A stretch of 57,339 nucleotides of DNA from Calditrichota bacterium (GTDB lineage: Bacteria > Calditrichota > Calditrichia > RBG-13-44-9 > J042): assembly GCA_013150955.1 (NCBI GenBank), contig JAADJD010000026.1, positions 1 to 57,339 on the forward strand, read 5' to 3'. The notes beneath the pieces were generated by a model. That model worked only from the letters and a program-made list of their open reading frames with translations. It had not been told where the DNA came from and did not search any database. The position numbers and the translations under genes were made by a program. Positions within the stretch are counted from its first letter, which is position 1. Each line of letters starts with the position of its first letter. Shown here piece after piece: positions 1 through 57,339 of this stretch.

Positions 1-429
1 AAAAAAACAAATTTGGTTTCGGATGTTCATATTTTAAATCATTTTGATGATATATTTGTAGTTTTTGTAATGGGGGGCTATTTTCTGAGGTATAATATTC
101 TCCATAAAAAGGTATTTTTTCTTTCTCAAACTATTGTTCCGGTGGATTTCCCTGAAGTTGAACAACCAAATCCTTACGTCATGAGAATTTCCCCGGAGAG
201 GAAAATTTCTGCATTCAGTGCTTCTATTGCTGATGGAAAGCTCATGATTTTTTCTTATCGAGCTCTCCAGCAATCTATTGCGGATTTTTATTCTTTAAAA
301 CAAGGGCGATATAAATTTTCCGTTATGCTTGAAAGAAAATATCTGGATCTAAGGTATCATTCGGAAAGGATTTATAGTCTATATAAACAGGGAGTGGATA
401 TTTATGCAGTTGAGAATGGTTCAGACTAA
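1..429 (+). CDS. C-terminal part of a probable 6-bladed beta-propeller protein (partial)
   Basis: The reading frame is open from the first base of the window, so the start lies outside it; the TTG at 13 is probably internal. The visible 142 residues contain alternating short beta-strand-like hydrophobic runs and end shortly after a 'GVDIYAVENG' segment. This resembles the last blade of the propeller lipoproteins at 1874 and 4687, although no blade motif is diagnostic. Codon use is AT-rich like the next few kilobases. It directly precedes a decayed MauE-type gene (8 bases between stop and its first ATG), so the two may once have been co-transcribed. The family assignment is inferred from neighbours and composition; the role is unknown. 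Confidence 0.5.
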   Translation, partial: KKTNLVSDVHILNHFDDIFVVFVMGGYFLRYNILHKKVFFLSQTIVPVDFPEVEQPNPYVMRISPERKISAFSASIADGKLMIFSYRALQQSIADFYSLKQGRYKFSVMLERKYLDLRYHSERIYSLYKQGVDIYAVENGSD

Positions 430-436
430 ATTGAGT

Positions 437-845
437 ATGTTTTTTAAATAGATCTCTGTTATTATTTTATTTTTACTTATAACAGTATACAAGAAGCTTT
501 AAACTTTAGTTATTTTAACCAGACCTTATTTATATTCCCTGTTTTTCAATCTTTGCCTTTCCAATTTGTTGGATTCGTTTCTATTTATATAATTATTACC
601 GAATTAGTATTGCGTATTGGTATCTTGATTCCTATGATACAAAAACCAGTAGCAGTATTGGGGATTGTTTTTACTTTGCTATTTGTGTTTTTACTTTACT
701 GATGATTATTAAAGGGGAAACGTCTGCTTGTGGATGCTTTACTCCGCACTTGGAAAACGAGTTTAATCTCATCAAATTATATCAAAACATGGTCTTAACA
801 ATTCTGTTCTTAGCAGTATATTTAGACATGAAGCACAATTCCTAA
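437..845 (+). pseudogene. Frameshifted MauE/DoxX-like membrane protein
   Basis: No single frame is open, but three consecutive frame segments join into one MauE-like protein. The first reads a hydrophobic start ending 'LLITVYKKL'. The second reads 'EALNFSYFNQTLFIFP' and then 'ELVLRIGILIP'. The third reads 'FTLLMIIKGETSACGCF' and ends at the TAA at 843-845. The order, including a helix followed by a short 'CGCF' cysteine motif, is what MauE-family proteins show; these are membrane proteins tied to periplasmic disulfide chemistry. There is an in-frame stop near 450 and frameshifts near 495 and 700, so it is either dead or carries sequencing errors in homopolymers. A TlpA-like gene 2 kb downstream is its expected partner type. 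Confidence 0.55.
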
Positions 846-1219
846 TTTTTTCAAAAGTAAACATGTATTTTTTAAACCATTAAAGGCATTTTATTTTATG
901 CCAGCAGTTTAAGATTTTAAAGGATAAAAAGATTGCGAGAGGTCCATCATACCCATTTTGAGGAAAGCCACTCCTCAGAGGATGTCCGGAATTGAGGTTC
1001 CTCCACATCGAACAAGCGATCGCTGCGGTGAGCAGGGTGAAAGAAGTTGACAATTTCTGTCGCCAGGGGCTTTTCCTGGTGCCGCGTCCCATTTATTGCC
1101 ACCGGCTCTTGACCAATGGATTGAATTGCATGAAAAATTCAAGGAAAATAACTGAAAAATCTTTTCTATCTGTGGATTGTAAAAAACGGGTAAAAATTTT
1201 AGTAAAACAGAATTTTTTA
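846..1219. other. Gene-free stretch, nothing recognised
   Basis: Short overlapping ORFs occur on both strands here, but none has a ribosome binding site, a recognisable motif or composition like the neighbouring genes. The segment around 990-1110 is locally richer in GC than its surroundings and could be a remnant of another gene, but I could not identify it. Confidence 0.4.
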
Positions 1220-1248
1220 TTGACAAAAAAAATTGTTTTTTATAAAAT
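1220..1248 (+). promoter_or_regulatory. Strong sigma-70-like promoter
   Basis: TTGACA at 1220-1225 is followed after exactly 17 bases by TAAAAT at 1243-1248. It points at the small secreted peptide gene starting at 1605, giving a leader of about 350 nucleotides in which I see no convincing ORF. Confidence 0.55.
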
Positions 1249-1604
1249 GTTTATGCATTTCAAGGGAAGTGGAAGGGAATCCCGCCATTCTTCATTTAAG
1301 ATTTTTGACAAGGTGCATGGGTAAGCGTAAACCCTGTTGGGTTGTTGAGGCATGCGTAAATTTACCAACAAAGATGCTATTTACATTGTTAATCTGGTAG
1401 TATTATTCTTTTTTTCTTTCTACTTGTTCGGCTGGCTAAAAAGGCGGTGGACTGTTTCCCTGCCAGTCAGTTGCTTTATTCAATTAATTCGTATTACCTA
1501 CCGGCACGGCACACGCGCCCCACCTGAACAACTCGTTCCAAGGGTATTTATCAAAGAACACAATTTGTTAAATTTTGGGCATCAACAAAAAAGAGGAATT
1601 AATC

Positions 1605-1781
1605 ATGAAAAAATATATCATAATTTTTCTTTTATTTATTTCTGTTGCCATTATTACACCCTTCACTTTAGTAAATGCACGAGATGACAACGGAGGTTGG
1701 AATCGAACATTTTTTGAAGATCGTGGAGATTGTTATGCGCCTCCTGGTGATTGTCTGGACGATATCATTGTAACCCCGTAA
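1605..1781 (+). CDS. Small secreted two-cysteine peptide (58 aa), unknown function
   Basis: The ATG at 1605 has a purine-rich ribosome binding site (aagaggaa) about 6 bases upstream. Residues 1-25 form a clear Sec signal: MKK, a long hydrophobic core, then 'VNA' before a likely cleavage. The mature part would be only about 33 residues, rich in Asp and Gly, with two cysteines in 'GDCYAPPGDC' that could form a small disulfide loop. It is followed by a hairpin with a short T-run and then by a propeller lipoprotein and a thioredoxin-like lipoprotein. In Bacteroidetes, short secreted peptides often sit beside 6-bladed propeller genes; I did not find an 'NVEALA' signature here, so no family is assigned. 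Function is unknown. The gene is supported by signal peptide, RBS and promoter. Confidence 0.65.
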   Translation: MKKYIIIFLLFISVAIITPFTLVNARDDNGGWNRTFFEDRGDCYAPPGDCLDDIIVTP

Positions 1782-1802
1782 TTTAAAGAACTACATATTA
1801 AT

Positions 1803-1841
1803 AGAGGGAATCCAGTATAAAAGTTGTGGATTCCCTCTTTT
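1803..1841 (+). terminator. Terminator or attenuator after the peptide gene
   Basis: A perfect 12-bp stem (AGAGGGAATCCA at 1803-1814 with TGGATTCCCTCT at 1827-1838) closes a 12-base loop and runs into TTT. The T-run is short, so read-through into the propeller gene 33 bases further on is likely; the peptide would then be made in excess of the downstream products. Confidence 0.7.
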
Positions 1842-1873
1842 AAATAATTGGTTTACAAGCACAAAAGGCTGTT

Positions 1874-2962
1874 ATGAAAATCATAACTAAAAAACTGATT
1901 GTTTTGCTTTTTTTATTAAATTGTTCTACAGAAAATAACAACAGGATTACGCTACCTTCCGTTATTCAGCCAATTGCGCTGAAAAAAATTGATGAAATAA
2001 TATTGGATGAATCACGTTACCGGATTGGTCGCATTGGTTATGGGCATTACGTGGACAAAAATTATCTTTATTTAATAGATAGAGCCAACTACAACTGTTT
2101 GCAATATTCAATGACTGGAGCGTTTACCCGTATAATTGGTAAACGTGGTAAAGGACCTGGGGAATATACTGAACCGTTGTCCATTTTTGCAGACAATGAT
2201 AAAAAAGAGATTTTAATTTTTGATGCTGCCAAATTTGCTATAATTGCCTACACTTTTGACAACCACTATCTTTTCGAAAAAACATTTTCTAATGGTTACC
2301 CATTTCCAGGCGAGATACAAAAAATAAATAGTCACTACATTATTGCTTATTTGAATTATGAAGGAAATAACCGCTGGAAGCACATCCATTATTTTCACTT
2401 TCTGGACGAGAAATTGAATCCAACCCATTCTGTTCGCATAGATTTCCCCGAACTTTACGAAAAATTTAATTTAATTAATCTGGCAACATTGCAATGGTAT
2501 TACCACTTTAAATCCCAAAAAATTTACCTGGTTTATTTAGCGCTGCCGGAAATACATATTTATAATCACAATAATTTAACAGCTATATGGAAATTAAATT
2601 TACCTGGTTTTAAACAAATCAATCGCCAGGTGAATTCATCCAATTTGTTCATTAAGCGAAAAATATTTTCAAGATATACTTATGTGAATGCCCTTTTTGA
2701 AGTTATGCCCGATTATTTGATGGTGACTTATTATAAACAAAATTTACCCCCTATTGGTAAATTTAAACTGTTTGAGACCCGTAAGTACCGAACTTATTAC
2801 TATGTTATTCTGGATTTAAAAAATAAAAAACAAATTGTTCCTCAACGTTCACAATTACCAGGATATATAATTGGTTCCCAAAATGGTAAAATATTTATCC
2901 TTGAAAACGATGAACCAGACAACCGCAAAATTGGCGTGTATGAAGTACAACTTCCACTATGA
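1874..2962 (+). CDS. 6-bladed beta-propeller lipoprotein
   Basis: The protein has 362 residues. The N-terminus (MKIITKK, hydrophobic run, 'LLNC') is a lipoprotein signal with the lipid-bearing Cys near residue 17. The diagnostic feature is 'GKRGKGPGEYTEP' around residue 95, matching the 'GxxGxGPGEF' loop of the 6-bladed propeller family (PF17170-like, common in FCB bacteria). The remaining sequence has repeated beta-strand-rich blades. It likely sits in the periplasm or on the outer membrane; ligands of this family are mostly unknown. Its 3' end overlaps the probable start of the thioredoxin-like gene by 23 bases, which suggests translational coupling. Codon use is AT-rich. Confidence 0.75.
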   Translation: MKIITKKLIVLLFLLNCSTENNNRITLPSVIQPIALKKIDEIILDESRYRIGRIGYGHYVDKNYLYLIDRANYNCLQYSMTGAFTRIIGKRGKGPGEYTEPLSIFADNDKKEILIFDAAKFAIIAYTFDNHYLFEKTFSNGYPFPGEIQKINSHYIIAYLNYEGNNRWKHIHYFHFLDEKLNPTHSVRIDFPELYEKFNLINLATLQWYYHFKSQKIYLVYLALPEIHIYNHNNLTAIWKLNLPGFKQINRQVNSSNLFIKRKIFSRYTYVNALFEVMPDYLMVTYYKQNLPPIGKFKLFETRKYRTYYYVILDLKNKKQIVPQRSQLPGYIIGSQNGKIFILENDEPDNRKIGVYEVQLPL

Positions 2963-3413
2963 GAGCCTTGTTGTTTTTATGATTATGGTGCTTTTTGTGG
3001 TGGGAAGTTGTCAGAAAGATCTGCCACAAAAGGAAAATCTGCAAGTGTTTGCATCATCCCTTTATTTGCTATTCATTCACCTATTTTCTAATGAATGTTC
3101 TTCATGTTTACAACCATTGGAGTTGTTACCTGATTTTAATCCGGTAATACCTCAGGCTACTCTCGAAATAGTGTTTGTACAATACGAAAATGACACCCTA
3201 CTACCGCTATTATTATCCAGCCTGCAGCTTGGCGATTACCCGCGCATATCGGCAGAGCAGCTCCGGTTATTAGGCGTTAACTGGTCGTACACATCGCCTT
3301 ATTTTTTTGTTTACGATACGCGACAGGCGCGCATCGTGATGGAGCATCGGTTACCGGAAACCCTGGAGGATTTTCAGAAGCTTCTGGCCTACTTAAGTAC
3401 ATTTTGGAAGTAA
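2940..3413 (+). CDS. TlpA/thioredoxin-like lipoprotein with CxxC
   Basis: From the ATG at 2940 the product has 157 residues. A hydrophobic leader ends in 'VVGSC', a lipobox. A 'NECSSCLQPLELLPDF' segment around residues 58-73 is a CxxC redox motif at the end of a beta strand and start of a helix, as in thioredoxin folds. A later 'SPYFFVYD' segment would correspond to the strand carrying the cis-proline ('YTSPYF'). It is therefore probably a membrane-anchored periplasmic thiol-disulfide protein. The start overlaps the upstream propeller gene by 23 bases; an alternative ATG at 2979 would give a very short leader. Its substrate could be the two-cysteine peptide at 1605, which is inference from proximity only. 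Confidence 0.6.
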   Translation: MKYNFHYESLVVFMIMVLFVVGSCQKDLPQKENLQVFASSLYLLFIHLFSNECSSCLQPLELLPDFNPVIPQATLEIVFVQYENDTLLPLLLSSLQLGDYPRISAEQLRLLGVNWSYTSPYFFVYDTRQARIVMEHRLPETLEDFQKLLAYLSTFWK

Positions 3414-3570
3414 AGAGGTGTCGGGGGATAGGCTTTGTCGATAAAGGACTGATACCCTGTGTACTTCACAGGCGTAAAATTGTTGTCCAGGATCTTTTCA
3501 GTTGGGGCGCTGTTTTTTTTTCTGTGCTGATAGGAACGAGATGCTGGCACAGGGTTCACATGACTCGCTA

Positions 3571-3742
3571 ATCCCAGATTGTGCATAAGAACCACGAATC
3601 ACGCGAATGAATTCGAAAAAAATCAACAAAATAGCGAATATATCCGGGAAAGCATTTTCATCCAGATAAGATCAAGTGCATTTTGTTATTTTTTATTGGT
3701 GTTCATTCGTGTCATTCGTAGGTGAATGCATAATCTGGGATT
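3571..3742 (+). repeat. Inverted-repeat element, subtype A, full copy
   Basis: The element opens with ATCCCAGATT and closes with AATCTGGGAT, an exact terminal inverted repeat of ten bases. The imperfect match extends to about 40 bases per side ('CCACGAATCACGCGAATG' on the left, 'ATTCGTGTCATTCGTAGG' on the right). Subtype A is marked by 'GAATTCGAAAAA' and 'GTGCATTTTGTTATT' inside. It follows the thioredoxin-like gene. Confidence 0.85.
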
Positions 3743-3756
3743 AAATAAGGGGAAAG

Positions 3757-4575
3757 ATGAAAGATAAACGCTTTGTTATTTCAACAATCTTATCAATAAT
3801 CATTATGTGGATTAAGAAATACAATCTTCAGTCCGTTTCATCCTGAATTGAAAGTGAGCACGTGAATGAATGTAATCAAGCGGAATTAGTTTGTGGGGAA
3901 GGCGATGGCTGGAAAATATCCGCAAGAGATGCTATTATTATTATATAATAAATATACACCGCATCCGAGGTTTATGTTGTCGATCCCATTTGATGATAGA
4001 TTCCAGATAAAACAGGAAAAATCCAGACCGATCGGTCATTATGATGTGATTCCAGAAATCCAATTTTATAAAAAAATTACCTGCTCAAACAGGGAAGCCT
4101 GACTAATGATGGAAAATATTTTTATTTCGCGTCCACTTTCTCAAGTTTAATTATGGGATTTGACATTGGAGGAGAGATGCTTTTTAAAACTCTGGAACCT
4201 TTTCACATACCCATACCCAACTATGTAGGTCCCGCTGCGAATATATTGGGAACCCCTCCGCTTGATAAACATCCCGAGACGTATGTAAACATCGGCGTCG
4301 ATTCGAATTATGTATATGGACTTTACTCTGGATTGACAACACGCTACTTGACAAAGCTTGAAAGGATTAAAGGAAACTATAATGTCTCACAGGGTAAGAA
4401 GCTTATTCTTTTTGATAAAAAGAAGGGCGTGTATATGGGAGAAGCTGTTTTGCCTATCGAGGCTCGGAAAATTTTCGTAACGGAGGATGCCGTTTATGCT
4501 CTATCTGTTGATCCCGAAATCGCTTTAATTAAATATAAAAAACCGATTGAGTTTAATCATGATGTTAAAAACTGA
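3757..4575 (+). pseudogene. Decayed 6-bladed propeller (BF3164-like) gene
   Basis: An ATG at 3757 with a GGGGAAAG ribosome binding site opens a hydrophobic leader of 29 residues that stops at 3846. Beyond it, propeller-like coding continues in other frames: about 3893-4102 ('LLLLYNKYTPHPRFML') and 4153-4575 ('YVNIGVDSNYVYGLYSG', 'KKLILFDKKKGVYMGEAVLP'). The last segment is a typical terminal pair of propeller blades. Gaps and frame changes around 3850 and 4100 show that this is not one intact gene. An intact propeller paralogue starts 112 bases downstream. The broken state is seen directly; the family name is inferred from the blade-like sequence. Confidence 0.6.
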
Positions 4576-4686
4576 TTTTTCTTGTAGATATAGGTCTTCA
4601 ATAAATGTTTCGTTTTAAGCTATTATGCAACATGAAAGTTTAGGAAACCTGGTTTTAAAGTTTCTTTCAGTTTATTAGGAGAAGTT

Positions 4687-5736
4687 ATGAGTGGGAAGTT
4701 AAAGTCCATCCTGTATCTACCGGTTTTGATTTTTCTGATGAATTCCTGCAATGATAAGAGTGAAAATCGGAATATAAAGGTACTGGAAAATAGTTCAGAT
4801 TTTGAATCCATTCATTCTTACCGTATAGATGAATATTCGCTACTTACCGGGGCCACCCACATTTTGTTAGATGGAGAGAATTTTTATTTCACAAATATTA
4901 TTAGTAGGGCAATTTATTTCACCCAAAGACCATTCTCAAAATTTGTAAAAGTTGGAAAAAATGGCCAAGGCCCCTTTGAATATCGAACCCCTTATTACAT
5001 TTTTGTAAAAAATGATACCCTGTTTTATTCCGATATTCACCATTTAAAAATTAAGTGGATTCCCCTGGAGACGGCGAAAAAGCCAAAAGCGCCTCGTTTT
5101 GAATACATCGAATATGCCTGTCGCAATAGCGGGGCGAAATTTGTTGTGGGGGATAAATATGTTTTTGTTTTAAATAAAACGGGTTATTTATTGAGCATTC
5201 TGGATAAAAGGACGGGGAGATTGATAAAGGAAATGATTGAAACCGATGCTTTATATGATTTACCCAACATCCATTTGAATGGAGGGGGGATTGTAAAAGC
5301 CGGTAATTTTATCTATGCCAGTCGCGTTGCCCCCTTTATGATCTATAAAGTAAGGGTGGATACCAGGGAGGGAGAATTTGAATTACAAAATCAATTTAAT
5401 TTTGAACATGCGTCCGGGATGATTCCATGGAGCGATGATTTACGCCACATTGCGCAGAACGATCCGAAGGATTTTTTCAATACGTTAAACCAGATCAGCG
5501 CAGTGAGTGAAATTTTTTTGATAGGCAAAGACAAATCGTATTTATTGGTCAAATTAAGTAGGCCGGGGATGTTTGTGTATTATGTCATCGATTTGAATGG
5601 AACCGTACAGGACATTTATCGATCGAAAATGAATTTGATTTGTGCCAGCCAAGATCAACTTTTCTTTTTTCAAAGAATTGAAGATAACCCACAAAGTCCT
5701 TTTGAGCTTAGGGAGTTTAGGATACGGTCTTTTTAA
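4687..5736 (+). CDS. 6-bladed beta-propeller lipoprotein
   Basis: The protein has 349 residues and starts at an ATG preceded by TTAGGAGAAG. The leader ends in 'FLMNSC', giving a lipoprotein. The family loop appears as 'VGKNGQGPFEYRTP' near residue 95, a variant of 'GxxGxGPGEF' in which the second Gly-Glu is Phe-Glu. Beta-rich blades continue to the end. It is a paralogue of the genes at 1874 and 6159 rather than a duplicate, since sequence similarity outside the loop is low. Probable location is the cell envelope. Function unknown. Confidence 0.75.
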   Translation: MSGKLKSILYLPVLIFLMNSCNDKSENRNIKVLENSSDFESIHSYRIDEYSLLTGATHILLDGENFYFTNIISRAIYFTQRPFSKFVKVGKNGQGPFEYRTPYYIFVKNDTLFYSDIHHLKIKWIPLETAKKPKAPRFEYIEYACRNSGAKFVVGDKYVFVLNKTGYLLSILDKRTGRLIKEMIETDALYDLPNIHLNGGGIVKAGNFIYASRVAPFMIYKVRVDTREGEFELQNQFNFEHASGMIPWSDDLRHIAQNDPKDFFNTLNQISAVSEIFLIGKDKSYLLVKLSRPGMFVYYVIDLNGTVQDIYRSKMNLICASQDQLFFFQRIEDNPQSPFELREFRIRSF

Positions 5737-5800
5737 ATTGAGAGCTAAAACGTGCGTTCGTCCCAATTTGAACAAATTTTTTCAGTGAAGGGCAATAATT

Positions 5801-5990
5801 AACCCAAATAATGCATTAAACAACGAATCACGCGAATGAAACCAAAAAATATCTACAAAATCGCGAATAAACCCTGGAACACATTTTCATCCTGGAACAC
5901 ATTTTCATCCAGACACATTACCAATGTATTTTATTGGTTTTATTTGTGTTAATTTGTGTCATTAGTAGGCTATTGCCTAATCTGGAATTA
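5801..5990 (+). repeat. Inverted-repeat element, subtype B, with an internal 18-bp duplication
   Basis: Begins 'AACCCAAATAATGCATT' and ends 'GCCTAATCTGGAATT'. Subtype B is marked by 'GAAACCAAAAAATATC' and 'CCAATGTATTTTATTGG'. The 18-base unit at 5873-5890 (cctggaacacattttcat) is repeated exactly at 5891-5908, which other copies lack. Confidence 0.85.
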
Positions 5991-6158
5991 ACCCGATGGG
6001 TTTCAATGCAACAGGAAATGGGGGTGAAAGATTTGGTGAAAAAATTCAATTCCATTATATTCAGGTTAAAAAAGAGTCCCGTGGCAGGGAAGGATGCCTC
6101 AACTCTCTGTAGATCAATATGTATGGGGAATGAAGTCGAAGAATATTCGAGGATAAAA

Positions 6159-7265
6159 ATGGTTTTTATTCTTTTATTTGCCTTTTTGTGTTCAGTCAAC
6201 GCGCAATTTCTGGATGAGCATTTCGAGATCGTCCAGACTTTTGATTTAAATTCTGTTGGACAGGTTCAGTACATCGGGGCCAACCAAAAGCAGCAATTAT
6301 TTGTGGGGGATTTGCTGCAGCCGAAAGTTTTTATGTTCTCGCCGGATGGGAAAATGGAGAAGGTCATTGGTGGAAAGGGAAAAGGTCCCGGTGAGTTTCT
6401 CAGTATCGGGGGATTATGGATATTTGAGGATACGCTGTTTGTTTTAGTTCGCGTGGGATTGAGAATAACGGCTTTTGCCCCACCAGAGTATGACGTTTCT
6501 TTTACAATTGATTTAAATCTGATAAACGGAAAATTGCCCACACCGGCAGGCGATGCTTCATTGGCATTGGGTATTGGATTGAATGGATTGTGGAAGACAT
6601 CCCGTGGATTTTTTATTACCTACGGTAGTCCATACTCACCCGCAAATTTGCAAAAAGCGCATGAACTGGAGATGCACCTGGTAAATAAAGATGGCAAAGT
6701 GGTCACCACCACGCCTCTTTTTAAACTTCAAGATAAAGAGATGTTTGTGATCCGTAAGGGAAAAAGCTTCATGGTGGGGGTTATGCCGCTGGGTGTGGTT
6801 CCGATCATCCAATTTTACAACGGGAAATTTTATTGGTTAAATAACAATAATACATCCATTAATGTAACGGATGGGAATGGAAACCTGGTACGAAGAATTC
6901 CGCTACCACTGCTTCAGAAAGTAAAAGTTCATCATTCCGTGCTGGAAGAAATGTTCTCTTTATACGGTTATTCCCGGAAATATTCTCTCCTGGATTTTAA
7001 ACGGCAGGGAGTAACCTTCCCGGAATATTTTCCTTACATAGTAAATTTCATTGTGGATGGAGATTTGCGGATCTGGTATGCCACGTATACCGAGAAAGGT
7101 CGCCAGTATTCCTGGAGGATTGTAGATGAAGATGGCAAACTGATCAAACAGTTCATCTTACCCAGAACGATTGTATTTATTTATTCAAAAGGCGAGTATG
7201 TATATGCCTTGCAAATGACGGAAGAGGGCATCGCCAAAATTCTCAAATTGGAGGGAAATTTTTAA
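6159..7265 (+). CDS. Secreted 6-bladed beta-propeller protein
   Basis: The open frame extends upstream to 5934, but that part is translation of the repeat element, so I place the start at the ATG at 6159. This gives a 368-residue protein with a clean Sec signal ('MVFILLFAFLCSVNAQ') and no lipobox. 'GGKGKGPGEFLSIGG' near residue 70 is the family loop in its canonical form. It is the third intact propeller in 7 kb. No convincing ribosome binding site is visible before 6159, which leaves some doubt about the start. The protein is exported; ligand and partners are unknown. Confidence 0.75.
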   Translation: MVFILLFAFLCSVNAQFLDEHFEIVQTFDLNSVGQVQYIGANQKQQLFVGDLLQPKVFMFSPDGKMEKVIGGKGKGPGEFLSIGGLWIFEDTLFVLVRVGLRITAFAPPEYDVSFTIDLNLINGKLPTPAGDASLALGIGLNGLWKTSRGFFITYGSPYSPANLQKAHELEMHLVNKDGKVVTTTPLFKLQDKEMFVIRKGKSFMVGVMPLGVVPIIQFYNGKFYWLNNNNTSINVTDGNGNLVRRIPLPLLQKVKVHHSVLEEMFSLYGYSRKYSLLDFKRQGVTFPEYFPYIVNFIVDGDLRIWYATYTEKGRQYSWRIVDEDGKLIKQFILPRTIVFIYSKGEYVYALQMTEEGIAKILKLEGNF

Positions 7266-7433
7266 ACTCAAATAAAGCGTTGAACCACGAATCGCGCGAA
7301 TGAATTCGAATCATATCAACAATATAGCGAATATGTCCCGGGAAACATTTTCATCCAGATAGAATCAAGTGTATTTTGTTATTTTTATTGGTGTTAATTC
7401 GTGTAATTCGTAGGCGAATGCATAATCTGGGAT
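7266..7433 (+). repeat. Inverted-repeat element, subtype A
   Basis: A full-length copy starting at the stop codon of the propeller gene. 'CCACGAATCGCGCGAATG' lies on the left and 'GTAATTCGTAGGCGAATGC' on the right, and it closes at 'AATCTGGGAT'. Confidence 0.85.
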
Positions 7434-7435
7434 AA

Positions 7436-7522
7436 TTGAACGAGCGTTACGAATGGGCGAAAGCGGTTCCTGCCGGGAAAATTAACGAAATTGGTACGAT
7501 CAAAAAGCGGTTTACTATTTAG
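7436..7522 (+). other. Short ORF of 28 codons, possible gene remnant
   Basis: A TTG-initiated frame encodes a charged peptide beginning LNERYEWAKAV and ending in a TAG just before the RND gene. It lacks a ribosome binding site. It may be the leftover 3' end of a gene cut by the adjacent repeat element; nothing identifies it. Confidence 0.2.
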
Positions 7523-7564
7523 ATATCCTTTGTGAGATTTTTAGATGGGAATGGACAATTGAAA

Positions 7565-10500
7565 ATGCGAATCTTCCTCCACCGCCCCATTGCCGTGCTA
7601 ATGACCTATGCCGCCGTTCTGCTGCTGGGCTTTCTTTCCCTGCAGCAACTGGCGGTGGATTTGTTCCCGGATTTGAATTACCCCAGATTGCTCATCCGGA
7701 CACATTTTGGCGAGGCCTCCCCGCAGGAGGTGCAGGAATTTGTGACCCGCCCCATCGAAGAAGCGGTCAGTGCGGTGAGTGGTATAAAACGGATCAGCAG
7801 TATCAGTCGCGAAGGGCTTTCCCTGGTAACGCTGACTTTTTACTGGGGTACTCGCATGGATTACGCAGCGCTGGCCGTGCGGGAGGCTCTGGATGAAATT
7901 CGCCCCCTGCTCCCGGAAGAGACCGATCGTCCCCGGGTGTTGCGCGTGGATCCCTCTGCTTTACCGATCATGCAGATTGCCGTGCGCGGTGCTTCCCTGC
8001 GGGAATTAACCGACCTTTGCCAGCAGGTGGTACGGCGCCGACTGGAGCAAATCAAAGGGGTAGCCATGGTCACCGTTGTCGGTGGCATCACAGATGAAAT
8101 TGAAATCCTGGTCGACTTCCCGAAATTGGTGGTACAGGGATTTCAGATTCAGGACATTGTGGAAGTGTTGAAACAAAATAATGTGGCGTTAACCGGCGGC
8201 ACCATTAAACAGGGGCGCTATCGCCGTGCCATTCGGATTGACGCTCGTTTGCGATCGGTTGAGGATATTGGAAAACTGGCGCTGTATACTCCAAATGCCG
8301 GACAACCGGTTTATTTACGGGATGTGGCCACCATTCGCCGCATTCCTGCAGAGCCCACCAATATCATTCGCATCAATGGTCAACCGGCGGTGGGATTGCT
8401 GATTACCCGCGAGGCAGGTAGCAACACGGTGGAAACTGCCCGACGGGTGCAAGCCCTCCTGCAGGAAATTCGACAGCTGTATCCCGTTCTGGAGTTTGAC
8501 ATCGTCAGCAATCAGGCAACTTTTATTCAGCAGAGTATTCGGAATGTGTTTTCGTCCCTGATCTGGGGTGGCGTGCTGGCGTTTCTGGTGCTGTTCCTGT
8601 TCCTGAAAAATTTCTGGCACCCATTGACCATTGGGGTATCCATCCCGGTTTCGATCATTGCCACTTTTATTGCCATGCATTTTGCCGGTGTGAGTGTTAA
8701 CATGATGTCCCTTGGTGGACTGGCACTGGGGATCGGCATGCTGGTGGACAATTCCATTGTGGTACTGGAAAACATTTTCCGTCACCGGGAAGAAGGGAAG
8801 GACCTGGTAAACGCTGCCAGTTCCGGTGCCTCGGAAGTGGCCATGCCCATTCTGGCCTCCACATTAACTACCTGTGCCGTTTTTTTGCCAATCATTTACG
8901 TCAAAGGGGTTGCGGGGCAATTGTTTCGGGATCAATCCCTGGCGGTGACGTTTGCCCTGATTACCTCCTGGGTGGTCTCGCTGACGCTGCTGCCGGTACT
9001 GGCCAGCCGATTCAGAGGGCGGCGTGTGGTTTATTTTGCCGGAGAGTCCGGGGAATCTGGCGATTCAAAGAGACGGCGTGGTCGGCTTTTGCGCGGGATG
9101 CTGCATATTGCAGGAATTGGGTGGGAAGTGGGAAAACGGATCTTTGCCATCGGGCAGCGGATCGTGGGAAAATACTGGGCCGGAGTTCACAATGGTTTTG
9201 AACGGGGTTTTCAGCAAGTTTATCGAAGTTACCACCGGTTATTATTGTATGCCCTGGAAAATAAAAAGACCGTCCTTTTCTGCGTCATGTTTCTGTTTGG
9301 AATGACGGTGATTCTGGCCACCCGACTGGATCGCCGGCTTTTTCCTCCCATTGAAAGCCAGGAAGTGCAGTATCATCTCCAGCTGCCCGAGGGAGCCACC
9401 CTGACCCGAACGCTGGAAGTCGTAAATACCATCGAACAACGCTTTTTGCAGGTGCCGGGTGTAAGTATGGTGTATTCCCGCATTGGCGGACTCGATCAGG
9501 CGTTTCGGGCGTCGGAGGAAGAGGGGGACAATCGGGCCGTTTTGTTGATCCGTTTCGAAGGGACGTCCCCTTCCACACTCAACATTGTGGAACGTTTAAG
9601 GCGTGCGTTGCCAAAGCCATTCGTTTATGAGGGAAATTTCATCGGTGGCGAATCGGTTTACCGGCACATACTGGGAATCGCTCCCTCGGATTTTGAGGTG
9701 GATGTACGCGGTCGTCGATTGGAAGAGATTCTTCCGCTGGCGCAGCGAATTAAGGACTGGATGATGGCCGATCCGGATTTTGCAGATGTAACCTGGTCGC
9801 ACCATACCGGGGGTGTTCAATTAACCGCAAAACTGGATCGCAACAAATTAACCCAGCTGGGATTGAGTGCGGAACGTGTGGTTCAGGCGGTAAGGCAACG
9901 GTTGGGGGGCGTGCAGGCGACACAGATTCGAGAATACGACCGTACCATTCATGTGGTGGTCAAATCGGATTTTGACCAGCAGGTGCGGTGGCAGGACGTG
10001 CAGAACATGTTTATTGCCAGCCAGGGAATGTTCATTCCCGTAAGGGAGATCATTCGCGTTCAGCATTCCCCGGCGGTGGAACAACTGAACCGGATGGATC
10101 AGGAAGCGGTGATCCGCATTACCGCCTCGTTGCCACAAATTGGTCGAAAACAGGCGGAAGAAAAATTGTCCGCCTGGTTGCAGGGACAGTCCCTTCCGCC
10201 GGATGTCCGCGTGGAACCCGGAGGGGATTATCAGGAAATGCAACGCTCCCTGCGTTCGATCCAGCTGGCTCTGGCGTTGAGTGTGATTCTGGTTTACATG
10301 ATTCTGGCGGCTCAGTTTGAATCGCTGATTTACCCTTTCATCATTTTGATTACGGTGCCATTGGGTATTCTGGGAGGTGTCTGGATGCTGGGACTATGGG
10401 GGGAAAGCTGGAATGTTATTTCTGGGATTGGATTCATCGTGCTGGCAGGCATTGTGGTGAACGACGGGATTTTAAAGGTGGATTTCATCAATCGTGCCCG

Positions 10501-10741
10501 TGCTGCCGGAAAATCGGTGCGGGAAGCCATTCTGGAAGCCAGCAGGAAGCGCTTCCGACCCATCGTTATTACCACGGTAACCACGGTTCTGGGATTAATC
10601 CCGATGGCAATTTCAGGGGGCAGCGGCGCCGAATTGCGCCGTCCACTGGCCATTGTGGTGATGGGTGGGTTAATCGTGGCTACATTTTTTACCCTGGTTT
10701 TTATCCCCCTGGTGTACGAATGGGTAAGCCGAAGAAAATGA
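7565..10741 (+). CDS. RND-family efflux permease (AcrB/MdtB type)
   Basis: A proton-driven inner-membrane pump of about 1058 residues, the normal size. The N-terminus 'MRIFLHRPIAVLMTYAAVLLLG' is the classic RND first helix, so I prefer the ATG at 7565 over the upstream GTG at 7532. 'VDLFPDLNYPRLLI' follows. TM4 carries 'LGIGMLVDNSIVVLENI' with the first proton-relay Asp present and Asn in the second position, common in this branch. A second half-domain begins near residue 560 with a repeat helix, and TM10 carries 'GIVVNDGILKVDFI'. The protein would work with a periplasmic adaptor and an outer-membrane channel. The adaptor follows at 11286; no TolC-like gene is in the window. Substrate unknown. 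Confidence 0.93.
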   Translation: MRIFLHRPIAVLMTYAAVLLLGFLSLQQLAVDLFPDLNYPRLLIRTHFGEASPQEVQEFVTRPIEEAVSAVSGIKRISSISREGLSLVTLTFYWGTRMDYAALAVREALDEIRPLLPEETDRPRVLRVDPSALPIMQIAVRGASLRELTDLCQQVVRRRLEQIKGVAMVTVVGGITDEIEILVDFPKLVVQGFQIQDIVEVLKQNNVALTGGTIKQGRYRRAIRIDARLRSVEDIGKLALYTPNAGQPVYLRDVATIRRIPAEPTNIIRINGQPAVGLLITREAGSNTVETARRVQALLQEIRQLYPVLEFDIVSNQATFIQQSIRNVFSSLIWGGVLAFLVLFLFLKNFWHPLTIGVSIPVSIIATFIAMHFAGVSVNMMSLGGLALGIGMLVDNSIVVLENIFRHREEGKDLVNAASSGASEVAMPILASTLTTCAVFLPIIYVKGVAGQLFRDQSLAVTFALITSWVVSLTLLPVLASRFRGRRVVYFAGESGESGDSKRRRGRLLRGMLHIAGIGWEVGKRIFAIGQRIVGKYWAGVHNGFERGFQQVYRSYHRLLLYALENKKTVLFCVMFLFGMTVILATRLDRRLFPPIESQEVQYHLQLPEGATLTRTLEVVNTIEQRFLQVPGVSMVYSRIGGLDQAFRASEEEGDNRAVLLIRFEGTSPSTLNIVERLRRALPKPFVYEGNFIGGESVYRHILGIAPSDFEVDVRGRRLEEILPLAQRIKDWMMADPDFADVTWSHHTGGVQLTAKLDRNKLTQLGLSAERVVQAVRQRLGGVQATQIREYDRTIHVVVKSDFDQQVRWQDVQNMFIASQGMFIPVREIIRVQHSPAVEQLNRMDQEAVIRITASLPQIGRKQAEEKLSAWLQGQSLPPDVRVEPGGDYQEMQRSLRSIQLALALSVILVYMILAAQFESLIYPFIILITVPLGILGGVWMLGLWGESWNVISGIGFIVLAGIVVNDGILKVDFINRARAAGKSVREAILEASRKRFRPIVITTVTTVLGLIPMAISGGSGAELRRPLAIVVMGGLIVATFFTLVFIPLVYEWVSRRK

Positions 10742-10767
10742 TGGTAGATTGGCAACCGGAGGATTTG

Positions 10768-11057
10768 TCCCAAATTGTGTTTGAAACCGCGAATGACGCG
10801 CATGAACCAAAACATATCCCAAAATTGCGAATAAACCCAAATAATGAAAGGAACCACAAATCACGCGAATGAACCAAAAATATCAATAAACCCAAATTAT
10901 GCAATAAACCGCGAATCACACGAATGAAACCAAAAAATGTCGACAAAATCGCGAATAAACACTGGAACACATTTTCATCCAGATACAATTTAATGTACTT
11001 TATTTGTTTCATTTGTGTTCATTCGTGTCATTCGTAGGCTATTGCATAATCTGGAAT
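10768..11057 (+). repeat. Inverted-repeat cluster: two truncated left ends plus one full subtype B copy
   Basis: Starting 27 bases after the RND stop codon are two shortened left portions (about 10768-10835 and 10836-10890), each restarting at a 'CCCAAAT(A)AT' end. A full subtype B copy follows (10891-11057). All are in the same orientation, so this looks like repeated insertion at, or recombination between, element ends. Confidence 0.8.
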
Positions 11058-11285
11058 GAATAATTGGGGTTAATTATCACAAAAGGCATGGATTCACCCG
11101 TGTGCCACCAACAGTACCGATTGGTGCTGCCATAAGCAGTCGTTCTTTACAATTGGAGGTGAATTTTCATTCAGGATGAACGCATCAATCCCGGGTTGCG
11201 ATTTATGAAAATCCCGGAAAAATTCATAACCGTTGGTGGAAATTTTCGGTGTAAATTTGACAAAAACGATTGAATCGGGGTAAAT

Positions 11286-12521
11286 ATGGCGCGCTTAAAA
11301 CTGTCTTTGTGGGTGGTATTGGTTATTGGGCTTGGTGTGCTGTATCATAATTATTTTCGTGGGGAGGATGTAGACATGGCCGAACCGGAGTTGAATGATC
11401 AAATGGTGCAGATTGAAGCCACACCGGTGAAAGTGGACACGGCTTTTGTGGGGGAGTTAATCAAATATGTGCACGCTACCGGTTTTACGGAACCGATTCG
11501 CCAGGCCAAGATCATTTCCCGGGTAAACGGTCGCATTAAACGTTTGCCGGTCATCGAAGGCCAGTGGGTGCGGAAAGGGGAGCGATTGGTTCAGATTGAT
11601 GATGAATTGTTGCAGATTGAGCTGGCGGAGGCGCGTTCCAATCTGTTAAAAGCGCAGGTGGAATATGCGCTGTGGCAGAGGGAGGTTGCCAGCTTTTCAC
11701 GGGATTCCCTTTCCCGGCAGGAATTGCAGCAGCTGGCGCTGACCTATCGGCAGGCGCGGGAAAAGTACCAGCGGGGAGAGATTGAGGAACTGCAGTTGCT
11801 GACCATTGAGCGACGGTACCGGATTGCACAGATTCTCTCCGGAGAACTGCGGGAGGAAATCATTGCCGAAAAGAGCGGACTTAAAGCGGCCGAAATGCGC
11901 TACGCCCGGGCGCTCTACAACGTTCGGAACAGTAGAATCAATGCCCCTTTTGCGGGGCAGGTGGCGGATATCCAGGTCTCCGAAGGGGCGTACGTTACTC
12001 AGAATCAGGAATTGATGACCCTGGTGGATTTGAGCCGGGTTAAAATCAAACTGCAGGTAATGGAGAGTCAACTCAATCGGATCCAGACGGGGGAAGTGCT
12101 GGAGGTACGTTTCGCGGCTTTTCCAGATACCTTTTTTACCGGGAAAATTGTGGGAATCGATCCCACCATTGATCCCCGGGAGCGAACGGTAACCGTGGTC
12201 GCCATTCTTCCCAACAATCATGGGCTGTTAAAGGCTGGAATGTTTGGGGAGGCGCGGCTGGCCGTGGGACGATTCTCCGATCGATTACTGGTGCCCCGGA
12301 ATGCCGTCATCGTACGCGATCAACGGAAGCTGGTGTTTATTGTGCGGCAGGGGAAGGCGGTCTGGTGCTACGTCCGCACCGGAGAGGAAAACGAGGACTA
12401 CATTGAAATCGTGTCCTCTGATTTTGATTTGAAGCCGGGGGAACCGGTCATTGTGGATGGACAATTTGCACTGGCTCATGATGCCCCGGTAAAGGTGATC
12501 GGTAGTGAAAACAGAAAATGA
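11286..12521 (+). CDS. RND periplasmic adaptor (membrane fusion protein)
   Basis: A 411-residue HlyD/AcrA-type adaptor linking an RND pump to an outer-membrane channel. One N-terminal helix ('LSLWVVLVIGLGVLYHNYF') anchors it; there is no lipobox. The order is a biotinyl-lipoyl half ('GRIKRLPVIEGQWVRKGERLVQID', residues 75-100), an alpha-helical hairpin (about 105-215), the second lipoyl half ('INAPFAGQVADIQVSEGAYV', about 220-240), and a beta-barrel domain with 'FTGKIVGIDPTIDPRERTVTV'. It lies between two RND permease genes and probably serves one or both. The 226 bases upstream of the gene hold no recognised feature. Confidence 0.92.
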   Translation: MARLKLSLWVVLVIGLGVLYHNYFRGEDVDMAEPELNDQMVQIEATPVKVDTAFVGELIKYVHATGFTEPIRQAKIISRVNGRIKRLPVIEGQWVRKGERLVQIDDELLQIELAEARSNLLKAQVEYALWQREVASFSRDSLSRQELQQLALTYRQAREKYQRGEIEELQLLTIERRYRIAQILSGELREEIIAEKSGLKAAEMRYARALYNVRNSRINAPFAGQVADIQVSEGAYVTQNQELMTLVDLSRVKIKLQVMESQLNRIQTGEVLEVRFAAFPDTFFTGKIVGIDPTIDPRERTVTVVAILPNNHGLLKAGMFGEARLAVGRFSDRLLVPRNAVIVRDQRKLVFIVRQGKAVWCYVRTGEENEDYIEIVSSDFDLKPGEPVIVDGQFALAHDAPVKVIGSENRK

Positions 12522-12539
12522 CCCGGATTTTGTATTAAA

Positions 12540-12827
12540 CCCAAATTATGCAATAGCCTACGAATTGCACGAATTAACACAAATAAAACCAATAAAATGC
12601 ATTGGATTGTGTCTGGATGAAAATGTGTTTTGTGGTTTATTCGCGTTTTTGTAGACATTTTTTGGTTTCATTCGCGTGATTCGCGGTTTAATGCGAAATT
12701 TGGGATAAATATAAAGTGCATTGGATTGTATCTGAGTGAAAATGTGTTTCGATGTGCTTTTTCGATTTGGTGAATATTTTAGGTTCCATTCGCATGATTC
12801 GCAGTTTCGTGTATTATTTAGGTTAAG
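12540..12827 (-). repeat. Inverted-repeat cluster: full subtype B copy plus a partial copy, reverse orientation
   Basis: A full copy in reverse orientation runs from 'CCCAAATTATGCAATAGCCT' (12540) to 'AAATTTGGGAT' (12706). A second copy (about 12713-12827) keeps only the inner part and one end and is more diverged. It separates the adaptor gene from the second RND permease. Confidence 0.8.
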
Positions 12828-12866
12828 CAAAACCAGGGCGTTTGAGACAAACCCGACCGTTTTCAA

Positions 12867-15800
12867 ATGCTGATCCCTTTTCTGGAAAAAGCCCTTCACC
12901 GACCCATTGGGGTTTCCGTGATTTTTGTGGCGGGCATAGTGCTGGGGATATTTGCCATTTTAAACATGCCGCTGGAGGTATTGCCATCGGTGGATTACCC
13001 CCGACTTTACATTGAAACCATCTGGCCCGGGGCATCGCCGCCGATGATCGAAGCGGAAGTTACTTCCCTGATCGAAGGAGAAATCAGCCAGGTGAGGGGC
13101 ATCCGCAAGATCAAATCCTATTCGGAGGTGGGACGATCACGCATTGAAGTGCACCTGCAGCGCCATACGGATGTGGATTACATCCGGTTCTTTATCCAGG
13201 AAAAGCTTTCATATTTGATGGAGCACTTCCCGCCAATGGTGCATCCGCCCCGGATTTACAAGTATGTGCCCGAGGAATTTAAAACAATGGATTTTTTGAG
13301 CTATCACGTTGTGGGGCCTTACCATGATGCGCGTTTGCGAGAGATTGCCTGGAGGGAAATTGCCCCTGTGCTGCGGAGTATTCCCGGGATTGCCGGTGTC
13401 GATGTTCGCGGCGGACGCATCCGGCAGATTGAAATTCTTTTCGACGAATCCCAATTGAGAAAATGGGATTTGAGACCGGCTGACATTCAGAGAGCCATTG
13501 AAGAGGCGAATCTCACCCGCACCCTGGGACATTTCGTGCAGGGCCAACAAAAAATTCGGCTTGTGGTTTCTCAGTACCTGCCCGAGGTGAAAAGCATCGA
13601 AACCCTGCCCATTCTTTACCGGAATGGATTGATGTTGCGAATCAAAGATGTAGCCACAGTACGCGACACGCTTTCGCCCCCGTATTCGATCATGCGGATC
13701 AATGGGCAGGAGACGGTGCTGATTACCCTGGAACGGGAACCGGGCAGCAATACCATTGAGGTGGCCGATCGGGTTTACCGGATTGTTGAACGGCTGCAGC
13801 GTCAGCTCCCCGAAGGGGTAAAACTGATCAAAGAAGATGATCAGAGCATCGAGATTCGAAAGAATCTCCGTTCCCTGTTTTACCGGGCATCGTTCAGTTT
13901 CCTTGTGGTACTGCTGGTACTTTCCCTGTTTATTCGGGATGTATATCTCACCTTGCTGGTTCAATTTTCCATACTGGTGAGCGTGTTGTGCACCTTGTTT
14001 ATTTTATTCTTATTTAACGTAAGCCTGAACCTGATTACCCTGGCCGGTCTGGCACTGGGCTTTGGGGTTCTGGTGGACAATTCCATTGTGGTTTCGGAAA
14101 ATATCCTGCGGCTGCGGGAGCAGGGAGCCTCCCGACTTCAGGCCTGCAAGGTGGGTGTGCAGGAAGTGTTCCCGCCGGTGCTGGCATCCACCCTGACCAC
14201 CGTATTTGCGCTGGTGCCATTCCTCTATTTTATGGAAGAGCTGCGGCTTTATTATTTACCATTTGCATTGACCGTTTCCGCCTCGTTACTGGTTTCCATG
14301 ATCGTTTCCTTTCTTTTCATCCCGGTGGCCATGTTCCAGTTGTGGAAAAAACTGATGGTTTCTCGTCAAACCACCGATCCATCTTCCGCATTCGGTCTCA
14401 TCAGTGCCATAACTGCCGGATACCGTAAAGTGCTCCAAACCGGGCTCCGCCATCCGGTCATGGTGGTATTGTTGGTCGTCTGGTTATTTGGCCTGCCTTT
14501 CTGGATGTTACCCGATTCCATTGAAATGCGGGAGGACGATCCAGCGATTAAAAACCTGGCGGCGTCCGCCTATAATGCGGTGATGAATCATCCCTGGATG
14601 GTAAGCCTGCGGCCATACTTGAATCACCTGCTGGGGGGTGCGTATTACCTGTTTTACCAGTATGTGAATCGCTGGGAGATATGGCGATGGGGTGAAGAAA
14701 CCCGGGTGCAGGTGTATGCCCGCCTGCCTTCCGGAACGGCAATAGAGGAGACCGAAAAAATAGCCCGTTTACTGGAGCGCACCATTCAGGGGGAGGAAGG
14801 TATTGATCAGCTCCGCACAACGATTTATCCGGATTTTATCTCCATGAAAATAACCTTTTTGCCGCAGTATGAATTCAGCATTGTTCCGTTCGTGGTTAAG
14901 GAAAAGTTGATTATACGGGCAACCCGGATTGGGAATGCGGTCATTTCGGTATTTGGTTATGGGCCGGGATTTACCAGTGGAGCCCAGGGTATCTCTTTTA
15001 TGAATCGTCTGGTGATTTCGGGATACAACTATGCGGATCTGGAGCGATTTTCTGACCGGATAAAGCAGGAACTGGAAAAATATCCCCGCGTCCAGAATGT
15101 GCGAACCGATTTGATCCGCCGGTTTATGCCGTCTGAGGTCTGGGAGATGGGGCTACGGTTGCATTATGGAGGAATGGTTCAGTATGCGTCCAGTGGGCTG
15201 GAAGTCATCACCCAGCTGCAACCCTATCTAACCATGAATTTATTCCGTCAGCGGATTCGGATTGGGCAGCAGGAGGTGGCCTATGCCCTGCAGGCTCAGG
15301 CGTATCAGGGTTTCCAGTTCCAGCAATTGAATCACCTGCAAATTATGAATCGTTTCGGTCAGCCGGTGCGCCTGGGAAGCATGGCCACCCTGTATCGGCA
15401 TCGCATTCCTCCGGTCATCGAACGGGAAGATCAGCAGTACTATCGGATCATCGCGTTTGATTACCTGGCGCCTTTTCAGTTTGCACAGCGCTTTGTGGAA
15501 AACTTCTTGAAAACGGTAAAACTCCCAGCCGGGTACCAGATTCAGCAGGAACAGTTTGGCTGGATGGTATCGGATAAGCGAACCCGCAATATTCTTTTCG
15601 TACTGCTTCTGGCACTGGTTCTCATGTACATGGTGCTGGCGGGATTATACGAATCCTTTTCGTATCCTTTCATCATTTTCCTTATCCTGCCGCTTTCCCT
15701 GATTGGCGTGTTTTTGATCTACTACCTCGGGGATTTTACTTTTAGCTCTTCTTCCTATATCGGTCTAATTTTTATGTTCGGCATTATTCTGAACAACAGC

Positions 15801-16133
15801 ATTTTGTTGCTGGATCACATCAACACCTATCGGCTTCGATATCCACAGTGGTCGTTCCATCAGGTGCTGATTCAGGCCAGTGCAGAACGCGTGCGACCGA
15901 TTTTAATGACCTCCACCACCACCATTCTTGGATTGCTCCCGATCTTAATCTTTCAAATCGGGGATAGCAGGGACGTCTGGTACAATCTGGCCATTTCCAC
16001 AATTGGGGGGCTGATGGCGGGAACGGTACTGGGATTGATTTGCATTCCCGTGTTTGCACTCCTCTTTTACCGGGTTCGGGGCTGGATCCGAAGCGCTTTT
16101 TCCCAATCATCTGGCTCAGTTTCGTCCAAGTAA
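12867..16133 (+). CDS. Second RND-family efflux permease
   Basis: A 1088-residue RND permease starting 'MLIPFLEKALHRPIGVSVIFVAG'. It has 'EVLPSVDYPRLYI' after TM1, a TM4 motif 'LGFGVLVDNSIVVSENIL' and a TM10 motif 'GIILNNSILLLDHINTYR'. It is clearly divergent from the first permease, so this is not a recent duplication. The MdtB/MdtC pair of enterobacteria forms mixed trimers with one adaptor, and the same could apply here, but that is inference. The gene is interrupted from its partners only by repeat elements. Confidence 0.92.
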   Translation: MLIPFLEKALHRPIGVSVIFVAGIVLGIFAILNMPLEVLPSVDYPRLYIETIWPGASPPMIEAEVTSLIEGEISQVRGIRKIKSYSEVGRSRIEVHLQRHTDVDYIRFFIQEKLSYLMEHFPPMVHPPRIYKYVPEEFKTMDFLSYHVVGPYHDARLREIAWREIAPVLRSIPGIAGVDVRGGRIRQIEILFDESQLRKWDLRPADIQRAIEEANLTRTLGHFVQGQQKIRLVVSQYLPEVKSIETLPILYRNGLMLRIKDVATVRDTLSPPYSIMRINGQETVLITLEREPGSNTIEVADRVYRIVERLQRQLPEGVKLIKEDDQSIEIRKNLRSLFYRASFSFLVVLLVLSLFIRDVYLTLLVQFSILVSVLCTLFILFLFNVSLNLITLAGLALGFGVLVDNSIVVSENILRLREQGASRLQACKVGVQEVFPPVLASTLTTVFALVPFLYFMEELRLYYLPFALTVSASLLVSMIVSFLFIPVAMFQLWKKLMVSRQTTDPSSAFGLISAITAGYRKVLQTGLRHPVMVVLLVVWLFGLPFWMLPDSIEMREDDPAIKNLAASAYNAVMNHPWMVSLRPYLNHLLGGAYYLFYQYVNRWEIWRWGEETRVQVYARLPSGTAIEETEKIARLLERTIQGEEGIDQLRTTIYPDFISMKITFLPQYEFSIVPFVVKEKLIIRATRIGNAVISVFGYGPGFTSGAQGISFMNRLVISGYNYADLERFSDRIKQELEKYPRVQNVRTDLIRRFMPSEVWEMGLRLHYGGMVQYASSGLEVITQLQPYLTMNLFRQRIRIGQQEVAYALQAQAYQGFQFQQLNHLQIMNRFGQPVRLGSMATLYRHRIPPVIEREDQQYYRIIAFDYLAPFQFAQRFVENFLKTVKLPAGYQIQQEQFGWMVSDKRTRNILFVLLLALVLMYMVLAGLYESFSYPFIIFLILPLSLIGVFLIYYLGDFTFSSSSYIGLIFMFGIILNNSILLLDHINTYRLRYPQWSFHQVLIQASAERVRPILMTSTTTILGLLPILIFQIGDSRDVWYNLAISTIGGLMAGTVLGLICIPVFALLFYRVRGWIRSAFSQSSGSVSSK

Positions 16134-16136
16134 CAC

Positions 16137-16540
16137 TTTTAATCACGAAGGACGCGAATGCACACAAAATGATCCATAAAACCACGAATTACACGAATTA
16201 ACACAAATAAAACCAATAAAATACATTGGATTGTATCTGGATGAAAATGTGTTCCAGGGTTTATTCGCGATTTTGTAGATATTCGCGATTTTGTAGATAT
16301 TTTTTGGTTTCATTCGCGTGATTAGCGGTTTATTGCATTATTTGGGTTTATTCGCTTTTTTGTGGATGTATTTTGGTTTCATTCGTGTTTGATTCGCGGT
16401 TAAATGCATTATTTGGGTTTATCCAGATAGAATCCAGTGCATTTTTATTATTTTTATTGGTGTTCATTCGTGTCATTCGTAGGAAAATACATAATCTGAG
16501 ATGAATCGTTTTATTGCGTGTCATTCGTAGGCGAATAGAA
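16137..16540. repeat. Mosaic inverted-repeat cluster with pieces of four or five copies
   Basis: A left-end fragment (16137-16170) precedes a full reverse subtype B copy (about 16171-16350). After that come a reverse partial (to about 16418), a forward subtype A right half (about 16420-16503) and a short right-end remnant (about 16505-16540). Within the full copy, the 18-base unit at 16263-16280 (attcgcgattttgtagat) is exactly repeated at 16281-16298. Confidence 0.8.
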
Positions 16541-16934
16541 TAGTCCTTTACAGGCAAGGGAAAAAGGGGGTCTGTGGGGAATCCTTTGCAGCTCGGATCT
16601 GGAAAATTTATGCAGGGGAGCGCTGTATATTGTAAAAGATTTCACAAAATTGGCAGGAAATGTATTTGACGAAATTTCTGCTTGATTTTCTTCTGGTGTA
16701 AAATTATATTCCCCTATGGTTATGTAATTAATTATTGGGAGATTGGGCAGGGAAGATCCTTTGCCGGTCACGGGGATGACGATGCCCTTTGGATGGTGAA
16801 ACGAATCGGGATTTATCATAGATTGTTGCCGCATTTAAGCGTTCCTGCATTTTCACTACGGATTGACCAGAATCCGTCATCCCCCTCATGTGATTGTGTT
16901 TAACATAACAATAACCAAAACCACGGGGGTTGGT
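16541..16934 (+). other. Intergenic region before the sulfur module
   Basis: About 390 bases without a supported gene. It presumably holds the promoter of the following module, but I see no good -35/-10 pair. The frame of the next gene extends to 16863 without a plausible start there. Confidence 0.35.
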
Positions 16935-18392
16935 ATGTTTTTTCGTATGCTTTATGACGATAAGCTGGCACAGGCATCATATATCATCGGGTGTCAGGCC
17001 ACGGGCGAAGCACTGGTGATTGATCCCGAACGGGATGTGGATCGCTACATCCGCTTTGTGGAGAATGAAGGAATGCGCATCGTGGCCATCACCGAAACGC
17101 ACATCCATGCGGATTTTCTGTCTGGGGTGCGGGAACTGGCGGAAAAAACCGGAGCCAGGGTGTACGTGTCTGACGAGGGCGATGCCAACTGGAAATACCA
17201 GTGGCTGGACAAAAAATCTGATGGTGGAAGTTACGATTATCAGCTGCTGAAAGACGGCGATACGTTTAAGGTTGGGAATATCCTGGTTCAGGCCATTCAC
17301 ACCCCGGGACACACACCGGAACATATGTGTTTTCTGGTAACGGATCTGGGCGGTGGGGCCACCGAACCCATTGGTATTGCCACCGGTGATTTTGTTTTTG
17401 TGGGCGATGTGGGGCGCCCGGATCTGCTGGAAACCGCTGCCGGACAGCAGGGCGCCAAGGAGCCATCTGCCCGCACGTTGTTTCGATCGCTGCAGTGGTT
17501 TAAAAATTTGCCGGACTTTTTACAGGTCTGGCCCGGTCACGGAGCCGGAAGCGCCTGTGGAAAGGCGCTGGGCGCGGTGCCCCAATCCACCGTGGGCTAT
17601 GAGAAGCGTTTCAACGTGGCCCTGTCTTTTGAGGATGAGGAAGAATTCGTTCGCTTTATTCTGGAAGGCCAACCCGAACCACCCCTGTATTTTGCCCGCA
17701 TGAAGAAAGAAAACAAGGAAGGTCCCGCCATTCTGGGACAGTTGCCTCAGCCAGAGCGGCTGGATGGGAATGCATTGCTGGAGCTGGTGGAGCAGGGTGC
17801 GGTAATTGTGGATACCCGGGATTGGGAAGCCTATCGCGAAGGTCATCTGAAGGGCGCCCTGTACGCACCGCTGTCTTCGGCATTTCCATCCATTGTGGGA
17901 TCTTACATTGAGCCCGATCAGCCCATTTATCTGATTGTGGAAGAGCATCGCGTGCGCGAGGCGGTGGTCGATCTCATCCGCATTGGTCTGGATCGGGTGG
18001 CCGGTTATGCGCCGCCTTCCGTGCTGGCCGAGGTGCGGTCACGCGGCGGAACCCTGGTACAGACTCCGCACATGGATATCGAATCCCTGAAAGACCAGAA
18101 CCTGCCGGAAGATACCCTGCTGCTGGATGTGCGCAATATTTCCGAGTTTCAGCAGGGCCATTTGCCCGGTGCCTACAATATTGCCTACACGCGATTGGTC
18201 CCACGGTTGAGTGAATTGCCCCGGGACAAAAAAATCTGGGTGTACTGCCGGACCAACAATCGTTCTGCAGCCGCAGCAGGTTTTCTGGAACGGCAGGGCT
18301 TTGAGGTCACGCATCTAACGGGCGGGGTCTTGAGCTGGCAACTGTCCCGCGGTGAGCTGGTCACCGAAACCCCCGAAAATACGGCTGTGTAA
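16935..18392 (+). CDS. Persulfide dioxygenase-like MBL hydrolase fused to two rhodanese domains
   Basis: The start at 16935 follows a GGGGGTTGG ribosome binding site and gives 485 residues. Residues 1-245 are a metallo-beta-lactamase fold of the ETHE1/CstB type. 'THIHADFLSG' (His56, His58, Asp60), 'HTPGHTPEHM' near 120, 'GDVGRPDLLE' and 'VWPGHGAGSACGK' supply the iron-binding site. A first rhodanese domain (about 300-375) has no catalytic cysteine; the expected loop reads 'YLIVEEHRV'. A second rhodanese domain (about 385-475) has it, in 'VYCRTNNRS'. CstB-type enzymes oxidise persulfides to sulfite and thiosulfate in the cytoplasm. The neighbouring sulfur transporters and oxidoreductase fit this role. 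Confidence 0.85.
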   Translation: MFFRMLYDDKLAQASYIIGCQATGEALVIDPERDVDRYIRFVENEGMRIVAITETHIHADFLSGVRELAEKTGARVYVSDEGDANWKYQWLDKKSDGGSYDYQLLKDGDTFKVGNILVQAIHTPGHTPEHMCFLVTDLGGGATEPIGIATGDFVFVGDVGRPDLLETAAGQQGAKEPSARTLFRSLQWFKNLPDFLQVWPGHGAGSACGKALGAVPQSTVGYEKRFNVALSFEDEEEFVRFILEGQPEPPLYFARMKKENKEGPAILGQLPQPERLDGNALLELVEQGAVIVDTRDWEAYREGHLKGALYAPLSSAFPSIVGSYIEPDQPIYLIVEEHRVREAVVDLIRIGLDRVAGYAPPSVLAEVRSRGGTLVQTPHMDIESLKDQNLPEDTLLLDVRNISEFQQGHLPGAYNIAYTRLVPRLSELPRDKKIWVYCRTNNRSAAAAGFLERQGFEVTHLTGGVLSWQLSRGELVTETPENTAV

Positions 18393-18590
18393 TTACCGGG
18401 TTGCGGAGCGGAACGAAATTGCGTTCCCGAAGCGAGCATGATCGGTAAAATCGATCGGCATTGTGAACATATGGTGGGGATCTGCGGATAGACGACGTGC
18501 TGTAAGTGGAATGTCCACAGATTGCGACGAGGGTGGATGGATCCCCCATGGGTTTCCCTAACAAATCATTCATATAGATGGAGGTCCGCC

Positions 18591-19091
18591 ATGACCGAAG
18601 TGATTGTCTGGAGTGGATGGATCGGCGGCCTGGGGATTGGTCTGTATGCATTGTTTCAGCTGCTGATAACCGGGAAGGTGCTGGGTGTATCTTCCGGTTA
18701 CTGCAGCCTTTGTGGGTGTTTTTCCCGGGCAGCCTTTTTCATAGAGCAAAAGGAAAAAGACGGTCCCCTGAACTGGCGCTTATGGTTTCTTCTGGGGCTT
18801 CCCCTGGGTGGTTTGCTGGCCGCCTGGACGTCGCCTGGCCCGGTAGTTGCCAGTTTCTCGCTGGGGGAGTTGTACGACTCGGTGTTTCCATCGGCCGTCT
18901 GGGCAAAGGGACTGGTACTGGTTGCAGGTGGCGTACTCATGGGGTTAGGCGCGCGTATGGCCGGTGGTTGTACCAGTGGCCATGCCATTAGCGGAATGGC
19001 CATGTTGAATCCCCCCAGCATTCTGGCTGCGGCTGGATTCTTTGCTGGTGGCACCCTGATGGTTCAGCTTCTGTTCTGGATATTTGCTTAA
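18591..19091 (+). CDS. YeeE/YedE-family transporter, first half
   Basis: A 166-residue membrane protein starting at an ATG preceded by GGAGGTCCGCC. It has four or five predicted helices and 'GYCSLCGCFSRAAFF' near residue 40. A 'GARMAGGCTSGHAISGMAML' motif near the C-terminus is the conserved Cys-bearing signature of YeeE/YedE transporters, which carry thiosulfate or other sulfur compounds. At about half the size of a full transporter, it is expected to pair with the product of the next gene, 15 bases downstream. The extra 'CSLCGC' cysteines are not part of the usual signature. Confidence 0.85.
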   Translation: MTEVIVWSGWIGGLGIGLYALFQLLITGKVLGVSSGYCSLCGCFSRAAFFIEQKEKDGPLNWRLWFLLGLPLGGLLAAWTSPGPVVASFSLGELYDSVFPSAVWAKGLVLVAGGVLMGLGARMAGGCTSGHAISGMAMLNPPSILAAAGFFAGGTLMVQLLFWIFA

Positions 19092-19106
19092 ACAGGAGGG
19101 CGCGTC

Positions 19107-19577
19107 ATGAAGCGTTTGGTTTTTCTGGTTCTGGGTACCGTCTTTGGGTTTCTGCTCAGCCGGGCAGGAGCCACAACGTACGATTATTATGCCAAATTGT
19201 TTTTATTTCAGGACTTGCAGTTGTTGTACGTCATTGCTACCGCAGCGGGTATCGGGATGATGGGCATGGCCTTTATCCGGCGGTACCGTCCGCGTTCGGT
19301 GCTGGAAGGGCAACCCATTACCCTGGAGCCGAAACCTTTTCAGAAGCACCTTATTCCAGGATCCCTGGTGTTTGGTCTGGGATGGGGGTTGGCCGGTGCC
19401 TGTCCGGGTACGGCTCTGGTGATGCTGGGCGAAGGCAAATTGGGTGCCCTTTTTACCATCATCGGGCTGGTAATGGGAACCTACATTTACGGCATCCTGG
19501 TATCCCGAAAGCTTTATCCGGCCCGGCAGTATACTGGAGCTGTGGCCACCAAAGTGGAAACCAAAAAAGCCGGATAA
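19107..19577 (+). CDS. YeeE/YedE-family transporter, second half (DUF6691-like)
   Basis: A 156-residue membrane protein with the complementary half of the YeeE/YedE fold. It begins MKRLVFLVLGTVFGFLLSRAG and has 'FGLGWGLAGACPGTALVMLGEG' near residue 92-113, whose Cys is the second conserved one in this family. A GGAGG ribosome binding site precedes it, and the 15-base gap indicates co-expression with the first half. Together they probably import thiosulfate or a related sulfur compound for the enzymes encoded on both sides. Confidence 0.85.
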   Translation: MKRLVFLVLGTVFGFLLSRAGATTYDYYAKLFLFQDLQLLYVIATAAGIGMMGMAFIRRYRPRSVLEGQPITLEPKPFQKHLIPGSLVFGLGWGLAGACPGTALVMLGEGKLGALFTIIGLVMGTYIYGILVSRKLYPARQYTGAVATKVETKKAG

Positions 19578-19706
19578 TGGATCCGGAATCGGTGGATGGC
19601 AATCGCCAGGCCGGTACCGTATGCCCGAAGATGTATGCAGCGCGTTGAGAATATTCAGTGGTGCTTGCAGGATTGTCAAAAAAATTTGATTTTGCCCGTT
19701 CGGGTA

Positions 19707-19735
19707 TTGACGTTTTAAGAATCGATTGCTATTTT
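19707..19735 (+). promoter_or_regulatory. Sigma-70-like promoter before the oxidoreductase genes
   Basis: TTGACG at 19707-19712, a 17-base spacer and TATTTT at 19730-19735. It lies in the 306-base gap between the transporter pair and the Fe-S/NrfD gene and would give a leader of about 140 bases. Confidence 0.5.
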
Positions 19736-19883
19736 TAACAATTCCAAATTTTGCGGTGTAAATAATTTACCGCGGTGATGATTCCTGCGGCAGCAAGGGA
19801 ATGGTTTGCACGGCCATTTCCGGGAATCGAGAAGATTTCGTTCTGATTGAAGGTCTTTGGCAAACCTTAATGATGAGGGGAAT

Positions 19884-21542
19884 ATGAATTACGGATTTAT
19901 TATCGACAACCGCAAATGCATTGGTTGCCATGCGTGTACGGTGGCCTGTAAAGCTGAACACGATGTGCCCATCGGAGTGAATCGCACCTGGGTAAAATAT
20001 ATTGAAAAGGGCCAGTTCCCTCATACCCGGCGTGTCTTTTCGGTCATGCGATGCAACCATTGTGAGGATGCTCCCTGCGTGGAAATTTGCCCCGTCCAGG
20101 CGCTGTACATCCGCGAGGATGGAATTGTGGATTTTGACAATCGCCGCTGTATTGGCTGTAAGGCCTGTACCCAGGCCTGCCCTTACGATTCCATTTACAT
20201 CGATCCGCAAACCCACACCGCTGCCAAGTGTAATTATTGTGCCCACCGCATTGACATTGGTCTGGAACCCGCTTGCGTCAATGTATGTCCCGAACATGCG
20301 ATCATTTCCGGGGACCTGGACGATCCCAACTCAGAAATCTCGCAACTGTTGGGTCGCTACCAGGTGACGGCCCGTAAGGTCGAAAAAGGCACCCGACCCA
20401 AATTATTTTATATTGATGGGGATGAAGCTTCCCTGAAACCCGTGGTAACCCAGCAGCTGACGGAATATATGTGGAGTGCCCAGGCCACCGGTGTGGGGCA
20501 TTATGCCCGATATGCAGAGGCGCGCCTGCAACAGGCGGATCCGGAAAAATTGCAGCGGCAATTGAATGGAAATGGACAGCAGTGGCTGGAAGCTGACGGA
20601 GAGCGGGTGATGGTACCCGGCGTGGGGGATGGCGATAAATTCTTTGAAAAGGCCAAAGCGGTGTTGAAAGAAAACGCCCGCCGCGTGTACGATGCTCCTC
20701 GCAAAGGGGTAATGTGGGGTTGGGAAGTATCGGCCTATGTATGGACCAAAGCCATTTCTGCCGGTGCATTTCTGGTTCTGTTTGGTGCCCTGGGATTGAA
20801 CCTGGCGTCCGTACCCGGGGCTTTTCAGTGGGCAGCGGCAGGACTGGGACTGATTTTCCTGGCACTAACCGGCTTATTGCTGATTAAAGATCTGGACAAA
20901 CCCACCCGTTTTGCCTACGTCCTTTTGCGGCCGCAATGGAATTCCTGGCTGGTTCGGGGTGGATACCTGATTACCCTGTACGGGGGGCTGGTTACCTTCT
21001 GGGGAATTGGAAAGTTCTTTCAAATCAGTGCGCTGCAGCAGGTAACATTGTGGTTGGGTGCACTGGCTGCCGTCATGGTGGCCATTTACACGGCCTTTCT
21101 GTTTGCCCAGGCCAAGGGGCGGGATTTCTGGCAGAATCCGGTGCTGCCATTACACATGTTCGGGCATTCGGTTCTGGCCGGTGCCGCCGCCCTGGCGTTA
21201 TTCATGCCTTTCCTGGGCACGACGGCGGATTGGTCGCTCTACCTGTCCCGGGTGATGATTGCAGCTTTAATTTTTAATGCCCTGGTGTTGATTGTGGAAC
21301 TGGTCACCCATCATCCTACAGAAGATGCCCGCCTGACCGTGGACCTGATTGTCCGGGGGCCATTCCGTTGGGCATTCTGGCTGGGGGCAATTGGGATTGG
21401 ACTGATCCTTCCCCTGTTGATTTTGATTCTGGGAAGTGGGTCGGTGCTGGAAGTGTCTGCGGCTGGCCTGCTGGCCCTGGTCGGCATGTATTTCACTGAA
21501 CACATCTGGGTGCGAGCACCACAGCTCATCCCATTGAGTTAA
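19884..21542 (+). CDS. Four-cluster Fe-S protein fused to an NrfD-like membrane anchor
   Basis: Starting at 19884 (GATGAGGGG upstream) the protein has 552 residues. Residues 1-200 hold four ferredoxin-type cysteine groups: 'CIGCHACTVAC', 'CNHCEDAPCVEIC', 'CIGCKACTQAC' and 'CNYCAHRI...CVNVC'. After a linker, residues 275-545 form eight or so helices with NrfD/PsrC features ('DLDKPTRFAYVLLRPQWNSWLV', 'YTAFLFAQAKGRDFW'). Such subunits usually come as two genes (PsrB+PsrC, SoeB+SoeC); here electron transfer and quinone exchange are on one chain. No Tat or Sec signal is present, so the Fe-S half should face the cytoplasm. It partners the molybdoenzyme 37 bases downstream. Confidence 0.87.
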   Translation: MNYGFIIDNRKCIGCHACTVACKAEHDVPIGVNRTWVKYIEKGQFPHTRRVFSVMRCNHCEDAPCVEICPVQALYIREDGIVDFDNRRCIGCKACTQACPYDSIYIDPQTHTAAKCNYCAHRIDIGLEPACVNVCPEHAIISGDLDDPNSEISQLLGRYQVTARKVEKGTRPKLFYIDGDEASLKPVVTQQLTEYMWSAQATGVGHYARYAEARLQQADPEKLQRQLNGNGQQWLEADGERVMVPGVGDGDKFFEKAKAVLKENARRVYDAPRKGVMWGWEVSAYVWTKAISAGAFLVLFGALGLNLASVPGAFQWAAAGLGLIFLALTGLLLIKDLDKPTRFAYVLLRPQWNSWLVRGGYLITLYGGLVTFWGIGKFFQISALQQVTLWLGALAAVMVAIYTAFLFAQAKGRDFWQNPVLPLHMFGHSVLAGAAALALFMPFLGTTADWSLYLSRVMIAALIFNALVLIVELVTHHPTEDARLTVDLIVRGPFRWAFWLGAIGIGLILPLLILILGSGSVLEVSAAGLLALVGMYFTEHIWVRAPQLIPLS

Positions 21543-21579
21543 CCTTGCGTGTAACAAACGACAGAAGATGGAGGCATTT

Positions 21580-24444
21580 ATGGCGGCAAAACGAGAACCC
21601 ACCCTCATTGAACGTATCGCCGAGAAGTTGAAAATCATTCCCGATTTGCATAGGGATACGGGTCCCGAATTGCCCCGGCTAACCGAGCCGGGCCAGTTGA
21701 CCTCGTATCCACCACCAGAAAAATGGGATGACTGGGTGGAGTACGAAGCCAGGAGCTGGCCCCGACGCCATCCCCGGCGCTACATGATTGTCCCCACCAA
21801 CTGCTTCAACTGCGAAGCGGGATGCGGGCTGCTGAGTTACATCGATAAAGAGACCCTGCAAGTTCGTAAATTCGAGGGCAATCCCTATCATCCCGCCAGC
21901 CGGGGACGCAATTGTGCCAAGGGACCGGCCACGATAAATCAGATCACCGATCCCGATCGCATTCTGTATCCGCTGAAGCGCGTGGGCAGGCGGGGCGAGG
22001 GCAAATGGGAGCGGGTTAGCTGGGACGAGGTGCTGGAGGATATCGCCGCCCGAATTCGGAAAGCCCTGCAGGAAAAGCGAAACAACGAAGTGGTGTACCA
22101 CGTGGGCCGTCCCGGCCACGAAGGGTACATGGATCGCATTTTGCAATCCTGGGGAGTGGATGGGCACAACAGTCATACCAATGTCTGCTCATCCGGGGCG
22201 CGATTTGGCTATGCCATCTGGCAGGGATACGACCGGCCTTCTCCCGATCACGCCAACGCCAAATTTATTTTGCTGGTTAGTGCCCATCTGGAATCCGGTC
22301 ATTACTTTAATCCCCATGCCCAGCGGATTATTGAAGGCATGATGAACGGGGCCAAACTGGCCGTCATGGATCCCCGCTTATCCAACACCGCCAGTATGGC
22401 CGATTACTGGATGCCCACCTATCCCGGCAGCGAAGCCGCCGTGCTTCTGGCCATGGCAAAGGTGATACTGGATGAGGGGCTGTATAACGAATGGTTCCTG
22501 CGCAACTGGGTAAACTGGCGGGACTATTTACAGGAGGAATTTCCCGATCGACCGGTAACGTTCGAGGCGTTTATCGAAACCCTGCGCGAAGTATACGCGG
22601 AATACACGCCGGAATTCGCCGAAAGAGAAAGTGGGGTGCCCGCGGCGATGATCATTGAAGTGGCGCGCAAAATCGGCGAAGCGGGCACGCGCTTTGCCAC
22701 CCATAACTGGCGTTCCGCCGCCAGTGGCAATCTGGGCGGCTGGGCGGTATCCCGCTGCCTGCATTTCCTGAACGTACTCACCGGCAGCGTGGGGACGCCC
22801 GGAGGAACTTCCCCCAGTGCCTGGAACAAATTCAAACCCCGGTTTTTTGATCAGCCGCCGGCACAAAAATTCTGGAATGAGCTGCATTTTCCGCTGGAAT
22901 ATCCACTGGCCTTTTTCGAAATGAGCTTCCTGCTGCCGCATTTTCTCAAAGAAGGCCGCGGGAAAATCGATGTTTACTTCACGCGTGTGTTTAATCCGGT
23001 CTGGACGTATCCCGATGGCTTTTCCTGGATTGAAGTGCTACAGGATGAAAGTAAGATTGGCCTGCATGTGGCCCTGACGCCCACCTGGAACGAAACCGCT
23101 TATTATGCAGATTACGTATTGCCGATGGGGTTGGCCAGCGAGCGCCATGATCTGATCAGCTACGAAACCCATTCCGGGGTGTGGATTGGTTTTCGCCAGC
23201 CGGTGTTGCGAGAAGCGCTGCGTCGCATGGGCAAACCGGTACAGTTCACTTATGAGGCCAATCCCGGCGAAGTGTGGGAGGAAGATGAGTTCTGGATCGA
23301 GCTGTCCTGGAAAATCGATCCAGACGGTAGCCTGGGGATTCGGGAGCACTTTATTTCCCCCTACCGTCCCGGAGAAAAAATCACCATCGACGAGTATTAT
23401 CAATACATTTTTGAACACACTCCGGGTCTGCCGGAGAAGGCGGCGGAGGAAGGCCTGACACCCCTGGAGTACATGCGCAAATACGGGGCCTTCGAGGTGG
23501 AAAAGACCAGCTACAACAAGCACATGAAGGAGCTGGACCCCGCCGAACTGAAGGGCGCAACCATTGATGACGAGCGGGGAGAGGTGCGTAAGGACGGAAA
23601 GATCATTGGTGTTGTGGTGGACGGAAAGCCACGGGTGGGGTTTCCCACGCCATCGCGGCGGCAGGAGTTTTATTCCCGCACCATGAAAGAATGGGGATGG
23701 CCTGAATATGCCATTCCGGTTTACATCAAAAGCCATATTCATCCGGAGAAGATCGATCGGGAAAAGGGCGAATTTCCGCTGGTACCCACCTTCCGGCTTC
23801 CCACATTGATCCATTCCCGGTCCGCCAATGCCAAATGGTTGACCGAAATTTCCAACCGAAATCCCATCTGGATGCACGTGTCCGATGCGCAACGTCTGGG
23901 AGTAAAGACGGGCGATCTGGTGCGCGTGTACACGGATATTGGGTATTTTGTGGATAAGGTCTGGGTAACGGAGGCCATTAAGCCGGGCGTGGTGGCCTGC
24001 TCCCACCATATCGGGCGCTGGCGGCGGCCACAGGACCGGGTGGGGAACCGCTGGGCAACCAATCTGGTGAAGATCGAACAGGAAGGGGATGGTAAATGGC
24101 GGATGCGCCATTTAAGTGGCGTTCAGCCGTTTGATAGCACCGATCCCGATTCCCGACGGATTTTCTGGAGCGATGGTGGGGTGCATCAGAACATCACTTT
24201 CCCGGTTCATCCGGATCCCATCAGCGGCATGCATTGCTGGCATCAGAAAGTGCGCATCGAAAAGGCACACCCGGAAGATCGTTACGGCGACATTTTTGTC
24301 GATACCCATAAATCCTTTGAGGTCTATCGCGAATGGTTGAAGCTAACCCGACCGGCACCGGGACCCGGTGGATTGCGGCGTCCCCTCTGGCTGGCGCGAC
24401 CCTTACGACCGGTAGAAGAAGCCTACTACGTGAACGAAACATAG
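21580..24444 (+). CDS. Molybdopterin oxidoreductase catalytic subunit, SoeA/PsrA-like
   Basis: I prefer the ATG at 21580, preceded by GATGGAGG, over the one at 21568; the product has 954 residues. Near residues 70-115 'NCFNCEAGCG...NCAKG' binds a 4Fe-4S cluster, followed by bis-MGD-binding sequence ('TNVCSSGARFGYAIWQG', 'AVMDPRLSNTASMADYWMPTYPGSEAAVL'). The C-terminal pterin domain contains 'PTFRLPTLIHSRSANAKWL'. There is no twin-arginine signal, unlike PsrA or TtrA, but as in cytoplasmic SoeA sulfite dehydrogenase, which is of similar length. With persulfide dioxygenase, sulfur transporters and SulP nearby, sulfite:quinone oxidoreductase is my leading guess. Thiosulfate, polysulfide or another oxyanion as substrate cannot be excluded. 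Confidence 0.82.
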   Translation: MAAKREPTLIERIAEKLKIIPDLHRDTGPELPRLTEPGQLTSYPPPEKWDDWVEYEARSWPRRHPRRYMIVPTNCFNCEAGCGLLSYIDKETLQVRKFEGNPYHPASRGRNCAKGPATINQITDPDRILYPLKRVGRRGEGKWERVSWDEVLEDIAARIRKALQEKRNNEVVYHVGRPGHEGYMDRILQSWGVDGHNSHTNVCSSGARFGYAIWQGYDRPSPDHANAKFILLVSAHLESGHYFNPHAQRIIEGMMNGAKLAVMDPRLSNTASMADYWMPTYPGSEAAVLLAMAKVILDEGLYNEWFLRNWVNWRDYLQEEFPDRPVTFEAFIETLREVYAEYTPEFAERESGVPAAMIIEVARKIGEAGTRFATHNWRSAASGNLGGWAVSRCLHFLNVLTGSVGTPGGTSPSAWNKFKPRFFDQPPAQKFWNELHFPLEYPLAFFEMSFLLPHFLKEGRGKIDVYFTRVFNPVWTYPDGFSWIEVLQDESKIGLHVALTPTWNETAYYADYVLPMGLASERHDLISYETHSGVWIGFRQPVLREALRRMGKPVQFTYEANPGEVWEEDEFWIELSWKIDPDGSLGIREHFISPYRPGEKITIDEYYQYIFEHTPGLPEKAAEEGLTPLEYMRKYGAFEVEKTSYNKHMKELDPAELKGATIDDERGEVRKDGKIIGVVVDGKPRVGFPTPSRRQEFYSRTMKEWGWPEYAIPVYIKSHIHPEKIDREKGEFPLVPTFRLPTLIHSRSANAKWLTEISNRNPIWMHVSDAQRLGVKTGDLVRVYTDIGYFVDKVWVTEAIKPGVVACSHHIGRWRRPQDRVGNRWATNLVKIEQEGDGKWRMRHLSGVQPFDSTDPDSRRIFWSDGGVHQNITFPVHPDPISGMHCWHQKVRIEKAHPEDRYGDIFVDTHKSFEVYREWLKLTRPAPGPGGLRRPLWLARPLRPVEEAYYVNET

Positions 24445-24460
24445 AAAGCGAGATGAGGCG

Positions 24461-24742
24461 ATGGAGAAGAATCCTTACCAGAAGTTCAAGAAAGAAGAAT
24501 TGATCCTGCGCGATCTTCTGGCTGCAGACCGAACCATACTGGCCAACGAGCGTACCTATCTGGCCTACATCCGAACGGCCCTGACGCTGTTTGTCTCAGG
24601 AGCCACTTTCATTCGATTTTTCGATTCTGTAATTCTGGAAGTATTGGGATGGGCCTTTGTCCCGGCCGCCATTATCGTGTTTCTTGTGGGAACCAAACGA
24701 TTCCGTGAGATGCGCCAGTCCCTGCGGCCAATTAAAGAATAG
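24461..24742 (+). CDS. DUF202 (YidH-like) small membrane protein
   Basis: A 93-residue protein, with 'LLAADRTILANERTYLAYIRTALTLFVSGATFIRFF' at residues 18-55. This is the hallmark of the DUF202 family: a conserved 'NERTxLAxxRT' amphipathic stretch followed by two helices. Its biochemical role is not established. It lies 16 bases after the molybdoenzyme gene and ahead of the SulP gene, so it is probably co-transcribed. DUF202 proteins are sometimes found next to SulP-type transporters, which fits this order. Confidence 0.85.
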   Translation: MEKNPYQKFKKEELILRDLLAADRTILANERTYLAYIRTALTLFVSGATFIRFFDSVILEVLGWAFVPAAIIVFLVGTKRFREMRQSLRPIKE

Positions 24743-24799
24743 CCGCATTTTTCCGGGGCAGGGCCCCTTTCCCCGTTTTGGGGGCAAATTAACGGAACC

Positions 24800-26518
24800 A
24801 TGTGGAAAGATAAACTGGAAGTCATTCGGAATTATCGGATCAGCTGGCTGCAGAGGGATTTGACAGCCGGTGCCACCCTGGCATTTGTGGCCCTCCCTCA
24901 GTCCATGGCTTATGCCCTGATTGCCGGGGTGGATCCCGTATATGGTCTTTATGCTTTTATGGTTGGCTCCATTGTTGGATCGGTTTTTGGTTCGTCCCGT
25001 CATCTGCAGACCGGCCCCACCAATGCCAGTTCCATCATCGTTGCCAGTTCCCTGATCGCATTTCAGGAGTTTGAAAATGTGATGGGACTGGTTTTTCTGC
25101 TTTCCCTTTTGTCTGGTGGAATCCAGTTACTGGCCGGGATACTGAAGCTGGGGAATTTAACCCAGTTTCTGTCGCGTTCTGTGCTGGTTGGATTTATTGC
25201 CGGGGCTGGGCTCCTGATTGCCATTAATCAGCTTCCCAATTTACTGGGCATTAAGGGCCGCAGCAACGAATCGATTTTTGATGGGATCTGGCATGTGTTT
25301 TCGGAGCTGGAGAGCGTGCAGCCGGAAGCCATGGCGCTGGGGGTGGGAACCATTCTCCTGGTGTTGATTTTGAATCGCATCAGTCCCAAAACGGCTCTGG
25401 GAGTGGCCATTATCCCTTCCTATTTGATCGCCATACTGGCCGCGGCAACGGTGGTTATGATATTCGAGCTGGATCAGCAGAATGTCCGGGTGGTGGGGCA
25501 TATTCCTGGCTCGCTGCCGCCGCTGAGCCTGCCGGTGCTGAAATGGGAATTCATTCAGGCCTTAACACCGGGGGCCATCGCCATCGCGTTGATCGGATTT
25601 GCCGAGTCCACTTCCGCAGCGAAAACGGTGGCCGCCTTTACGGGCGATCGCCTGAACATGGATCGCGAATTTGTGGGGCAGGGGCTGGCGAAAATTGCCA
25701 CCGCCTTTTTTAGCGGTATCCCGGTCTCCGGTTCCCTGACCCGAACCCAGCTCTGCTTCCGTTCGGGTGCCGAAACTTATCTGGCCAATGTGTACGCCGG
25801 TATCTTATTAAGCGTGATTGTTTTGTTCTTTAGTCCTCTGGTGAAATACATTCCGCTGGCCAGCCTGGCGGGGATTGTCATGGTGATTGCCAGCAGCATG
25901 GTGGATTGGCCTTACGTGCGGCTGGCCCTGCGCTCCACCCGCGCCGATGCCCTGGCCATGGTGGTTACTTTTATTACCGCCCTGTTGTTTCCCCTGGATG
26001 TGGCCATTTACATCGGGGTGGGGGTATCGCTGGCCTTGTTCCTGCGCCGGGTTCAGACACCGCGCTTGATCGAGCTGGATTACCAGCCGGGACAGGGATT
26101 TCGGGAACTCAATGGCCGGCAGCAGCGGAGCATTCCCGAGGTGGCCATCATTCACGTGGAAGGGGATGTGTTCTTTGGTGCCGTGGATTTCCTGGAAGAT
26201 CAAATTTTAAAAATTGCCCTGAGGGATGAAGTGAAGGTGGTCATTCTGCGAATGAAACGCGCATGCTGCCTGGATGCCACCTCGGTTGCGGCAATTTCCA
26301 AGATTGCCCATGATTTGCGCCGCGAGGGGAAAATGCTGTACATTTCCGGGGCCACGGAAGAAATTGCCCGCATTCTGCAACGTTCCGGCATCGTCGAAAT
26401 CATCGGAGCCGACCACATCTTTCGCTCCGGGGAAACCATTTTCAATTCCACCTACCAGGCGCTGAAACAGGCGGTCAACCACCTGAATCGACAACTGGGC
26501 CGTCAATACCGGATTTAG
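24800..26518 (+). CDS. SulP-family anion transporter with STAS domain
   Basis: A 572-residue transporter. The SulP membrane domain spans residues 15-430, with 'LTAGATLAFVALPQSMAYALIAGVDPVYGLYA' at the start and 'IPVSGSLTRTQLCFRSGAET' in the core. A STAS domain follows (about 450-560, 'VAIIHVEGDVFFGAVDFLEDQI', 'VVILRMKRACCLDATSVAAI'). SulP proteins move sulfate, bicarbonate or other anions. At the end of a sulfur module it may export sulfate or import it; the direction cannot be read from sequence. In bacterial STAS proteins the region after the second strand binds nucleotides or partners. Confidence 0.9.
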   Translation: MWKDKLEVIRNYRISWLQRDLTAGATLAFVALPQSMAYALIAGVDPVYGLYAFMVGSIVGSVFGSSRHLQTGPTNASSIIVASSLIAFQEFENVMGLVFLLSLLSGGIQLLAGILKLGNLTQFLSRSVLVGFIAGAGLLIAINQLPNLLGIKGRSNESIFDGIWHVFSELESVQPEAMALGVGTILLVLILNRISPKTALGVAIIPSYLIAILAAATVVMIFELDQQNVRVVGHIPGSLPPLSLPVLKWEFIQALTPGAIAIALIGFAESTSAAKTVAAFTGDRLNMDREFVGQGLAKIATAFFSGIPVSGSLTRTQLCFRSGAETYLANVYAGILLSVIVLFFSPLVKYIPLASLAGIVMVIASSMVDWPYVRLALRSTRADALAMVVTFITALLFPLDVAIYIGVGVSLALFLRRVQTPRLIELDYQPGQGFRELNGRQQRSIPEVAIIHVEGDVFFGAVDFLEDQILKIALRDEVKVVILRMKRACCLDATSVAAISKIAHDLRREGKMLYISGATEEIARILQRSGIVEIIGADHIFRSGETIFNSTYQALKQAVNHLNRQLGRQYRI

Positions 26519-26991
26519 GGAACCCATTTTCCCGTTGCAGGTGCCAGATCGGTACCTTCCATTTCCATTCAACCTTCTGCAGAATCCCACCGCCACGTAC
26601 CGGGATCCATCCAGAGATTGTAAAAATCTACAAAATTTATTAGGAATTTGAATTTTTGTTTATTATGTTTCTTCACCGGTAAGAAAAAAAGAAATGAGGA
26701 TTCGTACTATCGGGTAGAAACATTTGACAGAGATAAGGTAATTTCGTTGCAGAAGGTAAGTCGTGGAAGCATCTTAAGCGGATCGTGTAGGTCGTTGCCT
26801 CGAGTTTATCTCTGAAGTTTTCCAACCTCCCGAAGTGTCTTCCTGTTACTGAAATTCAAAATCCAGAAAACAAAGTCTTCCTCAACGCCTTTTGCACGCA
26901 GATGAGAAAAAAGGACGCTTGCCCACGGGATTCGGGTAAGGTCTATTTGAAACAAATAAATCGTTAGATTCTTTAAAGGAGGTATTCTGTT
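26519..26991 (+). other. Long leader/intergenic region before the cold shock gene
   Basis: A 470-base gap with no supported gene. Its last part (after about 26830) probably includes the 5' leader of the cold shock gene; such leaders are often long and fold in a temperature-dependent way. The ribosome binding site AAAGGAGGT (about 26976-26984) is a perfect anti-rRNA match. No promoter pair is convincing. Confidence 0.4.
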
Positions 26992-27207
26992 ATGAGTGAC
27001 CGTGTTGTTGGAACGGTGAAGTGGTTCAATAATTCCAAGGGTTACGGGTTTATTACGCAGGAAGAAGGGAATGATGTGTTTGTGCACTACAGTTCCATTC
27101 GTGGCGATGGATTCCGTTCCCTGGAAGAAGGCCAGCGGGTCGAGTTTACCATCAAGGAAGGGGAGAAGGGTCCTCAGGCACTGGATGTCGTTGTGCTTTC
27201 CCAATAA
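26992..27207 (+). CDS. Cold shock protein, CspA family
   Basis: A 71-residue single cold shock domain. RNP1 is visible as 'KGYGFITQ' (residues 16-23) and RNP2 as 'VFVHYSSI' (residues 29-36), both carrying the aromatic residues that stack on single-stranded RNA or DNA. Length and sequence are standard for an RNA chaperone that melts secondary structure. It appears to be a single-gene unit with a strong ribosome binding site. I give no specific csp letter because orthology among Csp paralogues cannot be judged here. Confidence 0.95.
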
Positions 27208-27350
27208 CAGAAAACAATTGCGCGGTATGTCCTGGAAGGGAGATGCCGCGCCCTGTAATTGGGATGCCAAACGTTGAACAAAGCGTAGGAAAGAAAGACC
27301 ACTATTTAATTCTTCATTTAATTTATTAGATCAATAAAAGGAGTACCGTA

Positions 27351-27779
27351 ATGGCAAAAGCAAAATTAGGGGACACCGTACGGGTGCATTACCGCGGTTT
27401 TTTTGATGACGGAACGGAGTTCGACAGTTCGTTCGATCGGGAACCGTTCGAATTCGTTCTGGGCGCGGACATGGTTATCCCCGGATTCGAGAACGCCGTC
27501 ATTGGCATGGAAGTGGGGGAGACCAAGACCATCCACATTTCCCCGGAAGAAGGTTATGGCGAGCATCGCGATGATCTGGTGATCGAGATTGAGAAATCGA
27601 AGATTCCTCCGCACATTAATCCCGAAGTCGGGCTGGTTCTGCAGGTATCCTCGGATGATGGCGAGGTCAGCCACGTAACCGTCACCGCGGTAAGTGAAGA
27701 TTCGGTGACGCTGGATGGCAACCACCCACTGGCCGGCAAGGATTTGAATTTCGAAATTCAACTGGTCGAAATTGTTTGA
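27351..27779 (+). CDS. slyD: FKBP-type peptidyl-prolyl isomerase, SlyD-like
   Basis: A 142-residue protein starting after a GGAG ribosome binding site. The FKBP half-domains ('VRVHYRGFFDDGTEFDSSFDREPFEFVLGADMVIPGFENAVIGM' and the final 'HPLAGKDLNFEIQLVEIV') flank an insert-in-flap domain (about 75-125), the SlyD arrangement. 'GTEFDSS' and the 'VIPGFE' loop mark the isomerase pocket. SlyD members act as folding chaperones. The His-rich metal-binding tail of E. coli SlyD is missing, so a role in nickel handling is not supported. A strong terminator follows. Confidence 0.9.
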   Translation: MAKAKLGDTVRVHYRGFFDDGTEFDSSFDREPFEFVLGADMVIPGFENAVIGMEVGETKTIHISPEEGYGEHRDDLVIEIEKSKIPPHINPEVGLVLQVSSDDGEVSHVTVTAVSEDSVTLDGNHPLAGKDLNFEIQLVEIV

Positions 27780-27808
27780 TTCCTGAAGGATTCAGCGGAA
27801 ATGATTCC

Positions 27809-27844
27809 AGAGGACAAAGCCAATGGCTTTGTCCTCTTTTTTTT
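27809..27844 (+). terminator. Rho-independent terminator after slyD
   Basis: A perfect 13-bp stem (27809-27821 with 27825-27837, AGAGGACAAAGCC and its complement) with an AAT loop, followed by an uninterrupted T-run to 27844. The textbook form, 30 bases after the stop codon. Confidence 0.95.
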
Positions 27845-27932
27845 GCCCTGTAGATGGGTACTGGGGATGCCGATCTCAGGAAATGTTTTATTCGATTTTC
27901 CAGAGTTGCTCGTCAAGGTTCCCGCCCGTTAA

Positions 27933-28265
27933 CCCCGGATTATGCATGAGCCTACGAATTACACGAATAAAAATAATCCCAAATTAGGCGTTAAACCACG
28001 AATCACGCGAATGAATTCGAATCATATCAACAAAATAGCGAATATATCCAGGAAAACATTTTCCTCCAGATAGAATCAAGTGCATTCTATTATTTTATCC
28101 CAAAAAATGCATTTAACCGCAAATCACACGAATGAAACCAAAAAATATCTAAGAAACCGTGAATAAATCCCGGAACACATTTTCATCCAGATACAATCCA
28201 ATGTACTTTATTTGTTTTATTAGTGTTCATTCGTGTCATTCGTAGGCTAATGCAAAATCTGGGAT
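27933..28265. repeat. Inverted-repeat cluster: reverse fragment, truncated subtype A, full subtype B
   Basis: A reverse end fragment (27933-27975), a forward subtype A copy lacking its right end (27976-28096) and a complete forward subtype B copy (28097-28265, ending 'AAAATCTGGGAT') lie head to tail. They fill the gap between convergent genes. Confidence 0.8.
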
Positions 28266-28441
28266 AAATCTTATTTCTACATCAATCTGAAATGATTCTG
28301 TTAGAGAAAAACCCGCCTACTGACAGGTTCTTCAGTTGGGGAGTAAATGACCCATTCTCGGATATGCATGCGTTTTTTAACGGAAAAGGGTAGGCCGCAT
28401 TTTTAGAAAGAGTGTGTCATCAGGGTGCAACTTCGATTGGC

Positions 28442-28479
28442 AAAAAAACAACCGGGGCGGATGAAATATCCTGCCCCGG
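28442..28479 (-). terminator. Terminator of the LVIVD-repeat gene
   Basis: On the minus strand, CCGGGGC pairs with GCCCCGG and a further GGAT/ATCC closes the stem with one bulge. This is followed by a run of seven T (28442-28448 on the plus strand as A). It lies 26 bases past the stop codon. Confidence 0.85.
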
Positions 28480-28504
28480 CAGAAAAGGCTGGTCATTTCG
28501 GCGG

Positions 28505-30781
28505 TTATTTCATTAAAATCATTTTTCGTACCTGACGGAAGGGGCGGGTGTGTTCTTCCGACAGCGGAAAAACCTGCAGCTGGTAAAAATAAATTCCACT
28601 GCCTACCGGGATTCCGGCATCGTTACGAGCATCCCAGATGATCTGATAGCGGCCGGGCACCTGGGGCTGATCCACCAGCTTGCGAATCAACCGGCCGGTG
28701 GCGTCAAAAATGGTTAACTGAACCCGCCCTGTCCAGGGAAGATCGTACCGAATGTTCGTGATGGGGTTGAACGGATTGGGATAATTGGGATGAAGCCAGG
28801 CCTGCTGGGGCAATGCGGACGGCCGGGGCAGCCGTGTTACCGTGCCCGGATACTGAAACAGATAAATTCCGTTGGCATTATCTGCGACCAGAATGTAATC
28901 CTGATGCAGGATGACGGCTTTGGCCTGATCGCCGGTCTGGTAGTAACCAACGTCCCGCAATTGGGAAAGGTTGCGGATGTCTACCACCCGCAGGCCAAAA
29001 TTCTCTTCCGTCAGAAAGGCCACACTGTCCCTCACGGCAACCCCGGTAACGGCGTCCCATGCAGGGAGGGCGGCCAATTCTGTGGGATTGGACACGTCGC
29101 TGATGTCCACGATCCGGAAACCATCGTACAAATCGGCCAGGTACGCCCGTTCCCCCCTGACCACCACATCCACGGTGAATCCATCGGTGTTGTAAGCGCC
29201 CACTTTAGAGGGGTTCGCCGGATCGCTCACATCGATGATGCGCAGGCCACCTGCGTAATCCGCAACCAGCGCGTAATTGTTGTGCAGGGCAACCGCAGTG
29301 GCGGTACCGGGCGTGCTGTAAAATCCGACTTCGGAGGGCGCCGTGGGATCACTCACGTCGATGATGCGGAACCCGCCCGCTCCATCGGCCAGGTACGCAA
29401 AGTTGTTGCGGACTTTAACGTCCATGCTATATCCCGATGTGTTGTACTGCCCCAGCTCAACGATGTTGTTCGGATCGCTGGCGTCCAGGATACGCAGGCC
29501 ATCCACGTCATCCGCCACGTAAACCGTGGTGCCCACCACGTCCACCCCGAACGCACCGCCCGTCTGACTAAAATTCCCCAGGGCCACAGGATTAGAAGGA
29601 TTGCTAATGTCCACCACCCACACACCATCCAGATGACTGGCCACGTAGGCGCGGTTACCGGAAACGGCCACGTCCAGTGCCCGGTCGGCGGTGTCGAAAA
29701 ATTGGGTTTCGGTGGGATTGGTTGGAGTGCGCACGTCAAACACACGGAGGCCTTCCCGTCCATCGGCAATGTAGAGGCAGGCGGTATCCTGATGAGCCAG
29801 TCCCCTTGCGAAACCTTCGGTATCAAATTGATGGATCAGAGAAGGGCTGGCGGGCATCGAGACGTTCACAATGGAAAACCCATTGAATCCGTTGGTAACG
29901 TAGGCCCGGCCGTTCCAGACCTGAACCTGTTCGCATGTGGAGACATCGCTGAATAATGCCCACAGGGCCGGATTGGTGGGATTGGAAAGTTCGTAAATTA
30001 TCAGTCCCAGCGACCAATCCGCCGCATACAGGAAGTTGCCCGCAATGTCCAGTCCCAGCAGCCATCCCGGGAATGTATCACCGCCCGTTTTCACGGGGCG
30101 CGCCGGGTTGCTCACATCAATGATAATAAGGCCAGCGTCCCTGGCGGCCAGATATACCCGCTGGTTCCAGAGAACCAGATCCTGAGCAAATCCATGGGTA
30201 AGCAGGCGTCCCACTACCGCCGGTGTACGGGGATTTTGAATATTAACCACGAAAAATCCCGAATCCCCGGCCGCCACGTAAGCGTATTGCGAGTCGGCGG
30301 TAACGCCATAAGCCGGAGCGGGCAATTCCACCTGCCCCATTTCTTCCGGTGCGGTGGTTGGCGAATAGCGGATGATCCGCAGTCCCCCTTTATGATTGGC
30401 CACCAGAATCAGCGTATCCCGGATAAAAATGTCGTGAATGATGGATGGAAGCAGAAGCCGATCGGTTTCCTTTGGATACAGGGGATCGCTTCTGTCCAGA
30501 AATACCAGATAGCCGCCGTCCCCGTAAACCAGGTACAGGCTGTCCAGAGCCACGGCTTCGCTGCGTCCGCTGGCCCAGCGTCCGGTGACCGTAACATTCG
30601 AGTCGGGCCAGTTGGTTGAGAAAAAAGAAAATTTATGGGAATCCTCACCACTATATGCGGGGGATGGAACCGCCTTGCTGGAAAACGATCGGGGAATCGA
30701 TGACACCTGCGTCCAGCCTGATGTGTGTCCCGTTAAACCCATTGCAATCCCGACAATAAAAAACCAGATAAAATACCGCAT
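28505..30781 (-). CDS. Secreted LVIVD-repeat protein with C-terminal sorting domain
   Basis: A 758-residue protein with a Sec signal (MRYFIWFFIVGIAMGLTG) and an AAAGGAGA ribosome binding site. The central part (about 80-660) is built of a dozen or more repeats of about 42 residues with the pattern 'GLRIIDVSDPxNPxxVG...AYVAD', the LVIVD propeller-like repeat (PF08309). The last 80 residues ('LHPNYPNPFNPITNIRYDLP' onward, ending in 'GSGIYFYQLQ') form an FlgD-like/type IX sorting domain typical of proteins exported to the surface in FCB bacteria. It is probably a surface-bound or released adhesion-type protein; no enzymatic motif is seen. Confidence 0.9.
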   Translation of the reverse strand: MRYFIWFFIVGIAMGLTGHTSGWTQVSSIPRSFSSKAVPSPAYSGEDSHKFSFFSTNWPDSNVTVTGRWASGRSEAVALDSLYLVYGDGGYLVFLDRSDPLYPKETDRLLLPSIIHDIFIRDTLILVANHKGGLRIIRYSPTTAPEEMGQVELPAPAYGVTADSQYAYVAAGDSGFFVVNIQNPRTPAVVGRLLTHGFAQDLVLWNQRVYLAARDAGLIIIDVSNPARPVKTGGDTFPGWLLGLDIAGNFLYAADWSLGLIIYELSNPTNPALWALFSDVSTCEQVQVWNGRAYVTNGFNGFSIVNVSMPASPSLIHQFDTEGFARGLAHQDTACLYIADGREGLRVFDVRTPTNPTETQFFDTADRALDVAVSGNRAYVASHLDGVWVVDISNPSNPVALGNFSQTGGAFGVDVVGTTVYVADDVDGLRILDASDPNNIVELGQYNTSGYSMDVKVRNNFAYLADGAGGFRIIDVSDPTAPSEVGFYSTPGTATAVALHNNYALVADYAGGLRIIDVSDPANPSKVGAYNTDGFTVDVVVRGERAYLADLYDGFRIVDISDVSNPTELAALPAWDAVTGVAVRDSVAFLTEENFGLRVVDIRNLSQLRDVGYYQTGDQAKAVILHQDYILVADNANGIYLFQYPGTVTRLPRPSALPQQAWLHPNYPNPFNPITNIRYDLPWTGRVQLTIFDATGRLIRKLVDQPQVPGRYQIIWDARNDAGIPVGSGIYFYQLQVFPLSEEHTRPFRQVRKMILMK

Positions 30782-31006
30782 ATCGATTCTCCTTTGTTTG
30801 GTTGATTTGCTGCCAGGATCCTCAGCGGATGTCCTGTATCAGTTGCCTGTTTTTTATAAAATAATCTACGAAAAAAAATAATAAGAATCTGTTATCGGCA
30901 ACACATTGATGGTTCGCAAGTCTGGAAGGAAAACCGCAGGTTGAGGTCGGGAAAAACAGTTGCACGGGCGGGAAGGTTGAGCGGTGCAAAGAACCCGAAA
31001 TTTTTG

Positions 31007-31035
31007 TTGACTCTTTTTTCTGGAGTCGGGATATT
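31007..31035 (+). promoter_or_regulatory. Sigma-70-like promoter for the GYD gene
   Basis: TTGACT at 31007-31012, a 17-base spacer and GATATT at 31030-31035. This is followed by an AACAGGAGG ribosome binding site and the ATG at 31077. It lies in the divergent gap with the LVIVD gene. Confidence 0.5.
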
Positions 31036-31076
31036 ATTCACAAAGGCAGGCTTTCAGCAAAACAGGAGGGCAGGCA

Positions 31077-31358
31077 ATGGAAACCTTCTTTATGTTTGGC
31101 AAGTATTCGTCGGATTCGGTTAAGGAAATTTCTCGCGAGCGCACCCAGAAATTGCTGGACATCGTGCGCAAATTTGGAGGGAACGTGCTGCACATGTACG
31201 CACTTCTGGGAGCTTATGACCTGGTACTCATCGCGCAATTTCCGGATATGAAGGAAGCGCTGCAGGCGTCGGTGTCCATTACCAAGGCATTGGGGATTTC
31301 CTTCTCCACCCTTCCGGCCATTCCAGTGGAAGAATTTGATCAGCTGGTTGGGCAATAA
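31077..31358 (+). CDS. GYD-domain protein
   Basis: A 93-residue protein covering one GYD domain (PF08734). 'FMFGKYSSDSVKEISRERTQKLLDIVRKFGGNV', then 'MYALLGAYDLVLIAQFPDMKEALQASVSI' and 'GISFSTLPAIPVEEFDQLV' follow the family pattern closely; the signature 'GxYD' is at residues 44-47. It has a ferredoxin-like alpha/beta fold related to Lrp/AsnC effector-binding domains. No function is established. The gene stands alone, and a repeat element begins one base after its stop codon. Confidence 0.9.
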   Translation: METFFMFGKYSSDSVKEISRERTQKLLDIVRKFGGNVLHMYALLGAYDLVLIAQFPDMKEALQASVSITKALGISFSTLPAIPVEEFDQLVGQ

Positions 31359-31359
31359 G

Positions 31360-31627
31360 CCCAAATAATGCGTTAAACCACGAATCACGCGAATGAATTC
31401 GAATAATTTCAAAAAATAGCGAATATATCCGGGAAAACATTTTCATCCAGATAGAATCAAGTGCATTTTATTATTTTTTTTATTGGTGTTAATTCGTGTC
31501 ATTCGTGGTTCTTATGCATAGTCTGGGATTCTATCCGGGTGAAAATTTGTTTCGGAGTTAATCCGCGATTTTGTGGATGTTTTTTGGATTCATTCGCGTC
31601 ATTCGTAGTCTAAAGTATAGTTTGGGC
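31360..31627. repeat. Inverted-repeat cluster: full subtype A plus reverse subtype B right half
   Basis: Begins immediately after the TAA of the GYD gene (31356-31358) with 'CCCAAATAATGCG' and runs to 'AGTCTGGGATT' (31531). A truncated reverse subtype B copy (31532-31627) follows directly. Confidence 0.8.
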
Positions 31628-31662
31628 TAAATCCGTGATGGCCCGTGTCCATTGTTTATCAT

Positions 31663-32733
31663 TTACCGGGAGCTCATTAGCACACTGATGAAGCGCAGCG
31701 ATTCGATGTTTTCGAAGATGATTTTAATGATCACCGAAATGGGAACGGCCAGAAACATCCCCACAATGCCCCACAACCATCCCCAGAAAATCAGGGAAAA
31801 GAGAACTACGAGGGGACTGAGGTTCAAACTGCGTCCCACAATGCGAGGATCCAGGAAGTTGCCCATGATCATCTGCACCGCCACCAGCAGGATGAAGATC
31901 CACATCACGGTAACCAGATCGTTCATTTGAATGAAGGCAAAGGCAACCGGCAGGGCAGTGGCGATCACGGATCCCAGATTGGGAATGAAGTTCAGTAAAA
32001 AGGTGAGCATGCCCCACACGAGAGCGAATTCGACCCCAAAATACATCAAGATGCCGGTACTCAAGACCCCGGTAATAAAGCTAATGATGGTCTTGGCCAG
32101 CAGGTATTTTTGAATCTGACGGTTAATGTTGTTCAGGATGCCGGCAATTTTAATGGACACTTCCGGGCGGAATGCCAGCTGGACTTTTCGCGCCAGTTGA
32201 TTGCGTCCCAGTAGCATGAAGAATAAGAACAGAAGCACCAGAAAAGTGTTGGACAGGAAGTTTAGCAGCGAACTGAAAGTGGTCACGATGATTTTCGACA
32301 GGGAAAATCCCTTCAGATTGGCCAGCACACTGAACCGTTGCAGACCCTGGGTTTCTGTGGAAATCACCTCCTCCGGAATGCCCGTAAGCTGCAGGATCTG
32401 CTGAAGAATCTGGTTGAATCGATCTTCGTATTTGGGGAAATCCGCCGTAAACGATTTGATGCTGGTGTAAATCATGACCCCCACAAAATTCAGTATGAGG
32501 AAGGTAATGATGATGGCAAGCAAGATGGAAATGGCACTGGGAATGCGTCGCCTTTCAAAAAAGGTAATGAGCGGACTGATGATGTAGTTAATGAAGACAG
32601 CCAGGGCAAAGGGCAGAATGATGGAGCGCGTCTGGTAAAGCACCATCCCGATGGCAATGACGCTCAGAATGCTGAGCAACGCAATGATGATCCGATTTTC
32701 CCGTATCATGATTTGTCGTGTGTGCGCCGCCAT
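31663..32733 (-). CDS. AI-2E family (PerM-like) membrane exporter
   Basis: A 356-residue protein with eight predicted helices in the AI-2E/PerM layout. An N-terminal pair of helices ('IIIALLSILSVIAIGMVLYQ', 'SIILPFALAVFINYIISPLI') is followed by a hydrophilic region (about 90-150). A C-terminal block contains 'FLNFIPNLGSVIATALPVAFAF' and 'VGRSLNLSPLVVLFSLIFWGWLWGIVGMFLAVPI', the best conserved part of the family. The start at 32733 has an AGGAGC ribosome binding site. Members have been linked to signal export or sodium/proton exchange; the substrate here is unknown. Confidence 0.9.
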   Translation of the reverse strand: MAAHTRQIMIRENRIIIALLSILSVIAIGMVLYQTRSIILPFALAVFINYIISPLITFFERRRIPSAISILLAIIITFLILNFVGVMIYTSIKSFTADFPKYEDRFNQILQQILQLTGIPEEVISTETQGLQRFSVLANLKGFSLSKIIVTTFSSLLNFLSNTFLVLLFLFFMLLGRNQLARKVQLAFRPEVSIKIAGILNNINRQIQKYLLAKTIISFITGVLSTGILMYFGVEFALVWGMLTFLLNFIPNLGSVIATALPVAFAFIQMNDLVTVMWIFILLVAVQMIMGNFLDPRIVGRSLNLSPLVVLFSLIFWGWLWGIVGMFLAVPISVIIKIIFENIESLRFISVLMSSR

Positions 32734-32837
32734 GTATCGATGCTCCTATGGTTAATTGGTCGTTGCGTTGAAATTAACCAATTTCTGGAAAAATGAAAAC
32801 GGGATTTCCATAATTTTGTTACCGGGGTGGGAATGCC

Positions 32838-35570
32838 TTAATGGGCTTCCAGCCAATTCTTGCCCACACCGATGTCTACTTTAAGCGGAACATTCAGCTG
32901 GATGGCGGTTTCCATTTTTTCTTTTACCAGCTGGCGAACCGTTTCCAGCTCTTCGGCCATGACTTCGAACACCAGCTCATCGTGTACCTGTAGAACCATC
33001 CGGGTTTTCAGCTGCCGCTGCTGGAGTTCGCGGTGAATTTGAATCATGGCGATTTTGATTAAATCGGCCGCACTGCCCTGGATGGTGGTGTTAATGGCAA
33101 TGCGTTCCGCATTTTGCCGCACATTGGCGTTTTTGCTATCGATTTCCGGGATGTACCGTCGCCGATTCAGAATGGTGGTCACGTACTTGTGCTGATGGGC
33201 GAAGGCGATGACGTGGGTGATGTAATCATTCACTTTTGGGAAGCGCACAAAGTAATTGGTGATGATCATTTTTGCCTCGTCGGGATCGATGCCCAGGCGC
33301 GCCGCCAGGCCGTATGGACTGATGCCGTAGATGATCCCGAAATTCACTTCTTTGGCCTTGCGCCGATGATCCGGGGTCACTTCTTCGATGGGAATGTCGA
33401 AGATCGCAGCGGCGGTGGTGGCGTGGATGTCCTCGCCCTTCTCGAACGCCTCCCGCAATCCCGGATCCCCGGAAAGATGCGCCATGATACGCAATTCGAT
33501 CTGGGAATAATCGGCAGACAGAATGAAATCCTCCGGATTCTGCGGAATAAACGCCCGCCGGATCTTCTTGCCAAATTCATCGCGGATGGGAATGTTCTGC
33601 AGGTTGGGATCGCTGCTGGACAGCCGGCCGGTGGCGGTCACCGTCTGGTTAAACGAGGTGTGCAACCGACCCGTTCGGGGACTGATTAGCCGGGGAAGCG
33701 CATCCACGTAGGTGGATTTTAACTTCATGAGCTTGCGGTATTCTAAAATCTTATTCACCAGCGGATGCTGGCTGTATTTTTCCAGCACGCTTTCGGAGGT
33801 GGAGTACTGTCCCGTGGGGGTGCGAGACGGCCGGCGATTCCCGAAGGCCTTTTGTATTTCCAGCTTTTCGAACAAGATTTGCCCCAGTTGCTGTGGGGAG
33901 TTGATGTTAAATTCCTCCCCGGCCAGCTGGTAAATCTGCTGTTCCAGTTGCTGCAGCTCGGTACCAATTTCGCGGGACATTTCCTCCAGAAAGGGGACGT
34001 CCAGGCTTACCCCGTTTTTTTCCATTTGCATCAACACTTCCACCAGTGGCATTTCCACCTGGCGGAACAGATCGTAGGTATTGGTTTCCTTCAGTTTCTT
34101 TTCCAGAATTTCTTTTAATTGAAAGGTGATGTCCGCATCCTCGCAGGCGTAGGGATAAACCAGATCCACCGCAATGTCTTTCATGTTCTTTTGTTTTTTG
34201 CCCTTTTTGCCGATCAGTTCTTCGATCGGGATCATTTTGTAATTCAAATAGATGCGGCTGAGATTGTCCAGATTGTGCTGCCGGCTACCGGGATTGATCA
34301 GGTAATCCGCAATCATGGTATCGAAGTCGATGCCCTTCAGCTCGATGTCATGCTGCCAGAGCATGAGGCCGTCGAACTTGATGTTCTGCCCGCCTTTCTT
34401 CAGGTTCGCATCTTCGAAAATGGGTTTCAGGCGCTGCCACACCTGCTCGGGGGTCAGACCGCCTTCGGGGTAGGACAACGGGACGTAGTACGCTTCGTGA
34501 GCCTTGCAGCTAAAAGCCAGACCGATGACATCGGCGTTGAAAATGTCCAGGCCGGTGGTTTCGGTATCGAAAACGAAAAACGGTTGCTGTTGCAGGTGTT
34601 GTACGAACCGATCCAGTGCTTCTGGCGAATCGATCAGGTGGTAATTCTGGCGATTGGCATCATAAGTTTTGACCACCTCGATGGGTTCCCCGGAAAATTC
34701 CGGGATCCGATCCATGAGGCTGCGAAATTCCAGTTCTTCGAAAATTTTTTGCAATTTCCGGGCATCAGCCGGTTTGGCCTTCAGCTGTTCAATCGAAATG
34801 TCCACCGGTACCTGCGTGTCGATGGTGACCAGCTCCCGGGACAGAAAGGCCTGCGTTTTATTTTCCGCCAGCGCCTTACGCCAGGCCTCCCGTGGCACCC
34901 GATCCAGATGTTCGTACAGATTTTCCAGGGAATGGAATTCCCGCAACAGGGATAAGGCGGTTTTCTCTCCAATGCGGGGCACACCCGGTACATTGTCCGA
35001 GGTATCCCCCATTAAGGCCAGGTAGTCCCGCACCTGTTCCGGGGTCAGTCCGTACTCCGACCGCAGCTTTTCCAGATCCACAATTTCGGCATCCTTTCCC
35101 GGCCGCACCTTGTACATTTTGATCCAGGGGGACAGCAGTTGCATGAAATCTTTATCCCCGGTCACCATGTACGTTTCAATGCCCTGCTGTTCCGCCTTTT
35201 TGGCCAGGGTACCAATCACATCGTCCGCTTCGTAACCCGGCAGCTCAATCACCGGAATGTTGAATGCCTTCACCAGCTCCACAATCATCGGGTACTGATC
35301 GGCCATTTCTTCGGGCATTTTCTGGCGGGTGGCCTTGTAGTCGGCAAATTTCTTATGGCGGAATGTCGGTTCCTTGGTGTCGAACACCACCGCAATGTAG
35401 TCCGGTTTTTCTTCCGAAAGGATTTTCATCAGCGACAGTGTAAATCCGTAAATGGCGCTGGTGTTCACACCCTTAGAAGTAAACAGCGGATTGCGGATGA
35501 ACGCGAAATACGATCGGTAAAAAAGTGCGGATCCATCAATTAAAAACAAACGTTTTCGTTTCTCACTCAT
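32838..35570 (-). CDS. polA: DNA polymerase I
   Basis: Starting at 35570 (MSEKRKRLFLIDGSALFYRSY, AAAGG upstream) the protein has 910 residues; the upstream extension to 35624 has no support. Residues 1-290 are the 5' nuclease ('VTGDKDFMQLLSPW', 'LMGDTSDNVPGVPRIGEKTA'). The proofreading domain is intact, with 'FVFDTETTGLD' near residue 335 and an 'EDADITFQL' motif later. The polymerase shows motif A 'SADYSQIELRIMAHLSGD', the O-helix 'RRKAKEVNFGIIYG' and motif C 'VLQVHDELVFEV'. It carries out Okazaki fragment processing and repair. The 85 bases before the neighbouring gene on the same strand hold nothing notable. Confidence 0.97.
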   Translation of the reverse strand: MSEKRKRLFLIDGSALFYRSYFAFIRNPLFTSKGVNTSAIYGFTLSLMKILSEEKPDYIAVVFDTKEPTFRHKKFADYKATRQKMPEEMADQYPMIVELVKAFNIPVIELPGYEADDVIGTLAKKAEQQGIETYMVTGDKDFMQLLSPWIKMYKVRPGKDAEIVDLEKLRSEYGLTPEQVRDYLALMGDTSDNVPGVPRIGEKTALSLLREFHSLENLYEHLDRVPREAWRKALAENKTQAFLSRELVTIDTQVPVDISIEQLKAKPADARKLQKIFEELEFRSLMDRIPEFSGEPIEVVKTYDANRQNYHLIDSPEALDRFVQHLQQQPFFVFDTETTGLDIFNADVIGLAFSCKAHEAYYVPLSYPEGGLTPEQVWQRLKPIFEDANLKKGGQNIKFDGLMLWQHDIELKGIDFDTMIADYLINPGSRQHNLDNLSRIYLNYKMIPIEELIGKKGKKQKNMKDIAVDLVYPYACEDADITFQLKEILEKKLKETNTYDLFRQVEMPLVEVLMQMEKNGVSLDVPFLEEMSREIGTELQQLEQQIYQLAGEEFNINSPQQLGQILFEKLEIQKAFGNRRPSRTPTGQYSTSESVLEKYSQHPLVNKILEYRKLMKLKSTYVDALPRLISPRTGRLHTSFNQTVTATGRLSSSDPNLQNIPIRDEFGKKIRRAFIPQNPEDFILSADYSQIELRIMAHLSGDPGLREAFEKGEDIHATTAAAIFDIPIEEVTPDHRRKAKEVNFGIIYGISPYGLAARLGIDPDEAKMIITNYFVRFPKVNDYITHVIAFAHQHKYVTTILNRRRYIPEIDSKNANVRQNAERIAINTTIQGSAADLIKIAMIQIHRELQQRQLKTRMVLQVHDELVFEVMAEELETVRQLVKEKMETAIQLNVPLKVDIGVGKNWLEAH

Positions 35571-35823
35571 TCGGGTCACGCCTTTTTTTGTGGAATAATA
35601 TAAGCATAATTTCTGGCGGAGCAAAGTGTGGTGGAAAGCGCTCGAGTTGCCCCGGGCTCAGGAGGCAGGATTGCCTGCCTCATCGGTTTTCGATTTGGCT
35701 ATTACAACAATTTTGCATATATTTTTTCAAGTATACACAAAGTTTGAATTTTTTGAAAGCGGGTGAGCGTCAGGGAGAACGGGCAAAAATAATTTGTCCC
35801 ATAAAACATAAGGAGGGGTGACC

Positions 35824-37974
35824 ATGTGTTCAGGGATTTTGAGACGCATCGCCGGGCTTGTGGGAGTGGTGCTCATCTGGGGATTTACCGGATGGGCACA
35901 GCAGGTAACCCATGGCCCGGTTGTCGGTGGGGTGACGTCTTCCTCGGCGGTATTTGTCGTCCGGGTGGACGCACCGGCAGATGTGCAGCTGGAGCTTTCA
36001 CCCACCGGTGATTTTCAGTCGGTGATCCGAACAACCTCAGCGCTGGCCAGTGAGGATGGCTATTATTTTGTCAAGCTGTTTGCCAGTGGATTGCAACCCG
36101 AAACCCGTTATTATTATCGGGTGGTGCTCAATGGGATTCCCGCAACGGCGGAGGCCGTGGGCAGCTTCCGTACCTTCCCGCCGGAGGGCGCGCCCCGCAC
36201 CTTTACCTTTCTGACTGGATCGTGCCAGCAGGCCGGGGACGATCCTTTTTCCAACATCGGCAACATCTTTTATCGAATGGCTCAGGAGGATGCCCTGTTT
36301 CTGCTGCATCAGGGGGATTGGGGCTATCCGGACACCACCGATGAAGAAGCCGGGCGTCCCGGGGATTATTTCCCCCTGATTTACGATCGGGTGGTGGAAA
36401 CCTATTTCTCTAAATACGATCCTAATTATCCCATGGCGGAATTGTTCAAAACCATGGCTGTGGATTACGCCTACGATGATCACGATATGGTAGATAACAA
36501 CAGCGATTACACCTATCCGGGCATTGCCAATTCCGTACGCGGGTATCGCGAAATGTTTCCCCACTATCCGTTGCCCAATGGCGATGATGGGGTGTGGCAT
36601 CAATTTACCTGTGGGAATGCCGACTTTTTTGTGGTGGATAATCGTTCCCAGCGGGATCCCAACATCAATGCCTTTACCATCATTCCACCGAACGATTTTG
36701 TGCAGGACACCATTGTGAGTTTCCGTCCTGGCCCGGATCATCGGTTGCTGACCGCCAATCCCATGGTCACGGGAGAAGATCAGATGAGCTGGTTGTTGAA
36801 TGCGCTCAAGAATTCCACAGCGGACTGGAAATTCATTTCCACCGGAACGCCGTTTAATCCGGGCATGCGCGGGGTCATTGAACTGGCGGTGTTGCTGCAG
36901 GGCGATCCCAACTATGCCGAAATTCCCACTCCCGCCGGTGTATTAACGCCCACCGAAATAGCGGTGGAGTTTTCCGACAAGTGGGCTGGCTTTCCCATTA
37001 CCATTCACCGCCTGCTTTCATTCATCATTGAAAATCGCATTGAAAACGTGATTTTTCTGGCCGGGGACATTCACACCTCTGCCATTGATGATGGGGCCAA
37101 TTCCCTGATCCCGGAGCTGGTTTCCGGCCCGCTGGATCGTACCAATTCCCAGACGGTGGCCATGATGGAGCAGTTTGGCATTTACATTTACAACAAGGGA
37201 GGGCATACCTCCAGCCAGAGTGATCTGGGAAATGCTTACGGTCGGGTGATCGTTTTTGGGAAAGATTCGGTGCGGCTGGAGGTGGTCAGTGAAACCGGCG
37301 AGATCCTGGCCAAACATACGGTCAGGGCGGGATTCATCCCTGCCAGAGTGGGGGCCACAGTGGTACCGCTCAAGCTGGATTTTGGTGGCGTACCCGTGGG
37401 AAGCCAGGGGACGCAGCCCCTCATCGTGGTAAGCACCAGTATCGATCCGCTGGTGGTGGAGCGCATCGAAAGCAGCGACCCACAGCGGTTTCAGGTGGTT
37501 CCGCGGCATTTTACCGTGTATCCGGGACTGAAACAGCGGCTGGCGGTCATTTACACGCCCGATACCAATGAGCTGCACGAGGCAACCCTGACCATCTATT
37601 CAAACGATCCTGATGGCCCCATCACCGTAAATGTGAGAGGCTACGGCATTGATCTGTATGCCGAAAAGGCCACCACGCCTGCCTCGCAAGTACCGCGGGA
37701 ATTTCAACTGCTGCCCAATTTCCCCAATCCGTTCAATCCCGCCACCACCATTCCTTACGCCATTGCGCGGGAAGGACAGGTGCGGTTAACCATTTACAAC
37801 CTGCTGGGGCAACCGATCCGTACCCTGGTGGATGCCTTTCAACCTGCGGGGCATTATCGCGTGGTGTGGGATGGACGGGATGATAAAGGAATGGCTGTAA
37901 CCAGCGGGGTGTATATTTACGAATTGAAAGCAGGCAATTTTGTAGCCCGGCGCAAGCTTATGTTGTTGAAATAA
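35824..37974 (+). CDS. Secreted PhoD-like phosphatase with C-terminal sorting domain
   Basis: The ATG at 35824 follows AAGGAGGGG; the product has 716 residues. After a Sec signal ending 'GWAQ' comes a PhoD N-terminal beta-sandwich (about 30-120, 'GLQPETRYYYRVVLNG'). The metallophosphatase core carries 'TGSCQQAGDDPFSNI', 'QGDWGYPDT', 'YDDHDMVDNNSD' and 'FLAGDIHTSAI', which supply the metal ligands. Residues about 510-610 form an Ig-like spacer ('LDFGGVPVGSQGTQPLIV'). The final 75 residues ('LPNFPNPFNPATTIPYA' on) are a type IX-like sorting domain. It probably releases phosphate from phosphodiesters at the cell surface. Confidence 0.9.
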   Translation: MCSGILRRIAGLVGVVLIWGFTGWAQQVTHGPVVGGVTSSSAVFVVRVDAPADVQLELSPTGDFQSVIRTTSALASEDGYYFVKLFASGLQPETRYYYRVVLNGIPATAEAVGSFRTFPPEGAPRTFTFLTGSCQQAGDDPFSNIGNIFYRMAQEDALFLLHQGDWGYPDTTDEEAGRPGDYFPLIYDRVVETYFSKYDPNYPMAELFKTMAVDYAYDDHDMVDNNSDYTYPGIANSVRGYREMFPHYPLPNGDDGVWHQFTCGNADFFVVDNRSQRDPNINAFTIIPPNDFVQDTIVSFRPGPDHRLLTANPMVTGEDQMSWLLNALKNSTADWKFISTGTPFNPGMRGVIELAVLLQGDPNYAEIPTPAGVLTPTEIAVEFSDKWAGFPITIHRLLSFIIENRIENVIFLAGDIHTSAIDDGANSLIPELVSGPLDRTNSQTVAMMEQFGIYIYNKGGHTSSQSDLGNAYGRVIVFGKDSVRLEVVSETGEILAKHTVRAGFIPARVGATVVPLKLDFGGVPVGSQGTQPLIVVSTSIDPLVVERIESSDPQRFQVVPRHFTVYPGLKQRLAVIYTPDTNELHEATLTIYSNDPDGPITVNVRGYGIDLYAEKATTPASQVPREFQLLPNFPNPFNPATTIPYAIAREGQVRLTIYNLLGQPIRTLVDAFQPAGHYRVVWDGRDDKGMAVTSGVYIYELKAGNFVARRKLMLLK

Positions 37975-38118
37975 GATGAATCCCGGTTCCCCGCGTCCGG
38001 TTTGCTGGATGCGGGGGCCGGGGAGTTCTTCCAGAACGATCCGCTTTCACAGCCGGAATCCTCTCCGGCATGGGGCAGTGTGGGAAAACAGAAAATGCCC
38101 GCAATCCCGATGGCAAAT

Positions 38119-38147
38119 TTGACAAAATCCCCAAATCTCCTTACCTT
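38119..38147 (+). promoter_or_regulatory. Sigma-70-like promoter for the lipid kinase gene
   Basis: TTGACA at 38119-38124, a 17-base spacer and TACCTT at 38142-38147. It would put the transcript start within about 25 bases of the gene's start codon. Confidence 0.45.
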
Positions 38148-38176
38148 TCCTATTCAAAAATTGGGGACGTGTGCGG

Positions 38177-39067
38177 ATGAGGTTGTTGCTGGTTTACAAT
38201 CCCCGGGCGGCCAACTGGCGGGCTCGCAAGTTATTGCCGGAAGTGGAGGCCGAGTTTGACCGCTATGGCGTGGCGTTTGATTTAGCCCTGACCGACTATC
38301 CGGAACATGCGGTGGAGATTGTACGCAACGCGGATTTTTCTCGCTACGATGGCATTGTGGCCGCCGGGGGCGACGGAACTCTCTTTGAGGTCATCAATGG
38401 ATATTTTCGGAATACCGGTTCAAAGAAAATTCCGCTGGGGATATTACCCATCGGAACGGGCAATGCGTTTGCACGGGATCTGGAACTGGAAGCCAGCCGC
38501 TGGAAGGAAGCGGTGAGCATCATCGTGGGCGGAAAAACGCGAACCGTGGATGTGGGGCAATTCCGCACCCACGGGCAGGTTTACTACTACCTGAATATCA
38601 TTGGACTGGGCTTTGTGGCCGATGTGACCCGGACTGCCAGCAAATTGAAAATATTCGGGAATCTTTCTTATACTCTGGGGGTTCTCTTTCATACCATTAC
38701 CCTGAACGCGTTTCCGATTATCCTGGAACTGGACGGGCGGGTCATTGAGCGCGAAAACATTTTTGTGGAGGTCTCCAATACGCGATATACTTCAAATTTC
38801 TTAATAGCCCCCAATGCCCGCATTGATGACGGCCTGCTGGATGTCATTCTGGTCAACCGGCTCTCCCGCTTTCGCTTGCTGAAAGCGTTTCCAAAGGTGT
38901 TTACCGGGGAGCATATCCACATGGACGAGGTGGATGTATTTCAGGTGCAGCGGGTGGTAATCCGCACACCCGAGCCGAAAGTCCTTTCGCCGGATGGCGA
39001 GCTGGTGGGCATTACTCCGGTGGAAATCGAATGTCTACCCCGTGCCGTCGAAGTGTTCTGGAAGTGA
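38177..39067 (+). CDS. Diacylglycerol kinase-family lipid kinase (YegS/DgkB type)
   Basis: A 296-residue protein from the ATG at 38177; a GTG two codons earlier (38171) is equally possible. 'LLLVYNPRAAN' at the N-terminus and 'IVAAGGDGTLFEVINGY' near residue 58-74 are the nucleotide-binding motifs of the DAGK catalytic domain, and 'LGILPIGTGNAFARDLEL' follows. The C-terminal half is the beta-rich lipid-binding domain with 'NARIDDGLLDVILV'. The likely reaction is ATP-dependent phosphorylation of diacylglycerol or another lipid alcohol. An acyltransferase gene follows, which suggests a phospholipid context. Confidence 0.9.
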   Translation: MRLLLVYNPRAANWRARKLLPEVEAEFDRYGVAFDLALTDYPEHAVEIVRNADFSRYDGIVAAGGDGTLFEVINGYFRNTGSKKIPLGILPIGTGNAFARDLELEASRWKEAVSIIVGGKTRTVDVGQFRTHGQVYYYLNIIGLGFVADVTRTASKLKIFGNLSYTLGVLFHTITLNAFPIILELDGRVIERENIFVEVSNTRYTSNFLIAPNARIDDGLLDVILVNRLSRFRLLKAFPKVFTGEHIHMDEVDVFQVQRVVIRTPEPKVLSPDGELVGITPVEIECLPRAVEVFWK

Positions 39068-39176
39068 ATGATGCTGAAAGGGGAAGCCCCGAAGCCGATG
39101 AAAATCCACTGTCTTTTCCGATTAAAACGGATCTGGATGATGCGCCAGCCGGGACACACATGGCGATCGGGTTTTA

Positions 39177-39320
39177 ACCCAGATTATGTTTTAGACCACG
39201 AATTACACGAATGAACACGAACAAATCTATCTGAATGAAAATGTGTTCCCGCGTATATTGAGCTATTTGTTGATATTTTTCGAATGAATTCGATTTGTGG
39301 GCTAATGCCCAATCTGGGTT
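39177..39320 (-). repeat. Inverted-repeat element, reverse orientation, diverged
   Basis: Runs from 'ACCCAGATTATG' to 'CCAATCTGGGTT'. Its centre matches subtype A but has lost about 20 bases and one of the 'CATTCG' end blocks. It lies between the lipid kinase and the acyltransferase genes. Confidence 0.75.
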
Positions 39321-39404
39321 TAATTGGGGAGGAACCAAAGAAATACGGTCTACCGCTCTGACGGAATGAATCAAAAGCAAAAATCCCAACGCTGAGGATA
39401 ACGG

Positions 39405-40121
39405 ATGCCAGTGATCAAGACTCTTCGCTCGGCCGCGCTCTGGACAATTGGGGGGTTGTATTTTGGGGGATTTTTAGTGACGTTGATCGTGCTGTCCTAT
39501 CTGTTCCCGCCCCGGAAATATGATCCATTTATTAAGAAGGGGCTGCGGGGACTTTTTCGGTTGCTGGGGATTCCGGTCACCGTAAAGGGACAGGAGCACC
39601 TGGATCCCCGGAAGACGTATTTGTTCATGGCCAATCATGTGAGCATTTTCGATATTCCGTTGCTGGGGGGATACATTCCTCATTTCGTCCGCGGTGTAGA
39701 AGCCGACCGGCAGTTCCGCTGGCCGCTATATGGTTATGTGGTGCGTCGGGTGGGGAACATTCCCATTTCTCGAGAAAACGTGCATGCATCGATTCGGAGC
39801 ATTCATCAGGCCGCCGAACGATTGAAGGCGGGGCAGTCCATGGTCATATTGCCCGAAGGCCACCGCACACTGGACGGGAACCTGCGCTCCTTCAAAAAAC
39901 TGCCGTTTTATCTGGCCAAAAAGGCTGGCTGCGAGATTGTTCCGGTAGGCATGTCGGGATTGTTTTCATTAAAACGGAAGGGATCCTGGCACATCCATCC
40001 CGGCCCGGTGATGATCCGATTTGGAAAGCCCATCGATCGGGAAACGGTGGAGCGGCTTTCCGTAACCGAATTGCGGGATTTAACGCGTAAGGCCATTGAG
40101 GAACTGATCGAATGGCATTGA
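39405..40121 (+). CDS. 1-acyl-glycerol-3-phosphate acyltransferase (PlsC family)
   Basis: A 238-residue protein with one N-terminal helix ('TIGGLYFGGFLVTLIVLSYLF') and the four acyltransferase blocks. Block I is 'NHVSIFDIPLL' (HxxxxD read as H-V-S-I-F-D), followed by 'GNIPISREN', 'ILPEGHRTLDG' and 'CEIVPVGMSGL'. It transfers a fatty acyl group to lysophosphatidic acid at the inner membrane. Length is normal. A repeat element begins one base past its stop codon, and the upstream gene (lipid kinase) suggests a shared role in lipid turnover. Confidence 0.92.
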   Translation: MPVIKTLRSAALWTIGGLYFGGFLVTLIVLSYLFPPRKYDPFIKKGLRGLFRLLGIPVTVKGQEHLDPRKTYLFMANHVSIFDIPLLGGYIPHFVRGVEADRQFRWPLYGYVVRRVGNIPISRENVHASIRSIHQAAERLKAGQSMVILPEGHRTLDGNLRSFKKLPFYLAKKAGCEIVPVGMSGLFSLKRKGSWHIHPGPVMIRFGKPIDRETVERLSVTELRDLTRKAIEELIEWH

Positions 40122-40595
40122 ACCCGGATAATGCATGAGACTGCGAATCACGCGTATGAATTCGAATAAACCCAGATGATGCAATAGCCTACGAATTACA
40201 CGAATGAACACAAATAAAACCAATAAAATACATTGGATGGTGTCTGGATGAAAATGTGTTCCATACTTTATTCGCGATTTTGTCGACATTTTTTGGTTTC
40301 ATTCGTGTGATTTGCGGTTTAACCCATATTATGCATTAGCCTACGAATCACACGAATTAACACCAACAAAAATAATGAATGCACTGGATTCTATCTGGAT
40401 GAAAAGTGTTTTCCCGGATATATTCGCTATTTTGTTGATTTTGTTCGAATTCATTCGCGTGATTCGTGGTTTAACGCATTATTTGGGTTTAATGCAAAAT
40501 TTGGGTTTATATTTTTATTTATGTTAATTCGTGTCATTCGTGGTTCTCATGCAGAATCTGGGTTCATTCGTGCAATTCGTGGTCTAAAGCAAATT
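40122..40595. repeat. Largest inverted-repeat mosaic: two full reverse copies flanked by fragments
   Basis: Directly after the PlsC stop codon lie a forward end fragment (40122-40168), a reverse subtype B copy (40169-40323) and a reverse subtype A copy (about 40324-40488). Then come a forward right-end piece (40489-40563) and a shorter one (40564-40595). Both subtypes share the terminal sequence, so neighbouring copies appear joined end to end. Confidence 0.8.
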
Positions 40596-40624
40596 GCGGC
40601 CAGGGATTGCAGGGGCAATGGGGT

Positions 40625-41716
40625 TTATCCCGACGTGCTTTTTTTTGCCTGCAGGATGGAACGGGCATTATTGATTAGAAAGAGAAGGATTGCCAGAACA
40701 TTTAACACCCCACCGATTTGCTTACCGGGCATCCAGTAAATCAAATCGCTAATGGTGCGCACCAGCAGCCCGATATGCAGCAGGATAAGGTGGAAGTAGA
40801 ACCGATTGTGAAAATGAATTTTCAAATCCAGAATGGCGGGAAAAATAATTGGGGCGTGTCCAAAAATCATCGAAAAAACGAATCCCACAAAAAACGTGTG
40901 CAGGAACGCATCGTAGTAAAAGCCTGCCTGCTGAACGGGTGCCAGCAGGGCCAGCCATCCGGTTACTGCCAGCCAGGCGTATCCGCTAAGGAGTGACCAG
41001 GCGGTGAATTTGGGCAATCCAGAGGTGGTCACGGTGTGGCGGGCCACGTCATTCAGGAATAACCATCCAGTAAGGGCCAGTAAGCTCAAGCCCATCAGGC
41101 GCAATCCCGGCACGTAGAAATAGTTGGTCAGCGTCATGGCCAGAATGAGCACGCCGTTGCTTACCAGAAACCAGATGCGGGCCAGGGGACGGGGCGGAAA
41201 AATCCGGCTGAGTTCCAGGCGTTCGGCAACGATCGTGAGCAGCAGGAAGCCCATCCACCACGGCACCACCTGGAACAGAAACTTGCCGGCACCCCACCAC
41301 AGGTTACCAATAAACCAGCTCAGGGCACCCGCACTCATGATCATGAAGTGAATTTCGCTGTATTGAAGGAAAACCCGAATCAATAGCAGGGATAATAAAA
41401 AGGCACTAATCGTGAACAGTAGCGGGCCATACAGTTGATTGGGGAAGGCAAGGGTGAATCCAATCCCCAGAGCGGACAGAATCGGAGCCGAATACGCCAG
41501 CGAGGTTTTGCGGGCAACGGCCCGTTCTAAAGAAATGAGGGCGCCCAGAAAGGCCGTGACCATCAAGGGTCCGTGGAGCGCAGGCAGTGAAGGGTGGGGA
41601 AGGGGAATGTCGTATCCCAGTCGCTGCAGGGCAGAAATCAGCCCCAGCAGGAGTGAAAAAAGCGCCAGAATCAGCAGGGGAACTCTGGCCCGCGGGGAAT
41701 CCAGTTTCCATTTCAT
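40625..41716 (-). CDS. NnrS-like multi-helix membrane protein
   Basis: I place the start at 41716 (GAGGT ribosome binding site 9 bases upstream), giving 363 residues; an upstream ATG at 41737 is also open. It has about 12 predicted helices. 'LHGPLMVTAFLGALISLERAVA' near residue 50 and 'HTFFVGFVFSMIFGHAPIIFPA' near residue 270 carry the conserved histidines of NnrS-type haem/copper membrane proteins, which are linked to nitric oxide tolerance in denitrifiers. It follows the nos gene cluster on the same strand but lies beyond a terminator-like hairpin, so it may be separately controlled. The family call is moderate. Confidence 0.65.
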   Translation of the reverse strand: MKWKLDSPRARVPLLILALFSLLLGLISALQRLGYDIPLPHPSLPALHGPLMVTAFLGALISLERAVARKTSLAYSAPILSALGIGFTLAFPNQLYGPLLFTISAFLLSLLLIRVFLQYSEIHFMIMSAGALSWFIGNLWWGAGKFLFQVVPWWMGFLLLTIVAERLELSRIFPPRPLARIWFLVSNGVLILAMTLTNYFYVPGLRLMGLSLLALTGWLFLNDVARHTVTTSGLPKFTAWSLLSGYAWLAVTGWLALLAPVQQAGFYYDAFLHTFFVGFVFSMIFGHAPIIFPAILDLKIHFHNRFYFHLILLHIGLLVRTISDLIYWMPGKQIGGVLNVLAILLFLINNARSILQAKKSTSG

Positions 41717-41741
41717 GTCCAGGACCTCATTGTGCATTCGA

Positions 41742-41792
41742 TAAAAAAGAATGCAGGTGTTGATACCGCCACGGGTACCAGCACCTGCATTT
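41742..41792 (-). terminator. Terminator at the end of the nos operon
   Basis: On the minus strand a 10-bp perfect stem (AATGCAGGTG at 41750-41759 against CACCTGCATT at 41782-41791) with a 22-base loop leads into CTTTTTTAT. It lies between the cytochrome c stop and the NnrS-like start. Confidence 0.75.
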
Positions 41793-41844
41793 AAAAGGAG
41801 GAGGCAAAATCATTGCCCGTGTCAAACAATCACAGCAAAACCGC

Positions 41845-42291
41845 TCACTCCTGAATGGTGCGGATATAGGCAATAATGTCCAGAATTTGTTCGTCGGTTA
41901 AGGCCGGATTACCCCCTTTAGGCGGCATGGGGATACCCGTGGTGTTCAGGGGATCGTTCACCGGACGCCCGACGATCACGTAGTGCAGCAGTTCTTCGTC
42001 TGTTTTTTGCTTCACAAATTCGCTGTGCACCAGATCCTTTCCAATGCCCTTAATGCCCTTACCATCCGCACCGTGGCAGGCGGAGCAGCTTTGCATATAG
42101 AGTGTTTTCCCCTTGATGGGGTCCCCTTTTTTCAAAGCTGCCTTGGGTTTTGCTGCGGGCTGCTGCTGTTGAACCTGGGCTTTGCCGGTATCGGATTCCG
42201 CATTTTCGTTGCCACCGCCGCATCCGATAACTACCAGCAAGGCAACACTCACCACAACGGCGCTCATGCGTCGCAACATCTTTGAACTCAT
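41845..42291 (-). CDS. Monohaem cytochrome c lipoprotein
   Basis: From the ATG at 42291 (AAGGGG ribosome binding site) the protein has 148 residues. The leader ends 'LVVIGCGG', a lipobox, and is followed by a Gln/Ala/Lys-rich linker. A single haem site, 'CSACH', lies near residue 71. 'GIPMPPKGGNPALTDEQILDIIAYIRTI' near the C-terminus supplies the axial methionine and the final helix of a class I cytochrome. It is anchored on the periplasmic side and is the natural electron donor candidate for the nitrous oxide reductase encoded upstream in the same operon. Confidence 0.93.
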   Translation of the reverse strand: MSSKMLRRMSAVVVSVALLVVIGCGGGNENAESDTGKAQVQQQQPAAKPKAALKKGDPIKGKTLYMQSCSACHGADGKGIKGIGKDLVHSEFVKQKTDEELLHYVIVGRPVNDPLNTTGIPMPPKGGNPALTDEQILDIIAYIRTIQE

Positions 42292-42361
42292 GCTCACTTA
42301 CCCCTTCTGTTTTGTTTTATGTTGTTTATTGATTTGTATTGTTTTCGTTTTTAACTCTCCT

Positions 42362-42823
42362 TCAGTTCGATAATAAATCGTCCTGTTCCTGCAGGCCCTT
42401 GAATGAAAACACGGTACCGTTATGTTTGCCAGCAATTTCCTTTGCCACCGCTTCGTTTCCCACGGCAATCAATCCATACCCCATGGGGGACTTCAGCTCT
42501 TTTGCCTTCACAAAATAGGCTTTTGTTGCGTCTACCCACATATGGGTTTGATAATCCACCACCCAGAAAGTTGCAACCGCTTCCGGGTGTTTTTTCAGGA
42601 AGGTCAACATGCAACCGATGTCATCGAAACGCCGCACGCGTCCGTCCTGGGTAATGTAAGCGGCTGCAAATCGCTCTTCATTGATCAGCATGTAGCATTC
42701 ATCGCAGGGGTCTTCGCCATAGCGGATCTGCGGAGGGCGAGTCTTATCCACCGACGAGGTACAGGAAGCCAGAAAGGCCACCAGCATTGTCCCCAGAGCC
42801 AGAAGTACCATCCGCCGTTTCAT
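42362..42823 (-). CDS. nosL: NosL copper chaperone lipoprotein
   Basis: A 153-residue lipoprotein ('VAFLASCTSS'). 'DPCDECYMLINEERFAAAYI' near residue 38 contains the Cys/Met copper(I) site of NosL, and 'FDDIGCMLTFL' and 'VDATKAYFV' fit the family. NosL delivers copper to apo-NosZ in the periplasm. Its start overlaps the stop of the upstream ABC permease gene by four bases (ATGA), an indication of translational coupling. Length and order are normal for a nos cluster. Confidence 0.92.
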   Translation of the reverse strand: MKRRMVLLALGTMLVAFLASCTSSVDKTRPPQIRYGEDPCDECYMLINEERFAAAYITQDGRVRRFDDIGCMLTFLKKHPEAVATFWVVDYQTHMWVDATKAYFVKAKELKSPMGYGLIAVGNEAVAKEIAGKHNGTVFSFKGLQEQDDLLSN

Positions 42824-43656
42824 AGGGCGCCTCGCTGTTTAAATGCATAAAATGTGATACCAAATGTGGTGACAATCCAGAGAACCAGGATGCCGCTGAG
42901 CAGTGGCAACAGCTGGGCCCCATATTGCCGCATGGCGTAAACCCCGACTGGTCCCAGAATCTCCAGATTCCCCTGCAACATTAAAATGGCGCTGAGTTTA
43001 AACACCTGTAGCGGATTCAACAGCGCCAGTGTGAATACCTGTTCAATGCTGAAGTTCATAATGATGGTAGAGCCCATGATGCCCAGGTCACCAAAGAATA
43101 CCAGCAGCAGCCAGACGAACAGGGAAATCCCGATCGCCGTGTCCGCCTTCCGCAGGGCGCTGGAAATCAGCATGCCCAGTCCCAGGCTGGTCAGGGCCAG
43201 TAAAAAAGTGAATGCGATCATCGCCAGGTAACTGCTGATGGCAGTGGTGCCACCGTAGTAGGCAATCATGAATCCACTCAACCCAAAACCGATGGTCAGT
43301 GCCCCCAGCAGGGACAGGCCAACTCCCAGGAATTTGCCCAGCAACAATTCCAGATGCGAAACGGGCTGAGCCAGGATGTAAATCAGGGTCCCCCGTTCCC
43401 GTTCTCCGGCAATGCTCATGGCGCCCAGGGTCAGTCCCATCAGGGGAACGATCAAAAGAACCAGATTGATCATGCTGGCAGTGGTGCGGCCAAAACCGGA
43501 TAAACCGTATTCGCGGAGACCACTCAATCCCAGCCAGGAAAGCGCCAGGGACAATCCGGCAAACACAATGGTGTACAGAATGAACCAGCGGTTTCGACGG
43601 GCATCCAGGATCTCTTTACGCGTGAGCAGCACAATGTTTTTAAAATCTATGTTCAT
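42820..43656 (-). CDS. nosY: NosY ABC transporter permease
   Basis: The frame is open to 43788, but MNIDFKNIVLLTRKEILDARRNRW at 43656 follows AAGGAGAG and matches the usual NosY start, giving 278 residues. Six helices are visible, and 'AGERERGTLIYILAQPVSHLELLLGKFLGVGLSL' is the typical ABC-2 permease coupling region. It is the membrane partner of the NosF ATPase, which here is the C-terminal part of the preceding gene. With NosD it forms the complex that supports copper-site assembly in NosZ. Confidence 0.9.
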   Translation of the reverse strand: MNIDFKNIVLLTRKEILDARRNRWFILYTIVFAGLSLALSWLGLSGLREYGLSGFGRTTASMINLVLLIVPLMGLTLGAMSIAGERERGTLIYILAQPVSHLELLLGKFLGVGLSLLGALTIGFGLSGFMIAYYGGTTAISSYLAMIAFTFLLALTSLGLGMLISSALRKADTAIGISLFVWLLLVFFGDLGIMGSTIIMNFSIEQVFTLALLNPLQVFKLSAILMLQGNLEILGPVGVYAMRQYGAQLLPLLSGILVLWIVTTFGITFYAFKQRGAL

Positions 43657-43672
43657 AGTGGGTTGTCTCTCC

Positions 43673-46000
43673 TTAAATAAGTTCGACTTCGTATTCAAAA
43701 TCTTCCACGGTAATGCCGGCGTTGGCCAGTAAAGCAATGGGTTTGCCTTTGGAATGAAATTCCACCTGCACTTTAATGCCCATGCCATTGCGGGAAACCT
43801 TGAAACCGTTCGCCGTCAGCAGTTTGGTGGCTTCTTCCAGCTGGGATTGGGGCAGGAATAGCCGCAACAGTGTGGCTTTCCCCAGATGCTGATAAACCTC
43901 TGCGGGAGGCGCATCCACAATCAATTTCCCCTGATCCAGCACCAGCACCCGGTTGGCAAAAGAAAAAACCTCTTCCATTCGATGGGAAGAAAAGACGATG
44001 GTTTTCCCTTCGTTGCGCAGCTCTTCCAGCAATCCCAGGAAGTTTTCCCGCGATTTCATGTCCAGGTTGGCCGTGGGTTCGTCCAGGAAGAGGATGGACG
44101 GATCAGACAGTAGGGCAACCGCCAGTGCCAGACGCTGTTTCATGCCGCCGGACAGTTCCTTTACGGTTTTTTCCTGATAGTGGGCCAGTTCCAGCCGCTC
44201 CATCCAGTCTTTCAGGCTCTCGGAAGTGGTCTTCCGAAGGCGCGCATAAAAGTCCAGCGTCTCGCTCACGGTTAAATTGTCGTGGAAACTGATTTCCTGG
44301 GGGACAAATCCGATCATGTGCCGGGCGGCTTTGCTTTCCCGCGCAACGTCGAACCCGTTGATTCGGATTTGCCCTTCAAAGGGAAGCACGCCCAGTAAAC
44401 AACGCAGTACCGTGGTTTTTCCGGCTCCGTTGGAGCCCCAGAGCGCCACGGCCTCGCTTTTCTTTATGGTAAAGGAAACGTCATCGACGGCGACGATGCG
44501 TCCAAACCGTTTGGTCAGATGATGAACCTGGATCATATAATCCACTCCTTGCGTCCTTTCGTTTTTCGGGGGATGGGTGGCGCGAGCCGGGATAACCGAA
44601 GCACCTGATCTCGCTTTGTCCTTCTGGAGGCCGGTAAGCAAGTAAAACCCGGCAATGGAAACCCAGCCAAACACGATCAATCCTGCAGCGGTAAAAACCA
44701 TGGGCCAGCGAGTTGGCAGGTGAATTCCGCTGGGCCCTGCCGGATAATAGGGTTCCATCCGTGGTGTTGGATCCATGAGCTTGGGTTGGGGTTTGACCAC
44801 CGGAAAGGCCTTGGCTGCAAAATTCACCGCCTGAATGGCGGGGCTGTAAATAAACAGGCGCAATGCCTTGTGCTGGTCAATCAGGCTTTCAAACAGCTTT
44901 TCGGCGCGGTAGGGAATGTCCCCAATCCCGTCCCTATCCTGGTCGAATCCGGCATAGTCACTCCAGAAGTTGTTTTGCCACTGGGTGGTTTCCCATTGGC
45001 CGATGCCGCTCACGGCCACCTGTTCGTAATTTTCAATAAAACTGTTCATGCGCAGGGAGCTGTTGCGCACGTAGGCCAGCATGTGCATGCCAATGTCGTT
45101 ATACGCAATCACGTTCCCATAGTAGGTCATGTGGCTGTCGTATTCCCGCGGGGAATTGTCAATAAAAACGCCCACCCGGTTATCCACCACCAGATTCTCG
45201 ATGAGCTCGATGTCGTCCAGATCTTTCAGGCCGATGCCAAATCCACTGGGACCGCGGTTGTAAGCGGCAGTGTTATGTTTTACGGTCAGGCGTTTGCTGT
45301 ACATCAGATAGGCCCCTACGGAGTTGCCGGTGAGGATGTTGTTCACAATTTCACAATCGGTGCTATACATAAAATGGATTCCGTAGCGGGCATTTTCTAT
45401 CTGATTGCCCCGGAGGACAGTGTTTTTCGAAAACCAGACAATAACGTCCCGGCCATACTTCAGGGTGTTATTCTCGATTAAGAGATCGTTGCTGTACCAG
45501 GCGCGAATCAAATCACCCCGTCGCGGAATGGCCAGATTTTTTTTCCCTTCAATGCGGTTGTTGCGAACGACTGTACGATCGGCTTTGCGGATGTACACGC
45601 CGAACAGCACATTCAGAATCTGATTGTTCTCGATGACCACGTCCGACGTGTCTACCGAAACACCGGCGTGTTCTTCATTCAATAAATCACCGCTGTTTTG
45701 GATGATGAATCCGGAAATGACCACCTGTGGTGCCAGGACAGACACCACGGTGCCTTTTTCCTTTGCATCAATAATGGGCCAGTTGTACCCTCTTAACACC
45801 AGGGGTTTATGGATGGTGATGGGACCTTCGAAATATCCACCCTGGACCTCCAGGGTATCGCCACTGTGGGCCTGTTGAATGGCCTGCTTCAGGGCAGAGG
45901 ATGGTGCCTCCGCCGGAATGGTTATGATCCGTGCACCACCCTCGATTGTGAGTCCCAGCAGGACGCATAATATGATGATTCGAATGAATTTGATCTGCAT
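43673..46000 (-). CDS. nosDF: NosD-NosF fusion: periplasmic beta-helix protein joined to ABC ATPase
   Basis: One uninterrupted frame encodes 775 residues. A Sec signal (1-22) is followed by a right-handed parallel beta-helix (about 40-370, NosD/CASH-type, e.g. 'NNRIEGKKNL', 'VIAYNDIGMHMLAY') and a helix at about 432-457. After a 30-residue linker comes a complete NosF ATPase from residue 489: Walker A 'GSNGAGKTT', signature 'LSGGMKQR' and Walker B 'ILFLDEP'. The helix order puts NosD outside and NosF inside, which is topologically consistent. However, the NosF Met (44536) has its own AAGGAG 10 bases upstream, so free NosF could also be made. Its start codon overlaps the upstream stop as TAATG. 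Confidence 0.85.
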   Translation of the reverse strand: MQIKFIRIIILCVLLGLTIEGGARIITIPAEAPSSALKQAIQQAHSGDTLEVQGGYFEGPITIHKPLVLRGYNWPIIDAKEKGTVVSVLAPQVVISGFIIQNSGDLLNEEHAGVSVDTSDVVIENNQILNVLFGVYIRKADRTVVRNNRIEGKKNLAIPRRGDLIRAWYSNDLLIENNTLKYGRDVIVWFSKNTVLRGNQIENARYGIHFMYSTDCEIVNNILTGNSVGAYLMYSKRLTVKHNTAAYNRGPSGFGIGLKDLDDIELIENLVVDNRVGVFIDNSPREYDSHMTYYGNVIAYNDIGMHMLAYVRNSSLRMNSFIENYEQVAVSGIGQWETTQWQNNFWSDYAGFDQDRDGIGDIPYRAEKLFESLIDQHKALRLFIYSPAIQAVNFAAKAFPVVKPQPKLMDPTPRMEPYYPAGPSGIHLPTRWPMVFTAAGLIVFGWVSIAGFYLLTGLQKDKARSGASVIPARATHPPKNERTQGVDYMIQVHHLTKRFGRIVAVDDVSFTIKKSEAVALWGSNGAGKTTVLRCLLGVLPFEGQIRINGFDVARESKAARHMIGFVPQEISFHDNLTVSETLDFYARLRKTTSESLKDWMERLELAHYQEKTVKELSGGMKQRLALAVALLSDPSILFLDEPTANLDMKSRENFLGLLEELRNEGKTIVFSSHRMEEVFSFANRVLVLDQGKLIVDAPPAEVYQHLGKATLLRLFLPQSQLEEATKLLTANGFKVSRNGMGIKVQVEFHSKGKPIALLANAGITVEDFEYEVELI

Positions 46001-46668
46001 TAATCTTCTCTGGTTGCTTTTTGGAGTTCGGATTCTAACAATGGCTTATATGCTTTGCGATGGAAATACAGACCGATGATGATCATGATGGACGCGACAA
46101 TGGCCAGATACAGTCCGATGTCCCAGCTGGCAATGGTTTTGAATTGCGCAATCTTGCTTTCTCCCAGAATCGGGGGAACAAATGGTTTTACCGCTCCGCT
46201 CAGGGGAGCACGCGGATCCAGGTTGGTGCCAAAGTTCCACATCCAGAAGTACAGGTCGGCCAGGAAGATTACCGGATAAAGCAGCGCCGGAATACTGAAG
46301 AACAGAGCAATCGGGCTGTGGATGTAAATGGCGGCAAATGCCAGCAATGCAATGCCGGCCACCAGAAAAATGCTGAGGGATCGTTCCAGGGGAGCTGCCT
46401 CGGTCAGGGAGCGCATCCCGATGTAATGATTCAGGGTATCGATTTCCTTTACGTCGCCCTTCACCTGATTCACATAAATCTGTACCTGCAATCCACTGGG
46501 ATATTGCGGTGCAAACAGCGTCAATTTCCAGTAAGGCAGAAAAATCGATACCAGCAGCAAGAATGCCGCTCCCCCAAGGAATACGGTCGGCAACAGAAAC
46601 CGCTTCCGCTCCTTCTTCAGCAGGTCCTTGGGTACCCGTGGTCCAACAATTAAGTCGAGATCTTTCAT
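46000..46668 (-). CDS. Uncharacterised four-helix membrane protein of the nos operon
   Basis: A 222-residue protein with helices at about 27-48 ('FLLPTVFLGGAAFLLLVSIFLPYW'), 95-115, 118-145 and 182-202. The first is followed by a periplasmic loop containing 'YPSGLQVQIYVNQVKGDV' and later 'LNHYIGMRSL', whose His and Met could bind copper or haem. It sits between nosZ and the NosD-NosF fusion, and its TAA overlaps the ATG of the latter, so it is made together with the maturation proteins. I recall similar proteins in other non-proteobacterial nos clusters but know of no assigned function. Confidence 0.75.
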   Translation of the reverse strand: MKDLDLIVGPRVPKDLLKKERKRFLLPTVFLGGAAFLLLVSIFLPYWKLTLFAPQYPSGLQVQIYVNQVKGDVKEIDTLNHYIGMRSLTEAAPLERSLSIFLVAGIALLAFAAIYIHSPIALFFSIPALLYPVIFLADLYFWMWNFGTNLDPRAPLSGAVKPFVPPILGESKIAQFKTIASWDIGLYLAIVASIMIIIGLYFHRKAYKPLLESELQKATRED

Positions 46669-46701
46669 GATAACATCCTCCTACATCAGATAATAAATAA
46701 G

Positions 46702-46735
46702 CTGGCTGACCCCGGAAAGTTCCGGGATCAGCCAG
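46702..46735 (-). terminator. Strong hairpin after nosZ, likely attenuator or mRNA stabiliser
   Basis: CTGGCTGA/TCAGCCAG and CCCGGAA/TTCCGGG form a long stem with one opposed mismatch and a two-base loop, placed 10 bases after the nosZ stop. The following sequence on the minus strand (CTTATTTATT) is only weakly T-rich. Partial termination or 3'-end protection of nosZ mRNA is more likely than full termination. Confidence 0.6.
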
Positions 46736-46744
46736 AAAGGTGAA

Positions 46745-48739
46745 TTACGGTTTAACCAGGAAGTATCCGGCCATTTCCAGGTGCAGCGCCGAGCAGAATT
46801 CCGAGCAGTAGAAGGGGAAGACCCCTGCTTTGTCGGCCACAAATTCGATGGTCTGCGTTTCACCCGGTTCCAGACTCAGGTTCACGTTGTAGTACGGCAG
46901 TGCAAAACCGTGGGTCGCATCCTTCGCCCGTTCGATGTTGGTGATGTGCCAGATCACCCGATCCCCTTTACGCACTTCCACATGCTCAGGCGTGTAGTGG
47001 CTCCGCACAGCGGTCATAAAGACTTCCACTGTTCGGCCGCGGCGCACAATGCGCTCTTCGCCCGCCTGAATGCCGTATTTGCTCTTGGACTGCGTACCGG
47101 GATCCCAGCCGATTTCCGGATAAACATCCCAGGATTTCAGCTTATCGGCCTTGATGATCTGGGCATAGTGGGGTTCACCAATACCGATGGGCATGTCGTA
47201 CAACAGCTGCATGTTGCCGTTGGGGTTGGAAATGTCCACCAGCTGGAAGTTCTGCGGCAGCAATGGTCCCACACCGGTGAAACGATCGATGGCCCATTTG
47301 TTCAGGGAGACCAGGTATTTTCCGTCGGGATTCACGTTATCACCCTCGGCCACGGCAATGTGACCCACGTTGTAGTGGATGGAGATTTTGTCCACCAGCG
47401 TCCAGGGCTCCTTGCCGTGTTTTTCGGTCCAGGGGCCACCCAGTGTCCAGCGTGCCACGGCACTTTCCAGGAACAGACTGGTATAAGCGTAACCGTTGGG
47501 ATCGAACTGCGTATGCAACGGACCCAGACCCAATTCAATCTGGGTTTCCACAGCCGTATCGAAGGCAATGATCGGGATACCGTAATCGTCTTTACCGGCA
47601 AAGTTCTTTTCTTCAATGGCCTTCTTAATCTTGGTAAAGTTGTAAATGGTCGCATGGGGATCCAGCTTACCGGAAACCACAATATAGTTTCCATCCGGCG
47701 TTACGTCCGCACCGTGGGGGCTCTTGGGTTCCGGTACAAAGAACAGCACGCCTTCTTTGGCTGCCACATCCAGGGTCAACACCGGAAAGCCATTGATCTT
47801 TTTGGTCTTGCCAGCCTTAAACAATTCCGCTGCCTTCTTCAGGTTGATCACGTGCAGGTAGTCCATATCCAGCTGAGAAGCGCCGGCTTCGAAAGGCGGA
47901 TTGCCTTTTTCCACACCACCGGTGCTCATTTCCACGTTGAAGGAATTCATGAACACCCAGCCTTCGCTAACCTTTTTCCCTGCATCGGCAATGTCCTGCC
48001 AGTAGGGGGGCAATTCCAGAGCGAAGGACTCTTCCACGATGATGCGGCCCTTCTTGCGATCGAACTTCCAGAAGGTCACCATGCCGCGATATTCTTCTTT
48101 GTACTTGGAGATGGGCGCATATTTGCCCGTCCACGGCATGGCGTACTGGCCACCTTCAATCACCCATTCCGTGTTCGGGGTCACGAAAGTACCGCCATGG
48201 TCGCTCAGGGACAGCGGGTTCTTCACAATCTGCTTGGTCTCGAAATCCCGCAGGTCGATGACGGCGGTACGGGCATTGGCCTTGTCGTTGATGAACAGGA
48301 ATTGCCCGTCGTAGTCCCCATTGGTTTCCGAAAGAGCCGGATGGTGGGTGTCACCCCAGGTCAGTTCCTTGCCGTCCACATAGCTGGCTTTCAGAATGTC
48401 CTTGGTTTCCTTGGAAAAGCCCCATCCCTGCCAGGGTTCTGGAGTGAACACCGCCAGCACCTTCAACAGGCGCATGGAGGGGATCCCGATGACCAGTACC
48501 TGACCGGAATGTCCACCGGAGGAGAACATGACGTACTCATCGTATTTCCCGGTGGGAACGTACGTCTTGGCGGCTGCAATCAGGTCTGCCGGAGTCAGCC
48601 CGCGCTGTTCTGCAATGGCTTTCAGGTCGCCATTGCCGACCACCTGGCCAGCCTCCCTTTTACCGCAGGTCATCATGAACAGCAATACGCCGATCACGGA
48701 CGCTGCGATAAACAGCCGGGTTAGAACGTTTTTCTTCAT
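46745..48739 (-). CDS. nosZ: Nitrous oxide reductase, clade II type
   Basis: A 664-residue periplasmic copper enzyme reducing N2O to N2. The leader is Sec-type with a lipobox-like 'FMMTC', not Tat, which with the gene order points to clade II. CuZ ligands are visible: 'DTHHPALSETNGDYDG', 'SPHGADVTPDG', 'LGPLHTQFD', 'NVGHIAV' and 'GEPHYAQ'. The CuA site is at the C-terminus: 'FYCSEFCSALHLEMAGYFL' (C-x3-C, His, Met). All key residues are present. A strong ribosome binding site (GAGGAGG) precedes it, and the Rrf2 regulator lies just upstream. There is no nosR in the window. Confidence 0.97.
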   Translation of the reverse strand: MKKNVLTRLFIAASVIGVLLFMMTCGKREAGQVVGNGDLKAIAEQRGLTPADLIAAAKTYVPTGKYDEYVMFSSGGHSGQVLVIGIPSMRLLKVLAVFTPEPWQGWGFSKETKDILKASYVDGKELTWGDTHHPALSETNGDYDGQFLFINDKANARTAVIDLRDFETKQIVKNPLSLSDHGGTFVTPNTEWVIEGGQYAMPWTGKYAPISKYKEEYRGMVTFWKFDRKKGRIIVEESFALELPPYWQDIADAGKKVSEGWVFMNSFNVEMSTGGVEKGNPPFEAGASQLDMDYLHVINLKKAAELFKAGKTKKINGFPVLTLDVAAKEGVLFFVPEPKSPHGADVTPDGNYIVVSGKLDPHATIYNFTKIKKAIEEKNFAGKDDYGIPIIAFDTAVETQIELGLGPLHTQFDPNGYAYTSLFLESAVARWTLGGPWTEKHGKEPWTLVDKISIHYNVGHIAVAEGDNVNPDGKYLVSLNKWAIDRFTGVGPLLPQNFQLVDISNPNGNMQLLYDMPIGIGEPHYAQIIKADKLKSWDVYPEIGWDPGTQSKSKYGIQAGEERIVRRGRTVEVFMTAVRSHYTPEHVEVRKGDRVIWHITNIERAKDATHGFALPYYNVNLSLEPGETQTIEFVADKAGVFPFYCSEFCSALHLEMAGYFLVKP

Positions 48740-48804
48740 ACGTACCTCCTCAATTTAGTTGGGTTTGTGTAGGGAATTTAAGAAAAAGAAGCGAAAAGAA
48801 TACA

Positions 48805-48821
48805 TTCAATTTTTTATTGAA
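48805..48821. promoter_or_regulatory. Candidate operator upstream of nosZ
   Basis: A perfect dyad TTCAAT-N5-ATTGAA lies 66-82 bases upstream of the nosZ start codon. The arrangement resembles sites of FNR/CRP-type regulators more than a known NsrR box. Assignment to a regulator is inference. Confidence 0.35.
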
Positions 48822-48875
48822 GGTATTTTTTTCGCCATTGTGGAAGTTATTTCGCCAACGATATCGTTTCATCGC

Positions 48876-49340
48876 TCAATCATCTTTCCTGGTGAACCAG
48901 TTTTCCATCCCGGAGATCCGCAAATTCCCTTTCTGAATTTCTTGACTCATATTCGCCAGATTGGCACTCATGAACGAATGAATGATGATATCCCGGGACT
49001 GAGACCAGGATTGGTGCAGGGGACAGGGTGTCGACTCACCGCAACCGGGCAATCCCAGCACACAGCCTTCGAATATTTTGTTGCCATCCAGTGCCTGAAT
49101 AATGTCCATAAGACTGATCTCGTCCGGTGTTTTGGCCAGACGCACTCCCCCGTTGGGTCCCCGATAAGAATTCATGATGTTGTGGGTGGTTAACCGCTGT
49201 AAAATTTTGGTCAGGAAATGAAAGGAGATGTTGAGTTGTCGGGAGATTTCACGGATGGGCACATAATCGCGTTCCCCTTTTTGAGAGGCAACGAACAGGG
49301 TGGCCAGCAATCCGTAGGTACAGGTTTTCGACAACAGCAT
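48876..49340 (-). CDS. Rrf2-family regulator with three cysteines (NsrR-like)
   Basis: A 154-residue winged-helix protein. 'VPIREISRQLNISFHFLTKILQRLTTHNIMNSYRGPNGGVRLAK' (residues 27-70) is the Rrf2 DNA-binding domain and wing. Three cysteines in 'EGCVLGLPGCGESTPCPLH' (about 91-109) match the Fe-S ligand region of NsrR/IscR proteins. NsrR loses its cluster on contact with nitric oxide and releases its target genes. Position 136 bases upstream of nosZ on the same strand suggests that it controls the nos genes. The ligand is inferred from context. Confidence 0.88.
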   Translation of the reverse strand: MLLSKTCTYGLLATLFVASQKGERDYVPIREISRQLNISFHFLTKILQRLTTHNIMNSYRGPNGGVRLAKTPDEISLMDIIQALDGNKIFEGCVLGLPGCGESTPCPLHQSWSQSRDIIIHSFMSANLANMSQEIQKGNLRISGMENWFTRKDD

Positions 49341-49582
49341 CTTCTCGTTTCCTATAATTCAGACTCTTTTATCTTTAATTTACACCGCCCCAAAATTTTT
49401 GTCAATAATATTGTAAAAAATTTTAGAAATGTAAAATATTGTGGATAAAATGGTTATTTATGATTGTTCCTCTTTAATTTGTGAAAAATTTTTCTAAATC
49501 GGCTGGAATTTGCCGAATTTGGAAGCCCGGATTACCCGCTGAATTGTTCCACAAATGCTGCCAGAAAATCTGGATGTATTTA

Positions 49583-49920
49583 ACCCAGATTATGCATTTG
49601 CCTACGAATGACACGAATGAACACCAATAAAAATAATAAATGCACTGGATTCTATCTGGATGAAAAATGTTTTCCCGGATATATTCGCTATTTTGTTGAT
49701 TTTTTTCGAAATTAACCCAGATTATGCAATAGCCTACGGATTACACAAATTAACACAAATAAAACCAATAAAATACATTGGATTATGTCTGGATGAAAAT
49801 GTGTTCCGGGACTTATTCGCGATTTTGTAGATATTTTTTGGTTTCATTCGTGTGATTCGCGGTATATCGCATTATTTGGGTTTATTCGCGTGATTCGTGG
49901 TCCAGTGTATCATCTGGGAT
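49583..49920. repeat. Inverted-repeat cluster: truncated reverse subtype A, full reverse subtype B, end fragment
   Basis: A reverse subtype A copy lacking its last quarter (49583-49711) abuts a full reverse subtype B copy (49712-49880). A short fragment ending 'CATCTGGGAT' (49881-49920) follows. The junctions fall at the shared 'ACCCAGATTATG' end sequence. Confidence 0.8.
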
Positions 49921-49950
49921 GAAAGGCCAAAGCGATCTTGATAATGATGC

Positions 49951-49989
49951 AAAACGCCCCGTACCGCCATGCGATACGGGGCGCCTGTT
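49951..49989 (-). terminator. Terminator of the Ig-repeat lipoprotein gene
   Basis: CGCCCCGTA (49955-49963) pairs with TACGGGGCG (49975-49983). On the minus strand it is followed by TTTT. T residues also follow on the plus strand, so it may work both ways. Confidence 0.75.
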
Positions 49990-50008
49990 TTTCCGGGGAG
50001 TTCAATCG

Positions 50009-50983
50009 TCAGGGCACGATGGTGACCACATTCATGGCCGCGTTTACATTGCCAGCATTATCGTACGCCTTCACGTAAATGGTGTGGGTGTTGCCATCGG
50101 CGTAGGGTGTCAGGTTCCAGGTGTATTCGTAGGGTTTGCTGGTGTCCGTCGCTTTCAAATCGCCATCAATGTAAAACTCCACCCGATCAATTCCGCTGGG
50201 ATCTTCAGCATCGGCCACGATCTTGATGCTGGGGGTGTTGGTGGCACTGAAGGTAGCCCCTGCAGCAGGATACAGGATGGTTAATGTCGGTGGGGTAATA
50301 TCCTGGATCACGTCCGAGGCCACCGTGACTGTCACCGTTGGTGATACACCCGTGTAACCATTTTCATCATACGCCATGGCGAACAGGGAGTGCAGGCTTC
50401 CATTCACCAGTCCGCTCACGTCCCATTCGTATTTAAACGGTGCGGCCAGATCGGTAAATTCCAGATTGCCGTCAATGTAAAATTCCACTTTACTAACTGC
50501 GCTTTGATCTTTGACCTGAGTGATGATGTTCACCGTATCCTGAACCACCTGACCCGATACGGGATGCAGGATGGAGATAACCGGTGCCAGCGTGTCCGGT
50601 TGACTACCTTTCACCACCCGGATGCGCACCAGGGGGGAGAATCCGGTGTTGCCTGATTTGTCCTTTGCCAGCGCCATGATATAATGATCCCGATTATCGG
50701 CAATAGAGGTTGTGTTCCACTGGTAGGAAAGGCTATTGCCCTTCTGGGTTGCCACCTGTTGACCATCGATGTACAGCATCATGGTCTCCACGTCGTCGTC
50801 ATCTGTAGCGGAGGCGACCACGGGAATCTCGCCCGTTACCACCTGGCCCGGTGCCGGATGAATGATCACCACAATGGGCGGAACCACGTCCGGAATCTCC
50901 GGAACCGAACAGCCCGGAACACCCAGCAACAACACCGCCATCCCAATGGATAACAGAACACCTGCCGTTTTAACCCTTCTCAT
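50009..50983 (-). CDS. Lipoprotein with three bacterial Ig-like repeats
   Basis: A 324-residue protein with a lipoprotein leader ('LLGVPGCSVPE'). Three domains of about 95 residues follow, each with 'DRVEFYIDG' (or 'SKVEFYIDG', 'ETMMLYIDG'), then a 'Y.WN' or 'YEWD' strand and 'AYDNAGN'-like ends. This is the Big_7-type Ig fold (PF17957) seen in many surface proteins. No catalytic part is present, so it is probably a binding or structural protein of the cell envelope. It is transcribed alone with its own terminator. The gap upstream to the SPOR gene (about 250 bases) holds divergent promoters, not resolved here. Confidence 0.85.
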   Translation of the reverse strand: MRRVKTAGVLLSIGMAVLLLGVPGCSVPEIPDVVPPIVVIIHPAPGQVVTGEIPVVASATDDDDVETMMLYIDGQQVATQKGNSLSYQWNTTSIADNRDHYIMALAKDKSGNTGFSPLVRIRVVKGSQPDTLAPVISILHPVSGQVVQDTVNIITQVKDQSAVSKVEFYIDGNLEFTDLAAPFKYEWDVSGLVNGSLHSLFAMAYDENGYTGVSPTVTVTVASDVIQDITPPTLTILYPAAGATFSATNTPSIKIVADAEDPSGIDRVEFYIDGDLKATDTSKPYEYTWNLTPYADGNTHTIYVKAYDNAGNVNAAMNVVTIVP

Positions 50984-51231
50984 TGAATGACTCCCATGTT
51001 TAAGTTGAATGAACCTCTTTTTCTACCCAATTAAGAACGTGGTATAAAAACGCTTTTTGTATCCTGCCGTTGTGATGAAAGTCATACCTGTTCAACCATT
51101 CTTTTCTGTAAGTGGTAACGGGATAAATATTTAAGACTTTTCCCCCGGACAACCTGTGAATATATTTCCCTTGAATTATCGGCGAAATTGTCTTAATTTT
51201 TCACAAAATTTTTCTTATTTCGGGAAACTTG

Positions 51232-51783
51232 ATGATGATTGACTGGAAAAAAGGGAGTTTGTTACTGCTATTTGCTGGAATTCTGATGCTTTCCTGTGCA
51301 ACCACACGAAAGGCGACCGAACCCGCACCCGAAGCCGCAAAAGCGCCGCCATCCCCATTGTTCGATGAGTCATTTGATCCCCTGACGTTGAACGATGAGG
51401 ATATTCGCTTTGAAGAGGAAAAGGTGCCGGAGACCGGGGAGCCCGCCACCACGCCCGCTACCGGAAAAGGCCCGGCAACACGGGTGGAGGCGAATCGGTT
51501 GATCAATGGATTTCGGGTGCAATTGCTGGCCACCAAGGACATCGAGACGGCCACACTGGCCAAAAAGGAGGCCGAATTTACCTTCGCCGAGGATAGCGTG
51601 GGCATTTACATCGAATTCGACAGTCCCTACTATAAATTGCGCATTGGCGATTGCAAAACCCGCGAAGAGGCCGAACGGCTGCGTGATATTGCGCGAACCA
51701 AAGGGTATCCCCAGGCCTGGATTGTCAGAACCAAGGTCTGGTCGAATCCCAACCTGCCAAAAACCGCTACAGAAAATCCTTAA
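51232..51783 (+). CDS. SPOR-domain lipoprotein
   Basis: A 183-residue protein starting at the first of two adjacent ATGs (51232 or 51235). A leader ending 'ILMLSCATT' gives a lipoprotein. A low-complexity Pro/Ala/Glu segment runs to about residue 95. Residues 97-175 ('GFRVQLLATKDIETATLAKKEAEF...YYKLRIGDCKTREEAERLRDIARTKGYPQAWIV') form a SPOR domain, which binds denuded peptidoglycan at division sites. It may assist envelope constriction or serve as a wall anchor. It lies just upstream of yebC in the same direction. Confidence 0.88.
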   Translation: MMIDWKKGSLLLLFAGILMLSCATTRKATEPAPEAAKAPPSPLFDESFDPLTLNDEDIRFEEEKVPETGEPATTPATGKGPATRVEANRLINGFRVQLLATKDIETATLAKKEAEFTFAEDSVGIYIEFDSPYYKLRIGDCKTREEAERLRDIARTKGYPQAWIVRTKVWSNPNLPKTATENP

Positions 51784-51829
51784 CCGAATTTGAGAAGAGG
51801 TTAAGTTCCTGGATTAAAATGGAGGAATT

Positions 51830-52579
51830 ATGGCTGGTCATTCGAAATGGGCGAATATCCGCTTTCGAAAGGAACGTCAGGATGCCAAGCGTGGAAAAAT
51901 CTTTACCAAATTGATTAAGGAGATTACCATTGCAGCCCGGATGGGTGGGGGAGACCCGGCGGCCAATCCCCGACTGCGCACCGCCATTCAGAATGCCAAG
52001 GCGGCCAACATGCCCATGAAGAACATCGAAAATGCCATCAAGAAGGGAACCGGAGAATTGCCCGGTGTGGTGTATGAGGAAGTGACCTACGAAGGCTATG
52101 GGCCGGGCGGCGTGGCCATGTACATCGTTTGTACAACCGACAATAAGAATCGCACGGTTGCCGAAATTCGTCACCTGCTGAATAAATACGGCGGAAACCT
52201 GGGGGAGTCTGGCAGTGTCAGCTGGATGTTCGACAAAAAAGGCCTGATCCGGGTAAAACGCGCCAACTACGATGAAGAGGAGCTGATGTTGCTGGCCATC
52301 GATGCCGGGGCAGAGGACTTTCGCGTCGAAGACGAATTCTACGAAATCTACACCGATTTCAAAGAGCTGGATGCCGTGCGCAGCCAGCTGGAAGAGCAGG
52401 GCATTCACATTGAATCCGCAGAGATCACCTTCATTCCCCAGAGCACCGTGCGCCTGGAAGGAAAACAGGCGGAGCAGATGCTGAAACTGATGGAGGCGCT
52501 GGAAGACAACGACGACGTGCAGAATGTTTACGCCAATTTTGATATTGATGAAGCCGTAATGGAAAAACTTCAGGCATAA
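51830..52579 (+). CDS. yebC: YebC/TACO1-family translation or transcription regulator
   Basis: A 249-residue protein of standard length, starting '[28 protein letters not shown]', the highly conserved family start. '[35 protein letters not shown]' and '[19 protein letters not shown]' follow. YebC proteins were long described as DNA-binding regulators, and more recent work links the family to translation of proline-rich stretches. GGAGG ribosome binding site. The position directly before ruvC is the common bacterial arrangement. Confidence 0.96.
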
Positions 52580-52591
52580 GAGGATGAACGG

Positions 52592-53089
52592 GTGATCATA
52601 CTGGGGATTGATCCGGGTTTGAGCGTAACCGGATACGGGGTTATCGAGGCGACCGGGGGGCAAGTGCGGTGTCTGGATTTTGGCGGCATTTATCCCAACA
52701 CCAGGGGCACGCTGGGAGAAAAGCTGGAACGGATTTACCGGGGCATAAGGGATGTGGTGGAGGCCTATCATCCCGAAGCCGTTGCCATTGAAGATATTTT
52801 TTACCATGAAAATGTGAAGACGGCCATCGTGATGGGGCATGCGCGGGGGGTGAGTATTCTCGCGGCGCAGCAGGCCCGGATTCCGGTCTTTGAATATGCA
52901 CCACGGGAAATTAAAATGTCGGTGGGGGGCTCCGGAGCGGCATCGAAACAGCAGGTGCAGGCCATGGTAAAGACCCTGCTCCATTTGTCGGAATTGCCCC
53001 GACCCTACGATGCCGCTGATGCCCTGGCGGTTGCCCTTTGCCACTTTCATCGCATGAAGTTTCAATCATTAACCTCTGCAACCAAATAG
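52592..53089 (+). CDS. ruvC: Holliday junction resolvase RuvC
   Basis: A 165-residue nuclease that cuts Holliday junctions. The start is a GTG at 52592 with AAGAGGATGAA upstream. The four acidic metal ligands are visible: Asp in 'ILGIDPGLSVTGYG', Glu in 'AIEDIFY', and two Asp in 'YDAADALAVA'. It is located 12 bases after yebC and 6 before ruvA, so it is part of one operon. Confidence 0.96.
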   Translation: MIILGIDPGLSVTGYGVIEATGGQVRCLDFGGIYPNTRGTLGEKLERIYRGIRDVVEAYHPEAVAIEDIFYHENVKTAIVMGHARGVSILAAQQARIPVFEYAPREIKMSVGGSGAASKQQVQAMVKTLLHLSELPRPYDAADALAVALCHFHRMKFQSLTSATK

Positions 53090-53095
53090 ACGTCC

Positions 53096-53704
53096 ATGAT
53101 CGAAACGGTAACCGGAAAGCTGATCGAAAAATCGCCCACGTATTGCGTGCTGGATTGCCACGGAGTGGGGTTGGGAATCCACATTACCCTGAACACCTTT
53201 CACAAACTGGAACAGCATCCATCGGCGGAGCAAATCTCCCTGTACACCCATCTGCATGTGCGGGAGGATGACCTTCAGCTATATGGTTTTGGCGATCCCG
53301 AAGAAAAGGAAATGTTTCGGCTGTTGATTGGCATTTCCGGGGTGGGGCCCCGGCTGGCGCTGGCGGTTTTGTCGGGCATTTCCACCGCCGACCTTCAACA
53401 GGCCATTTCCATGGAACAGGTGGAAGTGCTGACCCGCATCCCGGGGGTTGGACGCAAGACGGCACAACGGATTGTGCTGGAGTTAAAGGAAAAAATCCAG
53501 CGCCGGGATCAGCTGGTGGCGGTGGCACAGCCCGCGGTGGCCGCGGGATTCTCCGGAGAAAAGGTCAACGAAGCCATTCTGGCCCTCATCTCCCTGGGGT
53601 ACAAACAGGCGGATGCCGAAAAGGCCGTAAACAGGGTTTTGTCTTCCGCAAAAGATGACTTATCTTTAGAAGAATTGATTAAGCAGGCGTTAAAGGCGAT
53701 TTGA
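53096..53704 (+). CDS. ruvA: Holliday junction branch migration protein RuvA
   Basis: A 202-residue protein of the usual length. An N-terminal OB domain ('[30 protein letters not shown]') is followed by tandem helix-hairpin-helix motifs ('[20 protein letters not shown]', '[23 protein letters not shown]') and a C-terminal RuvB-contacting domain ('[19 protein letters not shown]'). It binds the junction as a tetramer and loads RuvB. Six bases from ruvC and one base from ruvB. Confidence 0.97.
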
Positions 53705-53705
53705 T

Positions 53706-54734
53706 ATGGCAGAAAAGCGCGACATCATTAATCCCCGGCCCATGCAGGAAGATCGCGATTTTGAATCCACCCTGCGTCCCACGACCTTCGATGAATTTGT
53801 GGGCCAGCACAAAGTGATCGAAAATTTGCGGATTTATATCGAAGCCGCTCGCCAGCGCCGGGAAGCGCTGGATCATGTTTTGCTGTATGGCCCGCCGGGA
53901 CTGGGAAAGACCACCCTGGCCTATATCATTGCGCACGAGTTGGGAGTGGATATCAAAACCACCTCTGGCCCGGTACTGGACAAAGCCGGGGATCTGGCCG
54001 GCATCCTGACCAATCTGGATGAACGCGATGTGCTGTTCATCGATGAAATACATCGTTTGAACCACGTGGTGGAAGAGTACCTCTACTCCGCCATGGAAGA
54101 TTTCCACCTGGACATTATGATTGATCGGGGCGCCAATGCCCGCAGCATTCAGATTAAGCTGCCGCAGTTCACGCTGGTGGGGGCAACCACCCGGGCGGGA
54201 TTATTAACCGCACCCATGCGGGCCCGCTTTGGTGTGGTGTTGCGATTGGATTATTATACCCCGGATGATCTGCTGCAAATCTTGCTGCGATCAGCGCGCC
54301 TGTTGCAGGTGGAAATCGATGAAGAGGGGGCGATGGAGATTGCCCGTCGTTCCCGGGGAACACCACGCATTGCCAATCGCCTGTTACGGCGGGCACGAGA
54401 TTTTGCCCAGGTCAAGGCAGATGGGGTCATCACCCGGGAGGTCGCCCAACAGTCCCTGCAGCTGCTGGAAGTGGATGAACGGGGACTGGACGAGATGGAT
54501 AAGCGGATCATTCGCACCATCATCGAAAAGTACAATGGGGGGCCGGTGGGGATCAATACCATTGCCGTCGCAGTGGGAGAAGAAAGCGACACCATCGAAG
54601 AAGTGTATGAACCGTTTTTGATCCAGGAAGGCTTTATTAAACGCACCCCACGGGGACGGGTGGCCACACAATTGGCCTACGAGCATTTTAATTATAAACA
54701 GAGGAGATTTGGCTATCAGCAGGAATTATTTTGA
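53706..54734 (+). CDS. ruvB: Holliday junction helicase RuvB
   Basis: A 342-residue AAA+ motor. '[19 protein letters not shown]', Walker A '[11 protein letters not shown]', Walker B '[10 protein letters not shown]', sensor 1 'GATTRAG' and the arginine-finger region '[15 protein letters not shown]' are all intact, followed by the C-terminal winged helix ('[16 protein letters not shown]'). It drives branch migration with RuvA. The TGA at 54732-54734 lies 13 bases before the queA start. Confidence 0.98.
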
Positions 54735-54747
54735 CGGAGATCGACAA

Positions 54748-55782
54748 TTGAAACTGAAGCTGTCGGATTTTGATTATCATTTGCCCGAGGAACTGATTGC
54801 CCAGTATCCCCTGGAACGCCGGGACGAGAGCCGGTTGATGGTGCTGAATCGGGAAACGGGCACCATCGAGCATCGAATTTTTAAAGAGATCATTGAATAT
54901 TTGCATCCAGGGGATTGTCTGGTGCTAAACAATACCAAGGTTTTCCCCGCGCGGTTGATCGGGAAAAAGGATAAAACCGGTGCCCGGGTCGAACTATTGC
55001 TGTTGCGGAATCTGGAAAACGGCATCTGGGAAGTGATGGTCAAGCCGGCCCGGAAGGTGCGTCTGGGCAACAAGCTGGTGTTTGGGGATCATTTTACATG
55101 CGATGTGATTGACAATACCATCTCCGGCGGACGAATTGTGGAGTTCCATTTCAACGGGGATTTTTACGAGGCCCTGGAGAAGGTGGGCCAAACGCCTCTG
55201 CCGCCGTATATTAAGCGCCCCTCCGAACCCATCGACCGGGAATATTATCAGACCGTGTATGCCCAGGCACCGGGGGCGGTAGCGGCGCCAACGGCGGGAT
55301 TGCATTTTACCAAAGAACTGCTGGAGAAGATCAAGAAGAAGGGGGTTAAGCTGGCGTTTGTGACCCTCCATGTTGGGCTGGGCACGTTTAAACCGGTGCA
55401 GGTGGAGGACATTACCCGTCATCAAATGGATTCGGAATATTATGAATTGAATGAAGAGGCGGTACGCACCATTAACAAGACGCGCGAAGCGGGAAAAGCC
55501 ATTGTGGCTGTGGGAACCACCACCGTGCGGGTGCTGGAGACCATTGTGGATCGGAATGGGTACCTGCGTCCCTCGCGGGGATGGACGGATAAATTTATTT
55601 ATCCCGGATACAAGTTCCGGGCCATCGATCATTTGATAACCAATTTTCACCTGCCAAAATCCACCCTGTTGATGCTGGTGTCGGCATTTGCGGGACACGA
55701 GTTCATTATGAAGGCCTACAAAATTGCGGTGGAGGAGCGGTATCGGTTTTTCAGCTACGGCGATGCCATGTTGATTTTATAA
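54748..55782 (+). CDS. queA: S-adenosylmethionine:tRNA ribosyltransferase-isomerase
   Basis: The open frame reaches 54709 inside ruvB, but the conserved protein start '[20 protein letters not shown]' and a GGAG (54736-54739) eight bases upstream support a TTG start at 54748, giving 344 residues. Key segments are present: '[12 protein letters not shown]', '[16 protein letters not shown]', 'PPYIKRP', '[13 protein letters not shown]', '[10 protein letters not shown]', '[10 protein letters not shown]' and '[19 protein letters not shown]'. QueA attaches the ribosyl part of SAM to preQ1-modified tRNA to form epoxyqueuosine. It is co-transcribed with ruvCAB, as in many bacteria. Confidence 0.96.
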
Positions 55783-55911
55783 GCCGATTGGTTTCGTGTC
55801 CGGTTGAATGTGGATTGGAGGCGTCATACGGGAGTTGAGGGGACGCCTCTGGCGGGTAATCATAGAAAGATGCATCTCAGAAAAATCGAAAGGCGTGTCC
55901 CCGTAAATTTC

Positions 55912-56153
55912 ATTCCAGATTATGCATTCGCCTACGAATGACACGAATTAACACCAGCAAAAATAGTCCCAGATTATGCATTAGAACCACGAATGACACG
56001 AATTCACACAAATAAAACCAATAAAATACATTGGATTGGGTCTGGATGAAAATGTGTTCCAGGGTTTATTCGCGATTTTGTAGATGTGTTTTGGTTTCAT
56101 TCGCGGGATTCGCGGTTTAATGCATTATTTGAGATTAAAGGCATTATTTGGGA
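55912..56153 (-). repeat. Inverted-repeat cluster: end fragment plus full subtype B copy, reverse
   Basis: A left-end fragment (55912-55966) is followed by a full reverse subtype B copy (55967-56136) and a 17-base extra end. The 130 bases between queA and this cluster hold no recognised feature. Confidence 0.8.
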
Positions 56154-56164
56154 TAATAATAACA

Positions 56165-56790
56165 GGTGAACTAACAGTCGAAAAATGATCCCCCAAATCC
56201 GCAATCCCAAATCCGAAATCCGACATTCGAAATCCGCAATCCGAAATCCGAAATCGGACACCCGCCCCGAAGGGGCAAAATACGTTAACCCGGGGCATCG
56301 CCCCGGGATCGGAGAGGTTCGCCAAAAACACACGCGCCCTGTAAGGGCACAATAATAAACATGTGAACCAACAATCGAGAAATGATCCCCCAATCCGCAA
56401 TCCCAAATCCGACATCCGACATCCGACATCCGCAATCCGCAATCCGCAATCCGCAATCATTTCCAGTTGCCCTTCAGGCAACGGGGGATGATGATGGCGC
56501 CTTGAATCCCCCACGCGCCGCGTGGGGCTACCCTCTCTTTGCCCTTCGGGCAAATCGCCTGCACGGCAAATCCCGCAATTTCATTCCGCCCGGATGACGC
56601 TCAATCCCGTGAACCCGGAACACCCCCGGTAAATCACCCTCCCAAATCCGACATCCGACATCCGAAATCAGAAACCCGCCCCGTAGGGGCAAAATACGTT
56701 AACCCGGGGCATCGCCCCGGGATCAGAGAAGCTCAGCAAAAAGCCACACGCGCCCTGTAAGGGCACAATAATAAACAGTCAGTTCGCACC
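56165..56790. repeat. Palindrome-rich composite repeat block
   Basis: A segment of about 100 bases occurs twice (56261-56362 and 56674-56776). Each copy carries three tight hairpins: GCCCC(GAA or GTA)GGGGC, CCCGGGGC-ATC-GCCCCGGG and GCCCTGTAAGGGC. A lead-in sequence containing AATGATCCCCCA also occurs twice (near 56183 and 56382). Between them lie 7-base tandem arrays (ATCCGAC x3 then ATCCGCA x4, about 56410-56458). Further palindromes such as CCCCACGCGCCGCGTGGGG and TTGCCCTTCGGGCAA lie at 56500-56560. No protein is credible here. Confidence 0.85.
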
Positions 56791-56870
56791 ACCCCCAAAA
56801 TCACCCCACACCCCAAATCCGCCACCCCAAATAACAATAATTTTCCTTTTATAAAGAAGAAATATTTCAG

Positions 56871-57339
56871 TTAGTTAGATGTGCCTTCCTTTGCCCTAAC
56901 TTTCTCTAAGTATTCTTTATTTTCATCACTTGTTAACTTTCTAAATTGCTTATCTTTAACTGTTACAAGAGCAATTTCAACATTTTCTGCAGTTAATTTA
57001 AGTTGAGATACTTCAAACAGTATCTTCAAAGCCATTTGTAATGCTTCTTCAACTGTAATATCATCGTGATAAGAATCTTCTAATTTGGTCTTTGCATCGT
57101 GACCTCCCACGCCAATTGCTGTTGCTTTGTAGCCCCAATAAGCACCACTAGGATCGGTCATAAATAATTGTGGCTCTCTATCCACGCCAGCAATCAATAA
57201 AGAAACACCAAATGGTCTAACACCAGCTCGTTGTGTATAAAGTTGTTTTAAGTCGCATATACGTTTAGTCAAAAATTCTATGTCTATGGGTTCATCATAA
57301 AGATATCGGTGAGACTGGGCTTCTATTCTTGCAGAAAAT
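56871..57339 (-). CDS. psmA: Archaeal-type 20S proteasome alpha subunit, 3' part (partial)
   Basis: The frame is open to the window edge, so the N-terminal region is missing. The visible 155 residues read 'SARIEAQSHRYLYDEPIDI', 'KRICDLKQLYTQRAGVRPFG', 'VSLLIAGVDREPQLFMTDPSG', 'YWGYKATAIGVGGHDAKTKLE' and 'ITVEEALQMALKILFEVSQ'. This is the canonical order of archaeal alpha subunits, which lack peptidase residues and form the outer rings of the core particle. Codon use and base composition are AT-rich, unlike the genes to its left. Bacterial proteasome PrcA proteins are less similar to these motifs. It is either transferred DNA or a misjoined archaeal piece. Confidence 0.9.
   Translation of the reverse strand, partial: FSARIEAQSHRYLYDEPIDIEFLTKRICDLKQLYTQRAGVRPFGVSLLIAGVDREPQLFMTDPSGAYWGYKATAIGVGGHDAKTKLEDSYHDDITVEEALQMALKILFEVSQLKLTAENVEIALVTVKDKQFRKLTSDENKEYLEKVRAKEGTSN

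Follow-up and report, generated by a model that had tools for sequence, protein, structure and literature searches.

In bacteria, proteasomes are composed of PrcA and PrcB and are found mainly in Actinobacteria, with HslV, Anbu and BPH as homologues (PMC8665760). The gene fragment studied here shares the proteasome fold with these proteins, but it scores far better with archaeal alpha-subunit models than with bacterial ones. Its closest described counterpart is the archaeal alpha subunit PsmA (TIGR03633 / NF003075), which it resembles in sequence over residues ~94-243, including the segments GVRPFGVSLLIAG and TDPSGAYWGYKATAIG. The identity is 58% to proteins of Methanomethylicota and Odinarchaeia and 55% to that of Hydrothermarchaeum. 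Unlike archaeal PsmA, the fragment is cut by the end of a contig, lacks the N-terminal third, lies beside bacterial DNA and is not accompanied by a beta subunit. A second type of object to which the locus can be compared is the chimeric contig. Assemblers that work with k-mers are known to yield paths that are found in no genome, and the resulting chimeras are a source of error in public databases (PMC8172020). The contig examined here is like those metagenome chimeras in that foreign sequence appears to be joined to it at a repeat at the contig end, and in that its probable true neighbour lies on another contig ending in the same type of repeat; it differs from them in no respect.

The window, i.e. 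the whole stretch of 57,339 nt that was analysed, is an entire contig (C61) that ends at 57339. It belongs to a bacterial genome of 66 contigs and 4.07 Mb, which is 99.73% complete. The contamination of this genome is 0.37% and therefore foreign DNA is possible. On the minus strand, at 56871-57338, the window contains the 3' part of psmA, encoding an archaeal-type 20S proteasome alpha subunit according to profile and structure matches. The frame has 155 codons and a stop (56871-56873), together 468 coding bases, and its 5' end is cut by the contig end. The fragment matched the archaeal models NF003075 of NCBIfam (4e-55) and TIGR03633 (4.2e-53) as well as Pfam PF00227 (2e-35), and solved archaeal alpha subunits matched it down to 7e-45, from residue ~94 on. 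The E value of 4e-55 is decisive for homology to the archaeal proteasome alpha subunit. The bit scores stayed under the curated cut-offs (186.8 versus 219, and 180.2 versus 287.35) because only ~60% of the protein is present: the fragment spans residues 94-243 of the 248-position archaeal alpha model. The ~93 N-terminal residues, with the H0 helix, the gate and Proteasome_A_N, are missing and would lie beyond the contig end. An earlier note on this DNA had recognized an archaeal-type proteasome alpha gene at the contig end, and this identity is borne out by both archaeal models, by PF00227 and by the solved structures. Its mention of a full set of alpha motifs was overstated, as only the C-terminal ~60% is there and the gate is absent. 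The contig truly stops at 57339.

The gene fragment is part of a foreign, archaeal tail of 508 bases (56832-57339). Its GC content is 0.34 versus 0.49 in the rest of the window and 0.55 in the repeat array that precedes it. This array (56150-56831) is a native dispersed repeat that matched at 129 places in the genome, its own among them, and consists of a heptamer-like satellite (CCGAAAT/CCGCAAT) within units of ~400 nt. Arrays of the heptamer satellite are also found on C15, C40, C10, C17, C26, C29, C11 and C49. At 56831/56832 the window turns AT-rich, whereas the matching unit on C15 (the best copy, located at the end of that contig) continues as repeat. The origin of the sequence thus changes at a single point, where a repeat unit is left mid-unit for an AT-rich archaeal tail, and this point is regarded as the chimeric junction. 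The observation that the end with psmA comes right after a repeat block holds: the tail begins exactly where the array match stops. The AT-richness of the end was likewise seen correctly (GC 0.34 over 56832-57339), but is not diagnostic by itself because the left end of the window is alike. The composition of the tail was considered as proof of a foreign origin and set aside as weak, as 2% of the genome's own 508-nt windows reach a GC content as low and many contig ends are equally AT-rich. As a separate observation, the heptamer satellite (CCGAAAT/CCGCAAT/CCGACAT) together with palindromes of the CCCGGGGCATCGCCCCGGG type makes up ~400-nt units that are scattered through the genome.

The last bacterial gene of the contig is queA (54709-55782, plus strand). 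A congener (G001) is collinear with the window over 50009-55786 at 78% DNA identity, and in it queA is followed, after a gap of 318 nt, by mraZ, rsmH, ftsL, ftsI and murE (mraZ and rsmH were tested with Pfam; ftsL, ftsI and murE were named by order and sequence). The succession of queA by mraZ and rsmH was also found in G004 and G005, genomes of the same order that represent two other families, and a different gene follows queA in G003, a member of the same family. The adjacency of queA and mraZ is therefore not universal, but it is conserved within the genus and extends to two genomes from other families. In the genome of the window, mraZ is located on C15 (50604-51053, minus strand), is 85% identical to that of the congener, and is followed by rsmH, ftsL, ftsI and murE. 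Between mraZ and the end of C15 at 52330 lie the promoter region and then only ~1.1 kb of array of the C61 type, in matching orientation and with 84% identity to the C61 array over 644 nt. The promoter region of mraZ is identical letter for letter over 56 nt in the congener and C15. As the mraZ-rsmH-ftsL-ftsI-murE series stands beside a terminal array of the C61 type, C15 is the likely neighbour of C61. The final 91 nt of C15 recur exactly 900 nt inward. Exact overlaps between contig ends likewise reach 91 nt at most in this assembly, so that C15 seems to break off at a repeat node of the assembly graph. Very probably, the true continuation of C61 is C15 in reverse, through an array that the assembly did not resolve. 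In the simplest layout, C61 with queA leads through the repeat array to reversed C15 with mraZ, leaving no room for a proteasome tail.

Contig C61 is almost certainly an assembly chimera, to which an archaeal tail was misjoined at a repeat, and does not carry a transferred proteasome. This is because the tail departs from the array mid-unit at 56831 and C15 carries mraZ beyond an array of the same type, because queA and mraZ are adjacent in G001, G004 and G005, and because the genome has no other piece of psmA, no Proteasome_A_N above the cut-off and no SBDS, and the 39 other genomes of the phylum no psmA. Bases 1-56831 would then be genuine bacterial chromosome, breaking off within an array, between queA and mraZ, that the assembler failed to bridge, and bases 56832-57339 would be a piece of ~0.5 kb from an archaeon, presumably of the same sample, that ends in the middle of psmA. 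The join might have originated from a false path through the repeat, from a read or library fragment that was itself chimeric, or from local extension of the end. We infer that it is absent from the organism, in which the psmA fragment would be without function. The earlier note had left the choice between a chimeric contig, with a repeat block that could have misled assembly, and the gain of an archaeal proteasome. The chimera and the part of the repeat in it are both well supported, by the layout of C15 with mraZ at its end beyond the C61-type array and by the adjacency of queA and mraZ in relatives, and for the lateral transfer the physical join was the sole support. About 0.5 kb of foreign DNA next to a repeat at the end of a contig can thus be enough to suggest a striking transfer between domains, and automatic annotation of C61 would credit a bacterial phylum with an archaeal proteasome gene.

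If the join were true, this phylum, in which no such gene was seen, would have acquired a proteasome gene from archaea separately. Such a transfer, by which archaeal psmA and maybe more genes now in the assembly gap were inserted in the queA-mraZ array, is very unlikely, although the tail and the bacterial DNA are contiguous in the deposited contig. Repeat arrays can serve as insertion sites, and a repeat-flanked insertion between queA and mraZ would give the same two contig ends, with the rest of the insert in principle in the gap between C61 and C15. Yet C15, on the other side of this gap, has repeat only and no archaeal sequence, and queA and mraZ of the congener stand 318 nt apart with no insert. 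Moreover, the search for a beta subunit that the earlier note had proposed came out against a transfer: PF00227 was found in just two places in this 99.7%-complete genome, the fragment on C61 and a protein on C29 that, from its open frame of 191 residues and from bacterial controls, appears to be HslV-like, so that apart from the latter no beta subunit was detected by this model. A working proteasome would need a beta subunit besides the alpha subunit. The N-terminal part of psmA was not found either, Proteasome_A_N giving no match above the cut-off anywhere in the genome, and SBDS, whose gene often adjoins psmA in archaea, is absent from it. The phylum, probably Calditrichota, was sampled with 40 species, the window's own genome included, and none of the 39 other genomes, that of the congener among them, contained psmA at E <= 1e-5. 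The same result speaks against the idea that a proteasome-like protein native to this bacterial lineage (Anbu, BPH or PrcA) was taken for an archaeal one. Bacteria do have several proteins of the proteasome fold and this genome an HslV-like one, but the archaeal alpha model matched the fragment at 4e-55 and the bacterial PrcA model at 2e-5, so that such a mistake is barely conceivable.

With regard to the donor, relatives of the fragment were found at 74 named loci among 84,980 species, all with archaeal titles except one. The phylogeny that had been suggested as a check put the fragment among archaea, on a long branch that lacks support, and does not place the donor lineage. The best identity to any relative was 58%, and nothing closer than 55-58% was present in the phyla to which the Methanomethylicota, Odinarchaeia and Hydrothermarchaeum loci belong (398, 227 and 23 genomes, respectively). 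No match of at least 24 bases to the tail occurred in any other locus fetched, the longest shared exact k-mers being 20-23 nt. That no donor archaeon was found, and with it no archaeal sequence from the other side of the break, counts against the chimera. Integration of an archaeal plasmid or virus in the bacterium could also be imagined, as some haloarchaeal megaplasmids bear psmA. Viral contigs contained no relative of the fragment, the plasmid matches were haloarchaeal and just 36-38% identical, and no mobile-element feature adjoins the tail in the window; a mobile element is therefore an extremely improbable source. The one relative without an archaeal title (JAJPJY010000145.1, Centralia_MAG_577) is titled 'bacterium', but its psmA groups among Bathyarchaeota, and it is probably a mislabelled archaeal bin.

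Finally, the assembly has 132 contig ends, of which 130 were examined. Between queA and the array the window contains a second native dispersed repeat (55881-56149), which was present within 1500 nt of 67 of the 130 ends versus 28 of 117 interior stretches of equal length. This enrichment implies that the assembly breaks at dispersed repeats. The repeat is intergenic and bears GAATGACACGAATT-like motifs, and 34 contig ends have it within their last 200 nt. A second archaeal tail was not noticed by eye among the 130 ends; the genes cut by them, also read by eye, look native and are mostly repetitive (transposases, repeat proteins, NRPS). Apparent transposase genes or long repeat proteins are cut at the ends of C36, C18, C4, C60 and C65. 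Features of this kind commonly interrupt assemblies made from short reads. The left end of the window (1-7000) is AT-rich as well, with a GC content of 0.32-0.41, and its short lipoprotein-like genes are interspersed with at least two for 6-bladed beta-propeller (DUF5128) proteins. This region is probably native or an old acquisition.
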